Source: Rheinheimera sp. SA_1
GTDB lineage: Bacteria > Pseudomonadota > Gammaproteobacteria > Enterobacterales > Alteromonadaceae
Direction of reading: 5' to 3'
NCBI RefSeq assembly: GCF_001669775.1
Contig: NZ_LXWK01000017.1
Coordinates: 1 to 64,000 of the forward strand
Length of the DNA: 64,000 bases
Shown here: piece by piece, positions 1 through 64,000 of the stretch
Numbering within the stretch: position 1 is the stretch's first letter
Layout of the letters: each line of letters begins with the position of its first letter
Made by a program: the position numbers and the translations under genes
Notes under the pieces: model-generated
What the model was told of the DNA's origin: nothing
The model's input: the letters and a program-made list of their open reading frames with translations, nothing else
Database searches by the model: none

Positions 1-113
1 TGACATGCTCAGTATTACTGACTAAATATTTTACTATCTGGTCACTCATACTCAGTTAATTCGTTTTGCGAATCTTCTTTCACGAGTGCCCACACAGATG
101 ATTGATTGCTAAT

Positions 114-124
114 TGTTAAAGAGC
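114..124 (-). promoter_or_regulatory. rrn boxA antitermination site
   Basis: Minus-strand GCTCTTTAACA is the canonical boxA core bound by NusB/NusE during rRNA transcription antitermination. It is located between the P2-like promoter and the 16S gene outside the window. Confidence 0.85.
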
Positions 125-151
125 GTGCTTCGACTTCGAAGCGGGAGGCGT

Positions 152-179
152 ATGTTACACTTCCCAGAATTTAAGTCAA
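152..179 (-). promoter_or_regulatory. rRNA operon second promoter (P2-like)
   Basis: On the minus strand TTGACT (174-179) and TAACAT (152-157) are spaced by 16 bp and followed by a GC-rich stretch. It lies about 260 bp downstream of the P1-like promoter and just upstream of boxA, the position of rrn P2 in enterobacteria. Confidence 0.65.
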
Positions 180-412
180 GCAGCAGAATTCACTATTTCA
201 ATGAGCTCTGCTGCTCAACCTGACTTGCTTTGAAAACCCCGAAGGCTTTTCTGCCTCACTTCGACTTTCGGGCTTCTCAACCCCTCGTCGCTGCGAGGCG
301 GCCATTTTAGTCAGTTTTAAGTTCGTGTCAAGCGTCTTTTTATCGACTTTTTTCATTTCACTTTAAACTCACTCAGTTCGCTGCTTTCGCTGCTCACCGT
401 GGCATGGCGCGC

Positions 413-440
413 ATTATAGGGCGTATTTGAAATGGCGCAA
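413..440 (-). promoter_or_regulatory. rRNA operon upstream promoter (P1-like)
   Basis: On the minus strand a TTGCGC -35 element (435-440) and a perfect TATAAT -10 element (413-418) are separated by 16 bp. They are followed by a GC-rich discriminator (GCGCGCC). The 16-bp spacer and GC-rich discriminator are hallmarks of stringently controlled rrn P1 promoters. The AT-rich stretch at about 445-500 could serve as an UP element. It is divergent from nothing: the neighbouring metH gene is transcribed in the same direction and ends at 594. Confidence 0.8.
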
Positions 441-593
441 GCGGGAATTTGAAGAAATATGACATTTTGAATTCAACCGCGCATTAAACAAACAACTTGT
501 ATTTTTAACCGGCATTTTCAACACCAAACCCGGTACAAAACTGCATTTCAGCGAGAAATCCTTTTCTCTGCTTTATATATAAAGAGAAACGTG

Positions 594-3218
594 TCAGCGC
601 AAATTAGGCGCTAACCACATCTCAGCTTGTTCTTTGCTGAAGTTTTTGCGGGCGGCGTAATCCAATAATTGATCGTCCGCTATTTTACTTACCGCAAAGT
701 ACTTACTATCCGGATGAGCAAAGTACCAGCCTGATACGGCAGCGCCTGGCCACATGGCGTAACTTTCAGTGAGCTCCAGGCCAATCTCTGGTGTGACATT
801 GAGCATTTCAAACAAAGTGCCTTTTTCGGTGTGCTCCGGACAAGCCGGATATCCCGGCGCCGGACGAATGCCCTGGTAAGCTTCGCGGATCAGCGCTTCG
901 TTATCCAATGTTTCATCTGCGGCATAACCCCAATAGTCTTTGCGTACTTGTTGATGCAGGTACTCAGCTAAAGCTTCGGCCAAGCGGTCAGCCAGAGCTT
1001 TCACCATAATACTGTTGTAGTCATCGTGCGCGGCTGCAAACTCAGCGGCAAACTCATCAGCGCCATAACCGGTACTGACAGCAAAAGCACCTATATAGTC
1101 GGCAATGCCAGAAGTGGCTGGCGCGACAAAATCCCCTAAACAGCTATTCGGTGCGTTGTTACGCAACTGCAGTTGCTGACGCAGATTATATAAACGGTGT
1201 TTTTCGACGCTGCGGCTTTCATCGGTATAAACAATAATGTCGTCGCCTTCACTATTGGCCGGGAACAGACCGAAAATGGCCCGGCCTGTGACTTTGCGCG
1301 AACCAATCATCAGATCCAGCATGTCATTGGCATCCTGAAATACCTTGCGCGCTTCGATGCCAACTTCCGGGTGATTTAGGATCGCCGGATACCGACCGGA
1401 CAACTGCCAGGTTAAAAAGAACGGCGTCCAATCGATAAACTCGCGCAATGTCTGCAGGTCAACATCTTGCCAGATATGAATGCCTGGCTTTTTCGGCGCT
1501 GGCGCAACTTTGGTTAAATCCAATTGGAATTTATTATCGCGCGCCTCAGCGAGCGTTAGCATCTTCTCACCAGGGCGGGCGCGTTGATGTTGTTCTACAG
1601 CACGGCGATATTCGTCATTCACTCGCGCCAGATAATCTGGTTTTTGTGTGGCACTAATCAATGATTGCACAACCGACACACTGCGCGATGCATTGGGTAC
1701 ATAGACCACGCCGTGTTGATAGTTAGGCGCAATTTTAATAGCGGTATGGGCTTTTGATGTGGTGGCGCCACCTATTAATAGCGGAATGGTAAAACCAAGC
1801 CGCGTCATCTCTTTCGCCACATGTACCATTTCATCCAATGACGGCGTGATTAAACCCGATAAACCAATGATATCGACATTCAGTTCCTTGGCCTTTTGCA
1901 ATAAGGTCGCGCAAGGCACCATTACACCTAAATCAATTACTTCATAGTTATTACACTGCAGTACCACACCAACAATATTCTTACCGATATCATGCACATC
2001 GCCTTTGACGGTCGCCATCAGCACTTTACCTTGCGCTCGAGCGCCGGTGCCGGCTTTTTCCAACTCTATATAAGGTTGCAGATAAGCCACTGCTTTTTTC
2101 ATCACCCGGGCAGATTTCACCACTTGCGGCAGGAACATCTTGCCTTCACCAAATAAATCGCCAACCACGTTCATGCCGTCCATCAGTGGACCTTCAATCA
2201 CATGGAGTGGCCGATCGACTTGCAAGCGAGCTTCTTCGGTGTCGATATCGATGAAATCGGTAATCCCTTTAACGAGTGCATGCTCCAACCTTTTACTGAC
2301 CGGCCAGCTGCGCCAGGCTTCGTCTTCTTTGACTGCAACGCTGCCATCGCCTTTAAATTGCGCGGCGATTTCCAACAAACGTTCAGTGGCATCATCACGA
2401 CGATTGAGGATCACATCCTCGACCCGCTCCCGCAGCAACTCAGGGATATCGTCATAAACCGCCAATTGACCGGCGTTGACGATGCCCATGTCCATGCCGG
2501 CTTTGATGGCATGATATAAAAACACCGAGTGAATGGCTTCGCGCACCGGATCGTTGCCGCGAAATGAAAACGACACATTGGAAACACCACCGGAAATTTT
2601 GGCGTATGGGCAGAGCTTTTTGATCTCACGAGTCGCTTCAATAAAATCGACGGCGTAGTTATTGTGCTCTTCAATGCCTGTCGCCACGGCAAAAATATTT
2701 GGGTCAAAGATGATGTCTTGTGGCGGAAAACCAATTTGTTCGACCAGGATTTTATAAGCGCGTTGGCAAATTTCGACTTTGCGTTTTTGCGTGTCGGCCT
2801 GCCCTACTTCATCAAACGCCATCACCACCACGGCAGCACCATAACGACGCAGCAATTTCGCCTGATGTAAAAATTGCGCTTCACCCTCTTTCAGCGAAAT
2901 GGAATTGACCACTGCTTTTCCCTGAATGCATTTCAGCGCAGCTTCAATCACTTCCCATTTGGAGGAATCGACCATAATCGGCACGCGGGAAATGTCCGGC
3001 TCAGACGCCAGTAAATTCAGGTAACGGACCATAGCGGCTTTGCTGTCGAGCATCGCCTCGTCCATATTGATATCGATAATTTGCGCGCCGCTTTCGACTT
3101 GTTGCCGGGCGACCTGCAGTGCCGCTTCGTACTTGCCGTCGAGAATGAGCTTTTTAAAACGGGCTGAGCCGGTGACGTTGGTGCGTTCACCAATGTTGAT
3201 AAATCTGACTTGTTGCAT
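594..3218 (-). CDS. metH: Methionine synthase, C-terminal subunit (folate, cobalamin and SAM-activation domains)
   Basis: This gene encodes the methyl-tetrahydrofolate, cobalamin and reactivation half of B12-dependent methionine synthase. The pterin-binding domain covers roughly residues 1-290 (INIGERTN start motif, then [10 protein letters not shown]). A cobalamin cap and binding domain follow at about 310-570, with the axial-ligand motif DVHDIG around His409. The SAM-binding activation domain occupies about 570-874 ([12 protein letters not shown]). The homocysteine domain is absent and is encoded by the upstream gene. I start at the ATG at 3218, which overlaps the upstream stop as TAATG and has GGAG seven bases before it; an in-frame GTG lies two codons earlier. 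The two polypeptides sum to about 1,233 residues, close to the single-chain E. coli MetH, so nothing appears lost. Cytoplasmic; final step of methionine synthesis. Confidence 0.93.
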
Positions 3219-4297
3219 TACCACTCCAACGAAAAGGCTTCAAGGCCGGCCAGATTAAACTGATGCGACACGGCTTTCGGTTGGCGCGGTTTTACGCCAG
3301 CAACCACGTCACTGATGGCTTTAATATGCTCTGGCGTGGTGCCACAACAACCACCCACAATATTTAAGAAACCTTGCGCCGCCCAGTCTTTAATTTCTGC
3401 CGCCATCTCAACGGCGCCTAAATCGTATTCGCCAAATTCATTCGGCAAACCGGCATTAGGGTGCACTGAGACATAACATTCTGAAATGCCGGATAAAGTT
3501 TCGACATAAGGCCTTAATAAATCCGGGCCTAAAGCGCAATTTAAGCCAAAGGTGACAGGCTCCACATGCGCCAGCGAATTGTAAAAGGCTTCGGTGGTTT
3601 GGCCGGATAAGGTGCGGCCGGAAGCGTCGGTGATAGTACCGGAAATCATCACTGGTAATTTATAGCCAATTTCATCAAAGACTTGCAGTACGGCAAAAGC
3701 AGCTGCTTTGGCATTTAAAGTATCAAAAATGGTTTCGAGCATAATGATGTCGGCGCCACCTTCAATTAAAGCATGCGTCGACTCCGTGTAAGCAGCGACC
3801 AAAGTATCAAAATCGACATTACGATAACCCGGGTCGTTCACGTCCGGCGAAATCGATGCGGTGCGATTGGTTGGGCCTAACACGCCTGCGACATAACGCG
3901 GTTTGTCCGGTGTTAAAGCAGTAAATTCATCACAAGCCTTGCGTGCTAAAGCCGCCGATTCCCGGTTAATGCGTGCCGACAGATGCGACATATCATAATC
4001 AGCCATCGCAATGGGTGTGGCGTTAAAACTGTTGGTTTCGAGAATGTCTGCACCCGCAGCCAGATACTGGCGGTGGATTTCCAAAATCACGTCTGGTTTG
4101 CTCAATACCAATAAATCGTTATTGCCTTTGAGATCGGATGGCCAATTGGCAAACTCATCGCCGCGATAATCAGCTTCCTGTAACTGATATGACTGGATCA
4201 TCGTGCCCATAGCGCCATCCAGCACTAAAATTCGGGTTGATAATAAAGTGGAAAGCGCCGCTGGCGTCAATCTGGCTGTTGTTGGCTTACTGCTCAT
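3218..4297 (-). CDS. Methionine synthase, homocysteine-binding subunit (split MetH N-terminus)
   Basis: A 359-residue stand-alone homocysteine S-methyltransferase domain. It begins with the barrel motif [12 protein letters not shown] (residues 24-35). The three zinc ligands are visible as Cys254 (GLNCALG) and the Cys317-Cys318 pair ([11 protein letters not shown]). It matches residues 1 to about 350 of full-length MetH and stops at the linker to the folate domain. The next gene supplies the remaining domains and starts within this gene's stop codon, so the two are probably translationally coupled and assemble into a working enzyme. It overlaps the end of metA by 4 bp. It could in principle act with another methyl donor, as BhmT/MmuM-type enzymes do, but adjacency and domain complementarity make the split-MetH reading much stronger. 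Confidence 0.9.
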
Positions 4298-5226
4298 TGC
4301 ACCCGCTCCTGGCCAATTTGTTGGATATCAAATGGCGTCGCCTGATAGACATAATAGTTCAGCCAGTTGCTGAACAATAAAAAGGCATGACTTTGCCACA
4401 GTTTCTGCGGCCCTTTTGCTGGATCGTTCTGTTTGAAGTAATTTTCAGGAATTTTTGGATCCAGACCAGCACCGACATCGCGTTGATATTCGTCGTTTAA
4501 GGTGCTGAGGTCATATTCAGGGTGCCCCGTCACAAACACCCGGCTGCCACTGCTATTTTGTAATAAATATGCGCCGGTTACATCGGCTTCTGCCAACACA
4601 TGAATATCGGGATGTTGCTGGTATTTTTGCTTCGGCACCTGGGCATACCGTGAATGCGGCACTAAAAACATATCGTCAAAGCCTCGCACCAGCGGGCTTA
4701 ACGGTTGCACTACGTCTTGCCAGTAGACGCCGGATAATTTGTCGCCACGAATTTCCCGTTGTAAACCATAGTAATAGTACAAAGCCGCATGCGCCGCCCA
4801 GCATAAGAACAAGGTCGAAGTGACATGCCGATCAGCCCAGGCCAGAATTTCTGACAATTGTGGCCAGTAACTAACATCTTCGTAGTCAACTAGCCCTAAA
4901 GGAGCACCCGTGATAATCAAACCGTCGTAGTTTTGCTGTTGTACATCAGAAAAATACTTATAAAAACAATTCAGATGACTTTCCGGGGTATGTTTGCTGA
5001 CATGATTATCCAACCGGATCAGATCAATATCGACCTGCAACGGGCTATTTGCCAACAGCCGTAACAACTGAATTTCGGTGGTTACCTTATTTGGCATTAA
5101 ATTCAGAATGGCAATTTTCAACGGTCGAATATCTTGCTGAGCCGCCCTGCTTTCAGTCATCACAAATACATTTTCCGCAGACAAAGCTTCGACGGCAGGT
5201 AATTGATCAATAACTTTAATTGGCAT
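4294..5226 (-). CDS. metA: Homoserine O-succinyltransferase MetA
   Basis: First committed step of methionine synthesis: acylation of homoserine. The 310-residue length is usual for MetA. The catalytic cysteine is Cys142 in [12 protein letters not shown], and the conserved HPEYD segment near the C-terminus supplies the His/Glu partners. Residue 111 is Gly (ITGAPLGLV). Published work on this family ties Gly at this position to succinyl-CoA use and Glu to acetyl-CoA use, so succinyl-CoA is predicted. It is the first gene of a three-gene leftward methionine operon with 1-4 bp overlaps. Candidate MetJ boxes lie about 60 bp upstream. Confidence 0.93.
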
Positions 5227-5282
5227 AACAGCTCCACACAGGATAAAAGTGCTGCTACTTTGGCGAAAAACAGCGAGAAAGT

Positions 5283-5306
5283 CAACTTCTACACGTTTAG
5301 ATGGCT
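5283..5306 (-). promoter_or_regulatory. Candidate MetJ operator (three tandem met boxes)
   Basis: Three adjacent 8-mers, CAACTTCT, ACACGTTT and AGATGGCT, match the met box AGACGTCT at 5, 6 and 6 of 8 positions. Tandem, in-phase met boxes are how MetJ binds cooperatively. The site lies 57 bp upstream of the metA start, where a repressor site is expected. No metJ gene is in the window, so the regulator is inferred. Confidence 0.5.
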
Positions 5307-5373
5307 AAATAAAAATTGGCAGATACACAGCACACCTCTATGCTTTGGAAAGGTCGTTCAACGAGAATCACAG

Positions 5374-6246
5374 ATGTCCCATTTTCGTAATAGCTTGGCG
5401 ATTGCACTGTTTTTTTGGCTGTCTGCAGTTACAGCGACAGAGCAGATCGATATTTATATCCGGGATGATGTGTATGAAGACTATCTAAAATTTGTTGATG
5501 GCCGTGATGTGTTGTCGATCACCGAATTTAACAGTCCCTATCTGCGGCGGGATGTCGCCGATATGGTGGTGCTGCAACAGGCATTGGCACTCGGTGGTTT
5601 TCAGAAAAAATTCAATTACATTCCGGGCAAGGTCAATTTTCGAAATACCAAAATGCTGGAAAATGGCGAGTTGCTGTTAAGTTTTGACAGTTATTGGCTG
5701 ACTGATGCCAAGGCGATTGCTGACAAAATTTACATCAGCGATCCGGTGATCAAAAAAGGTCAGTATCTGGCGGGAATGTTTGCCAGCCCAAACAATAAAA
5801 AAGTATTCGCTGTAACATCGGTTGACCAATTGGCAGAGCTGACCGCAGTGTCGACGCCAAAATGGCAAACGGATTGGCAGACATTATCAACCTTGCCATT
5901 AAAAAAATTGGTGCGCGAAGACGAATGGTTAAGCCAAGCCAGGATGGTGCATATGCAGTGGGTTGATTTTATGCTGATGCCATTATTTAACGCGCCAAGC
6001 GGTCATTATCAGTTGGAAAAAATCCATTTAAAAATGGTGCCAAAACTAGCCGTGCTGTTAAACGACAGTCGGCACTTCGTGATTAGCCGCAATCATCCAC
6101 AAGGGAAAGCGGCATTTAGCGCTTTAAATGCCGGATTAAAACAACTGCGATCCACCGGGAAAATTGAGCTGATTTATACCAGAGCCGGTTTTTTGGTGAA
6201 CCATGCGCAGTACAATATTTTAAATACTCCAAAAATCGTCAACTGA
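5374..6246 (+). CDS. Periplasmic solute-binding-protein-like protein, function unknown
   Basis: A 290-residue protein with an apparent Sec signal peptide (MSHFRNSLAIALFFWLSAVTA), so probably periplasmic. The body (YIPGKVNF..., LLLSFDSYWLTDA..., IYISDPVIKKGQYLAGMF) has the pattern of family-3 extracellular solute-binding domains: a two-lobe sensor or transport fold in which the protein lists a response to a ligand and ends with an SBP-like lobe. I cannot name a ligand. I start at the ATG at 5374 because the signal peptide begins there; an earlier in-frame ATG at 5203 would run back over the metA start. No permease or ATPase is adjacent, so it is an orphan. It is divergent from metA, sharing a roughly 150-bp control region, which raises the possibility of co-regulation with methionine genes. 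Confidence 0.6.
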   Translation: MSHFRNSLAIALFFWLSAVTATEQIDIYIRDDVYEDYLKFVDGRDVLSITEFNSPYLRRDVADMVVLQQALALGGFQKKFNYIPGKVNFRNTKMLENGELLLSFDSYWLTDAKAIADKIYISDPVIKKGQYLAGMFASPNNKKVFAVTSVDQLAELTAVSTPKWQTDWQTLSTLPLKKLVREDEWLSQARMVHMQWVDFMLMPLFNAPSGHYQLEKIHLKMVPKLAVLLNDSRHFVISRNHPQGKAAFSALNAGLKQLRSTGKIELIYTRAGFLVNHAQYNILNTPKIVN

Positions 6247-6296
6247 CGCTTTAACCGAGCTCCACATTTACTCGTATTCAATTTTTACTGGACATA

Positions 6297-6322
6297 AAAA
6301 AACCAGCCGCAGCTGGTTTTTT
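6297..6322. terminator. Bidirectional intrinsic terminator
   Basis: Inverted repeat CCAGC-CGCA-GCTGG flanked by six A on the left and six T on the right, giving an A/T-extended stem usable from both strands. It separates the rightward binding-protein-like gene from leftward recA. Confidence 0.85.
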
Positions 6323-6388
6323 ATCAAAGGTTAAAGTGTCAGTACACTGGAACTCAATCCGACCGCTGTGATAGCGGCCTTAAAGTTT

Positions 6389-7444
6389 TTACAGCTCTTC
6401 AAACTCTTCCACTTCGGCAGCGACATCTTCAATCACCGCCGCGGTACCTTTTTTCGCAGCTAACAACAAGCGGCTACGCAGTTCTGTTTCAATTTCAAGC
6501 GCAATGGCTGGGTTGTCTTGCAGGAACTTCATTGAGTTCGCTTTACCTTGACCAATTTTGTTGCCTTTATAGGCATACCAGGCACCGGCTTTATCAATCA
6601 GCTTTTCATTCACACCTAAGTCAATCAACTCGCCGTTTTTACTGATGCCAGAGCCATATTGAATAATAAATTCGGCTTGTTTAAACGGCGGCGCCACTTT
6701 GTTTTTCACCACTTTGACGCGGGTTTCGTTACCCACAACTTCGTCGCCTTCTTTCACTGAACCGATACGGCGAATATCCAGACGCACTGAAGCGTAGAAT
6801 TTTAAAGCGTTACCACCGGTGGTGGTTTCTGGTGAACCAAACATCACACCAATTTTCATCCGGATTTGGTTGATGAAAATAACTAAAGTGTTCGAACGTT
6901 TGATATTACCGGTCAGTTTACGCAGCGCTTGTGACATTAAACGCGCTTGTAAACCCACGTGGCTGTCGCCCATGTCGCCTTCAATTTCTGCTTTTGGTGT
7001 CAGTGCAGCCACCGAGTCGACGATGATCACGTCTACTGCCGCTGAGCGTACTAACATGTCACAAATTTCCAGCGCCTGTTCACCGGTGTCTGGTTGCGAG
7101 ACCAGTAAGTCGGCAACATTCACACCTAACTTAGCGGCATATAGTGGATCTAAAGCGTGTTCAGCATCGATAAAAGCACAGGTTTTACCCATTTTTTGTG
7201 CTTCAGCGACCACTTGCAGTGTTAAAGTAGTTTTACCTGAAGATTCAGGGCCATAAATTTCGACGATCCGGCCGCACGGTAAACCGCCAATGCCGAGGGC
7301 GATATCCAGACCTAATGAACCTGTTGGAATGAAATCGATCTCAAGCGCGGTGCTGTCCCCCAACCGCATAATAGAACCTTTACCAAACTGACGTTCAATT
7401 TGACCTAAGGCTGCGGCCAGTGCTTTTTGCTTGTTGTCGTCCAT
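6389..7444 (-). CDS. recA: Recombinase RecA
   Basis: Homologous recombination, strand exchange and SOS co-protease. The 351-residue length is typical. The Walker A motif GPESSGKT is at residues 65-72, the Walker B segment is [14 protein letters not shown], and DNA-binding loops L1/L2 follow ([28 protein letters not shown]). The acidic C-terminal tail (EEVEEFEEL-like) is the usual autoregulatory tail. A perfect LexA box lies 39 bp upstream. It follows pncC on the same strand, the order seen in enterobacteria, where cinA/pncC precedes recA. A terminator shared with the convergent neighbour lies about 65 bp beyond the stop. Confidence 0.98.
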
Positions 7445-7482
7445 CTGAATCTCCGGCTAAAAATCTGAAAAGGCATGAAATG

Positions 7483-7498
7483 CTGTATGCTCATACAG
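7483..7498 (-). promoter_or_regulatory. LexA (SOS) box upstream of recA
   Basis: CTGTATGCTCATACAG fits the LexA consensus CTGT-N8-ACAG exactly. It lies 39 bp before the recA start and overlaps the last codons and stop of pncC, so the recA promoter is inside the pncC 3' end. Confidence 0.92.
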
Positions 7499-8003
7499 TA
7501 GTTGAATGCGTTTCCTCTGTCAACAATAAAATCAGTTGCTGCAGGGCAAAATCAATCGACTGTTGACGAACAGCTGAGCGATCACCGTGAAACAGTAATT
7601 TGGTGGTGACCGTATGTCCGAATACATAAAAGCCAAAACAGACAGTCCCCACAGGTTTGAGTGTTGAGCCGCCATCTGGTCCGGCAATGCCAGACACTGC
7701 CACAGCCACCTGCGCATTGGCCGCTTGAGCAGCGCCAACCGCCATTTCCGCTACGGTTTCTTCGCTGACCGCGCCAAACTGCAGCAAAGTGGCACTTTTC
7801 ACCGCTAATAATTGTTGTTTGGCTTTATTGCTGTAAGTGATAAAACTGCGATCAAGATAAGCGGAGCTGCCGGCAATGGCGGTCAGGCTATAAGCGATAC
7901 CACCGCCGGTGCAGGATTCAGCAGTGGTGATAGTGGATTTTTTCCGTAATAATAGCTGACCAAGTTCAGTCGCCAATAGCTGGGTTTGGGCAGGAACCGT
8001 CAT
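7491..8003 (-). CDS. pncC: Nicotinamide-nucleotide amidohydrolase PncC (CinA C-terminal domain)
   Basis: Deamidates nicotinamide mononucleotide to nicotinic acid mononucleotide in the pyridine nucleotide cycle. The 170-residue protein is the short single-domain form lacking the CinA N-terminal molybdopterin-like domain. Family motifs are clear: TTAESCTGGGIAYSLT (residues about 25-41), with the nucleophilic Ser, and AVSGIAGPDGGS followed by KPVGTVCFGF. It precedes recA on the same strand and is divergent from mutS across 33 bp. Its 3' end carries the recA LexA box, so the two genes may be partly co-transcribed. Confidence 0.92.
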   Translation of the reverse strand: MTVPAQTQLLATELGQLLLRKKSTITTAESCTGGGIAYSLTAIAGSSAYLDRSFITYSNKAKQQLLAVKSATLLQFGAVSEETVAEMAVGAAQAANAQVAVAVSGIAGPDGGSTLKPVGTVCFGFYVFGHTVTTKLLFHGDRSAVRQQSIDFALQQLILLLTEETHSTTV

Positions 8004-8036
8004 CTTTAGTCCAATGCAGGAATACAGAACCTCATT

Positions 8037-10637
8037 ATGCCGTCAGAACTAAAAACCGAGCAAGCCTCCAGCACATTTCTCCCCGCTCACACGCCGATGA
8101 TGCAACAGTACCTTGGCCTGAAGGCTGAAAATCCGGACATTCTGCTGTTTTACCGGATGGGTGATTTTTACGAATTATTTTACGACGATGCGAAAAAAGC
8201 ATCGGCGTTGTTGGATATTTCGCTGACCAAACGCGGCCAGTCAGCAGGTTCGCCGATCCCGATGGCGGGCGTACCGCATCATGCAATGGAAAACTATTTG
8301 GCGCGACTGGTAGCCCTTGGCGAATCGGTGGCGATTTGTGAACAAGTTGGCGACCCTGCGACCAGCAAAGGCCCGGTTGAGCGCAAAGTAGTGCGGATTG
8401 TGACGCCAGGCACCGTCACCGACGAAGCGTTATTAAATGAGCGGCAAGATAATTTACTCGCAGCTTTATATCAGCAGAAAAACCAGTTTGGGCTGGCCTA
8501 TCTTGATTTAACTTCCGGCCGTTTTTTACTGACCCAAGTATCACAACTGGATGATTTATACGGCGTATTACAAAGATTAAATCCGGCAGAATTGCTGTAT
8601 AGCGAAGATCATCAGCTGCCGGATAACATCATTAAAGGCAAAGGCGCCAGACGTCGGCCACTGTGGGAGTTTGATCTTGCCAGCAGCGAACGCGCGTTAT
8701 GCCAGCAATTTGGTACCCGCGATTTACAAAGTTTCGGCGTGAATGACGCACCGGTCGCTTTAATGGCGGCCGGTTGTCTGATGCAGTACGTCAAAGATAC
8801 GCAGCGTAGCGCCTTACCACATTTACGCTCGATAGCGCTGGAACGCTCGCAGGATCATATCGTGCTCGACGCCGCCACCCGGCGTAATCTGGAACTGACG
8901 CAACGCTTAAACGGTCAGTTTGAACAAACGCTGGCCTCGGTGCTGGACCAATGTCAGACCGCCATGGGCAGTCGATTATTAAAACGCTGGATCCATGCGC
9001 CGCTGCGTGATCAGTCGGTGGTTACGCAGCGGCATCTGGCGGTAGCAGAATTGCAGCATTATTGGCTCGAGCTACAACCGCAGTTAAAACAAATTGGTGA
9101 TATCGAGCGTATTGTCGCCCGCTTGGCGCTACGTTCCGCCCGGCCACGCGATTTCGCCAGATTACGCCAGGCGCTGCAGCAACTGCCGCAGTTGCAACAA
9201 GCATTATCGCCACTGCAAGCACAGCTTTTAACGCAAATCCGCCAGCATTGTCAGCCACTACCAGAGCTTTGCACTTTACTTGAGCGCGCCATTATCGAAG
9301 CGCCGCCGGTGTTGATCCGCGATGGTGGCGTGATTGCCGATGGTTATTCAGCAGAATTGGATCAGTGGCGCGCGCTGGCCACCGGTGCTACCGATTATCT
9401 GGAACAGCTGGAACAACGCGAAAAAGCCCGTACCGGAATTGCCTCGCTGAAAGTTGGTTTTAACCGGGTCGCAGGTTATTTTATCGAAACCGGCCGTGCC
9501 GCCGCCGATGCAGTACCGGCCGATTACATTCGTCGGCAAACGCTAAAAAACAACGAGCGGTACATTATTCCGGAACTGAAAGAATACGAAGACAAGGTGC
9601 TTGGCAGTCAAAGTAAAGCCCTGGCGTTAGAAAAACAGCTTTATGATCAACTGTTTGATTTATCGGCGCCTTATCTTTCTGAATTGCAGCTGTTAGCTTC
9701 GCAGTTATCAGAACTGGACGTGCTGAGCAATTTTGCCGAGCGCGCTATCACCTTGAATTATCAACAACCGAAGCTGGTGGCTACCACAGGCTTGACGATT
9801 GAAGCGGGCCGCCATCCGGTGGTGGAAACGGTCAGTAGCGAGCCTTTTATCGCCAACCCGCTGTCAATGCATGACAAACGCCGGATGTTATTAGTCACAG
9901 GCCCGAATATGGGCGGTAAATCGACCTATATGCGCCAGACTGCACTAATAGTGCTGATGGCTTATATTGGTAGTTTTGTGCCAGCCGCAGCTGCGACTTT
10001 AGGGCCGGTGGATCGCATTTTTACCCGGATTGGGGCTTCTGACGATCTGGCGTCCGGCCGTTCGACCTTTATGGTGGAAATGACCGAAACCGCCACCATT
10101 TTGCACCACGCCACGGCGCAAAGTTTAGTGTTGATGGACGAAATCGGCCGTGGCACCAGTACTTATGATGGTTTGTCGCTGGCCTGGGCTTGTGCTGATT
10201 ATCTGGCGACCCGGCTTAAAGCGCTGACGCTGTTTGCCACGCACTATTTTGAACTGACCGAACTGGCCAGTTTGTTGCCGGGGGTGGTGAATATCCATCT
10301 GGATGCAGTGGAGCATGACGAACATATTGTGTTTATGCATCAAGTGCAGGATGGCGCGGCCAGCAAAAGTTATGGTTTGCAGGTGGCGCAGCTGGCTGGT
10401 GTGCCGAAAAAAGTGATTGAACAGGCGAAACAGAAGTTAGCGCAGCTGGAGCAAGGGACACCTGCGTTTCAAGCTACGCCAGCGCAACCAACATCAGCCG
10501 CACAACCGCTGCAACAAAGTTTGTTGTTAGAAGCTGCTGAACATCCGTTACTGGATCAATTGCGGCAGTTGGCGGTGGATGATTTAACACCACGGCAGGC
10601 GCTGGAATTACTTTATCAGTTAAAACGCCAAATTTGA
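8037..10637 (+). CDS. mutS: DNA mismatch repair protein MutS
   Basis: Mismatch-recognition ATPase of methyl-directed repair, working with MutL. At 866 residues it is slightly longer than E. coli MutS. The mismatch-intercalating motif is Phe44-Tyr45-Glu46 (GDFYELF). The ABC-type ATPase has Walker [10 protein letters not shown] at 622-630 and later [15 protein letters not shown] as Walker B and signature region, then FATHYFELT. The C-terminal tail carries the beta-clamp/tetramerisation region. It runs convergently into the transglutaminase gene, whose stop is only 7 bp away. In enterobacteria mutS lies near rpoS; here about 13.6 kb of accessory genes lie between them. Confidence 0.98.
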
Positions 10638-10644
10638 TCAAGGT

Positions 10645-11544
10645 TTAAGGCAGTGGCATTACGTCCACTGCCACTTCTAATAGATGCTCCCCTAATCCCT
10701 GCAACACGCCTTTGAGCGGCACTACATCGGCGTAATCGCGGCCGTACGCCAGCGTCAAATGCCGCTCATCCGGTAGCAAATTATTGGTCGGGTCAAAATC
10801 GACCCAACCTAACTCTGGATCATAAACCGCAAACCAAGCGTGGGAGGCGTCAGCGCCAACCAAACGCTCAAAGCCTTCTGGCGGCTGGGTTTCCAGATAA
10901 CCGCTGACATAACGGGCCGGAATACCCACGGCGCGCAGGCAGCTGATCGCGAGCTGGGCAAAATCCTGACAAACACCCCGCCGATGTTCCAGTACTTCGC
11001 TGACTGGCGTTATCACTGAACTGAATTCTGGATCGTAACTAAACTCGTTAAAGATCAACGATGTTAATGCCGAGACGTTTTCCAGCACAGTCCGGTGTGG
11101 CTGTTGCACTTGCGCCCATAAAGCGGCGGCACCTGGCAACAACGGGATCATCCGGCTGGCAAAACGGCATTGCCGGGCTAACAACAGGTCTTTGCTTGCC
11201 AGGATTTGGTTGTGTGGCGACTGGTTGATAAAACAATGCTGCAACTGGTCGAAATCCACACCTTTGGCCAATTGCCCGGCTAAATAACGCGGTTGCACTT
11301 CAACAATCGAAGACGCCAACACCGACAATTCCTGATGCGGGCTCTGCAAATGAATAAAATGCCGCACATTGCCAAAACTATCGAGATGCGAATACAAGCC
11401 ACTGGCGACAGGTGTCACTTGAATTGAGCTTTGCAACACCTGCTGATAAGGCAATTGCCGCGGTTGCAGACAGGCCAAATTGTAGCTATTGGCAATCGGC
11501 TGCTGATATTGGTAGCGGGTCAGATGGCTAAGCTGATACTTCAT
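10645..11544 (-). CDS. Transglutaminase-like protein of the ATP-grasp/alpha-E operon
   Basis: A 299-residue transglutaminase-fold protein with the BTLCP-type N-terminal beta domain (residues 1 to about 95). The catalytic triad is visible as Cys192 (RRGVCQDFAQ), His235 (ADASHAWF) and Asp251 (WVDFDPTN). No signal peptide or membrane segment is seen, so it is cytoplasmic. It is the last gene of a four-gene leftward operon with two circularly permuted ATP-grasp proteins and an alpha-E protein. Comparative work on this gene set proposed that ATP-grasp enzymes build or ligate peptides and that the transglutaminase acts as peptidase or cross-linker. The substrate is unknown. The 60-bp gap before it contains no obvious promoter. 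Confidence 0.88.
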   Translation of the reverse strand: MKYQLSHLTRYQYQQPIANSYNLACLQPRQLPYQQVLQSSIQVTPVASGLYSHLDSFGNVRHFIHLQSPHQELSVLASSIVEVQPRYLAGQLAKGVDFDQLQHCFINQSPHNQILASKDLLLARQCRFASRMIPLLPGAAALWAQVQQPHRTVLENVSALTSLIFNEFSYDPEFSSVITPVSEVLEHRRGVCQDFAQLAISCLRAVGIPARYVSGYLETQPPEGFERLVGADASHAWFAVYDPELGWVDFDPTNNLLPDERHLTLAYGRDYADVVPLKGVLQGLGEHLLEVAVDVMPLP

Positions 11545-11604
11545 GCACGCTCCGGTTACTGGCTGCTCGCCGCTTCATTTGCTTCTTCATTAAAAGCACT
11601 GTCA

Positions 11605-14010
11605 TCAAAAACTCTGCCAGGCGCTGTGCTGCTGCGCATGATTAAAGTACGACAAGGTTATGCTGTCCGATAATTGGCGCAATCGGTGCTGCAACTGATT
11701 CAGCAACATGCCAAGCGCTGGCGTGGCTTGTTGTTCACTATCAAACAAACTTTGGGGGTCTGCCAGTTGTAACAACGACACCAGCTCCAGCGCAATCCGC
11801 TGCTCTGGACTTAACATCGTTGATGCGGCCAGCTGCGGTAATTTGGCACATTGCCGCTGAATACGGGCGCACTGATAACCCACAGATCTGGGGGTACTAT
11901 CGTCCAGCAATAACAAATCAATAATTGCCAACGGGTGGAGTTCACTGCGATAACGCCGCCGATACGTCATTAAGGTATCGGCCATCCGTAGCACCGCTTC
12001 CATCAAAGCCGCACTGGTCGGCGGTGCTGGTTGCTGCGGCACGAACACTGTTTGCAATAACGCCGAGGTTTGCAGCGCCCGTTCCAGATGCTGGCCTAAA
12101 TCCATCATCCGCAGCGTCTGCGTGCGGCTCATCGTTTCATTGTTCAAGCCATAAATAGCGGTTTGCAGCAGAATGATTTCATCTAATTGGCGCAGTAACG
12201 CTGCCGGTTGTTGCCATTTTAATTGCTGCGGCCACTGATAAATGGCGCTTTGTAGTTTATCTAATACATACCAGGTATCTTCGCCGAAATACTCCCGCAC
12301 TGACTGCGCGTTGAATAGCAGATGTTTCAGCACTGCGACAATGCCGGTCGAATTTTGTGGCTCAAACATTTGTTCCATCAAATCCGGCAAAGACAAATGC
12401 GCTGCAGCGACCAACTGACTGCCATTGGCTTTCAGGCAAAATCTTAACAACGCCAGCGCATCTTCACCTGCTTCCGGCGCATGCTGCGGATTAGCCTGTG
12501 GATTGGCAATCAGCGGCAACGCCGAGCGCAGCGCCCGACAAATCAGATTTAACCTTTCGTTATAACGCCCTAGCCAAAATAAATGGTCAGCCACCCGGCT
12601 TGGCACCAAACCACTTTGCCGTGACAACGACAATTGCTGGACGCTACTTTGCAGCAAACTGCTGGTTTGACCGCGATCCGCCAGCACCCAGACATCCTTT
12701 ACCGTGAGCTCAGCCTGCGGCACTTCGGCGTTTTGTAGTGCCATGGCATCCAAGGCAAGTCTGGCATAAGCCCCCGGCAACACACTGACTTTTTCCGGCT
12801 GCAACAAACTAAATAATCGCAATTGCCCTGCCAGCATTTGTTCGCCTGCTGCCGGATGCCAGCAGGCTAGCTGACTGAGTGGTTGTAATTCGATGGCAAT
12901 ATAAGCGGCGGGTTGTTGCTTAATTTGGGCTTTGAGTTCTGTATAAGACTCGACTGCCGTCTTATCTGCCACTAACCGACTTAAGTGATAGCGTCGGCCA
13001 TCCCGCTGATCCACCAACCGATAATTCGCAGGTGCCGCCCAAAATTGCTGCAACTGCACTTCATCACCAAGCCACAACGCCGGCGCCGAAGGCAATAATA
13101 ATGGCTCGCCCAATAACGCCTGGCACAAGGCTGGCATAAAGGGCAATAACAAGCCGCTATCCAACAAACTGGTACCCGGCGGATTGGCGCAAAATAATTG
13201 CTGCTGGCGAATACTTTGCAGCAAGCCAGCGCAACCACTGCCAGATGGATCCAGTTCCAGCGGATCGGTTTTCGCATCGGCTAAATAGCGTAATAAACTG
13301 GCTACCGGCTGCAAACCGGTCAGCGTTTTTAGCCAGAGCCGACCATCTTTAAACATCAAATCCGCGCCATGCACCAGCGCGATATCCAGATAATTAGCCA
13401 GGAATGCTTGTTCAAAATAACCGGCGTTTTTCGCCACCGGCGCCAATAAACCCACCAAGGTACTGCGATCGGCAGCAGGTTGTTGTAACAGCTGCAATAA
13501 CTGGCGAAAAAATCCGGCCAGCTGGGCTTTTGGGAGTGCCGGTAATTGACTGCCACAATGGTTAAACGCCAGCCGGTGTTCCAATAAATAGCCCAGGCCA
13601 TCCGGCAACTGGCTAAAATCCGCCAGCACACAAAACTCACCGGCAGCATTTTTGCCGACATCGGCAGACAATAACGGCAACCAGGCGCTGGGTGCGGCCC
13701 CTGCATTGGCAACGTTGAATAGTCCACAGGCTGGCAACAGATAATTGCCTGAAAGATAAAGTAAATCAGCTGGGATGATATTGTCTTGCAGCAATTGCTG
13801 CGGGCCATATAGATCGGCCAACACCGCAGCCAGCAACCGGTGGCGCTGCGCCAGTCCCAGTTCCAGCTGTTGCCATTGCGCCTCATCGATCAGCCAGGGC
13901 GAACCATCCAGCGTACGGGCGCCACTTTGCCATGGCTCGCCATCAATACCATTTTCACGCAGTTCATGCTGCAACTGCTGATGGAACTGCAGACGATCCA
14001 CTGCGCTCAT
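11605..14010 (-). CDS. Fusion protein: degenerate circularly permuted ATP-grasp plus alpha-E domain
   Basis: About 801 residues in two halves. The N-terminal half (about 1-470) resembles the circularly permuted ATP-grasp protein two genes upstream (shared IPADLLYLSGNYLLPACG and YLLEHRLA segments). The C-terminal half (about 490-800) is an alpha-E helical domain (ADHLFWLGRYNERL, RMMDLGQHLERAL). The ATP-grasp half lacks two motifs that are intact in the upstream paralogue: the RRVDD segment is replaced by RYLAD, and the KPANESGGYG nucleotide-binding loop is missing. It may therefore be a scaffold rather than an active ligase (inference). I start at the ATG at 14010, preceded by AGGA and aligning with the family; an in-frame start at 14160 would overlap the alpha-E gene by about 100 bp with unrelated sequence. 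Confidence 0.82.
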   Translation of the reverse strand: MSAVDRLQFHQQLQHELRENGIDGEPWQSGARTLDGSPWLIDEAQWQQLELGLAQRHRLLAAVLADLYGPQQLLQDNIIPADLLYLSGNYLLPACGLFNVANAGAAPSAWLPLLSADVGKNAAGEFCVLADFSQLPDGLGYLLEHRLAFNHCGSQLPALPKAQLAGFFRQLLQLLQQPAADRSTLVGLLAPVAKNAGYFEQAFLANYLDIALVHGADLMFKDGRLWLKTLTGLQPVASLLRYLADAKTDPLELDPSGSGCAGLLQSIRQQQLFCANPPGTSLLDSGLLLPFMPALCQALLGEPLLLPSAPALWLGDEVQLQQFWAAPANYRLVDQRDGRRYHLSRLVADKTAVESYTELKAQIKQQPAAYIAIELQPLSQLACWHPAAGEQMLAGQLRLFSLLQPEKVSVLPGAYARLALDAMALQNAEVPQAELTVKDVWVLADRGQTSSLLQSSVQQLSLSRQSGLVPSRVADHLFWLGRYNERLNLICRALRSALPLIANPQANPQHAPEAGEDALALLRFCLKANGSQLVAAAHLSLPDLMEQMFEPQNSTGIVAVLKHLLFNAQSVREYFGEDTWYVLDKLQSAIYQWPQQLKWQQPAALLRQLDEIILLQTAIYGLNNETMSRTQTLRMMDLGQHLERALQTSALLQTVFVPQQPAPPTSAALMEAVLRMADTLMTYRRRYRSELHPLAIIDLLLLDDSTPRSVGYQCARIQRQCAKLPQLAASTMLSPEQRIALELVSLLQLADPQSLFDSEQQATPALGMLLNQLQHRLRQLSDSITLSYFNHAQQHSAWQSF

Positions 14011-14062
14011 ACGATGGTTCCTTTTGCGGGCCGATTTGTCGGTCGCTGTTTGTCCGGCAGCA

Positions 14063-15049
14063 TCAGGCCGACTTTTGCTGCGTTTGCGCTGCCAGTGGAG
14101 CCTGACATGGTGCCAAAATCGCCTGATGCAAACTGATAATACCAGCCTGAATATGATCAATCAGACTATGCAATTGCTCGGTCGATAATTCCGCTAACGC
14201 CTGATGCTGTAATAATGACTGCAACTGATACACCTGCTGCAAAATACTAACACTATGCGGTAAACCACGTGCCGATGCACCGACTCTGTTCAGACAATAA
14301 GCAATAGAACGCGGAAAATCGGCATAAGTCAGCAGATAATCAATGGCATCGACATCGGCCGCCTGATGCGCCACATAATGCTGATAAGATTCCACCCCGC
14401 CCAGGGCATTCAAAATCGAGGTCCAACGAAATTTCGGCCTTTTGATTTGGGTGGGTTGTAACTGCTGTAGCACCATCACATCCATAATGCGGGTGGTCAT
14501 ATCGGCGCGTTCAACATGACGGCCAATATTAAACAAATCAAAGGCCTCGCTACGCAGCATGGTACCGTCCAATACACCAACCACCATCTGACAACGACGG
14601 CTGACTTCACTCATCAGCTGATAACGCTGCTGTCGGCTCACCGCCATGCTGCAGTTTTGCTGCAGGAACAAATCAAGTGCATTCAGCTCTTCCCACATAT
14701 CACGGGGAATAAGTGGCCGGATGGTGCGCGCATTGTATTTCAGCGCACTGCTGGTATACAAAATCGACACCGGGCTGTCGGCTGCATTTATTAAATACGC
14801 CATCACCGCTTTTTCGGTATCGGCGACACTCAGTTTTCCTTGTTCACCATCCACCGCCGCAGCTGCTGTTCCCAAGATAGCTTTACTGTCCTGTCCCAAC
14901 ACTTCAAGCAAAATTGGCCAGCCAAATTGCGTATCCTGATGACTGTCGATCAGCAAGTGACTGGTGGCGTTAATCAGCCTGGCCGTGTCGTCAAGCCGCT
15001 CTAAATAACGACCGAGCCAGAAAATATGTTCTACCGATTTTAATAACAT
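14063..15049 (-). CDS. Alpha-E domain protein
   Basis: A 328-residue, mostly alpha-helical protein of the alpha-E family (DUF403). It opens with the family signature VEHIFWLGRYLERLDDTARLI and has a second copy of the motif type, LFNIGRHVERADMTTRIMDV, in the middle. The family is found almost only beside circularly permuted ATP-grasp and transglutaminase genes, and the conserved Glu/Arg residues led to the proposal of a catalytic or partner role. The start is 3 bp after the stop of the upstream ATP-grasp gene, so translation is coupled. No signal peptide. The biochemical function is not established. Confidence 0.87.
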   Translation of the reverse strand: MLLKSVEHIFWLGRYLERLDDTARLINATSHLLIDSHQDTQFGWPILLEVLGQDSKAILGTAAAAVDGEQGKLSVADTEKAVMAYLINAADSPVSILYTSSALKYNARTIRPLIPRDMWEELNALDLFLQQNCSMAVSRQQRYQLMSEVSRRCQMVVGVLDGTMLRSEAFDLFNIGRHVERADMTTRIMDVMVLQQLQPTQIKRPKFRWTSILNALGGVESYQHYVAHQAADVDAIDYLLTYADFPRSIAYCLNRVGASARGLPHSVSILQQVYQLQSLLQHQALAELSTEQLHSLIDHIQAGIISLHQAILAPCQAPLAAQTQQKSA

Positions 15050-15052
15050 AAG

Positions 15053-16516
15053 TTACACCTCATCATTGATGATCCAGGTATCTTTACTACCACCGCCCTG
15101 CGACGAATTCACCACCAAAGAGCCTTTGCGTAGCGCGACCCGACTTAAACCGCCGGTACTGCAATACAGGTCTTGTCCTTGCAAAATAAAAGGCCGTAGA
15201 TCCAAATGCCGCGGCTCCAGCTCGCCGTCACATAAGGTTGGTGCTGTCGATAACGCCAAGGTTGGCTGGGCGATAAAATTGCGAGGGTTAGCGATAATGG
15301 CGGCAGCCATCTCGTCCCTTTCGACCTGGGTGGAACGTGGCCCAATCAAAATGCCATAACCGCCGGATTCATTGGCCGGTTTCACCACCAGCTGATCTAA
15401 GTTCGCTAGTACATAACCACGATCTTTTTCATCCGAGCATAAAAAGGTCGGTACATTGTCGATCAATGGTTTTTCGCCTAAATAATATTCAATAATTTTA
15501 GGCACATAAGCATAAATCACTTTGTCGTCAGCCACCCCGGAGCCAGGCGCATTGGCAATCGCCACTTGCCCCTTGGCCCAGGCTTTAAATAACCCAGGCA
15601 CGCCAAGCACTGAATCCGACCGGAACACGGTGGGATCGAGGAAAATGTCGTCAACGCGGCGGTAAATCACATCCACTTTTTGCCGGCCATGCAAAGTGCG
15701 TAAATACACACCATCATCTTCGACGGTTAAATCGGTATTTTCCGCCAGCTCAATGCCCATTTGTTGCGCTAAAAAACTATGTTCAAAATAGGCTGAGTTA
15801 TAAATGCCGGGCGTTAACAACACGATACAAGGCACATCACCCGGCCTTGGCGAAAGCGAGGCCAGCATTTTCCACAGCTGATGCGGATAATCGTCGACCG
15901 GCACTATGGTTGAGTCGGCGAACAGTTCCGGAAACACCCGTTTCATCACGGTGCGGTTTTCCAGCATATACGACACGCCCGACGGCACCCGCAAATTATC
16001 TTCCAGCACCAGAAAACGCCCGGTCTCATCGCGGACTAAATCGGTGCCACAGATATGCGCCCAGACGCCAAAAGGAGGCGACACGCCCCGACATGGTGCA
16101 AGAAAATTACGCGAATCGAGCACTAAATCAGCCGGCAGGATGCCGTCTTTTAGCACTTTTTGCTCGTGATACAAATCATCGATAAACAGGTTCAGCGCCT
16201 GCAACCGCTGGGTTAAACCCGCACTGGTTTTGCGCCATTCCGACAAAGGAATAGTACGCGGCATCACATCCAGCGGCCAACCTCGGTCGATATTCTGCCC
16301 TTCGCTATAGAGAGTGAAACATACGCCCATCGCGCTAATTGTCTGATTTAACAGCTGTTGACGGGCTAACAGCTCGGCACGACCATGTTTATCAATAAAA
16401 CGGGCAATTGCCGCAGCGGGTAATCTCGGCTGACCGGTCGCCGCGACCAGCTCGTCATAACAACCCTCGGTAAAGGGATAACCACTAAAACTGCTGGTGT
16501 GTATCGGTGCTGTCAT
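15053..16516 (-). CDS. Circularly permuted type 2 ATP-grasp protein
   Basis: A protein of about 487 residues, first gene of the operon. It has the full set of motifs of this family: YSEGQNIDRGWPLDVMPR near the N-terminus, DNLRVPSGVSYMLENR, VDVIYRRVDDIFLDP, IANAPGSGVADDK and the nucleotide-binding loop VVKPANESGGYGILIGP, ending in SRVALRKGSLVVNSSQGGGSKDTW. ATP-grasp enzymes join a carboxylate to an amine or thiol through an acyl-phosphate; this branch is predicted to make short peptides or peptide tags, with no defined product. GGAGG is 9 bp before the ATG at 16516 and only 3 bp before the ATG at 16522, so I prefer the inner start. Confidence 0.87.
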   Translation of the reverse strand: MTAPIHTSSFSGYPFTEGCYDELVAATGQPRLPAAAIARFIDKHGRAELLARQQLLNQTISAMGVCFTLYSEGQNIDRGWPLDVMPRTIPLSEWRKTSAGLTQRLQALNLFIDDLYHEQKVLKDGILPADLVLDSRNFLAPCRGVSPPFGVWAHICGTDLVRDETGRFLVLEDNLRVPSGVSYMLENRTVMKRVFPELFADSTIVPVDDYPHQLWKMLASLSPRPGDVPCIVLLTPGIYNSAYFEHSFLAQQMGIELAENTDLTVEDDGVYLRTLHGRQKVDVIYRRVDDIFLDPTVFRSDSVLGVPGLFKAWAKGQVAIANAPGSGVADDKVIYAYVPKIIEYYLGEKPLIDNVPTFLCSDEKDRGYVLANLDQLVVKPANESGGYGILIGPRSTQVERDEMAAAIIANPRNFIAQPTLALSTAPTLCDGELEPRHLDLRPFILQGQDLYCSTGGLSRVALRKGSLVVNSSQGGGSKDTWIINDEV

Positions 16517-16784
16517 CGGCATCGTCCTCCTGATCTTTTTTATGCCAGCTACGCGGATTCAGGCGACAGCTGTTTTGGTGCAAAATGCATTGCTATAGGG
16601 ACATGGAGCAAGGGGTGTGCCAGTGGGGATTTTTCGGTTGGGATATTCCAGCGAATAACGGCACAGTGCCCACTGTCCGCTTTCGGACACCCTGCGTTCG
16701 ACTACGCACAGTCTGCTGAATTTTAATCTCAACCAAAAACAAATAAGCCACTGATTTAATTAAACAAAAAACAAAATTTAAAAC
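16517..16784. other. Divergent intergenic region with candidate enhancer dyads
   Basis: Noncoding region between the leftward ATP-grasp operon and the rightward efflux operon. It contains two abutting inverted repeats: ACAGTG-CC-CACTGT (16663-16676) and TGTCCG-N4-CGGACA (16674-16689). The second is centred about 130 bp before the transcription start expected from the -24/-12 element, where activators of sigma-54 promoters bind. No further gene is seen. Confidence 0.5.
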
Positions 16785-16799
16785 TGGTGCGCTTCTTGC
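16785..16799 (+). promoter_or_regulatory. Sigma-54 (-24/-12) promoter of the efflux operon
   Basis: TGGTGCGCTTCTTGC places GG and GC with exactly 10 bases between them and matches TGGYRCG-N4-TTGC throughout apart from the degenerate positions. It lies about 40 bp before the first gene. The operon it precedes encodes its own sigma-54-dependent activator. Confidence 0.75.
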
Positions 16800-16838
16800 C
16801 ATAACCCTACAACTTAATGTCCTTCAGGAAGTTGTATC

Positions 16839-18086
16839 TTGGACCAACCGCTTCAACCGCAGCAGCTGCAAGCCCGGCGCCGACGTGTGTTTATCATCAG
16901 TGCTTTGGTGGCACTCAGTCTGAGTCTGGCCGGCTGGTTTTTACATCGGCTGCTGACCCCGGAACTGCAACGCAGCGAACTGCGTATCGCCACTATTAAA
17001 CTCGGCGATATTGCCAATACTATCAATGGCGCTGGACTGGTGATCCCGGTGCATGAAGCGCAGGTCGCCAGCCCCATCAGCACCCGTGTCAGTAAAATTC
17101 ATGTCAAACCAGGCCAAACCGTGCAAAAAGATCAGCTGCTGCTGGAGCTGGATGATCATGATGTGCAGCTGGCGATTGAAAACCTGCGCGAGCAAATCGC
17201 CCAGCAAGACAGCTTGATGCTGAGCCTGACCGTGGGGATGCAGCAACAACTGAAAAAATTACGCAGCGACATCGAGTTACTGCAACTTGACTTAGCCAGC
17301 TCCAGAGTACGACTCTCTCGTTTTCAGAAACTCGGCGCGCTGGGGATTACCTCGCAGGATGATTTACAAAGTGCCGAGCTGGTGGTGAAACGGGCCGAAG
17401 TGCAATTAAAACAGCAGCAGGAAGCGATAGTCGATACCCAAAAAGCCACCGAAGCCACGCTGGAAAATGCCCGGTTACAACAGTCGATTTTCCAAAAACA
17501 ACTGGCGCAACAACAAAGAGTGCTGGATCGAACCCAGGTCAAAGCGCCGTTTGCCGGCATGCTCACCTGGTTGCCGACCGACGAAGGTACCGCAATACAG
17601 GCTGGCGAATTGGTTGCCAAATTGGCCCAGCTGGATAACTACCGGGTGGAAGTGTCGGTATCGGACTTTTACAGTCGTTATCTAGAGCCCGGTCAGCCAG
17701 TGCGGCTAACCTACAATCAGGAAACATTAATCGGGGAAGTGCAAACCATATTGCCGGAAATCAACAATGGTACGGTACGGCTTTATGTCAGTTTGCAACA
17801 GCCAAACCATCCACTATTACGCAATAAACTGCGGATTGAAGCCAATATTATTACTCAGCAAAAACAACAGACGTTGATCGTTGAACGGGGTACGGCGATC
17901 AAAGGCAGCGGAGCGCAGCAGGTATATCTGCTCAAAGACGGTGTCGCCGAAAAAACCATGCTGGAGTTTGGCCTGGCCGACTCAGGGCAAATTGAAGTGC
18001 TGAGCGGCGCCACTGCCGGTATGGAACTGATTATTTCCGAACTCAACAGTTATCAGCATTTAACCCAGATCCGGGTTTCAGACTAA
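16839..18086 (+). CDS. Periplasmic adaptor (HlyD/MacA-type) of an ABC efflux system
   Basis: A 415-residue membrane-fusion protein. One N-terminal transmembrane anchor lies at about residues 18-36 (VFIISALVALSLSLAGWFL). A biotinyl-lipoyl-like half follows (VASPISTRVSKIHVKPGQTV), then a long coiled-coil hairpin at about 105-220 rich in Gln/Leu, the second lipoyl half (VKAPFAGMLTWLPTDEGTAI) and beta-barrel domains. It should bridge the inner-membrane permeases encoded downstream to an outer-membrane channel; no TolC-type gene is in the window. The start is a TTG with AGGA nine bases upstream; there is no usable ATG. First gene of a six-gene operon. Confidence 0.88.
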   Translation: MDQPLQPQQLQARRRRVFIISALVALSLSLAGWFLHRLLTPELQRSELRIATIKLGDIANTINGAGLVIPVHEAQVASPISTRVSKIHVKPGQTVQKDQLLLELDDHDVQLAIENLREQIAQQDSLMLSLTVGMQQQLKKLRSDIELLQLDLASSRVRLSRFQKLGALGITSQDDLQSAELVVKRAEVQLKQQQEAIVDTQKATEATLENARLQQSIFQKQLAQQQRVLDRTQVKAPFAGMLTWLPTDEGTAIQAGELVAKLAQLDNYRVEVSVSDFYSRYLEPGQPVRLTYNQETLIGEVQTILPEINNGTVRLYVSLQQPNHPLLRNKLRIEANIITQQKQQTLIVERGTAIKGSGAQQVYLLKDGVAEKTMLEFGLADSGQIEVLSGATAGMELIISELNSYQHLTQIRVSD

Positions 18087-18141
18087 CGCATGCATGACCA
18101 GCACCGTCATGCCACGAACACTTTTAACAGGGGAACTACCA

Positions 18142-18804
18142 ATGATTAAACTCAGTGCGATCAGTAAAAACTACCAGACCGACAAAGTACAAACGCGGGC
18201 GCTGGATAATATCAACCTGCAGGTCCAGGCTGGGGAATTCGTATCCATTATGGGTCCTAGCGGCTGCGGCAAAAGTACTTTGCTCAATATCATCGGTTTA
18301 CTCGACCGGCCAGCATCAGGTCAGATTGAAATTAATGGCCAACTGCTCGGCAAATACAGCGATAGTCAGGTGGCGAAACTACGCAACCAGACCTTTGGTT
18401 TTATTTTTCAAAGCTTTCATTTAATCAACGAGCTACGCGTGATCGACAATGTCGAACTGCCCCTGCTGTACCGCAAGATGCCAGCAGCTGAAAGGCGTGC
18501 CAAAGCCAAAGCAGCGTTGGAAAAAGTCGGGTTAACGGCGCGGATGGAGCATTTCCCGAACCAATTATCCGGCGGTCAACAACAACGGGTGGCGATCGCC
18601 AGAGCGATGGTTGGCGAGCCACAAATTTTGCTGGCCGATGAGCCGACCGGTAACCTCGATAGCCAGATGGGCGCCGAAGTGATGTCGCAATTGCTGGCGC
18701 TGAATCAGGCTGGCACCACCATTGTGATGGTGACGCACAATGAGCAAGAAGCCAAACATTCCAACCGCATCGTGCGGGTATTTGATGGTCAACTGGTGCA
18801 ATAA
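18142..18804 (+). CDS. ABC transporter ATPase (MacB/LolD type)
   Basis: A 220-residue ATPase of the MacB/LolD/FtsE class. It shows Walker A GPSGCGKST, Q-loop FIFQSFHLI, signature LSGGQQQRVAIARA, Walker B ILLADEPTGNLDS and the switch His in VMVTHNE. It powers the two FtsX-type permeases that follow, giving a mechanotransmission transporter rather than a classical import channel. I start at the ATG at 18142 (GGGGAA upstream, MIKLSAISK matches the family); a longer reading from 18094 adds 16 unrelated residues. Confidence 0.92.
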   Translation: MIKLSAISKNYQTDKVQTRALDNINLQVQAGEFVSIMGPSGCGKSTLLNIIGLLDRPASGQIEINGQLLGKYSDSQVAKLRNQTFGFIFQSFHLINELRVIDNVELPLLYRKMPAAERRAKAKAALEKVGLTARMEHFPNQLSGGQQQRVAIARAMVGEPQILLADEPTGNLDSQMGAEVMSQLLALNQAGTTIVMVTHNEQEAKHSNRIVRVFDGQLVQ

Positions 18805-18815
18805 CGGGAACTCCA

Positions 18816-20060
18816 ATGCTGAAAAATTATCTGTTAATTGCCTGGCGAATTGCCCTGCAACGTAAGTTATTTACAGTCATCAATTTGCTATGTATCAGTC
18901 TGACTTTATTGGTGTTATTGGTGCTGACGGCGTTACTGGAAAATACCTTTGCGCCGACCGGCGTCGAGGGCAAAAGTCCGCGGATGTTGCAAATTGTCAC
19001 CATGGTGTCGCTGAACGAGGAAAAGGGTAATTTCCGGCACGGCCCGCTGGGTTATAAAGTGATTACCGATTACATCAAACCTTTGCCATCGGCCGAATTG
19101 GTGGCTGCAGTCAGTATGCCGGAAAGTGCTTCGGTGTATCAGCAAGGCCGGATCACCGATTTATTGCTGCGCCGCGCCGATGCGGCATATTGGCAAATTC
19201 TGGATTTTGAGGTGCTCGATGGCCGTGTCCCTACAGCTGAAGATGTTGCTGCCGGGCGGTTTGTGTTGGTGCTGAATCAAAGCACCGCCACCCAACTGTT
19301 TGGTAAACAAAGCGCTGTTGGCCAGCAACTCAATGTGGGTGGTCAGCAATTTACCGTGATAGGGGTGGTCGCCGATGTGCTGCAACTGAATTCGTTTGCC
19401 GATATGTGGGCACCCGTCAGCACTTATCCCTCCAGCGATTATCAGCATCAGCTATGGGGCAATTTTTCGGCGTTGATCCTCGCCCGCTCTGCCGCCGATT
19501 TTCCGGCGCTACGCCAGGAGCTCGCCACCGCCGTCGCTGGTTTTAAGTTTGACGACCCGTTGAAGTGGCAGGAAGCAAAAATCTGGGCGGACAGCAAACT
19601 AGAGTTTTTTGCCCGGATGTTACTGCAGAATCAGACAGAGCCTGAATCCGGTGCTGCCAGTTTATTGCTGTTGATTAGCTTACTGATGTTGTTGTTTATG
19701 CTGTTACCGGCACTGAATCTGGTCAATCTGAACACCGGCCGGATGATGGAACGCAGCACGGAAATTGGTGTACGCAAAGCGTTTGGCGCCAGTCGACAAC
19801 AGCTAATCGGGCAATTTCTGGTCGAAAATTTACTGTTATGTTGTGTCGGTGGTCTGCTCGGTTTAGCCATGGCCGCCGGTACGCTGGAATTGATTGAACA
19901 GTCCGGCGTCATCCCCTACTTGCAAGTGGAAATTAATCTGACGGTGTTTGCCCTAGGTATGGTGATAAGTATGGTTTTCGGGCTGCTCAGCGGCATTATC
20001 CCAGCCTGGCGCATCGCTAAACTGGACCCGGTTCACGCCTTAAAAGGAGCGCGTCGATGA
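18816..20060 (+). CDS. FtsX-type ABC permease, first subunit
   Basis: A 414-residue permease with the MacB_PCD plus FtsX layout: transmembrane segment 1 at about residues 19-42, a large periplasmic domain to about residue 275, then three transmembrane helices (LLLLISLLMLLFMLLPALNL; LLLCCVGGLLGLAMAAG; LGMVISMVFGLLSGIIPAW). The segment ERSTEIGVRKAFGASRQQLIGQFLVEN is the conserved cytoplasmic coupling region. It pairs with the ATPase 11 bp upstream and with the second permease, whose ATG overlaps its stop. The substrate cannot be read from sequence; relatives export peptides or respond to membrane-active compounds. Confidence 0.88.
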   Translation: MLKNYLLIAWRIALQRKLFTVINLLCISLTLLVLLVLTALLENTFAPTGVEGKSPRMLQIVTMVSLNEEKGNFRHGPLGYKVITDYIKPLPSAELVAAVSMPESASVYQQGRITDLLLRRADAAYWQILDFEVLDGRVPTAEDVAAGRFVLVLNQSTATQLFGKQSAVGQQLNVGGQQFTVIGVVADVLQLNSFADMWAPVSTYPSSDYQHQLWGNFSALILARSAADFPALRQELATAVAGFKFDDPLKWQEAKIWADSKLEFFARMLLQNQTEPESGAASLLLLISLLMLLFMLLPALNLVNLNTGRMMERSTEIGVRKAFGASRQQLIGQFLVENLLLCCVGGLLGLAMAAGTLELIEQSGVIPYLQVEINLTVFALGMVISMVFGLLSGIIPAWRIAKLDPVHALKGARR

Positions 20061-21265
20061 TCCATCATATTTTTAAACTGGTGTGGCAACGTAAATCACG
20101 CCATTTGCTACTGAGCCTGGAAATTTTACTGGCCTTTTTAGTGGTGTTTGCGCTTTGCGCTGCAGCGGGCCGTTATTATCAGCTGTTTCAATTGCCGACG
20201 GGCCTCAGCCATCAAGCGCGCTGGCTGGTGTCGATTGAAGGACAAGACCACGATGAACTGACCCAAACAGCTACCACAGCCAGCAATACCGAGCCGCTGA
20301 TGGCGCAGTATCAAAGAGCTTTAAAACAAATTCCGGCGATGCAGCAAGTCAGCTTCACCGATTTGCCATTGTATGATTTGTCGCGGCAAACCACCCTACT
20401 GCAGCGCGCCGACACCGGGCAAAGTCTGGGTGTTGACCAGATTTCGGTCAGCGATGACTTTTTCGCCGCCGCCGAACTACCACTGATTGCCGGTCGTAGC
20501 TTCAACCAAACCGACAATGGCGCCGCCCATCAACCGGTGGTGATTGACCAACGGCTGGCGGATACTTTGTTTCCGGGCATTGATCCGATTGGCCAATTGC
20601 TGCGCGATGACGCGACCAGTAGCAGCACCAGTTATCAGGTTATCGGACTGGTACAAGCGCTGCGCACTCAGGGCGAACTGATGGCAGTGGCGCCGACCGT
20701 GATTACCAGATTATCCGAACAAAGTGTGCCGGCTATTTTGCTACTACAACTGGCACCGGGTACCGATCGGGCCATTGAACAGCAGTTGCTGCAACAGCTA
20801 AAACAAGTGCGCAGCGACTGGCGGTATAACATGGAACCTTTGACCCAAAAACGCCAATCAATGCTGCGCACGCAGATGATCCCGCTGTTTATTTTGGCAG
20901 TGTTAAGCGCTTTTTTGTTATCGATGGTGGCGTTCGGATTATTTGGCGTGTTGTGGCAACATACCAGTCTGCGCATTCCGGAACTTGGTTTGCGCCGGGC
21001 CATTGGCGCCACCGCCGGAAACATTTACTGGCAAATCATTGCTGAACAATTGCTGCTGAATTTACTGGCGGTCAGCATTGCGCTGGTATTGCTGGTGCAG
21101 TTGCCGCTGACCGGTGTGTTGGGTGAACACCTGAACTGGCCGCTATTTTTGATGGCAAGCCTGGTCGCCACCTTGATCATTTGTTTGTTATCGTTGATCT
21201 GTGCATTATATCCGGCCTGGCGCGCCAGCCGTTTAACGCCGACCGAGGCTTTGCATTATGAATAA
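20057..21265 (+). CDS. FtsX-type ABC permease, second subunit
   Basis: A 402-residue second permease with the same topology: N-terminal helix at about residues 16-37, periplasmic domain, and three C-terminal helices. The coupling region is RIPELGLRRAIGATAGNIYWQIIAEQ. It overlaps the first permease by 4 bp (ATGA), so the two are translationally coupled and probably form a heterodimer. The C-terminal AWRASRLTPTEALHYE is the usual FtsX-family end. Confidence 0.88.
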   Translation: MIHHIFKLVWQRKSRHLLLSLEILLAFLVVFALCAAAGRYYQLFQLPTGLSHQARWLVSIEGQDHDELTQTATTASNTEPLMAQYQRALKQIPAMQQVSFTDLPLYDLSRQTTLLQRADTGQSLGVDQISVSDDFFAAAELPLIAGRSFNQTDNGAAHQPVVIDQRLADTLFPGIDPIGQLLRDDATSSSTSYQVIGLVQALRTQGELMAVAPTVITRLSEQSVPAILLLQLAPGTDRAIEQQLLQQLKQVRSDWRYNMEPLTQKRQSMLRTQMIPLFILAVLSAFLLSMVAFGLFGVLWQHTSLRIPELGLRRAIGATAGNIYWQIIAEQLLLNLLAVSIALVLLVQLPLTGVLGEHLNWPLFLMASLVATLIICLLSLICALYPAWRASRLTPTEALHYE

Positions 21266-21319
21266 CCATCACTGCCGGCAGAGGCTGCCTGTACTCACTT
21301 TAACCGGGAAACCTGACTG

Positions 21320-22720
21320 ATGCAGCCCGTGTCGCGCCCTTTGGTGCTGATAGTAGAAGATGATCCTGCGGTGCAAATCTCGTTGGCGCTGCTATTAAAA
21401 CAAGCCGGTTACCGCACTTTACTGGCCGACGATGCGGATAGTGCGCTGGCATTACTGGCGCAGCATCCGGTGCAATTGGTGGTGCAGGATATGAATTTTT
21501 CGCTGCAAACCAGTGGCGAAGAAGGCTTGGCGCTTTTGGAGCAAATCAGACAACACTGGCCGTTGCTACCGGTGTTGCTGATGACCGCCTGGGGCTCGAT
21601 TGCGTTGGCTGTTCGTGGCATGAAGCTAGGCGCGGCCGACTTTTTTACCAAACCGTGGGACAATCAGCAACTGCTGGAGCTATTTCAAACCACCCTTGAA
21701 TTAGCCACACCGGTCAGTGCGCCACTTACCGGTCGCGCGCAGCTCGACAGCCAATATGACTTTAGCGCGCTGATTGGTGAACATCCGGAATTTGTCCGCC
21801 AACTGGCAACCATTGCCAGGGTCGCTCGTACCAAAGCGCCGGTGCTGATTTACGGCGAAAGTGGTACCGGCAAAGAGCTTATTGCCGATGCGATACATCG
21901 CAATAGCCCCCGGCAGCAACAACCGCTGGTCAAAGTGAATATGGGCGCTATCACCTCATCGTTATTTGAAAGTGAAATGTTCGGCCATGTCCGTGGTGCT
22001 TTTACCGACGCCAAGGTCAATCGGGCTGGCCATATCGCCAGCGCCAGCCAAGGCACTTTATTTTTGGATGAAATTGGCGAACTGCAAAAAACCGATCAGG
22101 TGAAATTACTACGCGTGCTGCAAGATCAACGGTATCAGCCGGTCGGCGCCAGCCAGAGCGAGCAGGCGGATTTTCGGCTGATCAGCGCCACCAATCAGGA
22201 TTTAAGCCAGTTGGTGGCAAACGGTCTGTTTCGCGAAGATTTATTGTACCGGCTGAATCTGATTTGTATCCGGCTACCGCCCCTGCGCGAACGCCGCTCG
22301 GATATTCCGCTGCTGGCCAAAGCGTTGTTGCTGCAATTAGCCCGCGACTATCAGCTGCCCGGCGTACAATTAACCCAAGGCGCCAGCGATTGGCTGTACG
22401 CCCAGCCCTGGCCAGGCAATATCCGGCAGCTGAAGCAAACGCTGGAACGGACTTTATTGCTGGCCAGTGCCGAAGGCGATAAACAGCAACTGGATCAACA
22501 AGATTTTATCAGCGCGATGTCAGAGCCAGCCCCTACCGGCGGCGCCGCTGCCATGCATGGTCGCACCTTGGATGAAGTGGAAAAGCAACTGATTGAACAA
22601 GCGCTGGCGCAATTTCAGGGCAACCTGAGCCGGGTGGCAAAACAGCTTGGGCTTAGCCGCACGGCTTTATACCGCCGCCTGGAAAAACACCAGCTGAGCG
22701 TGCCACGGGACGAGCCTTGA
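21320..22720 (+). CDS. Sigma-54-dependent response regulator (NtrC family)
   Basis: A 466-residue regulator with three domains. The receiver (1 to about 125) has acidic pocket Asp14/Asp15, phospho-acceptor Asp57 (VVQDMNF) and Lys111 (FFTKPW). The AAA+ sigma-54 activation domain (about 148-375) has Walker A GESGTGKE at 179-186 and Walker B GTLFLDEIG. A Fis-type helix-turn-helix ends the protein (NLSRVAKQLGLSRTALYRRLEKH). The sigma-54 contact loop reads GAFTDA (226-231) instead of GAFTGA. It most likely activates the -24/-12 promoter in front of this operon; the partner kinase follows 16 bp later. Confidence 0.92.
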   Translation: MQPVSRPLVLIVEDDPAVQISLALLLKQAGYRTLLADDADSALALLAQHPVQLVVQDMNFSLQTSGEEGLALLEQIRQHWPLLPVLLMTAWGSIALAVRGMKLGAADFFTKPWDNQQLLELFQTTLELATPVSAPLTGRAQLDSQYDFSALIGEHPEFVRQLATIARVARTKAPVLIYGESGTGKELIADAIHRNSPRQQQPLVKVNMGAITSSLFESEMFGHVRGAFTDAKVNRAGHIASASQGTLFLDEIGELQKTDQVKLLRVLQDQRYQPVGASQSEQADFRLISATNQDLSQLVANGLFREDLLYRLNLICIRLPPLRERRSDIPLLAKALLLQLARDYQLPGVQLTQGASDWLYAQPWPGNIRQLKQTLERTLLLASAEGDKQQLDQQDFISAMSEPAPTGGAAAMHGRTLDEVEKQLIEQALAQFQGNLSRVAKQLGLSRTALYRRLEKHQLSVPRDEP

Positions 22721-22736
22721 ACCAGGTGCTACTTTA

Positions 22737-24128
22737 ATGAAAACCGAATATCGTCTACGCAGTTATTTGCTGCTGTTGCATGGGGTGCTGTTCCTCGGCA
22801 CTGTCAGTTTGTTTCAGCAACAACCGCTGTTGATGCTGGCGCTGGAACTGCTGCTGGCCGGTAGTTTTTGGCTGTGCTGGCATTTGTGCCGGCAAAGTTT
22901 ACAACCGCTACGCTACACCGAATGTTTCCAGCAATTGCTGTCAGAACAAAGTTACAACCATCGGCTGCACGCCAACAGCGATCCACAACTGCAGTCACTG
23001 GTGCAATGTTACAACGATTTACTGGCAAGATTGCAGCAAGAGCGACTGCGGATTGGTGAGCAACAAGGACTGCTGGATCAGTTGCTGGAAGCATCACCGG
23101 TGGCGGTGCTAGTGTTTGATTTTGACGATCGGCTTAGTTTACTGAACGCCAGCGCCCGGCAATTGCTGGGGCTTGCCGATCCGTTAAACCGGCCACTCTG
23201 TGACTGGATTGACGGTGATGCCCCATTTTTCCCGCAGTTCAGCGCCATCGACCAACAACGAGTGCACAGTTTGCTGCCGCAGTTGCAGCAGTTATTACCC
23301 AATCAAAGCAGCTTATGCAGCGACAGTGAAGGGCGGCGGTTTCGCTGCCAGTGTAGCCAGTTTATCGACCGTGGTTTTAGCAGGCGTTTTTTGCTGATTG
23401 AAGAGCTGACGGCAGAGCTGCACAGCTCCGAGAAATCGACCTTTGATAAATTGGTGCGGGTGATTGCGCATGAAGTGAATAACACAGTGGCCGTGACAGG
23501 TTCAGTGTTGCAATCGGTCAGCAATTACCAGCAGCAGTTAAAAGCGGACGATCAACAGGATTTTGCCGTTGCCATCGCAGCGGTGCAAAAGCGCAACCAT
23601 AGCCTGGGGCAGTTTATTGACCGCTGTAGTCAGGTTGTTAAAATGCCGGCCGCTGAGCTACAACCCACTGATTTGGTGGTTTTACTCAGCGATGTGATGT
23701 ATTTATGCCGCGACAACGCCCAAAGCCGTGGTGTGCAGCTGCAATGGCAGTTATCTGCAAATCCGGTGTGGTTGCTGCTGGATCCGGCCTTATTTAGCCA
23801 GGCCGTACTCAATATTGTTAAAAACGCGCTGGAAGCAGCTGAAACCGGCTTACTACAGCAGCCAACTCGGCCGGCGAAAGTGCTGCTGACTTTATTGCCA
23901 CAGTCATCAAGCTGGTTGTTGTCGGTCACTGATTCCGGTGATTTATTGCGGGATGTCGAAGGCGGCCAGTTGTTTACGCCCTTTTTTACCACCAAAAAAG
24001 GCGGTCAGGGCATTGGGCTGGTGTTTGTCCGCGAAGTGTTGCAACGCCACGGTCTACCCTACCGCTTGGCCAGCACTGACGATCAGCAAAGCTGTTTTGA
24101 GATTTGGTTTAGCAGCAACAAATCATAG
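22737..24128 (+). CDS. Membrane sensor histidine kinase of the efflux operon
   Basis: A 463-residue kinase with two N-terminal transmembrane segments (about 9-24 and 30-50) separated by a very short loop. This suggests it senses a membrane signal or the transporter itself rather than a periplasmic ligand. A HAMP/PAS-like region covers about 55-225 (SPVAVLVFDFDDRLSLLNASARQLL). The H-box is VRVIAHEVNNTVAV with His245. The ATPase has N-box NIVKNALEAAE and G-box GGQGIGLVFVREV. The HEVNNT H-box is the type found in NtrY-like kinases that pair with NtrC-family regulators. Last gene of the operon. Confidence 0.88.
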   Translation: MKTEYRLRSYLLLLHGVLFLGTVSLFQQQPLLMLALELLLAGSFWLCWHLCRQSLQPLRYTECFQQLLSEQSYNHRLHANSDPQLQSLVQCYNDLLARLQQERLRIGEQQGLLDQLLEASPVAVLVFDFDDRLSLLNASARQLLGLADPLNRPLCDWIDGDAPFFPQFSAIDQQRVHSLLPQLQQLLPNQSSLCSDSEGRRFRCQCSQFIDRGFSRRFLLIEELTAELHSSEKSTFDKLVRVIAHEVNNTVAVTGSVLQSVSNYQQQLKADDQQDFAVAIAAVQKRNHSLGQFIDRCSQVVKMPAAELQPTDLVVLLSDVMYLCRDNAQSRGVQLQWQLSANPVWLLLDPALFSQAVLNIVKNALEAAETGLLQQPTRPAKVLLTLLPQSSSWLLSVTDSGDLLRDVEGGQLFTPFFTTKKGGQGIGLVFVREVLQRHGLPYRLASTDDQQSCFEIWFSSNKS

Positions 24129-24151
24129 AAGTGGTCGCGACTCCATAAAAA

Positions 24152-24180
24152 ATGCCAGCCACTCTTCGTGACTGGCATTA
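24152..24180. terminator. Hairpin between the kinase gene and rpoS, with a duplicated arm
   Basis: AATGCCAG (24152-24159) pairs with CTGGCATT (24173-24180), enclosing CCAC-TCTTC-GTGA that can extend the stem. A-tracts flank it on the left. The right arm GTGACTGGCATT is repeated directly at 24184-24195. It lies between convergent genes and could terminate both, although the T-runs are weak. Confidence 0.5.
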
Positions 24181-24222
24181 GGTGACTGGCATTCTAAAAA
24201 CTTAAATTTTATACCTAAAAAC

Positions 24223-25221
24223 TTACTCTTGAAAAAGAGTCTCGATATTCAAACCCTGATGCGTCACTATTTCCCGTAACCGGCGCAGTGCTTCGACCTG
24301 AATTTGTCTGACCCGCTCGCGGGTTAATCCAATTTCGCGGCCAACATCTTCCAGTGTCGATGGCTCGTATCCAAGCAAGCCAAAACGGCGCGCCAATACT
24401 TCACGTTGTTTGGGATTGAGCTCTTCGAGCCATAAAACCAAATGCTGACGAATATCGGCATCTTGCAGTTCGGTTTCCGGGCCCAGTTCTTTTTCATCTG
24501 CCAGAATGTCCAGCAGCTGTTTTTCGGAAGAACCAGCAACCGGCGTATCCACTGAGGTGATTTTTTCGTTCAGTTTCAACATTTTGCGAACTTCTTCAAC
24601 CGGCCTGTCCAATGCAGCGGCAATTTCTTCCGGCGTTGGTTCATGGTCCAGGCGTTGTGACAATTCACGTGCCGCTCGCAGGTAAATATTCAACTCTTTC
24701 ACCACGTGGATCGGCAACCGGATGGTCCGGGTCTGATTCATAATGGCGCGTTCAATGGTCTGGCGGATCCACCAGGTGGCATAAGTTGAAAAGCGAAACC
24801 CACGTTCCGGGTCAAATTTTTCCACGGCGCGGATGAGGCCAAGGTTGCCTTCTTCAATTAAATCGAGCAAGGCGAGACCACGATTGATGTAACGCCGGGC
24901 GATTTTCACCACCAACCGTAAGTTACTTTCAATCATCCGTTTGCGGGCAGCCTGATCACCTTTCAGTGATAAGCGAGAAAAATAGACTTCTTCTTCAGCG
25001 GAGAGCAAAGGTGAAAAACCAATCTCACCGAGGTAAATCTGTGTGGCGTCCATCGCTCGCGCACTATCGTCGCGGGTGAAAACGTCTTCTGTGGTGGCTT
25101 CTTCATCAACGGCCAGCGCTTCCAAATCCGGCTCGGCGCCTTCATCGTCCAGCGATACTGCATCTTCCGTTAAATCAGCTTCTTTAAAATCAACGACTTC
25201 ATCTTCTTCTTTATGTCCCAT
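24223..25221 (-). CDS. rpoS: RNA polymerase sigma factor RpoS
   Basis: Stationary-phase/general stress sigma factor. The roughly 332-residue protein shows region 1.2 ([21 protein letters not shown]), region 2 ([62 protein letters not shown] spans it), region 3, and region 4.2 with [20 protein letters not shown]. The N-terminus is acidic. I start at the ATG at 25221, preceded by GGGAG six bases upstream; ATG at 25227 and TTG at 25242 are in frame but poorly spaced. It follows nlpD, the conserved arrangement in which rpoS promoters often lie within nlpD. Confidence 0.97.
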
Positions 25222-25295
25222 ATCCATCTCCCAACCTACCAAGGTAGTTACACCTAACTGCCAGAAATCCTTTCTTTTCGTTATGAGCTTGTGTG

Positions 25296-26144
25296 TTATT
25301 TTAGGTATTTGAGCGGATCAACGGATTGGCCACGAAAACGAATTTCAAAGTGCAGCTGAACGCGATCTGCATCAGTGTTGCCCATTTCTGCAATGAGTTG
25401 ACCAGCTGACACCGAATCACGCTCTTTGACCAATAATCGATGGTTGTGAGCATAGGCGCTTAGGAAATCATCGTTGTGCTTGATAATCACCAGATTGCCA
25501 TAACCGCGAAGGGCATTGCCGGCATAAACTACCTGGCCTGCTGCCGCAGCTTTGATCGGAGTCCCAACAGCACCACCAATGTCCAGGCCTTTATTACCAT
25601 GCTCCTGGTGCGAAAATTTCGCTAAAATCGGGCCTTTTACCGGCCACAACCATTGCGATACGTTCCCATTACTGGTACTCTTGTCGGTTTTTTCAGGTTC
25701 TGTGACCTGTTGATTCTGACCATAACGCGTTTGATTTTGCCGCGCAACTACTTTAGAGGAATTTAATGGAGTCTTTGATTTTACAGGATTTGAATAATTC
25801 TTATTTGCTGAACGGTCGGTTAAAACCGGGCCCCGCACCGCAGTTTTGTAGCCATTGTCTTTACCTGTTACTAACACCTGACCAACATAAATAGTATAAG
25901 GCTCTGCAATCCGGTTCAGCCGTGCCAGATTGCGGTAATCCATACCAGCGCGAAAAGCGATCGAAAACAAGGTATCGCCTTTTTTAACCTGATAGGTTTC
26001 AGCCTGCAAACTGCCCTTTAGCCCATAGCGGCTTTGTGAATTGCTGACCGGTGCTGGCCCCTGACTGCTGGAACAGCCCTGCAGCAGCAGGCAAAGCGCC
26101 AAGCACGATGCCAGACCATGTTGCGGAAAAACCCAATTAGCCAT
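25296..26144 (-). CDS. nlpD: Murein hydrolase activator NlpD (LysM/M23 lipoprotein)
   Basis: Outer-membrane lipoprotein that activates amidases for septal peptidoglycan splitting. From the ATG at 26144 it begins with a lipoprotein signal ending in LLLQGCSSS, a clear lipobox. A LysM domain follows ([29 protein letters not shown]), then a low-complexity linker, then the M23 peptidase domain ([40 protein letters not shown]). Several metal ligands of active M23 enzymes are replaced, as in other NlpD/EnvC activators. Its ATG overlaps the yqaA stop (ATGGCTAA). An upstream in-frame extension to 26231 would put the lipobox internally and is rejected. Confidence 0.95.
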
Positions 26145-26715
26145 AGATGTAATACAACACCCCGCCGAGCGCGACCGTGCCCCAGCCAAGCCAGTCCACG
26201 ATATCCCGCAGCTTTTGCTGCATTTTTTCACCGCCCCAGTACATTAAACCCGCCACCAGGAAAAACCGGCTGGCGCGCCCAATAAATGATGCAATGACAA
26301 AAGGTAAAAACGCCATATGCATCAAACCAGCACCAACGGTAAATAGTTTATAAGGAATGGGTGAAAAGCCAGCCACAAACACTACCCAGACACCGTATTG
26401 GGTGAACCAACGTTCAACCAGGGCAAATGTTTCCTGATAGCCCATATATTGAATAAACGGCAATACCACAGGTTCATACAACAACCAGCCCAGCAGGTAA
26501 CCGCAAATACCACCCAGCACTGAAGCCAGCGTGGTGACTGTGGCATAACGCCAGGCTTTTTCCGGATGAGCCAATGCCATCGGCGCCAGCATCACATCAG
26601 GTGGTATCGGGAAAATAACCGATTCGGTAAAACTCAATCCCATTAAATAACGTTCAGCATGACGATGCTTGGCCCAGGTCAACGCTTTGTCATACATCCA
26701 TTGAAAAATCTTCAA
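26137..26715 (-). CDS. YqaA family (DedA/SNARE-associated) membrane protein
   Basis: A 192-residue inner-membrane protein of the SNARE-associated/DedA superfamily, YqaA branch. The motif FTESVIFPIPPDVMLAPMAL matches the conserved E/P-rich amphipathic re-entrant segment, and FVAGFSPIPYKLFTVGAGLM matches the second. About four membrane helices are visible. It lies between pcm and nlpD, a position often occupied by this gene in Alteromonadales and Pseudomonas-like genomes. DedA relatives act in phospholipid or undecaprenyl phosphate translocation; a role for this branch is not established. Confidence 0.85.
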   Translation of the reverse strand: MKIFQWMYDKALTWAKHRHAERYLMGLSFTESVIFPIPPDVMLAPMALAHPEKAWRYATVTTLASVLGGICGYLLGWLLYEPVVLPFIQYMGYQETFALVERWFTQYGVWVVFVAGFSPIPYKLFTVGAGLMHMAFLPFVIASFIGRASRFFLVAGLMYWGGEKMQQKLRDIVDWLGWGTVALGGVLYYIYG

Positions 26716-26745
26716 AACATTAACCTCTACATACTTTAAAAAAAA

Positions 26746-27402
26746 TCATGCAAGCTCGCCGGGTACCAGTGGTACAAACCGAACCGCTTCAACATCTTTT
26801 TGCGAAAATTCTTCGCCGTTTCGGGTATAAACCCTGAGCACCTGCTCCTGACTGCCGACCGGGATCACCAGCCTGCCGCCATCGGCCAGTTGCTGTAATA
26901 AGGCTTCCGGCACTTGTGTCGGCGCAGCGGTGACAATAATGCAATCAAAAGGTGCTTTGGTGGCCCACCCGAGCCAGCCGTCACCGTGCTTCATCGAGAC
27001 GTTATGTAAATCAAGCTGTTGCAATCGACGTTTCGCCTGAAACTGTAGGGTTTTAATCCGTTCCACGGTACAAATTTGGCCGAACAACCGAGCCAGAATG
27101 GCTGTTTGATAACCAGAGCCGGTGCCAATTTCCAGCACCTTTTGCGGTTTCCAGTTTTCCACATCCAGCGGGTCCAGCAATAACTCAGTCATCCGCGCGA
27201 CTATATATGGCTGGGAAATGGTTTGCCCCTGACCTATGGGTAACGCGGTATTTTCATAAGCTTTATGCGCCAATACCAATTCGACAAACAAATGCCTTGG
27301 GATCTGCGCAATAGCGTCCAGAACTTTGGCGTGACGGATACCGTCCTGCTGAAGTTTTTGGGCCAGCAGCGCTGCGCTGCGAGGAGTTGCCACCGCCATC
27401 AT
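26746..27402 (-). CDS. pcm: Protein-L-isoaspartate O-methyltransferase
   Basis: SAM-dependent repair of isoaspartyl residues in aged proteins. The 218-residue protein carries the SAM-binding motif [18 protein letters not shown], the substrate motif [16 protein letters not shown] and the C-terminal [10 protein letters not shown]. The start overlaps the surE stop (TGATG), and it belongs to the truD-surE-pcm-yqaA-nlpD-rpoS run, whose products support stationary-phase survival. An ATG one codon later is equally possible. Confidence 0.96.
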
Positions 27403-28154
27403 CAGAGCTCAATGCCGCTGAGCCAGTCACGCAGCGGTTCAATGCTGCGATAAGCGGTCATATCAATATGTAATGGCGTAATGGATGCGTAACCGTTGGC
27501 GACTGCATAAAAGTCAGTGCCTTCGCCGCCATCAAGTTCGGGTCCAAGCGAGCCGTACCAATAAATCGAACGTCCCCAAGGGTCGGTGGTGCTGGTCATG
27601 GTTTCAGCTTTGTGCCGTCGACCCAGCCTTGTGACCTGAATGCCTTTAAGCTCGTCGATAGGAATGGACGGTACATTAATATTCAGAATTTGGTCGGCCG
27701 GTAACGGGTGTGATTTGAGTTTTTTAATCACCTGTAAGGTGACATAAGCAGCAGTTTCAAAATGCTCGTCGGTATGCCCGGCCAGAGATACTGCGATGGC
27801 TGGTAACCCGAGATGACGGCCTTCAGTGGCGGCAGCAACGGTCCCTGAATACAACACGTCATCGCCCATATTGGCACCGTGATTGATACCCGCAACCACT
27901 AAATCTGGCGCTTGCGTACACAACTGACTGATCGCTAAATGGACGCAGTCGGTCGGCGTGCCGTTCACCGCAATAAAGCCATTGTCGAGACGTTGGGTTC
28001 GCAGCGGGTTTAATAAAGTTAATGAGTTGCTGGCGCCACTACAATTACGATCCGGGCCCACAGTGGTCACCTCGGCAATCGACGTTAAAGCCTGGTGCAA
28101 CACCATAATACCTTTGGCATAGACCCCATCATCATTACTTAATAATATCCGCAT
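27402..28154 (-). CDS. surE: 5'/3'-nucleotidase SurE
   Basis: Metal-dependent survival-protein nucleotidase acting on nucleoside monophosphates and short polyphosphates. The 250-residue length is standard. The N-terminal metal site is [15 protein letters not shown] (Asp8, Asp9), followed by the SGASNSLT loop with its Ser and Asn ligands and by [16 protein letters not shown]. Its ATG directly follows the truD stop with no gap, and its own stop overlaps pcm. Confidence 0.97.
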
Positions 28155-29318
28155 TTAACACTCCAACATAACTTGTTCGCGGCCAAGATCCTGATATTTA
28201 ACCAACTCACGCAACACCGATGTCGCAAAACACCCGCTCGGCAACGCAAACTGCAGCGCGAGTGTATCATCTTGCCACTGATAACTCAGCGCTTTTGGCA
28301 CCAGTCGGCAGGAACGCCGTTCGGTATTGACGTTGAGATCACAGAGCGCCTGCACCCAATGTTGATAAGGCGCCAACTGCTGCAATTGCCAGTCAAGTGC
28401 AGCGCCGGTTTCCAGTACTTTGCCAATGCCTGGCAAAATGGCCGTTGGATGTAAATCCTGTTCCTGTAAGCGCTGCGATATTTCGTCGGTGAGTTCCGGC
28501 ACCGAAAATACCGAACCCGAGCCGTCCAGCTGCACCACGGCACCCGGTAATAAAGTTAAAAACAATTGCTCACGCACCCGCGCCGACACCTGTTGATTAA
28601 ACAACATCGAGCGGCTGGCTGATAAAGCTAAACCACGCAGTTGTCGATCCGGAATACTTTCACCGGCAAATAACCGCGCAGCTAGCTGGAGGTTGCCACC
28701 AAAATGGCCGAAGCGTTGTTCGCCATAATAATTCGGGACGCCTTGCAAAATGAGCTGCAGTTTTGCTTCCAATTCTGCTTTGTCACTGACGTTACGAAGT
28801 TTTAACTGAAAATGGTTTTGTTTAATCGAACCTAATTTTAACCGGCGTTGATGACGCACGGTTTGCAGAATCCGCACCCCTTCGATATTCCAGTCCTGAT
28901 AAAGCAGCTCTTGCTTAATCGGCACCGGCAAACAAAACCATTGTCTTGTCACTGCATGGCGGTCTTTGAGGCCAGCGTAACTGACCAACCGAGCTTTTAA
29001 ACCGGCGGCAGCGGCAATTTGCTTCGCCACATACTGGGTGTTCTGACCGATTTTTTCGACCAGTAATAACAGATGTTCGCCATGGCCGGTTGGGGTGAAA
29101 CTGAGCTCTTCATCGACAATAAAATCATCGGCTTGGGTGCGCAGATTGGCGGTGGCTTGTGGCTCGCCATATAAATAGGCTAAAGGCGGAAATGCTGGCG
29201 CTTCAGCGCGACTGGTTTGTGGTGCATCGGTTGCTACTTCGGCTTGCGGCGCACCTGTTAATTCAGTTGGCTGCGCTGGCAACATTTCTGAATGCCCGGT
29301 CATGGTCTGCCCGGTCAT
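28155..29318 (-). CDS. truD: tRNA pseudouridine(13) synthase TruD
   Basis: Makes pseudouridine-13 in tRNA(Glu). The catalytic Asp is in [16 protein letters not shown]; other family segments are [17 protein letters not shown] and [15 protein letters not shown]. At 387 residues it is about 40 residues longer than E. coli TruD; the extra length is an Ala/Thr/Pro-rich N-terminal tail before [12 protein letters not shown]. The longest start (29318) overlaps the ispF stop by 4 bp, which fits the tight operon. An internal ATG at residue 12 is an alternative that would shorten but not remove the tail. Confidence 0.93.
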
Positions 29319-29800
29319 TGCGCTTTCACCAATAACACCACAGCTTCCACCGCAATCCCTTCTTTACGCCCAACAAAACCGAGCTTTTCAGTGGTGGTAG
29401 CTTTGACATTCACTTGCGATAGGTCAGCCTGTAAATCTGCGGAAAGCACTTCACGCATCGCATTGATATGCGGCGCCATTTTTGGTGCCTGCGCCATAAT
29501 GGTCACGTCGAGATTCCCCAGCTGATAACCCAGCGCTAAAACATCAGCAAACACTTTGCGCAATAAAATCCGGCTGTCGATGCCTTTAAAAGCAGCATCG
29601 GTGTCCGGGAAATGATGGCCAATATCCCCTAGTGCCACCGCGCCTAACAGCGCGTCCGATACGGCATGCAACACCACATCACCATCGGAGTGTGCCAGTA
29701 AACCTTGGTCATAGGCTATTTTGACACCACCTAAGGTGATCGGGCCTGCTCCGCCAAAAGCGTGCACATCAAAACCGTGGCCAATCCGAAAAGGGGTCAT
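29315..29800 (-). CDS. ispF: 2-C-methyl-D-erythritol 2,4-cyclodiphosphate synthase IspF
   Basis: Fifth step of the non-mevalonate isoprenoid pathway. The 161-residue protein has the zinc and substrate motifs [11 protein letters not shown] (Asp and His ligands), [21 protein letters not shown] and [10 protein letters not shown]. It overlaps ispD by 4 bp, so the consecutive ispD-ispF enzymes are translationally coupled as in many gammaproteobacteria. Confidence 0.97.
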
Positions 29801-30486
29801 TGTTGCTCCAGATAAAAACGAGCCAGGGCTAAATCTTCTGGCTGGGTAATTTTAATATTGTCAGCGCGCCCCGGCACTAACAGCACCGGATGTCCGGCCC
29901 ATTCCAGTGCTGAAGCTTCGTCTGTGATCGCAACGCCTGCGGCCAATGCCTGAGTTAAGCAGTCACGTAATAATGCAGTTGGAAAAAGTTGCGGTGTTAG
30001 GGCGTGCCATAACTGCTGACGCGAAACCGTATGGTCAACTTTGAAAAGTGGCGATGCGCCATCCCCACGTTTCATGGTGTCGCGAACTAAGGTCGCCAGA
30101 ATACCGCCGGTTTGTTTTGAAAAGCATTGCTGCAATAAGTTTTCAATATCGACAAAGTGTACCAGCGGACGTGCTGCGTCATGCACCATCACCCAGGGAA
30201 ATTGTTCCGCATCAATCACAGCTAAAGCGTTGAGGACTGAATTGGCGCGTTCAGCACCGCCAAGTACTCGCGTTACTTTTGCTTGGTGTACTAAAGAAGT
30301 GGCTTCAAAATAAGGATCGTCAGCAGACAATGCCAGCCAGATCTGGCCAAGTTGCGGCAGTTGTAATAGCCGACCAACCGTATGTTCAAGAATGGTTTTG
30401 CCAGCGAGTTGCAGATATTGCTTCGGCCGGTCGGCCTGCATCCGTTGCCCGATGCCAGCGGCAGGGATTACCACCGCAATCTTCAT
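29797..30486 (-). CDS. ispD: 2-C-methyl-D-erythritol 4-phosphate cytidylyltransferase IspD
   Basis: Third step of the non-mevalonate pathway: CTP plus MEP to CDP-ME. The 229-residue protein has the N-terminal CTP-binding signature [20 protein letters not shown], the [11 protein letters not shown] motif and a C-terminal [13 protein letters not shown]. Its start overlaps the ftsB stop by 4 bp and its stop overlaps ispF by 4 bp. Confidence 0.97.
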
Positions 30487-30767
30487 TTTTTACCTTGGGC
30501 GGTGATTAATCGGAAAAATACTTCGTCTTGTTTGATTAAGCCCAGCTCGTTGCGGGCACGCTCTTCAATGGAATCGAGGCCTTGTTGTAAATCGGCAACA
30601 TCGGCCTGCAGCATCTTATTGCGTTTTTCCAGTTCCAGATTACTAGCCTGATGCGTTTTCAGCTCTTCTTTATGCTGCAGATATTCTTTGACGCTGTGCT
30701 GACCGAGCCAAAGCCGGTATTGCAAAGCACCACAGATAATCAGCAGGATCAGTACTAAAATGCGCAT
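30483..30767 (-). CDS. ftsB: Cell division protein FtsB
   Basis: A 94-residue bitopic membrane protein of the divisome FtsQLB complex. One N-terminal transmembrane helix (residues about 3-21, LVLILLIICGALQYRLWLG) is followed by a periplasmic coiled coil (ASNLELEKRNKMLQADVADL) and the conserved ARNELGLIKQDEVFFR motif. The ftsB-ispD-ispF order with 4-bp overlaps is the conserved enterobacterial arrangement. Confidence 0.95.
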   Translation of the reverse strand: MRILVLILLIICGALQYRLWLGQHSVKEYLQHKEELKTHQASNLELEKRNKMLQADVADLQQGLDSIEERARNELGLIKQDEVFFRLITAQGKK

Positions 30768-30891
30768 ACAGCACCTGAACGGTTGGAATGAGCTTTATTA
30801 TGAAGGGTCAAACCGCTGCTGAAAAGCCCTCAAAGGCGCAATTTAGCTGGTGACAGGCAGAAATATTGCGCTTGGCAGGCCGTGCTCGCCG

Positions 30892-31551
30892 TTATCGCAG
30901 GTCTTTTTTCGCCGGATGGGGTTTGCCGAAGTTCTGCCAGTTCAACCGGCTCGCCAACAACATTTCGCGCAGGCTTAATAAACGAGGTAATTTGCGTTCC
31001 TGATTGCGCCACTGATGCCCACAACAGACCGCCACCATCACCGCTTTCCCCGGTTTTAGCAGCAGCTTTTGCTGATTGTCCGGCTCTTGCGGCCAACCCG
31101 CCATTGCAAACCAGCCATGTTCATTACAATGAATACGCTGGCCTTCAGGGTCAATTTCATCAATTGAATCAAGACGGATTTGTTCAAGCTGATTTTGCTG
31201 AGGGTCTTTGATGTACACCGGCACTAAAAAGCCAAGTTTGGCGTACTTATGGTAATAACTGAAAATACTTTCGGATTCATCAACATGCGGCACCGGACAA
31301 ACCTTGCTTTGGCTATGTAACCAACAGGCATTCTGGCTGTCGAGAGTCAGTGGCGACGGGTGCTTTAAAATCAGCGATGCGGCTTCACGTACGTAAAATG
31401 GCAAGCTGGCCAATCGTTTGGTCAACAGCAAAAGCTGTTCGGGCGGTGTCTGTGACAGACGTAATAACTCTCGCTCGTACAAAGTGTTGCACAGCTCAGT
31501 GTAAGTCTGTTGATGCTCCGGACTCAACCAGAGTTCGTTTTGCGTACTCAT
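30892..31551 (-). CDS. Hypothetical protein between eno and ftsB
   Basis: I do not recognise this 219-residue protein. It has no signal peptide or membrane segment and should be cytoplasmic. The N-terminal third is helical and Leu/Glu-rich. The middle contains the pair NACWLHSQSKVCPVPHVDESES and a tyrosine-rich YYHKYAKLGFLVPVY. The C-terminus has AVCCGHQW and a basic tail. The His/Cys clusters might bind a metal, but the spacing matches no zinc motif I know. Codon usage resembles its neighbours. A 124-bp gap separates it from ftsB, and a REP-like palindrome lies 60 bp upstream of its start. Confidence 0.7.
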   Translation of the reverse strand: MSTQNELWLSPEHQQTYTELCNTLYERELLRLSQTPPEQLLLLTKRLASLPFYVREAASLILKHPSPLTLDSQNACWLHSQSKVCPVPHVDESESIFSYYHKYAKLGFLVPVYIKDPQQNQLEQIRLDSIDEIDPEGQRIHCNEHGWFAMAGWPQEPDNQQKLLLKPGKAVMVAVCCGHQWRNQERKLPRLLSLREMLLASRLNWQNFGKPHPAKKDLR

Positions 31552-31610
31552 GCGCCGATGTTAGCTGTTTTCCAGACACTGTCAAAGCGATCCATGGTGA
31601 ATCGACAGAT

Positions 31611-31680
31611 GTTAACTGTGGGGTCAGAGTCAATTGTTAACATTTTTCCGTTAACAATTGACTCTGACCCCACAGTTAAC
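31611..31680. repeat. REP-like palindrome 1
   Basis: Perfect inverted repeat: two 31-bp arms (31611-31641 and 31650-31680) around an 8-base loop ATTTTTCC. The arms contain the core GGGGTCAGAGTCAATTG and end in GTTAAC on both sides. The same core occurs at 38166-38219 and 61900-61953. It sits between eno and the unknown 219-residue gene, both leftward, and would form a very stable RNA hairpin in a read-through transcript from eno. Confidence 0.9.
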
Positions 31681-31696
31681 AAACCAGCAAAAAGGC

Positions 31697-35006
<3,310 letters not shown>

Positions 35007-35021
35007 TGGCATTGATTATGC
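35007..35021 (+). promoter_or_regulatory. Candidate sigma-54 promoter of the PEP-CTERM gene
   Basis: TGGCATTGATTATGC, followed by T, keeps GG and GC 10 bases apart and matches TGGCA and TGCT of the -24/-12 consensus, missing the CG and one T. It lies 39 bp before the Shine-Dalgarno-preceded start. PEP-CTERM genes in other proteobacteria are often driven by sigma-54 with the regulator PrsR, which supports the reading; no prsK/prsR genes are in the window. Confidence 0.5.
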
Positions 35022-35059
35022 TGGAGGTAAAAGCCTGAAGTCCATATTGGAGTCCTCAC

Positions 35060-36034
35060 TTGGTGTCGAAAATCAACTTTCACCCGAAAAAGCTTAGTCT
35101 TGTGATTGCGACGATCTTAGGCGTCAATCTCAATACTTCTTATGCAACATTATTAAATTACAACATTATCACTGAGTCAGGGTATGCCATTGGCCAGACG
35201 ACTCCCTTAATCAATAGTTCCACCCATAGCGATCCGGCAAGCTCCAGCGTGTATCTGGATTACAACAGTTATGGTCAGGATCCGAACACCCGTGGTGCAG
35301 CTGCCGGTAATGACTATGGCTGGATGTATTCCCGCTCTGGTGGTCAGGGTTCTTATTTCACCCACTATTCAGTGGTCACTCAAACGGTAGATCTGCAAAA
35401 CGATTCAGCCTTTGATCAGGACTACAACTACAACTTTGCCATCAACTTTGGCTCGTTGTCGGCGTATAACTTCAGTTTTAACACTGCACTGGAATACTCG
35501 ATGGCGGGTTATGAAGTTGAGATTTCGGTGAATAATACCGCCTTGTGGCAAAGCTCATTTACGTTAACTACGGATCTGGCATCAGGTTCGGTTGGCAGCG
35601 GCAGCGGTGTGTCGCTGGCTGCTTATTCTGAAGGCAACAACTACTTCAGCTGGCCGGAATACTCCGGCAACCTGGGTCTTGGGTTACTCGGCAGTGGCCA
35701 GTCTCTGACACTGAGCTACAGCATCAAAACTTTTGTCGCGGGTAATCACGCCGCCAGCTGTAACGGCTACGGTTCCCCTGCCGGATTTTCAGAACTGGAA
35801 GAAGATTGTAACGGTTATGGTTATGGCGGTTATGGCAGCTACGGTTATCTGAACTTCAGCGGTGATACCTACGCCCAGTTTGGGGATCCAAATAGCTTTA
35901 GCGGTACACCCGTCGCTTTTAATAATCAGAACATCACACCACAACGTGAGGTGATTGCTGCACCGGGTACACTCGCGCTGGCCGGTTTAGGTCTGGCTGG
36001 ACTGGCATTTCGCCGTCGCAAACAACAGTCTTAA
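35060..36034 (+). CDS. PEP-CTERM sorting-domain protein (extracellular, variant anchor motif)
   Basis: A 324-residue exported protein. The N-terminus (KKLSLVIATILGVNLNTSYA) is a Sec signal peptide. The mature body is rich in Gly, Ser, Asn and Tyr (YGYGGYGSYGYLNF), with an immunoglobulin-like beta pattern and an NGYG repeat including a Cys pair (AASCNGYG, EEDCNGYG). The C-terminus, AAPGTLALAGLGLAGLAFRRRKQ, is a PEP-CTERM tripartite signal: motif, transmembrane helix, Arg cluster. Here the usual PEP reads AAPG. Exosortase would cleave it for surface or matrix display, but no exosortase is in the window. It starts with TTG (GGAG seven bases before) or the GTG next to it. It overlaps the convergent glycosyltransferase by 4 bp. 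Confidence 0.85.
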   Translation: MVSKINFHPKKLSLVIATILGVNLNTSYATLLNYNIITESGYAIGQTTPLINSSTHSDPASSSVYLDYNSYGQDPNTRGAAAGNDYGWMYSRSGGQGSYFTHYSVVTQTVDLQNDSAFDQDYNYNFAINFGSLSAYNFSFNTALEYSMAGYEVEISVNNTALWQSSFTLTTDLASGSVGSGSGVSLAAYSEGNNYFSWPEYSGNLGLGLLGSGQSLTLSYSIKTFVAGNHAASCNGYGSPAGFSELEEDCNGYGYGGYGSYGYLNFSGDTYAQFGDPNSFSGTPVAFNNQNITPQREVIAAPGTLALAGLGLAGLAFRRRKQQS

Positions 36035-37221
36035 CCACTGGGTTCATCTGCAAAAATATCAGCCAGGGCATCCAGCATGCCCTGTGCTTGTTCACCCAAA
36101 TCAAACCCATGATAACGATGCTGAAAACTGGCAATAGCCTGATGTAATTTTTGATCGCGGTAGATTTTGTCGATGACGCTGGGGATCAACTGTAATTCGC
36201 CACCTGGCGGGATAAAATACGCCAGATGCTGCTCACACAGGCGCACCGACAACACTAGTTGCTCCAGTTGTTTTGGCAATAACAACAACGGGCGACCGGC
36301 CAACAACATCGCCGATAAAGTACCGTGGCCGGCATGGCAAATCACTAAATCGGCCTGCGTTGCGACATCAGCCATCTTCACAGGCGCTGGACTCCAAATC
36401 AAATTTGGAAACTGTGCTGGCTGTAGTTGATGCTTCCTTCCCACATGCACCAATACTGAATCGCTCAGTAAATTTAACTGCGTCAGCAATAGCAGAATTG
36501 CCGGATAATCAGCATGCAGATAGGCAAAAATACGCTGCTTTGCCATCACTGGCCATTGCGGTCTGACACCCTGTTCAATATCGAAGGCTGAACCCCAATA
36601 GGCGGCATCCGGACGTACCCGGTAATGATCAAATTCAGCGAAGGTGCAGAGAAAATGCTCCTTCGCCTGATAAAACAGCTGACTAAAACGGGAAAACTCG
36701 GTCAAACCGGCTTGACGCATCAGTTGATTAACACTAGATAACAGCAAAAGTTCTGCGTCGCTGGCCGGATTGGGATCAGCTTGTAAATCGGGTAGCGGTG
36801 TCAGATCAGGAGGCAGAAAAAAACCCGTACCCAAAATAGCATGAGGAACGCCGGCCATTAAAGTCGCAATTAATGCCGTAGGCGCATGATCTAACACCAC
36901 TACATCAGGCTGAAATTGTTGTAGCAGCGTTTGCCACAATCCAACCCGACGCTCGATTTCAGTTACATCATGAAAGCCATTGTTGTACAAAATCTCCGCC
37001 AGGTTACGGGTTGGGTTAAACCGATGTTTTTTTTGCACCGCTGGCGCAGGCACGATGTCAGTAATTTCAAAAAGCATTTGCCGCGCCGTTGTGACATTAC
37101 TGACGATACAACTGACTTTCCAGCCTTGTTGCAGCAACTTGACGGCCAATCGGCGAAAATTAAGCACATGACCATAACCTTGCCCGAGCTCCCAGCAATA
37201 CAGCAAATGACGTTGAGTCAT
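36031..37221 (-). CDS. Glycosyltransferase, GT1/UGT-MurG-like
   Basis: A 396-residue GT-B-fold glycosyltransferase. The N-terminal GYGHVLNFRRLAVKLLQQG matches the acceptor-side Rossmann start of UGT/MGT enzymes (GHxxP-like region). The C-terminal nucleotide-sugar loop is DLVICHAGHGTLSAMLLAGRPLLLLP, typical of the GT1/MurG superfamily. No signal peptide or transmembrane segment, so it is cytoplasmic. Donor and acceptor are unknown. It is convergent with, and overlaps, the PEP-CTERM gene; because PEP-CTERM systems co-occur with exopolysaccharide synthesis, a shared role is conceivable but unproven. A 66-bp gap separates it from mazG, which runs in the same direction. Confidence 0.82.
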   Translation of the reverse strand: MTQRHLLYCWELGQGYGHVLNFRRLAVKLLQQGWKVSCIVSNVTTARQMLFEITDIVPAPAVQKKHRFNPTRNLAEILYNNGFHDVTEIERRVGLWQTLLQQFQPDVVVLDHAPTALIATLMAGVPHAILGTGFFLPPDLTPLPDLQADPNPASDAELLLLSSVNQLMRQAGLTEFSRFSQLFYQAKEHFLCTFAEFDHYRVRPDAAYWGSAFDIEQGVRPQWPVMAKQRIFAYLHADYPAILLLLTQLNLLSDSVLVHVGRKHQLQPAQFPNLIWSPAPVKMADVATQADLVICHAGHGTLSAMLLAGRPLLLLPKQLEQLVLSVRLCEQHLAYFIPPGGELQLIPSVIDKIYRDQKLHQAIASFQHRYHGFDLGEQAQGMLDALADIFADEPSG

Positions 37222-37287
37222 CAGTTCTCCTTGTTGTGATCAGAGAGAAAACGAAGCCGTGGCGTGTTAAGTCCTGCAATACAGCAT

Positions 37288-38133
37288 TTAATCCCGGCCT
37301 GACTTTTCGAAGGCTTTGGCCTGTTGCCAGGCAGCTTCCATTTGTTCCAGGTTTGCTGAGCCTACCGGCGTGGTGCTGCCCGCAAGCTGCTGCTCGACAC
37401 TGCGAAACCTTCGCTCAAATTTGGCATTGGCCTGGCGCAAGATCCCTTCCGGCTCCAGACCATGTTTTCGCACTACGTTCACCAGCGCAAACATTAAATC
37501 GCCGAGTTCATCGGCAAGCTCGTCTGAGCCCGGCGCTGTTTGCTCGACTTCCAGAATTTCTTCTTTCACTTTATCCCAGCAACCATCCACCGATGGCCAG
37601 TCAAAACCGACACTGGCGCAGCGTTTTTGTAGTTTATAAGCCCGGCTGAGCGCCGGTAAGCTAGCAGGCACGTTATCCAATACACTGTCTAAACCGGATT
37701 TTTTACGTTCGGTACTTTTCAGCGCTTCCCAGTTTTGCAAAGCGCTTTGGGCGTCAGCAACCGCGCTATTTGTCGCAGTTGCTGTTGTTTCAGAGCCGTT
37801 TGCTTCAGAGCCTTCAACTTCAGTCCCAGCAGCAAAAATATGCGGGTGACGCCGGGTTAACTTGTCGCAAATGGCCGCCACACAGTCATTAAATTCAAAC
37901 CGGCCTTGCTCAAAGGCCATCTGACTGTAAAACACCACCTGGAACAATAAATCGCCGAGCTCGTCTTTTAAATCGTCCAAATCACCCCGTTCAATGGCGT
38001 CAGCTACTTCATAAGCTTCTTCGATGGTGTATGGCACTATAGTCTGAAAAGTCTGGGCTTTGTCCCAGGCGCAGCCCTGCTGTGGGTGGCGTAAAGTCGC
38101 CATAATGGTGAGAAGTTGATCGATAGAAGACAT
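37288..38133 (-). CDS. mazG: Nucleoside triphosphate pyrophosphohydrolase MazG
   Basis: Hydrolyses nucleoside triphosphates to monophosphates and pyrophosphate, limiting (p)ppGpp and mutagenic nucleotides. Two MazG domains are present: the first with EEAYEVADAIERGDLDDLKDELGDLLFQ (EExxE plus ExxD metal motif) and the second with VKEEILEVEQ and ELADELGDLMFALVNV. The middle linker is rich in Glu/Thr/Ala. I start at the ATG at 38133 (MSSIDQLLTIM matches E. coli MazG). A longer reading from 38220 would begin inside the REP-like palindrome and is rejected. It follows relA, as in E. coli. Confidence 0.94.
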   Translation of the reverse strand: MSSIDQLLTIMATLRHPQQGCAWDKAQTFQTIVPYTIEEAYEVADAIERGDLDDLKDELGDLLFQVVFYSQMAFEQGRFEFNDCVAAICDKLTRRHPHIFAAGTEVEGSEANGSETTATATNSAVADAQSALQNWEALKSTERKKSGLDSVLDNVPASLPALSRAYKLQKRCASVGFDWPSVDGCWDKVKEEILEVEQTAPGSDELADELGDLMFALVNVVRKHGLEPEGILRQANAKFERRFRSVEQQLAGSTTPVGSANLEQMEAAWQQAKAFEKSGRD

Positions 38134-38165
38134 TGATTTAGATCCGCGGGTTGAGAGTTTAGACA

Positions 38166-38219
38166 TGGGGTCAGAGTCAATTGTTAACAGATTTCTGTTA
38201 ACAATTGACTCTGACCCCA
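38166..38219. repeat. REP-like palindrome 2
   Basis: Perfect inverted repeat with 25-bp arms (38166-38190 and 38195-38219) and loop ATTT. The arms share GGGGTCAGAGTCAATTG and GTTAACAG with the other copies. It occupies the relA-mazG gap, 6 bp from the relA stop, so relA mRNA would end in or read through a very stable hairpin before mazG. Confidence 0.92.
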
Positions 38220-38225
38220 CACTAC

Positions 38226-40418
38226 TTAATGCGAACGCTTCGCCTCAATCACATCATCAATCAGACTGACTTTGGTCAGCAATTTATTCAGTGAATCCAG
38301 GTTATATAGTTCCAGCGTCATATTGATAATGGCGGTTTGGCGCGCGACATCGGAATTACTGCTCATCCGCAGCACATTGGCTTTTTCATTGGCCAGAATA
38401 CTGGTGATATCACGAAGTAATCCGTTACGGTCGTGCGCCACGATGCGAATCGTCACTTCGTAGCCAGAGGCATATTGGTCGCCCCAGGTCGCTTCGACCA
38501 CCCGCTCCGGATGTTGCTCCTGCAGATTTTTAAACTGGTCACAGTCATCACGGTGTACCGCAATACCGCGGCCTTGGGTGATATAACCAACAATGGCGTC
38601 ACCCGGTAACGGCTGACAGCAACCCGCCATATGCGTCATCAGATTACCAACGCCCTGCACCACCACATGGCTTTTCGCCGGAGCCGGCGCCATCGGTTTG
38701 GTAATAAGCCTAGGATCAATTTCCGGCGGTTCGGCTTTGGCGTACTGGCTTTGGATGTAATGCACGACTTGGGTGACTTTAATCTCACCGCCGCCAATGC
38801 CAACCAGCAATTCTTCCATCGAATTGACATTAAACCGATGGATAACTTTCACCGGTTGATCCAGCAACAAATTCAGCCGGTGCAATTCGGTATCCAATAA
38901 CTCTTTCCCAGCGGCATAGTTTTTATCGCGATCCTGCAACCGGAACCAATATTGCACTTTAGAGCGGGCACGACTGGATTTTAAATAACCCTGATTCGGG
39001 TTTAACCAATCCCGGCTTGGATTGGGCTCACGGCCAGTCAGAATTTCTACCTGATCGCCGGTTTTCAGCTGATAGGTAAAAGGCACGATGCGGCCGGAGA
39101 TTTTCGCACCAATACAACGGTGGCCGACATTGGAATGCACATAATAAGCAAAATCGAGTGGCGTGGAGCCAAGCGGTAAATCGACAATATCGCCTTTTGG
39201 TGTGAATACATAAACGCGGTCTTCAGTGACCTGATTTCGCAGCTCTTCTGCCAACGATGAATCGACCACCTCTTCCTGCCAGGCCAGAATTTTGCGCAGC
39301 CAGCCAATTTTTTCGTCGAGCGCCCCTTCACGGCCAGCCGGACCACCTTCTTTATAACGCCAATGCGCCGCGACCCCGAGTTCTGCATCATCGTGCATCT
39401 GTCGGGTACGGATTTGAATTTCAATCGGCCGGCCTTGCGGGCCGAGCACTACGGTATGGATCGACTGATAACCGTTTTGCTTAGGCGTGGCGATATAGTC
39501 GTCGAATTCTTTTGGCAAATGCTGCCATGAGGTATGTACGATGCCGAGAACGGCGTAACAATCCTGTACTTTTTCAGTGACGATGCGCACGGCGCGAATA
39601 TCGTAGAGCTGGTCAAAGGCCAGGTGCTTTTTCTGCATCTTTTTCCAGATACTGAAAATATGCTTCGGTCGACCGTACACTTCAACCTTCAGGTTTTCGT
39701 CTTTCATCCGACTGAGGACACTGTCGACAAATTCCTGCATATAGTGTTCACGGCCAAGGCGTTTGTCTTCGAGCAAGGTGGCGATTTGTTTATAGGTTTG
39801 TGGATGCAAGTACCGGAAAGCTAAATCTTCCAGCTCCCATTTCAGCTGGCCGATCCCAAGTCGGTTAGCCAACGGGCCGAAAATAGCATTGGTTTGCTTC
39901 GCCGCCAGTACCCTGGTTTCTTCGTCAGCGTTTTTGACATCCCGCAGATAACAGATTTGCGCCGCCAGTTTAATTACCACCGCCCGCACATCTTCGACCA
40001 TGGTCAGCAGCATTTTTCGTAAATTGTCGGCTTGCTGAGCATTAGGAGTTTGGCTGGGGCCGACCGGAATGGTACGGATCGCTTCCATTTGTTTGACGGC
40101 CGCCAACATCACCAATACCGGTGGATCAAACTGACTGGTCAGGGTGTCACAGGTCAGGACATCGGCTTCGACCAGCGGAAATAACAAAGCAGCGGTTAAG
40201 GCGTCTTTGTCCATCCGCAAATCGGCCAGAATTTCCACCATTTCCCAGCCGGTACGCACTTGCGGGCAGGTTTGTTCGGTCAGCGCATGTTGTTGCAACC
40301 ATTGTTCGGCTTCGAGCAAACAATTGATTTTTTTCTCCGGCAAACCAAGCGAACTGAGCCAGGCTGTGGTTTCGCCCGGGTTGTATTCAGTACTGTGAGA
40401 ATGCCGAACCGTGACCAT
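38226..40418 (-). CDS. relA: GTP pyrophosphokinase RelA
   Basis: Ribosome-associated (p)ppGpp synthetase of the stringent response. The 730-residue length is usual. The N-terminal hydrolase domain is degenerate (ALLFPLVEADV, no HD pair), and the synthetase domain has EFDDYIATPKQNGYQSIHT. The EFDD motif marks the RelA branch; SpoT-type enzymes have RFKD. TGS, zinc-finger (AGCCQPLPGDAI) and ACT domains follow (VTIRIVAHDRNGLLRDIT). The ATG follows the rlmD stop by 3 bp, so rlmD-relA are coupled. Confidence 0.97.
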   Translation of the reverse strand: MVTVRHSHSTEYNPGETTAWLSSLGLPEKKINCLLEAEQWLQQHALTEQTCPQVRTGWEMVEILADLRMDKDALTAALLFPLVEADVLTCDTLTSQFDPPVLVMLAAVKQMEAIRTIPVGPSQTPNAQQADNLRKMLLTMVEDVRAVVIKLAAQICYLRDVKNADEETRVLAAKQTNAIFGPLANRLGIGQLKWELEDLAFRYLHPQTYKQIATLLEDKRLGREHYMQEFVDSVLSRMKDENLKVEVYGRPKHIFSIWKKMQKKHLAFDQLYDIRAVRIVTEKVQDCYAVLGIVHTSWQHLPKEFDDYIATPKQNGYQSIHTVVLGPQGRPIEIQIRTRQMHDDAELGVAAHWRYKEGGPAGREGALDEKIGWLRKILAWQEEVVDSSLAEELRNQVTEDRVYVFTPKGDIVDLPLGSTPLDFAYYVHSNVGHRCIGAKISGRIVPFTYQLKTGDQVEILTGREPNPSRDWLNPNQGYLKSSRARSKVQYWFRLQDRDKNYAAGKELLDTELHRLNLLLDQPVKVIHRFNVNSMEELLVGIGGGEIKVTQVVHYIQSQYAKAEPPEIDPRLITKPMAPAPAKSHVVVQGVGNLMTHMAGCCQPLPGDAIVGYITQGRGIAVHRDDCDQFKNLQEQHPERVVEATWGDQYASGYEVTIRIVAHDRNGLLRDITSILANEKANVLRMSSNSDVARQTAIINMTLELYNLDSLNKLLTKVSLIDDVIEAKRSH

Positions 40419-40421
40419 AAC

Positions 40422-41780
40422 TTACTGCCTCGTATGCGAAAATAACGCCATCAATTCCAGATGACTGGTATAGGGAAACATATCCATCATGCCGATCTTA
40501 TCGAGCCGGTAACCCTTGGCCAATAACACTTTAGCATCACGGGCAAAGGTTGTCGGGTTACACGACACATACAATACCTGTGCCGGTTTTAACCGTGCCA
40601 CTTCATCAATCGCACCCAAGGCACCAGCCCGCGCCGGGTCGAGCAATACTTTTTGGTACTTTGGCTGATTCCAGTCCGCTTTTGGCCAGGGTAAATGCAA
40701 ATCGACCTGAGCGAAGCTGGTGTTATCCAGCCCATTAACACTGGCATTCTGGCTGGCCGTTGTCACCATTGCCGCCACACCTTCCAAGCCTACCACCATG
40801 CCAGCTTGCTTGGCTAATGCCAAACTGAAATTACCTATTCCACAATATAAATCAAGAATTTGATCGGTTTTTGCAGGTGCCAGCCAGGCAATCGCCTGCT
40901 CAACCATCGCCTTGTTCACCACCGCATTAACCTGAATAAAATCGGTGGGCGCGAAGCTTAACTTTTGACCATTGGCCAGCTGATAAGTTGGCGTGCGTGG
41001 TGGCGCTTTGGCCGAAGCAGTTGTAACAAGCTCCGACCAATCACTGAATTGATCAGGCTCAGCTTCGCCAATCCAGCAAGCTTCTGGCCAGGCTTGTTGC
41101 AGTTTTTGCTGATCAGCCTCCGGTAGCGGCCGGATGTGCCGGACCACCACAAAAGCCTGGCCGTCGGCATCCAGCACTTCAACATGGGTCACGGCCGAGC
41201 CTTGCTTTAAAGTAGGTAAAGTTTGTTGTAGCACAGCGAATACCGGCGCGATCACCGGGCTTAACACCATGCAGTCAGTCACTTCGGTGATTTCTTTACC
41301 ACCGGCTTTTCGAAAACCTACCGTAAAACTGTTGGTTTTTTTCTCAAACCAAACGCCAATTCTGGCTTTACGCCGATAACCGGCATCTGGCCCGGCAAGC
41401 ACCGGCTGCCAGGGCAAATTCTCAAGTTTAAGTTGGTGCTGTAACTGCTGATCCAGCGCTTGTTGCTTTAAGATGCGGCTGTTCTCTGCACTGATATAGT
41501 GCAACTGGCAACCGCCACAAGTGCCAAAATAGCGACATTGTGGTGCGATACGAAGCGGCGAACTTTGCAGAATTTTGGTCACTTGCGCTTTTAAATAGTG
41601 TGCTTTTTGCTCGGTGACTCTGACCTTCACCCGCTCGCCAGGCAAGGCGCCTTCGACAAAACAAATTTTTCCCTGGTGATAGGCAATGCTCTGCGCTTCC
41701 TGGTCCCAACGCTCAATATCCAGCTCCGGATGTTGCGGCGAGGTAATAGCTTTAGCTTTTGATTTATAAATAGATACCAT
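40422..41780 (-). CDS. rlmD: 23S rRNA (uracil(1939)-C(5))-methyltransferase RlmD
   Basis: Methylates U1939 of 23S rRNA. The 452-residue protein has an N-terminal TRAM domain (about 10-65), the 4Fe-4S cysteines (CRYFGTCGGCQLHY plus a later TDCMVL), SAM motif ILDLYCGIGNFSLALA and the catalytic Cys in VLYVSCNPTTFARD. Same order rlmD-relA-mazG and barA-divergent as in E. coli. Confidence 0.95.
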   Translation of the reverse strand: MVSIYKSKAKAITSPQHPELDIERWDQEAQSIAYHQGKICFVEGALPGERVKVRVTEQKAHYLKAQVTKILQSSPLRIAPQCRYFGTCGGCQLHYISAENSRILKQQALDQQLQHQLKLENLPWQPVLAGPDAGYRRKARIGVWFEKKTNSFTVGFRKAGGKEITEVTDCMVLSPVIAPVFAVLQQTLPTLKQGSAVTHVEVLDADGQAFVVVRHIRPLPEADQQKLQQAWPEACWIGEAEPDQFSDWSELVTTASAKAPPRTPTYQLANGQKLSFAPTDFIQVNAVVNKAMVEQAIAWLAPAKTDQILDLYCGIGNFSLALAKQAGMVVGLEGVAAMVTTASQNASVNGLDNTSFAQVDLHLPWPKADWNQPKYQKVLLDPARAGALGAIDEVARLKPAQVLYVSCNPTTFARDAKVLLAKGYRLDKIGMMDMFPYTSHLELMALFSHTRQ

Positions 41781-41904
41781 AAAAATTGGGCCTTTGAATG
41801 CACGATGCTTGCCGCTGGCTCCCCCTTAGGGCGATCATAGGTTTTTTGCTGTGCTTATGTCATGATGGCAATTCAGCTGACCATTGTAGCAAGCGGCAGA
41901 CAAG

Positions 41905-44709
41905 ATGACGAAGATTGGTTTACGCGATTGGATATTACTGATTACTTTAGTCCCGACTTTATTAATCAGCCTCTGCCTGGGTGGTTATTTCAGCTACGCC
42001 CGTTATCACGATTTACAACTGCACCTCGAAGATCAGGCCAGCAATATCGCCGAACCTTTGGCCATTGCCAGTGAACAAGGCTTGTTATCCGGTAATAGCC
42101 AACATCTGCAGCGGCTGCTCAATATCAGCCACCGTAAAAATTCGCCGTTGGTAAAAAGCATCGCCATTTTTGACCATAATCACCGCCTGGTCGTCACTTC
42201 TAACCTGCATAAAGACTTTGCCAAACTAACACCAACGGCAGACTCAGCCCCTTTAACACAAAGCCAGATTGACGATCATGGTGACTGGCTGATCATCCGG
42301 GTGCCGGTGAAGCTGGAAGCCAGCCATATCAACGAACTGGCGTTAGATTCAGCGACTCCGTCCAACGAACTCGGCCGTATTTTGCAAACTGAAGGGCAAC
42401 TTGGCACCGTGGTGGTCGAGCTCCAGAAAGACAAAGTGTTGTTGGCGCAACAAACCTCAATGCTGGTGTCGCTGCTGATTATTCTGCTGGGAATGAGCAT
42501 CGGGCTGGTGCTGAGCTTGCGGTTGGTTGGCCGGCTGACTTCGCCATTACAGCAACTCAACAACCAAATCGACAAACTGGCTGAAGGGCGTTTTACCAGC
42601 GATCTGGAGCTGCCGTTTTTTGGCGAATTGGATCAGATGCGCCTTGGCATTAATCAGCTCGCCATTGAATTAAAACGCTACAAAGATGATGTGCAGCACA
42701 CCATTGATCAATCCACCAGCGACCTGTTTCACACCATGGAGCAGCTGGAAATGCAAAACGTGGCGCTGGATTTAGCACGGCGCAAAGCGCAGGAAGATAA
42801 CAAGTTAAAATCGGAATTCCTGGCGAAAATGAGCCACGAACTGCGTACACCACTGAACGGCGTGATTGGTTTTACCCGGCAACTGCTAAAAACTGAACTG
42901 TCGCACCATCAGCTGGATTATCTCAATACCATTCAAAAATCAGCCAATAGTTTATTAACGCTGGTCAACGACGTATTGGACTATTCCAAGTTGGAAGAAG
43001 GCCGGATGCCGATTAATCCGGAGCCGTTTTCACTGCGCGATATGGTCAACGATTCGATTGAATTGCTGGCGGCCAATGCCTTTGAAAAACAGCTTGAGCT
43101 GGCGTTGTTGATTGATCCGGCTTGCCCGGACGACATTATTGGCGATCCGCTGCGGATCAATCAGGTGTTGCTGAATATTGCCGGCAATGCGATTAAATTC
43201 ACCGAACAAGGCAGCATTGTGGTGAAAGTGCTGGCCACAGAGCTAAACGATGACAAAGTCACCTTAAAATTTTCGGTGCAAGATACCGGTATTGGTATTC
43301 CGGCGGCGCAGCAAGAGCAGCTGTTTTATGGCTTTTCACAGGCCGATGGCAGTGTTGGAAGGCGTTATGGCGGCACCGGTTTAGGCTTGTTTATTTCGCA
43401 GCGACTGGTCGAAGCAATGAACGGAACTATTGGCTTTGACAGTCAGCAGGATCAAGGATCAACCTTCTGGTTTACCGTGGTTTGTCGTCGCCATCCGCTG
43501 AGCGTTTCTGAGGCTTTACCGACGGCGGTGCTACAGCAAAAAACCGTGTTGTACATTGAACCGCAGCAGTTTTCGCGGGAAAGTACCTTGTCGTTACTCA
43601 ATAGCTGGGGCATGCAGGTTTCAGCCTGTGCCACGCCAGGGCAACTGCAGCAGGCGCTGAGTCAGCATCAACAATTTGATATGGCGATTATTGGTCGCGC
43701 AGTTTCTTTAGATCAGGTCAATCAGTTGGTGGAATTAATCCGGCAGCTCAGTCAGTCTTGCCAGCATATCTATTTACTGGTCAATACCTTATCGCCGAAC
43801 TTACGCGAAGCCCTGCTGCAAAGCGGCGCGCAGGCTTGTTTATCCAAACCGGCGCATCAGCGTAAATTGGCCACAGCTTTGGCGCGGCCTTATCAAAGCC
43901 AGTTCCCACTGCCTGTACAAAACATTCCACTGCCACCAAAAAGTCAGCTTAAAGTACTGACGGTGGATGACAACGACGCCAACCTCAAGCTCATTAATAC
44001 CTTGTTACGTGATCTGGTCGAAAGCATCGATTCTGCCCACAACGGCGCTGAGGCCTGGCAAAAAGCCTCGCAGTCACATTACGACGTAATTTTTATGGAT
44101 ATTAATATGCCGGTGATGGACGGTGTCACCGCTTGCCAACGTATTCAGCAAAGTAGTTTGAATGAAGCGACGCCGATTATCGCCGTCACCGCACATACGT
44201 TGGATGGTGAACGGGAGCGACTGATGTCCTTGGGTTTTAGCGAGTTTTTAAGTAAACCGCTGGATGAACAAATGCTGCATTTTGCGCTGAAAGAGTGTTG
44301 TCCACATGTACCGCCGTTGCCACAACGGCAGCAAGAACAGCCGCCAGTGCAGACGCTTAATTTGCCACAAAGCCGGCAAATCGACTGGGAACTGGCGTTG
44401 CACTGCGCCGCCGGGAAAATTGATTTGGCTAAAGAAATGTTGCAGATCTTCCTGCAAAGTTTGCCGCCGACGCTGAGTGAACTGGAATTGCTGGTGCGAA
44501 CCGAACAAGTCGAACCGCTCATTCAGTTAGTGCATAAACTACATGGCGCCACTTGTTATGTTGGAGTACCGCAGTTAAAGCAATTAACTGAATTATTGGA
44601 AACCGAACTAAAGCAGGGTAAAACAGTGGATCAGCTGGAGCCGGAATTATTTGAATTGCAAGACCGGCTGCAGTCGTTGTTGCTAGAAGCTAAACATTGG
44701 GTGTGGTGA
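41905..44709 (+). CDS. barA: Hybrid sensor histidine kinase BarA
   Basis: Tripartite sensor kinase of the BarA-UvrY (GacS-GacA) system, which controls CsrA through small RNAs. The 934-residue protein has transmembrane segments at about 11-30 and 190-213 around a periplasmic domain, a HAMP domain, then the H-box MSHELRTPLNG with His311. The ATPase follows with GIGIPAAQQEQLFYGF and GGTGLGLFISQRLVEAM. A degenerate receiver-like domain (about 545-660) lacks an Asp acceptor. The true receiver has Asp732 (IFMDINMPVMDG), and the HPt domain has His877 (VHKLHGATC). It is divergent from rlmD. No partner response regulator or csrA is present here. Confidence 0.95.
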   Translation: MTKIGLRDWILLITLVPTLLISLCLGGYFSYARYHDLQLHLEDQASNIAEPLAIASEQGLLSGNSQHLQRLLNISHRKNSPLVKSIAIFDHNHRLVVTSNLHKDFAKLTPTADSAPLTQSQIDDHGDWLIIRVPVKLEASHINELALDSATPSNELGRILQTEGQLGTVVVELQKDKVLLAQQTSMLVSLLIILLGMSIGLVLSLRLVGRLTSPLQQLNNQIDKLAEGRFTSDLELPFFGELDQMRLGINQLAIELKRYKDDVQHTIDQSTSDLFHTMEQLEMQNVALDLARRKAQEDNKLKSEFLAKMSHELRTPLNGVIGFTRQLLKTELSHHQLDYLNTIQKSANSLLTLVNDVLDYSKLEEGRMPINPEPFSLRDMVNDSIELLAANAFEKQLELALLIDPACPDDIIGDPLRINQVLLNIAGNAIKFTEQGSIVVKVLATELNDDKVTLKFSVQDTGIGIPAAQQEQLFYGFSQADGSVGRRYGGTGLGLFISQRLVEAMNGTIGFDSQQDQGSTFWFTVVCRRHPLSVSEALPTAVLQQKTVLYIEPQQFSRESTLSLLNSWGMQVSACATPGQLQQALSQHQQFDMAIIGRAVSLDQVNQLVELIRQLSQSCQHIYLLVNTLSPNLREALLQSGAQACLSKPAHQRKLATALARPYQSQFPLPVQNIPLPPKSQLKVLTVDDNDANLKLINTLLRDLVESIDSAHNGAEAWQKASQSHYDVIFMDINMPVMDGVTACQRIQQSSLNEATPIIAVTAHTLDGERERLMSLGFSEFLSKPLDEQMLHFALKECCPHVPPLPQRQQEQPPVQTLNLPQSRQIDWELALHCAAGKIDLAKEMLQIFLQSLPPTLSELELLVRTEQVEPLIQLVHKLHGATCYVGVPQLKQLTELLETELKQGKTVDQLEPELFELQDRLQSLLLEAKHWVW

Positions 44710-44789
44710 TTATTGCAATCTAGCAAGCTGTGATAGCTCAATGCTTAAGAACATTTCAATTGTTTGCAAAGGCCGAGCGCTAAAAGTTT

Positions 44790-45326
44790 TCATTCAATTT
44801 GAAGACGATTTGTCGTTGCAGTGAGTGTGGCAGACGATTGAGTCGTGTCCGTTATCCAGCTCGTTTCGATTTTCTGCAGTGCCGAAAACAGTGCAAACAA
44901 CCTCACCTCAACACTCATTTGTGTAGTCAGGTTGGTACACTTGAATTGATAACTTACAGTTAAATCAGTATGTTGGTGTTCATTCTGTTTCGCAGCAGCA
45001 CCTGTATCATTGTGCAACTGATGCAAATTTGATTGTTGACTGATCTGGGTACATTCGCCCCCAGTAATACTAAATACTTTTCCCCCTTCAGCAAGCAGCA
45101 TTTCAGCTTGTTCAATACGTTGTTGCTGCTGCAGACTTTGCGCCTGATGTTCAAAACCGACCAAGTCGGCGGCGGTTACCAAAAAAGTAATTTGTAAGTC
45201 GCGGTCAAGTTTAATCAGCTCCATTTGGGCAACACCATGTTGATGAGCATGGTTTGCAGCAGCCTCGCCTGTAGTTGGCATCATTGGCGCCATAAATAAC
45301 AACAATGTAAATGGGATAATACGCAT
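44790..45326 (-). CDS. DUF2796 protein, ZrgA-like periplasmic zinc-uptake component
   Basis: A 178-residue exported protein with signal peptide (MRIIPFTLLLFMAPMMPTTGEA). It has the DUF2796 start HAHQHGVAQMELI, which supplies several histidines for zinc, and the middle HQHTDLTVSYQFKC. In Vibrio cholerae the family member ZrgA is part of a zinc-regulated uptake system (established for that protein). Here it is the last gene of a four-gene operon behind a Zur box, which supports zinc capture as the role. The partner zrgBCDE genes are not in the window. Confidence 0.82.
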   Translation of the reverse strand: MRIIPFTLLLFMAPMMPTTGEAAANHAHQHGVAQMELIKLDRDLQITFLVTAADLVGFEHQAQSLQQQQRIEQAEMLLAEGGKVFSITGGECTQISQQSNLHQLHNDTGAAAKQNEHQHTDLTVSYQFKCTNLTTQMSVEVRLFALFSALQKIETSWITDTTQSSATLTATTNRLQIE

Positions 45327-45344
45327 TCAAACCTCTTGGTAAAT

Positions 45345-45971
45345 TTAGTCGCCAACCGGATCCAAGCTCACCAGTAACCGGGGGGCAGTTGATTCGGGAG
45401 AGCGATGCCAGATAGCGCCGGCCCCATTGCCTTGCCAGGCAGAACCTTTTAGTAGCGCAACTTCTGCCGGCCGTAATTGTTGTGGGATTTGCAGTTGCCG
45501 ATATAACCCAGGACTCTGCGCTTGGTTTAACCATTCAGTACCTGCGCCGACGTAAGTGACTAACAAACGCAAAGCAACATGATCAGTATGAAAACGCGGG
45601 CACATCGCCTGTTGCAGCAGTTTCAGCCGAAAACCCACGGCAGAACAATCCATCAGGCAGGTCAACATCTGACTTAATAACTGCAAATCGGCGATAAATT
45701 CAGTTTTACCCGGTGCGTCAGGTAACTTTTGTGCTAACAAAGCTGGCAGTTCTGCTGGCTCAACCACGGCTTGCAACTGTAAAAAATCTGTAGTGCCGGA
45801 TGCTTGCAATGATGCTGCAACCAGGTACTGACTGTATGATTCGACGGCTGGATCGGGTTGACGCTGCCAAATCACCATATTGACGGTTGGTTCAAATATC
45901 TCAGTCAGAACCTCTGCATTGTCGCTTTGGCGTTGCTGCATGGCTGGCAATAACTGAAAAGCGGCTGGCAT
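45345..45971 (-). CDS. DUF1826 family protein of the zinc operon
   Basis: A 208-residue cytoplasmic protein of the DUF1826 family. The body has a 2-oxoglutarate/cupin-like HxD segment (CPRFHTDHVALRLLVTYVGAGTEW), then HRSPESTAPRLLVSLDP, suggesting a metal-binding fold; no activity is known. I start at the ATG overlapping the upstream stop as TGATG (45971); an in-frame start at 46013 lies inside the GTPase gene and is less likely. Relatives repeatedly sit beside COG0523 GTPases under Zur control, so a role in zinc starvation is inferred. Confidence 0.8.
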   Translation of the reverse strand: MPAAFQLLPAMQQRQSDNAEVLTEIFEPTVNMVIWQRQPDPAVESYSQYLVAASLQASGTTDFLQLQAVVEPAELPALLAQKLPDAPGKTEFIADLQLLSQMLTCLMDCSAVGFRLKLLQQAMCPRFHTDHVALRLLVTYVGAGTEWLNQAQSPGLYRQLQIPQQLRPAEVALLKGSAWQGNGAGAIWHRSPESTAPRLLVSLDPVGD

Positions 45972-47179
45972 CAGGCAAATTCTGCCTGAAATGGATTGGG
46001 AAATAGCCGCCATGCTGCTGTCGACAACCCCAGCTCATCGTCGGTCAGCAAACATGCCGCTAACTGTTGCTGCATTTTTGATTGGTCCAGTTGTTGGCCA
46101 ATAAACACCAGTTCCTGGCGGCAATCGCCATATGGCCCCTGCATCATCTGTTCGATCGCTTGTTGTGATTCTGCGTCCGCGGGCCATTCATCGATAGGCA
46201 CCGCCTGCCAAAACAATCCGGCCATGCCATACCGCGCCATGCCGCCCGCCTGATGCCATTGCCAGGCATAATCAGGTTCATGGGCGAGCCAAAAATATCC
46301 TTTCGAGCGCAGCAACTTACCTTGCGGCCAATCCTGGTGCAAAAACTGATAAAAACGCTCCGGATGAAATGGCAAGCGAGCCTGAAAGGTAAAGCTGCTA
46401 ATGCCGTATTCTTCAGTTTCTGGCTGATGCTCGCCGCGTAATTCTTTTAACCAGCCGGGCGCTTGCTGGGCTTTTTCAAAATCAAATAAACCGGTGCCAA
46501 GCACTTTATCTATGTCAATCTGGCCGTTCCTGGCCAAATAGATCTGAGCGGTGCTATTAAGTTTGCGCAAGATGGCCTGTAGCTCTGTGACATCGGCTGC
46601 GCTGACTAAATCGCCTTTACTCACCACCAACACATCACAAAATTCAATTTGCTCGATCAGCAGATCGGCGACACTACGCTCGTCGTCTTCGCCTAAACTT
46701 TCGCCTTTGTCCTGTAAGGATTGGGCTTCACGAAAATCTTTCAGGAAATTCAGTGCGTCGACGACGGTGACCATGGTATCGAGTCTGGCGATATCGGATA
46801 AGCTCTGCCCATCTTCGTGCTCAAAGGTAAAAGTTTCCGCAATCGGCAAGGGTTCAGAAATACCTGTCGATTCAATCACTAAATAATCAAACCGACCTTC
46901 GCGCGCCAACCGGCCAACTTCCAACAGCAAATCTTCGCGCAAGGTGCAACAAATACAGCCGTTGCTCATTTCCACCAGCTTTTCTTCAGCGCGATTAAGG
47001 CTGATTTCGTTTTTGACGATGGCGGCGTCAATATTCAGCTCACTCATGTCATTGACGATCACCGCAACCTTGCGACCCGCTCTGTTATTGAGGATCTGAT
47101 TCAGTAAGGTCGTTTTTCCCGCGCCTAAAAAACCCGACAATACCGTAACCGGCAAGCGGTGATCAGTAACAGCTGTCAT
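45971..47179 (-). CDS. COG0523 GTPase metallochaperone (ZigA/ZNG1-like)
   Basis: A 402-residue G3E-family GTPase. It has Walker [10 protein letters not shown] at 16-23, the metal-binding motif CICC at residues 75-78 ([11 protein letters not shown]), Walker B/switch segment [12 protein letters not shown] and base motif VVSKGD. The C-terminal CobW_C domain follows ([18 protein letters not shown]). Zur-regulated members deliver zinc to selected enzymes during scarcity. The stop overlaps the DUF1826 start and its own start overlaps the MerC-like gene by 4 bp. The next step of evidence would be the client, which the sequence does not show. Confidence 0.9.
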
Positions 47180-47553
47180 GATTGTTCCTTCATTGTTGGT
47201 TGCAAAAAATTGTTTAATAAATGCCGATTAAATAAATGAGCCGCGATTAGCACCAAGCCACCGGCAATTGCCAGCATTGGTTCGATCGCTTCAGGCACAA
47301 ACAGCGAAAGTAACAACACGCTGAACCCGGATGCGCCCAATAACAGCGGACTCAGATTGCGGTGTTTAATCCAGGCAAGTGGTAGGCTCCATACCAGTAC
47401 CAGACAGATCGGCGCCAGCAATAAATAGTGCACCCAGGCAGACTCAAACCACACGCCAATAGCCCCAACGCCCCCCAAAGCCAACAACAGAGGCGTCAAC
47501 AGACAATGCAAAATGCATAAGCCCGACAAGCACACACCGAGAAAATCTTTCAC
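47176..47553 (-). CDS. MerC-domain integral membrane protein
   Basis: A 125-residue protein with four transmembrane helices (about 5-28, 38-58, 66-85, 92-112). It starts with the MerC motif [20 protein letters not shown], which has paired Cys residues for metal handling. MerC proper moves mercuric ions, but short MerC-domain proteins also occur in Zur regulons; here the operon context favours zinc or related metal. First gene of the operon, about 40 bp downstream of the Zur box. Confidence 0.82.
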
Positions 47554-47593
47554 TGGTTTTACCTTTTTGCTGACTGAGCATGAACACCATTAA

Positions 47594-47616
47594 GAGATGT
47601 TATACTATCACATTAT
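47594..47616 (-). promoter_or_regulatory. Zur box upstream of the zinc operon
   Basis: GATGTTATACTATCACAT is a nearly perfect dyad match to the gammaproteobacterial Zur consensus (AATGTTATAATATAACATT). It is placed 41 bp before the MerC-like gene start, where Zur would block transcription when zinc is sufficient. The dyad includes a TATACTAT core that may be the -10 region. Confidence 0.8.
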
Positions 47617-47863
47617 GTCAGGCAACCTTTGCTTCTATTTGCAATTGCAAACAGCAACAGCCAGGGCTGCAGATAAATGATTGGGGTTCTGGCGTTTGAT
47701 GGAATCGACGACGCAGCAACTGAAGGCTGCAGAAATAAGTGGGTATTCTTTTGTCTGTACGGAGGAATAACAAACAAGCGCGATGATTACTTTCATCAAG
47801 TTGAGTGCTATTGGTATTGCGGATACTGTTCTTTAGTGCAACCGGAATTTAACCAGAATCAAT
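47617..47863. other. Noncoding region between the zinc operon promoter and acpS
   Basis: About 250 bp with no gene I can support. GGAGGAAT at 47761 looks like a ribosome binding site, but no start codon follows at a proper distance. A short 17-codon reading frame from 47783 is too far from it. It contains two copies of GGCTGCAGA (about 47665 and 47725). Confidence 0.4.
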
Positions 47864-48244
47864 CTAGGCCGTTTCAAAAATCACTGTCGCGCAAGCAAAA
47901 GCTTGTTCGTCGGTGATCGACAACCAGGTCTTTTGTGCCCCCAGTTGCTCAGCCAAAGTTTTGGCAGCATCGGTGAGCGTCAATACCGGACGGCCAAATT
48001 CATCATTACTGACTTCAAAATGCTGGAACGAAATTCCGCGGCCAATCCCGGTGCCAAGCGCTTTGGATGCAGCTTCTTTGGCAGCAAAGCGTTTGGCAAA
48101 ATAACGCGCTGGCTGGGCATGTTGCTGATAAATCGCCTGCTCATTTGCCGTTAACACCCGCTGCACCAAGCGCGGTGAACGGGCCAGGCTTTGTTCAATC
48201 CGGCTGATTTCAACTAAATCAGTACCCAGCCCAACAATCGCCAT
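47864..48244 (-). CDS. acpS: Holo-[acyl-carrier-protein] synthase AcpS
   Basis: Transfers 4'-phosphopantetheine from CoA to acyl carrier protein. The 126-residue protein has the metal motif VGLGTDLVEISRIEQ and the second motif RYFAKRFAAKEAASKALGTG. Its ATG overlaps the end of pdxJ by a base, and pdxJ-acpS is a conserved pair. Confidence 0.96.
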   Translation of the reverse strand: MAIVGLGTDLVEISRIEQSLARSPRLVQRVLTANEQAIYQQHAQPARYFAKRFAAKEAASKALGTGIGRGISFQHFEVSNDEFGRPVLTLTDAAKTLAEQLGAQKTWLSITDEQAFACATVIFETA

Positions 48245-48978
48245 TAGCGACGCGCCTCCACCATCAGTCGTTTCATTTCTGCTACCGCCGGGCCTAAGCC
48301 GGTAAAAATAGCCCGCGCTATTAAAGCGTGGCCAATATTTAATTCATACATTTGTGGGATGGCAGCAATCGCCTGCACGTTATGAAAATGCAACCCATGA
48401 CCAGCATTGACGATAATCCCCAGCGACGATGCATATTCAGCGGCAGCGCGAATGCGTTCCAGCTCTGCTTGTTGCGTTTTAGGGCAAGTCGCATCAGCGT
48501 AAGCGCCAGTGTGAATTTCGATATAAGGCGCGCCAGCTTTGGCGACCGCATCAATTTGCTTAAAATCGGCATCAATAAACAACGACACCAGAATATTTTC
48601 GGCCGCTAAGGTTTTGACGGCGCTGTCGATTTTGCTGAACTGGCCAACGATATCGAGACCGCCTTCAGTCGTCAGCTCCTGACGTTTTTCCGGCACCAGA
48701 CAGCAAAACTCAGGCTTTAGCTTCAATGCGATACCCAACATTTCATCGGTGACACCCATTTCAAAATTCAGCCGGGTTTGAATGGTATCGCGCAGTAAAA
48801 ACACATCACGATCCTGAATATGGCGGCGATCTTCACGTAAATGCACAGTGATGCCATCGGCACCAGCCTGTTCTGCCACAAGCGCGGCATGCACCGGCTC
48901 CGGATACTGACTGCCACGGGCCTGGCGTACGGTGGCGACATGGTCGATGTTGACACCTAAATAAATCGGTTGCATCAA
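48244..48978 (-). CDS. pdxJ: Pyridoxine 5'-phosphate synthase PdxJ
   Basis: Last step of de novo vitamin B6 synthesis. The 244-residue TIM barrel starts with [22 protein letters not shown] and has the catalytic [16 protein letters not shown] and [13 protein letters not shown] segments. It lies between recO and acpS as in E. coli. Confidence 0.97.
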
Positions 48979-49003
48979 AAAAAATCTCCGGCTAAAAATT
49001 GTA

Positions 49004-49717
49004 TTATCGATGAAACAAAGCTCTGCTGGCTAACGGCTTATTCCCAAGCAACGGCTGCATTAAAGTGCGGCTCAGCTGCTTGGCCACCCGCAGTGCATCG
49101 TCGTGCCACTGTTGCCGGGCTATCGCTAGCAAACTATCACCTGACCAGCCTGAGCCGGATATCACCTGACCAACGGCCGCAGTACCGGTACGAATAAAAC
49201 CCGCTTCCGGTTGCCATTGGTATAAGGCTTCAGCTTCGAGTGGTTGTTGTAGCGCGTCAAATTCTAAATCCACCGGCACTCCGAGCTCAGTCAGCAGTGC
49301 CAGTTCAAAATTACGTAGCACCGGTTGCAGCAAACCCGGATGCGGCTGCGCGGCTTCCAGTGCATGAATGCTGTGTTGATACAAGGCGAACAACTGATCA
49401 CTACCAACGTCTTGTGGCCAGATACGGCACAGCAACTCATTCAGGTACATGGCGCTAAACAGAAAATCGCCCTGAAACTGCAGTGCCGGTTGTTGTTCTT
49501 CCAAAGCGCGGACTGTTTTGAGCTCGCCGCGACCGCTGAGTTGCACCGCCAGCAGCGCAAACTGTGGCCAGTGACTGCGCCCGCCTTGCTTTTTTCCGGG
49601 ACGTCTGGCGACTGCGCGCAGCCGACCTTGCTCGGGCAATAACAAATCCAGCAGCAGCTTATCGTCGCGAAAGGCGATGCTATGCAGCAGGTAAGCCGGC
49701 GCAAAGCCTTGTAGCAT
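49004..49717 (-). CDS. recO: DNA repair protein RecO
   Basis: RecFOR-pathway mediator that loads RecA onto SSB-coated DNA. The 237-residue protein has an N-terminal OB fold ([29 protein letters not shown]) and a helical C-terminal domain. No four-Cys zinc finger is visible, as in other gammaproteobacterial RecO. The start is 2 bp after the era stop, so era-recO are coupled. Confidence 0.93.
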
Positions 49718-49719
49718 TT

Positions 49720-50637
49720 TTAGTCTTCGCCGTAACCGAGACTGCGTAAGGCGCGTTCATCGTCAGCCCAGCCCGATTTTACTTTCACCCACATTTGCAG
49801 GAATACCGGCTGTTCGAACAAATCTTCCATATCTTTTCGCGCTTCACTGGCAATGGTTTTAATCCGCTCACCGGCTTTACCAATCACCATCCGTTTTTGC
49901 GTATCACGTTCCACCAAAATCAGCGCGGCGATGTGGTAGTGTTTTTCTTCCCACTTAAAACGTTCAATTTCAACGGTCACTGCATACGGCAACTCATCAC
50001 CTAAAAACCGCATCAGTTTTTCACGAACGATTTCCGAAGCCATAAAACGTTGCGAGCGGTCGGTGATGTAGTCTTCCGGGAAGAAAAACTCACAAGGTGG
50101 TAATTGCTGCTGCACTGTTTCACGCAGCGCTGTCACGTTAGTGCCTTTTTCGGCGGACAGCGGGATAATCTGTAAAAATGACAGCTGTGAACTCAGCCAC
50201 TGCAAATGCGGCAACAGTTCTTCTTTGTCTTTGTACAAATCGACTTTATTCACCACCAAAATCACCGGCTTTTTCGCCGCGATCAGCCGGTTTAACACCA
50301 TCTGATCGTCTTCGACCCAACGGGTGCCTTCCACCACAAAAATCACCAGCTCGACGTCCAGAATTGAACTGGCGGCCGCTTTGTTCATCAGCCGGTTGAT
50401 GGCGCGTTTTTCTTCGGTATGTAGGCCTGGTGTATCAACGTAGACCGTCTGATACTGGCCGACGGTATCAATACCAACAATCCGGTGCCGGGTGGTTTGT
50501 GGCTTTTTCGAGGTGATACTGACTTTTTGACCAATCAGCTGGTTTAATAAGGTCGATTTACCAACATTTGGTCGGCCGACAATCGCAACCAGTCCGGCAA
50601 AGGTTTCACCGCTGGTTTGAGGCATTTCAACTTTCAT
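49720..50637 (-). CDS. era: GTPase Era
   Basis: Ribosome-assembly GTPase that binds the 16S rRNA 3' end. The 305-residue protein has G1 [10 protein letters not shown]3 DTPGLH, G4 NKVD and a C-terminal KH domain with [22 protein letters not shown]. The start codon lies 11 bp inside the rnc 3' end, the conserved rnc-era overlap. Confidence 0.97.
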
Positions 50638-51301
50638 TTTTTAATTGTTCCAACACCAGCTGAGCACAATCCTGCTCGGCCTTGCGACGAGAACTGCCAG
50701 AGGCAATCACAGCGGACATCCCATCCACTGTACATTTCACGGTAAAGGTCTGATCATGCGCATCACCGAGGATTTCGGTCACTTCATACACCGGTAGCGG
50801 CAGACGCCGGCCTTGCAGAAATTCCTGCAACAAGGTTTTTGAATCTTTTTGCACGCCAGGCTGAATGCTCAGCAATCGGCTGCCAAACCACTGCAAAATC
50901 CGCTCGCGACAAGCTTCAGCACCACCATCCAGGTAAATTGCACCCAAAATGGCTTCGACAGCATCGGCCTGGATCGATTCCCTTCTGGAACCACCGCTTT
51001 TTAGCTCACCTGGCCCTAATCGCAAAAATTCCTGAATATTCAATTCCTTGGCGATTTCAGCTAAAGTCACGCCTTTGACCAGCGATGCCCGCATCCGGGT
51101 TAAATCGCCTTCACGGGTTTTCGGGAAATTCTGATATAACGCTTCAGCAATCACCAAACTTAAAATGGCATCGCCTAAAAACTCCAGCCGTTCGTTATGT
51201 TGCCCTTTGCAGCTGCGGTGGGTTAATGCCTGCTCCAGCAGCGCTTGCTGCTGAAACTGGTAACCCAGTTTTTTCTGCAATGGCACTAAAGATACTTGCA
51301 T
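50627..51301 (-). CDS. rnc: Ribonuclease III
   Basis: Double-strand-specific RNase for rRNA and mRNA processing. The 224-residue protein has the signature [19 protein letters not shown] with the catalytic acidic residues, and a C-terminal dsRNA-binding domain ([22 protein letters not shown]). I start at the ATG at 51301, preceded by AAGGAAAGG, matching usual RNase III; an upstream reading to 51391 adds 30 unsupported residues. It lies between lepB and era as in E. coli. Confidence 0.96.
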
Positions 51302-51528
51302 GCCTTTCCTTAAAATTACTCGCTGCAGCAATATACTGCCAGCTTGTCCTCTGCCCATATGTGGCGGAGGTTCAACCAAGAATGTAGTCACAGATTGCAG
51401 CCAATATTCACTGTATCAGCGTAGCTGCTGTGGCGCAGAATATCCTGTCCCAGGCCTGCCAAAAACAGGGGGAACCTGATACAACCAGCGATTTTTCGGC
51501 GCTGCTAAAATGCTGATCCCATCAATAA

Positions 51529-51553
51529 CAGCGGCCAGCATTGCTGGCCGTTG
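51529..51553. other. Hairpin in the lepB-rnc gap
   Basis: CGGCCAGC (51532-51539) and GCTGGCCG (51543-51550) form an 8-bp GC-rich stem extendable to 11 pairs with one wobble. No T-run follows on the minus strand, so it is better read as a processing or attenuation hairpin than as a classical terminator. The rest of 51302-51589 holds no gene; rnc probably has its own promoter here. Confidence 0.5.
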
Positions 51554-51589
51554 CATACTTAACACAGATTTCAATAGCTGCGATGACGG

Positions 51590-52513
51590 TTATTCAATAG
51601 CGCCTAACCGTTCAAAACGAACACCAATCGGCACCCAACCAGGCACCCAGCTATTTGGATCTTCAGTGAATTCAAAGCTCATCCATTTTAGTACCGCTTT
51701 TCCGACTAGATATTGCTCTGGTACAAAACCCCAGAAGCGGCTGTCACGGCTGTTATCGCGGTTATCGCCCATCACAAAATAATGCCCTTCAGGCACGATA
51801 AACTCGCTGGTGGCGGTACCTGGCTGGCGATAATAATTGTGAATAGGTTCCGGCAACATGGCATTTTGCAAAATGTCATAAGTCACTGCGGGGCCTTGTT
51901 CAGTAAAGCGTTTTAGCGGATAAGGACCTAAAAAGAACTCGCCTTCCGACTTTAATTCCTGACGCATTGGTTCCAGGGTTGGACAAGGCTGCGCTGCCGA
52001 CTTATCGCAAGCTTTTTGGATGTACAACTGCTTGTTTTTATACACAATACGGTCACCCGGCAAGCCAATCACCCGTTTGATAAAATCAACCGTAGGCTGT
52101 TCAGGATATTTAAACACCGCCACGTCGCCATGATCTGGTTTGCCGGTTTCCAGCAAAGTTTTCCGCCAGACCGGATCTTTTACATCGTATGAGTACTTCT
52201 CAACCAGAATAAAATCGCCAACCAATAAAGTCGGCATCATTGAACCGGATGGAATTTGAAAAGGTTCATATAAAAATGAGCGGAAAATGGTGATGATCGC
52301 AATCAGCGGGAAAATCGACTGCGCCGTTTCAGCAATGTAAGACTGCGGTGCAATCTGTTGTTTCACTTCATCGGTAAGCTTGGCCCCGGCAGCAACTTCT
52401 GCCTGTACCAGTTTCACTTTACGTTTTGGTGCCAGTACCACAGCATCAAACAACCAAATCAAACCACTGCCAATGGTCAGTGCGACTAAAAAAATTGCAA
52501 AATACCCTGCCAT
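51590..52513 (-). CDS. lepB: Signal peptidase I LepB
   Basis: Cleaves Sec and Tat signal peptides at the periplasmic face of the inner membrane. The 307-residue protein has two N-terminal membrane segments (about 3-28 and 67-84). The catalytic Ser is in IPSGSMMPTLLVGDFILVEKY, the general-base Lys in FIKRVIGLPGDRI, and the box E motif VMGDNRDNSRDSR is present. It sits downstream of lepA with a 150-bp gap containing a hairpin. Confidence 0.96.
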   Translation of the reverse strand: MAGYFAIFLVALTIGSGLIWLFDAVVLAPKRKVKLVQAEVAAGAKLTDEVKQQIAPQSYIAETAQSIFPLIAIITIFRSFLYEPFQIPSGSMMPTLLVGDFILVEKYSYDVKDPVWRKTLLETGKPDHGDVAVFKYPEQPTVDFIKRVIGLPGDRIVYKNKQLYIQKACDKSAAQPCPTLEPMRQELKSEGEFFLGPYPLKRFTEQGPAVTYDILQNAMLPEPIHNYYRQPGTATSEFIVPEGHYFVMGDNRDNSRDSRFWGFVPEQYLVGKAVLKWMSFEFTEDPNSWVPGWVPIGVRFERLGAIE

Positions 52514-52628
52514 GAAAAATCCAATCCTCGTTACTGTTCAGAAGTTACTGTCTGGAATTCGGGAGCTTACCGCTGATTTGACCTTCGCGCTGCCATCAAC
52601 AGCGCATTTTATTGTTACCAGCTGTAAC

Positions 52629-52658
52629 CAGACGACAAAGCTACTGCTTTGTCGTCTG
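52629..52658. other. Hairpin between lepA and lepB
   Basis: A perfect 13-bp stem (CAGACGACAAAGC, loop TACT, GCTTTGTCGTCTG) begins 8 bp after the lepA stop. It has no downstream T-run on the minus strand. It could be a 3'-end or RNase III processing structure for the lepA mRNA, or an attenuator in front of lepB. Confidence 0.65.
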
Positions 52659-52665
52659 TCCGGGC

Positions 52666-54465
52666 TTATTTACCGACTTTCAGAATGGCTAAAAACGCTT
52701 CCTGCGGCACTTCGACGTTACCGACCTGCTTCATCCGTTTTTTACCATCTTTTTGTTTTTGCAGAAGCTTTTTCTTACGGCTGATATCGCCACCATAACA
52801 TTTCGCTAAAACGTTTTTCCGTAATTGTTTGACAGTGGTCCGGGCAATCACGTGGCTGCCAATCGCGGCCTGGATCGCAATATCAAACATCTGGCGTGGG
52901 ATCAGTTCTTTGAGCTTTTCAGCCAGTTCCCGACCACGGCCCTGGGCGAAATCTTTGTGGCTGATAATCGCCAGTGCATCTACACGTTCACCGTTGATCA
53001 GAATATCAACCCGCGACATATCGGATAACTGGAACCGTTTAAAAGCGTAATCCAGGGATGCATAACCACGGCTGGTTGATTTTAACCGGTCGAAGAAATC
53101 CATCACCACTTCGGCCATCGGCAATTCATAGACCACAGCGACCTGACGGCCGTGGTAAGTCATGTTCATCTGCACGCCACGTTTTTCGATACAAAGTGTA
53201 ATGACGTTGCCTAAGTATTCTTGTGGCACCAGAATATGCGCTTCAACAATCGGCTCGCGAATTTCGTCGATATTACCAACCGGCGGCAAATCACTTGGAT
53301 TGTCGACCATCACCAGCTCACCGGCTTTGGTCAGTACTTCGTAAACTACCGTAGGCGCTGTGGTGATCAGATCCAGATCGTATTCACGCTCCAGACGTTC
53401 CTGAATGATTTCCATATGTAACATACCGAGGAAACCAATCCGGAAGCCAAAACCCAAAGCACTGGAACTTTCTGGTTCATAAAATAATGAAGAGTCGTTC
53501 AGACTTAATTTTTCCAGCGCGTCGCGGAAATCTTCGTAGTCGTCTGAAGACACCGGATAAACCCCGGCATAAACCTGCGGTTTAATCCGTTTAAAACCTG
53601 GTAACACTTCAGTGGCTGGGTTTTTCGCCAGCGTCAAGGTATCACCAACCGGCGCGCCCTTAATTTCTTTGATACCGGCAATCACAAAACCAACTTCGCC
53701 GGTGCTTAAAATGCCGGTATTTTTGGCTTTTGGCGTGAAAATACCAACTTTATCCACTTCATAAACGGCGCCGCTCGACATAATTTTGATTTTGTCTTTG
53801 GCCTGAATGCTACCGTGCTTGACACGAACCAGCGACACTACACCCTGATAGGGGTCGAACCATGAATCGATAATCAGCGCTTGGGTTGGCGCATTGACAT
53901 CACCTTCCGGACACGGAATGCCTTTAACGATGGTTTCCAGCACGTCTTCAATACCAAAACCGGTTTTCGCCGAACACTGCACGGCGCCAATGGCTTCGAT
54001 ACCGATGATGTCTTCAATCTCTTCGGCGACCCGCTCTGGCTCTGCTTGCGGTAAATCAATTTTGTTCAGAACCGGCAGTACTTCCAGGTTCATTTCTAAG
54101 GCGGTATAACAGTTGGCAACCGTCTGCGCTTCTACACCCTGGCCTGCGTCTACCACCAATAACGCACCTTCACAGGCGGCTAAAGAACGACTGACTTCAT
54201 AGGTAAAGTCAACGTGTCCTGGCGTGTCGATAAAATTCAGCTGGTAGGTTTCGCCGTCTTTGGCGGTATAGTTCAGAGTGACGCTTTGCGCTTTGATGGT
54301 GATGCCGCGTTCACGTTCCAGGTCCATGGAGTCCAGCACCTGTTCCTGCATTTCACGGTCAGATAAACCGCCGCAGAACTGGATCAAACGATCCGATAAA
54401 GTCGATTTACCATGGTCAATATGCGCTATGACCGAGAAATTGCGGATGTGAGATATTTTTGCCAT
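52666..54465 (-). CDS. lepA: Elongation factor 4 (LepA)
   Basis: Ribosome-bound translational GTPase. The 599-residue protein starts at the ATG at 54465 with [22 protein letters not shown] (G1). DTPGHVDF (G3) and NKIDLPQA (G4) follow, and the C-terminus has the LepA-specific domain with the basic end [24 protein letters not shown] lies upstream of the ATG. An upstream extension to 54537 has no counterpart in the family. Confidence 0.97.
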
Positions 54466-54685
54466 TTTTTCCAATATAAAACTGAGCTGACTGGTCGATC
54501 GACGCTGCTGCAAATGCCGCTGCACAATCCTGACCACAGATTAAAATTGCCGCGAATTGTACTTGAATTAGCGTGTGGATGCTATGTGTTCTTTGGCTTT
54601 GCGCCAGAACAACCCAGCGTAGTGCGTTGTAATTATGGATATGACAAAAATCGGAAGTTGTAACCGGACAACCATGACCATTGAA

Positions 54686-55144
54686 TTAATGGTTTTGAAT
54701 GGTCAAATTGGGCAATACCGCCAACAAATGCACTTGTTGCTGCACAGAACCAATCCCGGCACTGAGTTTGCGGGCGAGCAACATGCCGGCAAAACCACCA
54801 ACCAGAGCAGCCAACAACTGGCCGCCTTCGCTCCAACCGCTATAAAATGCCAGGCCTAAAGCAGCAATAAACATCATTAATGGCAGCAAATAGACTAACA
54901 GAGCCGATCGCACCAGAACGTCTTCAGCAATACCGATCCGCACTTGTTGTCCAACCAATAGCTCCGGCGTTGCTGGTGTTTGTTGCAGGAAAAACCGGTA
55001 ATCACGGCGCGTCATGGCTTTAGCCACCACACCGCTGGTGCAGCTGTCATTGGCGCTGCAGGACTGACAACTACTCACCACTTTAGTTTGCAGCCAGACA
55101 CCTGCAGGTTCGATTTGCACCACGGTGGCAATTTCTTCTACCAT
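54686..55144 (-). CDS. rseC: SoxR-reducing system/sigma-E regulatory protein RseC
   Basis: A 152-residue inner-membrane protein. The N-terminal CQSCSANDSC Cys cluster is typical of the RseC/RsxC-associated family, followed by two transmembrane helices (about 82-99 and 107-123). In E. coli it belongs to the rpoE-rseABC operon and also to reduction of SoxR. It lies at the end of the rpoE operon, 54 bp from rseB. Confidence 0.88.
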   Translation of the reverse strand: MVEEIATVVQIEPAGVWLQTKVVSSCQSCSANDSCTSGVVAKAMTRRDYRFFLQQTPATPELLVGQQVRIGIAEDVLVRSALLVYLLPLMMFIAALGLAFYSGWSEGGQLLAALVGGFAGMLLARKLSAGIGSVQQQVHLLAVLPNLTIQNH

Positions 55145-55198
55145 TCAAAGGATCTCCGGAACTGCATTGCCGTATTGAATTTGCGTGCTCGTTGACGC

Positions 55199-56146
55199 TT
55201 ATTGTACGGCATCTGCTAGCCGGCGTGCCAGCTCGACATCCAGCGGCCCAATCACGGTAATATCAACTTGCTGCTTCGGCTGGACCAAAATGGTTGTAGC
55301 ACCATCGCGGTAGGCTTGGGTTGGAACACCCGCACCAGGCTGCACAAAGACCGAAATCTGATGCAGGCCGTCGGTCAATAACCAGGATGCCAACACCTTA
55401 CCGTTATTGGTCATCACCGGCAGTTGCTGACTTAACAGCTGGTACCCATCTGGTAACCAATTCAGCGCAAACTGATGATCCGTCTGGACAGTTGCTTCCG
55501 GCAACATCACCGGCTCGACAGGTAATTCAGCCGTCATCAGCTGTGCAAGTTCCGGTGGCAAGGTTGGCTTGACTTGTAAATGCACCACCATCCAACGTTC
55601 CAGCACCTGATTGTCGACGTCTACGGTGTCCACGCGCAGCGGAAAACCGGTTTCTGCATCCAGCCACAACCAATAACTGAAACGGCTGCCGGCTAAAGCG
55701 GTCAAACGCAATAACTGCGCGGTACGACCGGACAACGATGTACTGCTGCCAGGCACCGCATCATACAACTTCATAATTTCAAGTTGGTTGTGAAATAAAA
55801 TGGCCGGAAGTTCTTTGATATAGTGATTGATGGTGACTTGCACCGGGCTATCGGCCGTCGAATAATAAACACGATCGCCGCGCCGAAAGGTATCGGTGCC
55901 CGCCAGGTCTTGCGGAATCAGTTGCTCGAGTTCGGTTTTTACCGGCAACGCTCCTTCTGCCTGATGTACACCGTGCAGCCAGCGAAAGGTATTAATTTGA
56001 TTGGCACGAACCTGCACAAAGGTCAGGTCGAAGTTAAATTGCCTGACTGCTTGCTGGCTGCGTTCGAACTGTAGCCAACCATCGCTATTGGCTGCTGCTG
56101 GCAACGCCAACAGCAGCAAAACGATGCACCAGAAAAATGCTGGCAT
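55199..56146 (-). CDS. rseB: Sigma-E regulator RseB
   Basis: Periplasmic protein that binds RseA and blocks its cleavage, released by lipopolysaccharide or misfolded porins. The 315-residue protein has a signal peptide (MPAFFWCIVLLLLALPAAA), the MucB/RseB LolA-like N-terminal domain (FERSQQAVRQFNFDLTFV, YYSTADSPVQVT) and a C-terminal domain (WLPDGYQLL, SVFVQPG). Two bases separate it from rseA. Confidence 0.93.
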   Translation of the reverse strand: MPAFFWCIVLLLLALPAAANSDGWLQFERSQQAVRQFNFDLTFVQVRANQINTFRWLHGVHQAEGALPVKTELEQLIPQDLAGTDTFRRGDRVYYSTADSPVQVTINHYIKELPAILFHNQLEIMKLYDAVPGSSTSLSGRTAQLLRLTALAGSRFSYWLWLDAETGFPLRVDTVDVDNQVLERWMVVHLQVKPTLPPELAQLMTAELPVEPVMLPEATVQTDHQFALNWLPDGYQLLSQQLPVMTNNGKVLASWLLTDGLHQISVFVQPGAGVPTQAYRDGATTILVQPKQQVDITVIGPLDVELARRLADAVQ

Positions 56147-56148
56147 TA

Positions 56149-56808
56149 TTAATTTCCGTGAGGTTGTTGCTCAACAACTGGCGTCGCCGATTCGGCGGCT
56201 TTGCGTTGGGCAGCGGTTTGTTCCATTAACCGGATTTGCTGCTGACGTGCCTGCATCAATTCCTGTAAACGACGTTGTTGCTCCAGCTTAAGCTGTTGCT
56301 CTTGCGCCGCAAAACGTGAATCAACCGTGGTCTGGCTTAAACTCACCGGTGTCGCGACACCGCCGATCGGGCGGGTTTGCAGCACAGGTAAAGGTGAAGT
56401 CAGCGCATCATCAGGTGATTGCTGATTCTGCTGCACACCAACAACCGCAACTAAAGCAACACTGGCGGCAATGGCACCTTGCATCACTGATTTCATCCAC
56501 GGCTTGTTGGCCGAAGTTTTGAATCTGTTCCAGCGTGAAGTCGAAGTTGCCAGTACTGGTTGTAACTGAACCTGAATGTCCGGTTGCAACTGATGCACTT
56601 CTTCTTGCTCAAGTAACAATTCAAAACGGTTGGTAAAATCTGTATCTATCTGATCCGGAAGTTCTTTACGAATTACAGAACCGATCATCTGGTAGCGTAA
56701 CCATTGTTGTTGCAAGTCCGGATCTTGTAACAAAGAGTCGAGCTGTTGCGCACTGATGCCTTGATTATCACTCGCGGCAGAAAGCCAATCTTGTTTTTCA
56801 GACGACAT
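56149..56808 (-). CDS. rseA: Anti-sigma-E factor RseA
   Basis: Single-pass membrane anti-sigma factor that holds sigma-E until regulated proteolysis. The 219-residue protein has an N-terminal cytoplasmic domain (DWLSAASDNQGISAQQLDSLL, WLRYQMIGSVIRKEL), a transmembrane helix at about 109-125 (AIAASVALVAVVGV) and a periplasmic tail rich in Gln/Arg (coiled, HQQ-type). Follows rpoE by 24 bp. Confidence 0.92.
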   Translation of the reverse strand: MSSEKQDWLSAASDNQGISAQQLDSLLQDPDLQQQWLRYQMIGSVIRKELPDQIDTDFTNRFELLLEQEEVHQLQPDIQVQLQPVLATSTSRWNRFKTSANKPWMKSVMQGAIAASVALVAVVGVQQNQQSPDDALTSPLPVLQTRPIGGVATPVSLSQTTVDSRFAAQEQQLKLEQQRRLQELMQARQQQIRLMEQTAAQRKAAESATPVVEQQPHGN

Positions 56809-56832
56809 ACATGTTCCTGTCTTTTATATTGG

Positions 56833-57408
56833 TCAGCTGATTAAAGGCTTCAGCTGGGTGTCAATTGCTTCACGAGCCCGGAAAATCCGGCTTCGCACTG
56901 TGCCTATCGGACATCCCATTACTTCAGCAATCTCTTCGTAACTCAGACCATCCATTTCACGCAACGTGATTGCTATGCGTAATTCTTCCGGCAGTTTTTC
57001 AATCGTATCAAATACCACATGGCGGATTTCTTCGGTTAATAGTAGCTTTTCCGGAGAATCCTGTACCTTTAATGCATCACTTCCTTCGTAAGAGTCTGCC
57101 TCTTCGGCGTCTACGTCGGTGGACGGCGGCTTGCGCCCGTTCGCCACCAGATAATTTTTCGCACTGTTCACAGCTATCCGATACAACCAGGTGTAAAAGG
57201 CGCTGTCACCACGAAATCCGGGCAATGCACGGTAAGCTTTTATGAAGGCTTCTTGTGCTACATCTGCCACGTCGCCATGATTAGAGACATACCTAGAAAT
57301 TAAGTTCGCCAATCGATGCTGATATTTTTTTACCAGCAGATTAAAAGCTGCTTTATCCCCTTGTTGTACGCGCTGGACAATCTGCCAATCCAATTCTTGC
57401 TCGCTCAT
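56833..57408 (-). CDS. rpoE: RNA polymerase sigma factor RpoE (sigma-E)
   Basis: ECF sigma factor for envelope stress. The 191-residue protein has region 2 (LVKKYQHRLANLISRYVSNHGDVADVAQEAFIKAYRAL) and region 4 (LREMDGLSYEEIAEVMGCPIGTVRSRIFRAREAI). It heads rpoE-rseA-rseB-rseC and has a sigma-E-type promoter 65-90 bp upstream, so it is autoregulated. Divergent from nadB as in E. coli. Confidence 0.97.
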   Translation of the reverse strand: MSEQELDWQIVQRVQQGDKAAFNLLVKKYQHRLANLISRYVSNHGDVADVAQEAFIKAYRALPGFRGDSAFYTWLYRIAVNSAKNYLVANGRKPPSTDVDAEEADSYEGSDALKVQDSPEKLLLTEEIRHVVFDTIEKLPEELRIAITLREMDGLSYEEIAEVMGCPIGTVRSRIFRAREAIDTQLKPLIS

Positions 57409-57472
57409 CCGAGCTTGTCCCCTGTTGTGCTTACTGCCTAAAATTGCAACCGGCTCTTGTCAAACGTAACCA

Positions 57473-57499
57473 TATGACGAAGCCGGAATGAAAAAGTTC
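57473..57499 (-). promoter_or_regulatory. Sigma-E-dependent promoter of the rpoE operon
   Basis: On the minus strand GAACTT (57494-57499) and TCATA (57473-57477) are separated by 16 bp, close to the sigma-E consensus GGAACTT-N16-TCTGA. Location 65-91 bp upstream of rpoE fits autoregulation as in E. coli. Confidence 0.65.
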
Positions 57500-57653
57500 G
57501 GTTTAATAGATAAAAAAGTTACAATAGATTGATCTTGGCCGCACTGAATGTCATAAAGCTGAGGACTGCGGCGGGTATCACGCCGTTCAACCGGACGAAA
57601 ATTTAGTGGATTCGTCATCGTCAGAACTGGTTTTTGTCGGATAAGTGTATCGC

Positions 57654-59264
57654 ATGCAACAGCAAAAAGAACATCAATGTGACGTTTTAATTATCGGTAG
57701 CGGCGCGGCCGGTTTATCGCTGGCGTTGCAGCTGGCCGATCAGCTGCAGGTTATTGTCCTTAGTAAAGGCCCACTGCGCGAAGGTTCAACCTTGTATGCG
57801 CAAGGTGGTATTGCCGCAGTCTTCGACGAAAACGACAGCATTGACTCCCATGTCAGTGACACTTTAATTGCCGGTGCCGGGCTTTGTGACGAAGCTGCCG
57901 TGCAGTTCACCGCTGAACATGCCAAAACCGCGATGGAATGGCTGATTGCTCAGGGTGTACCTTTTGACCAATATCGCGACGAAGATGGTGTACTGAAATA
58001 CCACTTAACCCGCGAAGGGGGTCATAGCCATCGCCGCATTTTACACGCTGCCGATGCCACTGGCCGCGCGGTGCAAATAACCTTAGTTGACCAGGTGAAA
58101 TCCCATCCGAATATCCGCTTGCTGGAAAACTACAATGCGGTCGATTTAATCACAGCCGAAAAACTGGGTCTGCCTGGCCAACATTGCCACGGCGCTTATG
58201 TCTGGAACCGCAATTCTGAGCGGGTTGAAGTGATTGGCGCGCGCTTTGTCGCCCTTGCCACTGGTGGTGCCAGTAAAGTTTATTTGTATACCAGTAATCC
58301 GGATGTCGCCAGCGGCGATGGGATAGCGATGGCATGGCGTGCCGGTTGCCGGGTCGCTAATATGGAATTTAATCAATTCCACCCAACCAGTCTTTACCAC
58401 CCTGAAGCGCAGAATTATTTAATTACCGAAGCAATGCGCGGCGAAGGCGCCTATTTACAGCGCCCTGATGGCAGCCGTTTTATGCCGGACTTTGACGAGC
58501 GTGCCGAGCTGGCGCCACGGGATATTGTCGCCCGTGCTATTGATTTTGAAATGAAACGTTTAGGCGTTGCTTGTGTTTATCTGAACATCAGCCATAAGCC
58601 AAAAGACTTTATTATTGAACACTTTCCGACTATTTACGCCAAATGCTTAAGTGTCGGTATTGATATCACCAAACAGCCGATCCCAGTGGTGCCTGCTGCG
58701 CATTACACCTGTGGCGGCGTGATGACCAATCTCAACGGTCAGACCGATATTGCCAATTTATATGCTATCGGTGAAGTGGCTTATACCGGGCTACATGGTG
58801 CCAACCGGATGGCCAGTAATTCATTGCTGGAATGTGTGGTGTTTGCGCAAAGTGCCGCCCGGCATATTCTGGATAACCTTGCTACGAATTCCGCGACGCC
58901 GAAATTGCCGCAATGGGACGAAAGCCGGGTCAGTAATTCCGACGAAGAAGTGGTCATTACCCACAACTGGCATGAACTACGATTATTTATGTGGGATTTT
59001 GTCGGTATCGTCCGCACCACCAAACGGCTGGAGCGGGCGTTACACCGGGTCGAGCTGTTGCAACGGGAAATCGAAGAGTATTACCGCCACTTCAGAGTGA
59101 GCAATAATCTGCTGGAACTTCGCAACCTGACGATGGTCGCAGAGCTGATTATTCGCTGTGCAATGGACAGAAAAGAAAGCCGCGGCCTGCATTATACGCT
59201 CGATTATCCGGAGCTGGATCCGCTGCCAACACCGACGGTGTTAACACCACCACTCCGGAGCTAA
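57654..59264 (+). CDS. nadB: L-aspartate oxidase NadB
   Basis: First step of de novo NAD synthesis (aspartate to iminoaspartate). The 536-residue flavoprotein begins [21 protein letters not shown] (FAD dinucleotide fold) and has the active-site segments GREG-like [15 protein letters not shown] and [21 protein letters not shown] start at the ATG at 57654, which aligns with E. coli NadB; an in-frame GTG lies three codons earlier. Divergent from rpoE across about 245 bp. Confidence 0.96.
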
Positions 59265-59269
59265 TTGCA

Positions 59270-59539
59270 TCATTTAACTGTGTTTTTCCGATATTTAAAA
59301 ATCAGAAACACCACATAAATTTGTAAAGCTGCAGTGGCCAGCTGGCCGATAATCGACTGCAGCTCAGTATATTTTTCTGCATAAACATACAACGACAGAT
59401 TACCAACGGCGAATGCCAGCCAGGTAAATGCCGGCACCCCTGCCGAAGTTTTGGTTTTTAATAAATGCCACAGTTGCATTAAGGTTGCCGCCGGGAAAAT
59501 CACCGCCGGAATATAGCCAATCCATTCAATTAAATTCAT
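59270..59539 (-). CDS. SemiSWEET-like (MtN3/PQ-loop) transporter
   Basis: A protein of about 89 residues with three transmembrane helices (about 6-22, 38-55, 64-82), the single triple-helix bundle of SemiSWEETs, which dimerise to move sugars. The first helix ends in PAVIFPAATLMQLWHLLKTK and is followed by GVPAFTWLAFAVGNLSLYVYA, matching the PQ-loop pattern. A GTG at 59548 would add three residues. It is convergent with nadB (5 bp apart). The substrate is not predictable. Confidence 0.78.
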   Translation of the reverse strand: MNLIEWIGYIPAVIFPAATLMQLWHLLKTKTSAGVPAFTWLAFAVGNLSLYVYAEKYTELQSIIGQLATAALQIYVVFLIFKYRKNTVK

Positions 59540-59629
59540 CAGAACCACAGCATCGCCAGCAGTAGCTGGTCACAAAAGGTTAAATTAAGGAAAGCGGAAT
59601 ATAACGATAAGTTTGCAGAACAACAAGAC

Positions 59630-60064
59630 TTAAACTGCTATGCGCTGCTGCCAGCGTATTAACTGGCAATGCCGGGCCAACACCCGAAAATCGGCAATGC
59701 TGAAATTATCCTGATAAAGCCAGCGCTGGTGAATGTTGTGCTGCGCATCCTGCCAATACAACCAAATTCCCCAGCTGCAAATCAGACTTTGCGGCAGTAA
59801 AATACCTGGCGGTAATGGATCGCCAAGCCAGCGCAATTCGCCGGTATTAGCTATCGACAGCATGGTGATGGTCAGCGTTTGTTGCCACTGTTGCAGCAGC
59901 AAATAACAGGCCGCCAGCATTGGTACACTGCTCAACCATAACCACCAGCCGGTCACTGGCAATACCAGCACCGACGTAAAAATTAACAGCAAGCCGCCAC
60001 TGTAAGCGAGATGCCGCCAGCGTGATGGCCGCAGCGCCAGACTAGACGCGTACACGCCGGACAA
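59630..60064 (-). CDS. ygfX: YgfX family membrane protein (CptA)
   Basis: A 144-residue protein with two transmembrane helices (about 21-39 and 42-59) and a soluble C-terminus (ELRWLGDPLPPGILLPQSLICSWGIWLYWQD). In E. coli YgfX is linked to SdhE in an operon and was reported to affect FtsZ/MreB assembly as a toxin. It overlaps sdhE by 23 bp and probably starts at TTG (60064) or the GTG three codons later. Identification rests mainly on the sdhE partnership. Confidence 0.75.
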   Translation of the reverse strand: MSGVYASSLALRPSRWRHLAYSGGLLLIFTSVLVLPVTGWWLWLSSVPMLAACYLLLQQWQQTLTITMLSIANTGELRWLGDPLPPGILLPQSLICSWGIWLYWQDAQHNIHQRWLYQDNFSIADFRVLARHCQLIRWQQRIAV

Positions 60065-60293
60065 TGGTTTCTACCAGACTTTGGATGGCCGGATCGGCCG
60101 CTTTGCCATGCCCCATAAACCAGGCAAATAAATCCGGGTCGTCGCTGGCGAGAAGTTGTTCAAATACTTGTTTTTGTTCAAGACTCAGCGCGTCATAGCC
60201 ATCTTCGACAAAAGGAGCCAACAGGATATCCAGCTCCAGCATGCCACGGCGACAGGCCCAGCGTAATTTCGGTTTGGACATTAATTCTGGCAT
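60042..60293 (-). CDS. sdhE: FAD assembly factor SdhE
   Basis: Promotes covalent flavinylation of succinate dehydrogenase SdhA. The 83-residue protein has the RGxxE motif in KLRWACRRGMLELDILL and the family end FEQLLASDDPDLFAWFMG. I start at the ATG at 60293 (AGAG upstream); a longer reading reaching 60446 runs into ygfZ's region on the other strand and is not supported. Divergent from ygfZ. Confidence 0.92.
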   Translation of the reverse strand: MPELMSKPKLRWACRRGMLELDILLAPFVEDGYDALSLEQKQVFEQLLASDDPDLFAWFMGHGKAADPAIQSLVETIVRRVRV

Positions 60294-60407
60294 TACAAAC
60301 TCTCTTGGTGAACGTCGGAATATTCTAACAAATAACCCGGTCTGGGGTTGTGCTTTTCTATGTTTCACCCAATGATCTGAATATTTGGGTTGAAAGCGAA
60401 ACACCTT

Positions 60408-61382
60408 ATGCAAAGTTCCTGGATCAGTGCTGATCAACTGGCACAATTATCAAACGATGCCGAACAGGCATTTATCAGTCCATTACCGGCTTTTTCGGTG
60501 ATTCGGATCAGTGGCCCTGATCAAAAAAAGTATCTGCAAGGGCAGCTCACTTGTGATGTGAACAGTCTGCAACCTGAATCCTTCCTGCGCGGCGCGCACT
60601 GCGACGCCAAAGGCAAAATGTGGGCGACTTTTCATTTACTGCAAGCGGGTGATGATTTACTGATGTTAGGGTTTCGCGATGAAATTCAGGCGTCCTTGCT
60701 GCAGCTGAAAAAATTTGGGGTGTTTTCCAAAGTCAGTTTTACTGATACCGCAGACACTCTGGCAGTGCTGGGCGTCAGCGGCACGGCTGCGGACCGTTTA
60801 TTACCCACTTTAGGTTTGGCTGCTGCGCCAACGACCGGCTCTGTCACTGCTTTGACCGGCGGCCAATTATTAGCATTAGCACCACAGCATTATCTGCTGG
60901 TACTCACGGTTGATGCCGCTCGCACTTTAATCCAACAGCAAAGCACGCTACTTGCCGCACCTACCCGCTTTTTACAACAGCATATTCTGCATGGTTTGCC
61001 CTATCTGGAGCAGGCGATCATTGGCGAGTATGTGCCGCAAAACCTTAACTTACAGGCCATCGACGGTATTAGTTTCAGCAAAGGCTGTTATATCGGGCAG
61101 GAAATGGTGGCACGGATGAAATATCTGGGTAAAAATAAACGGGCGACTTATATTCTGACCGCCCAGAGTGAAGAAACTCCGGCAGCAGGCAGCGATATTG
61201 AAGTACAATTGGAGCAGAACTGGCGACGCAGCGGTGTTGTCATCAACGCAGTGAATATCCATGGTGAGTTGTCCGTGTTGGCCGTATTGCCAAATGACAT
61301 CAGTCCAGAAGACCATTTACGGCTGGCCAGTGACCCTGACACACAATTCAGAGTCAACTCCCTCCCTTATTCTTTAAATTAA
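60408..61382 (+). CDS. ygfZ: Iron-sulfur cluster assembly/tRNA-modification GTPase-like folate protein YgfZ
   Basis: Folate-binding protein required for some Fe-S enzymes, including MiaB-type tRNA modification. The 324-residue protein has the GcvT-like fold and the diagnostic SFSKGCYIGQEMVARMKYLGKNKR motif with its conserved Cys. Start chosen at the ATG at 60408; a TTG six codons earlier is in frame. It is divergent from sdhE, as in E. coli. Confidence 0.93.
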   Translation: MQSSWISADQLAQLSNDAEQAFISPLPAFSVIRISGPDQKKYLQGQLTCDVNSLQPESFLRGAHCDAKGKMWATFHLLQAGDDLLMLGFRDEIQASLLQLKKFGVFSKVSFTDTADTLAVLGVSGTAADRLLPTLGLAAAPTTGSVTALTGGQLLALAPQHYLLVLTVDAARTLIQQQSTLLAAPTRFLQQHILHGLPYLEQAIIGEYVPQNLNLQAIDGISFSKGCYIGQEMVARMKYLGKNKRATYILTAQSEETPAAGSDIEVQLEQNWRRSGVVINAVNIHGELSVLAVLPNDISPEDHLRLASDPDTQFRVNSLPYSLN

Positions 61383-61394
61383 ATTGAGGTTTGC

Positions 61395-61886
61395 ATGACC
61401 ATTCAATCCGACAAAGTCGTTGCCATGCACTATAGCGTCAGCGACGCTGCAGGCAACGAACTCGACAGCTCTTTTGGCGGCGAGCCATTGGTATTTATTC
61501 ACGGTAGCGGCTCGCTGATCATTGGCCTGGAAAATGCCCTGGTTGGCAAACAAGCCGGTGACAAATTTGCAGTGGAAGTGCCGGCAGCAGAAGCTTATGG
61601 CGATCGCCATGAAGAATTGACCCAGGCCGTGCCACGTCAGCTGTTCGAAGGCATGGAAGTAGAAATCGGTATGCGTTTTCGTGCCGCTGGCCCGGATGGT
61701 CGTGAGCAATCGGTGATTGTATTAGATGTAACTGAAGACGAAGTGGTGGTGGATGGTAATCACCCGTTATCAGGTATCGATTTAACTTTCGCCGTTGAAA
61801 TTCTGCTGGTGCGCGACGCCACCGAAGATGAGCTGGCACATGGTCATGCCCATGGTATCGACGGTCACGCTGGCCACGGTCACTAA
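61395..61886 (+). CDS. FKBP-type peptidyl-prolyl isomerase, SlyD-like
   Basis: A 163-residue FKBP with an inserted IF domain (about 70-125, YGDRHEELTQAVPRQLFEGM). It follows the family start VVAMHYSVSDAAGNELDSSFG and GSGSLIIGLENALVGKQAGD. The C-terminal tail HGHAHGIDGHAGHGH is short and His-rich, like the metal-binding tail of SlyD, which donates nickel. It is 12 bp after ygfZ, suggesting co-transcription. Calling it slyD would need orthology data, so I leave the symbol blank. Confidence 0.88.
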   Translation: MTIQSDKVVAMHYSVSDAAGNELDSSFGGEPLVFIHGSGSLIIGLENALVGKQAGDKFAVEVPAAEAYGDRHEELTQAVPRQLFEGMEVEIGMRFRAAGPDGREQSVIVLDVTEDEVVVDGNHPLSGIDLTFAVEILLVRDATEDELAHGHAHGIDGHAGHGH

Positions 61887-61899
61887 CAAATGTAAACAA

Positions 61900-61953
61900 C
61901 GGGGTCAGAGTCAATTGTTAACAGATTTCTGTTAACAATTGACTCTGACCCCG
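61900..61953. repeat. REP-like palindrome 3
   Basis: Perfect inverted repeat with 25-bp arms (61900-61924 and 61929-61953), loop ATTT. Except for the outermost base pair (C/G instead of T/A) it is identical to the copy at 38166-38219. It lies just after the SlyD-like gene and 87 bp before the next gene, where it may also terminate transcription. Confidence 0.92.
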
Positions 61954-62040
61954 TGATTAACAAATCTACCTTCATCGCCTCTTGGTCTGACCTGTAAAAA
62001 CTGTTATAAAATCTGCATTGTTGTCGCCTGAGTCAACCCA

Positions 62041-63069
62041 ATGTCTTTTAGTTATTTGCCCCGTATCAGCCAAACACCACAGCAATTGATTGATCCGTCT
62101 GGACAACCACAGTTTGGGCTTTTTGAACAATCGGTGCCGCAGCTTAATTTCAGCCAATTTGATTACCGCACCGTGCTCGATCAACCAGCCGGCAAACTGG
62201 CGCGGTTTTTCGCACAAAAGCAGTTTCAGTTTGTCACTGTCAGCGGTGACGGCTGGCTGCTGGCTGTCGCGATTGCTGATATTCGTTACGCTAGTTCCGG
62301 TTTTGCTTATTTATATCAAGCAGATAGCGCAATCTTTGAAAAAGGTTTGTTGTTACCACTGCAGTTTGGTTGTCAAATGAGCGTTTCTCCGATTGCTGGT
62401 GTTGCCACTTTACATGCTGGCAAAACCCGCTGGAGCATTGAGCCAGCGACCGACAGCTGGCAGTTGCAGGTTGATTGTGGCCCGTTGCAAGCCAATCTGC
62501 TGCTGCACAAACAGCAACAACCGCCGCTGGCGTTATGCGCACCAACCGGATATCAGGGTTTTACCTACACCGAAAAAAACAATGCACTGCCAGTTACCGG
62601 TCAACTGTCGTTGGCCGGGAAAAATTTTCCACTCCAACAAGCGCGCGCCGGTTACGATTTTTCTGCTGGTTTTATGCGCCGTCAAACCAATTGGCGTTGG
62701 GCCTCCATCAATACGTTGCTGGAGGCCCAACCCTTTGGCCTTAATCTGGCAGCTGGTGTCAATGAAACTGGTCTTTGTGAAAATGCGCTTTGGCTTGATG
62801 GAAAAATTCAGCACCTGAGTCCGGCACAATTTCAGTTTAATCGTTACAACCAAGAGAGTCGCTGGCAGATCCGCACTTTATGTGATGAACTGACACTCGA
62901 CTTCACGCCATTATTTTGCCGGCAGGAAAAAGTGCAGGCTGGTTTGCTGGCCAGTAATTTTCGCCAGTATGTCGGTCATTATCAGGGTGAGATCCGCTTA
63001 CGCGATGGTCAGGTGCTGCAACTGAAGCAATGTCTGGGATTGGCGGAAGATCATTACGCCAAATGGTAA
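62041..63069 (+). CDS. DUF2804 family protein
   Basis: A 342-residue cytoplasmic protein of the DUF2804 family. Recognisable segments are the N-terminal LIDPSGQPQFGLFEQ, central AYLYQADSAIFEKGLLLP, RRQTNWRWASINTLLEAQPFGLNLAAGVNETGLCENALWLDGK and the GHYQGEIRLRDGQVLQLKQCLGLAEDHYAKW end. No function is established for the family; the beta-rich sequence and conserved NETG-type loop suggest a lipocalin-like or carbohydrate-related fold (inference). Stand-alone, flanked by a REP-like repeat and creA. Confidence 0.82.
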   Translation: MSFSYLPRISQTPQQLIDPSGQPQFGLFEQSVPQLNFSQFDYRTVLDQPAGKLARFFAQKQFQFVTVSGDGWLLAVAIADIRYASSGFAYLYQADSAIFEKGLLLPLQFGCQMSVSPIAGVATLHAGKTRWSIEPATDSWQLQVDCGPLQANLLLHKQQQPPLALCAPTGYQGFTYTEKNNALPVTGQLSLAGKNFPLQQARAGYDFSAGFMRRQTNWRWASINTLLEAQPFGLNLAAGVNETGLCENALWLDGKIQHLSPAQFQFNRYNQESRWQIRTLCDELTLDFTPLFCRQEKVQAGLLASNFRQYVGHYQGEIRLRDGQVLQLKQCLGLAEDHYAKW

Positions 63070-63139
63070 CTCACACCACTTAACATACTGTTTAGCCTAT
63101 ACTTTTATTATTTATGCTGTTTTAAACAAGGAGTAGCCG

Positions 63140-63655
63140 ATGAAAATATCAACCCGTGCCGCAATCAGCACCAAGACAGCATTGCTGCCAGTTGCCACTG
63201 TGTTTGCCCTGCTACTAAGTGGCTGTTCACCCAAAGAAGTCGGCGACGTCAGCCTGGGGCTTTTTACTACCAAAGATATTAAAATTCAGACCTTTAACGA
63301 CCCGGCAATTGCTGGTGTCACCTGCCATATCAGCCATGTTGAAGCCAATCTCGATTTAGCTGATCCATCGGATATGTCGATTGCCTGCCGCCAGACCGGC
63401 GAAATAACCGCGGCGATGCTGAGTAAAATTGATAAATCCAAATCCGGGGAAGTGATTTTCTCCACCTCAAAAAGTATTTTGTTTAAGCACCTGAAAATTC
63501 GCAGGATTTTTGATGCTGATAACAAGACTTTGGTGTATTTGTCCTATTCAACTAAAGAAAGTGCCGGCAGTGACAAACACTCGCTGACCACAGTACCGCT
63601 GTGGGGCAGTCAGGCCTGGCAAGAGCTGGAGCAAGCGAAAGCAGTCACAAAATAA
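63140..63655 (+). CDS. creA: CreA family lipoprotein
   Basis: A 171-residue protein with a lipobox (LLLSGCSP, Cys29) at the end of its signal sequence, so probably membrane-anchored in the periplasm. The CreA domain is recognisable by VSLGLFTTKDIKIQTFNDPAIAGVTCHISHVE and DPSDMSIACRQTG. The E. coli protein is conserved but its role is unknown. Convergent with the M1 peptidase fragment; a bidirectional terminator lies between them. Confidence 0.88.
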   Translation: MKISTRAAISTKTALLPVATVFALLLSGCSPKEVGDVSLGLFTTKDIKIQTFNDPAIAGVTCHISHVEANLDLADPSDMSIACRQTGEITAAMLSKIDKSKSGEVIFSTSKSILFKHLKIRRIFDADNKTLVYLSYSTKESAGSDKHSLTTVPLWGSQAWQELEQAKAVTK

Positions 63656-63717
63656 CAGCCTATTTTTTTGGTTCCGACGGCCGCATGTTCGAACGAGCAA
63701 TTAGCTAAACACCAAAG

Positions 63718-63753
63718 AAAAAGCCGGCATTGCTTGCGCGCCACCGGCTTTTT
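63718..63753. terminator. Bidirectional terminator between creA and the M1 peptidase gene
   Basis: AAAAAGCCGG pairs with CCGGCTTTTT around a 16-base loop that is itself partly complementary. A-tract and T-tract flanks suit both convergent genes. Confidence 0.85.
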
Positions 63754-63771
63754 TCATTCATTACGAACTAA

Positions 63772-64000
63772 CTACAACTTATAAATATTGTCCGCTGCGT
63801 CACGGTCAATCAGCTTAATCAGCGGATCCACCCCAACAAACTTCGCGTCTTTACTGACAATAATTTCCAGTTTGTTTTCACCGCTTTTTAGCAGATGTTT
63901 CTGGTTATACAGCTGCTTAGGCTGCTCAGCAAACTCATCCGGATCCAGATCAAACACACCAATATCAATCAGTTCTGACAACGGCTGTTCAGTCTCTACA
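63772..64000 (-). CDS. C-terminal fragment, M1 aminopeptidase/ABC permease family protein (cut by window edge)
   Basis: The frame stays open to the right edge, so this is the C-terminal end (about 75 residues) of a longer leftward gene. The segment PLSELIDIGVFDLDPDEF, then QLYNQKHLLKSGENKLEIIVSKDAKFVGVDPLIKLIDRDAADN, matches the C-terminal beta-domain of large proteins that join an ABC-2 permease with an M1-type metallopeptidase. The GVDP-KLIDR pattern is the family's usual end. The catalytic HEXXH part lies outside the window. Identification is from memory of this tail only. Confidence 0.6.
   Translation of the reverse strand, partial: VETEQPLSELIDIGVFDLDPDEFAEQPKQLYNQKHLLKSGENKLEIIVSKDAKFVGVDPLIKLIDRDAADNIYKL

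Follow-up and report, generated by a model that had tools for sequence, protein, structure and literature searches.

Within the window, a 64,000-nt stretch of contig NZ_LXWK01000017.1 of Rheinheimera sp. SA_1, a forward-strand open reading frame at positions 35060-36034 encodes a protein of 324 amino acids, beginning at a TTG codon and ending in a stop codon at 36032-36034. The gene is preceded by approximately 370 nt of non-coding DNA, beyond which lies a divergent gene, listed at 33047-34738, that by eye reads like pyrG, and is followed by a convergent glycosyltransferase-like gene (36031-37221) whose NCBIfam matches are weak and all below cut-off. The TTG start is supported by a homologue from Bowmanella denitrificans with 53% identity, since the ATG of that homologue aligns with it. 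The features that we assigned to the gene and its control region are the following:

34928-34944, forward strand: PrsR-box-like enhancer element TGTCAGTATATTTTACA, following the pattern YGTC-N7-TTTACA, 62 nt 5' of the -24/-12 element
35007-35022, forward strand: -24/-12 sigma-54-type promoter TGGCATTGATTATGCT, assigned by sequence pattern and shuffle test
35049-35052, forward strand: GGAG, a likely ribosome-binding site recognized by eye, 7 nt before the TTG
35060-36034, forward strand: XrtA-type (PEP-CTERM) substrate of 324 amino acids with a TTG start, assigned from the open reading frame list, PF07589 and alignments
35060-35146, forward strand: signal-peptide-like N-terminus, residues 1-29, from alignment A1 and a predicted helix at residues 9-22 (low pLDDT)
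35144-35881, forward strand: passenger domain, a predicted beta-sandwich, residues 29-274, from the predicted structure and a fold search
35954-36031, forward strand: sorting signal, comprising IAAPGT (residues 299-304), a hydrophobic helix and RRRK, from PF07589, alignment A1 and the predicted structure

The N-terminus carries KK, a hydrophobic run and an Ala29 that is invariant in alignment A1 and is the probable cleavage site of the signal-peptide-like segment. Outside the tail, the protein has no NCBIfam or Pfam match at E ≤ 10. Its predicted structure (mean pLDDT 75.2, pTM 0.71, 8 sequences) is rich in beta-strands from residue 29 to residue 274; confidence is low in a Gly/Tyr-rich stretch of the passenger around residues 234-263 and in the C-terminal helix at residues 302-323. 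The fold search with Foldseek returned 2 matches at E ≤ 0.001, both to PDB entry 8okh, which was also the best match in VIA-align (Z 11.2, rmsd 3.5, 155 aligned residues, 11% identity). This entry is Bd1399 of Bdellovibrio bacteriovorus, described as an elongated beta-sandwich and as a cryptic protein that is secreted and linked to predation (PMC10792529). Bd1399 is the one fold match that stands out. It differs in sequence, and the excerpts of its description mention no sorting tail; the likeness yields no function for the passenger. The other VIA-align matches shown have Z-scores of 7.4 or lower, which according to the tool may reflect a mere common arrangement, and we therefore claim no carbohydrate-binding role; any role of the beta-sandwich would have to be inferred.

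The passenger is rare. No match to it was found in 21 congeneric genomes at E ≤ 0.001 (one of them, G021, matched in the tail only), and of 294 other genomes drawn from the family, 10 had a match (11 of 295 including the host). Scanning a collection of genome contigs with the single protein revealed no relative; scanning them with alignment A2 revealed seven loci, in Bowmanella, Catenovulum, Paraglaciecola, Psychrosphaera and three metagenome-assembled genomes.

The first-pass annotation had read the gene as encoding a PEP-CTERM protein with an altered PEP motif, and this reading holds: the open reading frame, the C-terminal helix and the Arg cluster are all present in the C-terminal residues REVIAAPGTLALAGLGLAGLAFRRRKQQS, and the tail IAAPGTLALAGLGLAGLAFRRRKQQS scores 22.3 bits against the Pfam PEP-CTERM model PF07589, above its gathering score of 20.7. 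With NCBIfam TIGR02595 the protein reaches 13.7 bits, below the cut-off of 16, and is therefore assigned only to the broader Pfam class. In line with the layout described by Haft et al. (2006), residues 302-323 are a predicted helix (low pLDDT) followed by RRRK; the near-invariant Pro-Glu-Pro of that description is replaced here by AAP, followed by Gly. In alignment A3, the I-A-A-P of the protein aligns with V-x-E-P in all seven other sequences, and Pro302 is the sole residue of the tripeptide that is conserved in all 12 rows of alignment A1. Two more narrowly defined families matched over the C-terminal 33-38 residues only and far below their curated cut-offs, namely XDP1 (NF041927; 19 bits against 125) and the THxN PEP-CTERM family (NF038125; 24.7 bits against 85). 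By title, no paper concerning XDP1 was among the literature matches listed.

The sigma-54 consensus is marked by the spacing between GG and GC, and the element at 35007-35022 has the same spacing. It ends 37 nt before the start codon, and from its position transcription is predicted to start near 35033. We evaluated the control region with 30,000 dinucleotide-preserving shuffles of positions 34691-35059. A loose TGG-N10-GC pattern was present in 9,843 of the shuffled sequences and a stricter TGGCA-N7-TGC pattern in 300, whereas the composite of a YGTC-N7-TTTACA box and a -24/-12 element was present in 1, with the qualification that the YGTC half of the box pattern was derived from the host genome's own genes, this gene included (its TTTACA, like the spacer and -24/-12 pattern, was taken from Haft et al. 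2006). By these counts, the evidence from the -24/-12 element alone is weak and that from the composite is strong. A sigma-70 consensus scan of positions 34690-36200 gave two minus-strand sites, no more than in shuffled sequences (mean 2.5). The arrangement agrees with that reported for the XrtA/PEP-CTERM system by Haft et al. (PMC1569441), in which motif 1, of 17 nt with TTTACA at its end, precedes a motif 2 with the -24/-12 pattern, at a mean spacer of 62.8 nt (SD 10.6, range 32-92), and the mean distance from motif 2 to the start codon is 71 nt.

The protein components of such a system are also encoded in the genome, as the first-pass annotation had proposed to check. The host has a single match to the exosortase model PF09721 (E ≤ 0.001), which is XrtA (TIGR03109, 316.6 bits against a cut-off of 208) and is adjoined by XrtA-associated polysaccharide (EPS) genes. 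PrsK (536 bits, cut-off 300) and PrsR (703.9 bits, cut-off 502.6) are encoded side by side, approximately 43 kb away. Motif 1 and motif 2 upstream of the gene thus occur together with PrsK and PrsR in the same genome, which bears out the suggested PrsR/sigma-54-type control region. Across 18 exosortases that we compared, one Cys, one Arg and two His residues are invariant, in contexts that fit the published Cys/Arg/His triad (PMC1569441). Elsewhere in the genus, genomes G009 and G012 encode PrsK/PrsR and PEP-CTERM tails (5 and 2, respectively) and have no PF09721 exosortase match; in G009, the 57 kb before PrsR contains no tblastn match to ten other proteins from the host XrtA cluster or its vicinity. 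These two genomes may reflect loss of the exosortase, an assembly gap or the presence of another enzyme. Conversely, G016, a fragmented assembly (620 contigs, 91% complete), has an exosortase and PrsR and no PF07589 match at E ≤ 0.01.

The same control pattern recurs across the host genome. Among 14 upstream regions of PF07589 matches, nine (L017-L024, L029) have, no more than 150 nt from the start, a -24/-12 match that agrees with the consensus at 9 or more of 12 bases. In all nine, a YGTC-N7 box with at most 1 mismatch in TTTACA lies 50-74 nt before the -24/-12 element. A genome-wide search with a strict pattern, GTC-N7-TTTACA-N48-78-TGG-N10-GC, gave 11 matches, against 3 for a control in which the pattern was reversed. 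Nine of the 11 precede PEP-CTERM genes (L035, L036, L038, L039, L041-L045), that is, the 324-residue protein's gene and eight others. Another match (L040), not followed by a PEP-CTERM gene, was taken as chance. In 22 genomes of the genus, host included, the 10 with PrsR contained 69 strict matches and the 12 without it 11, where two overlapping matches sharing one box in G016 were counted as two; the reversed pattern gave 21 and 9 matches in the same sets, so that the control count is not negligible. Over the genus, the loose composite was found upstream of 16 of 23 tails with Glu before the Pro and of 21 of 33 other tails, a comparison that includes three genes (L042, L043 and L045; one Glu, two non-Glu) that had entered the set through the control element itself. 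In the host, 5 of 16 tails lack a loose composite upstream, and in the scanned stretches of 14 distinct homologues we found five with box and -24/-12 element, four with the box alone and five with no box.

The remaining strict match in the host (L037, C12:142665-142757) precedes an operon-like pair of genes. The first encodes a 265-aa protein without an NCBIfam match, and the second, truncated by the end of the locus, matches HprK-related kinase A below cut-off (TIGR04352, 136.8 bits over 156 residues, cut-off 200). Pattern search of the genus genomes gave the same element in G004, and G012 has a similar one; the PrsR regulon may include this operon.

The nearest characterized counterparts include the XrtA/PEP-CTERM system of Haft et al. 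2006 (PMC1569441), with which the locus shares the tripartite tail, the long upstream region, PrsK/PrsR, the EPS cluster, and the succession of a motif 1 ending in TTTACA, a spacer (62 nt here) and a -24/-12 motif 2; it departs from that system in having AAP where PEP is near-invariant. For pepA of Aquincola tertiaricarbonis, a PEP-CTERM gene, dependence on RpoN and a role in floc formation have been reported (PMC9850573); it has a -24/-12 promoter (TGGCAC/CTGCTT) that depends on RpoN1 and a determined start site. Both are PEP-CTERM genes with a -24/-12 element; the promoter described here is predicted. The uncharacterized Bowmanella homologue (L151), which matches over the whole protein, likewise has a box and a -24/-12 element (TGGCACTGACTATGC) upstream of its start, with a spacer of 85 nt, but its tail reads VPEPAS.

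To place the AAPG spelling in context, we compiled 16 tails from the host genome, consisting of 13 convincing ones among 18 PF07589 matches and three found through the promoter pattern only; a 45-residue frame (L030) and four matches that by eye have no PEP-CTERM tails (L031-L034) were left out. One of the latter, L034 (C22:46699-46737), is a long protein with the C-terminus SAGGSGGSLNFWGLGLLALWLWRRRN, which by eye is GlyGly-CTERM-like, and because of this resemblance a rhombosortase system may coexist in the host genome. Glu precedes the Pro in 3 of the 16 tails, with an exact PEP in 2, and is absent in 13; L042, another host gene with a PrsR box, has the tail VAAPAT. Over nine genomes of the genus, the 56 tails have Glu (23), Ala (23), Leu (3), Gln (2), Thr (2) or Ser (1) at this position, where two (L026 and L029) could not be placed by rule and were entered as non-Glu; an exact PEP occurs in 14. 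The residue is exchanged in the same way among homologues of the protein, of which 9 of 14 distinct ones have Glu and 5 have Ala, Thr or Ser, in spellings such as VPEP, VSEP, VTAP, VNTP and VSTP. The relaxation is not universal, since G015 (4/4) and G018 (3/3) keep Glu in all tails examined.

The most probable explanation, to which we assign a probability of roughly 0.9, is that the gene encodes an ordinary substrate of exosortase A (XrtA) under PrsK/PrsR/sigma-54 control, with AAPG as a normal spelling of the motif. The kinase PrsK would activate the response regulator PrsR, which would bind the YGTCA-N6-TTTACA box at 34928-34944 and drive transcription by sigma-54 RNA polymerase from the -24/-12 element (35007-35022). 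The signal peptide would then export the protein, the C-terminal helix would hold it in the inner membrane, and the single host XrtA would cut near IAAPG, after which the protein would be passed to the surface or the exopolysaccharide matrix. The sequence shows the open reading frame, the tail, the composite control region, one XrtA, PrsK/PrsR and the exchange of the motif in homologues and paralogues; binding by PrsR, dependence on sigma-54, cutting by XrtA and surface location are inferred. AAPG would be a normal spelling and no separate signal because the Glu of PEP is often replaced in this clade, mostly by Ala.

The first-pass annotation had suggested that a variant motif can indicate a matched exosortase variant, and motif-dedicated exosortases do exist as named NCBIfam families (VPLPA, VPDSG). 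A second, dedicated enzyme reading the AAPG tail apart from the PEP-reading one is nevertheless highly improbable here, considering that XrtA is the host's only PF09721 match at E ≤ 0.001 and 13 of the 16 host tails examined are without Glu. Comparison of motifs over the PEP-CTERM proteins of the genus goes against the pairing as well: exosortases occur in 8 of the 22 genomes (host included), one in each, and of the seven that also have tails (again with the host), five mix Glu and non-Glu. The 10 other family genomes with a homologue, in which the homologues have PEP-like or AP/TP/SP tails, each have exactly one exosortase above cut-off (six further matches with E-values of 0.1-0.6, below cut-off, were excluded). 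A single exosortase per genome despite mixed tails argues against the pairing of motif variant with enzyme variant, and AAPG is better described as a common local spelling; its use as a pointer to a new sorting enzyme is not supported.

That the signal has decayed, leaving the protein exported and no longer sorted, in the inner membrane or periplasm, would account for a tail below the TIGR02595 cut-off and for the missing Glu where the Bowmanella homologue has VPEP. We consider this decidedly unlikely, as the hydrophobic stretch, the Arg cluster, the invariant Pro and the control region are all intact, and Ala, found here, accounts for 23 of the 56 genus tails, more than any other substitute for Glu. 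It is hardly credible that the tail serves as a GlyGly-CTERM (rhombosortase) signal or simply as a C-terminal membrane anchor: a tripartite layout is common to these classes (PMC3237569), but by eye there is no Gly-Gly/Ser motif before the hydrophobic stretch, homologues have plain VPEP tails, and the tail passes PF07589. An unlikely refinement is that one XrtA sorts both Glu and non-Glu substrates and the residue tunes the cleavage rate, or release versus anchoring; if this were true, a single enzyme would be reading motif spelling as a graded code.

With the ordinary XrtA substrate as the preferred reading, the single gene by itself matters little. Our results suggest that in this clade exosortase substrates are not defined by the Glu of PEP, and that models built on PEP therefore undercount them. 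In the host genome, TIGR02595 has 3 matches at E ≤ 0.001 and PF07589 has 18 at E ≤ 10, of which 8 are above cut-off and 13 convincing by eye, and the PrsR/sigma-54 pattern adds three PEP-CTERM-type genes (L042, L043 and L045) that the PF07589 search at E ≤ 10 did not list. A census of exosortase substrates by control region would thus complement the tail models.
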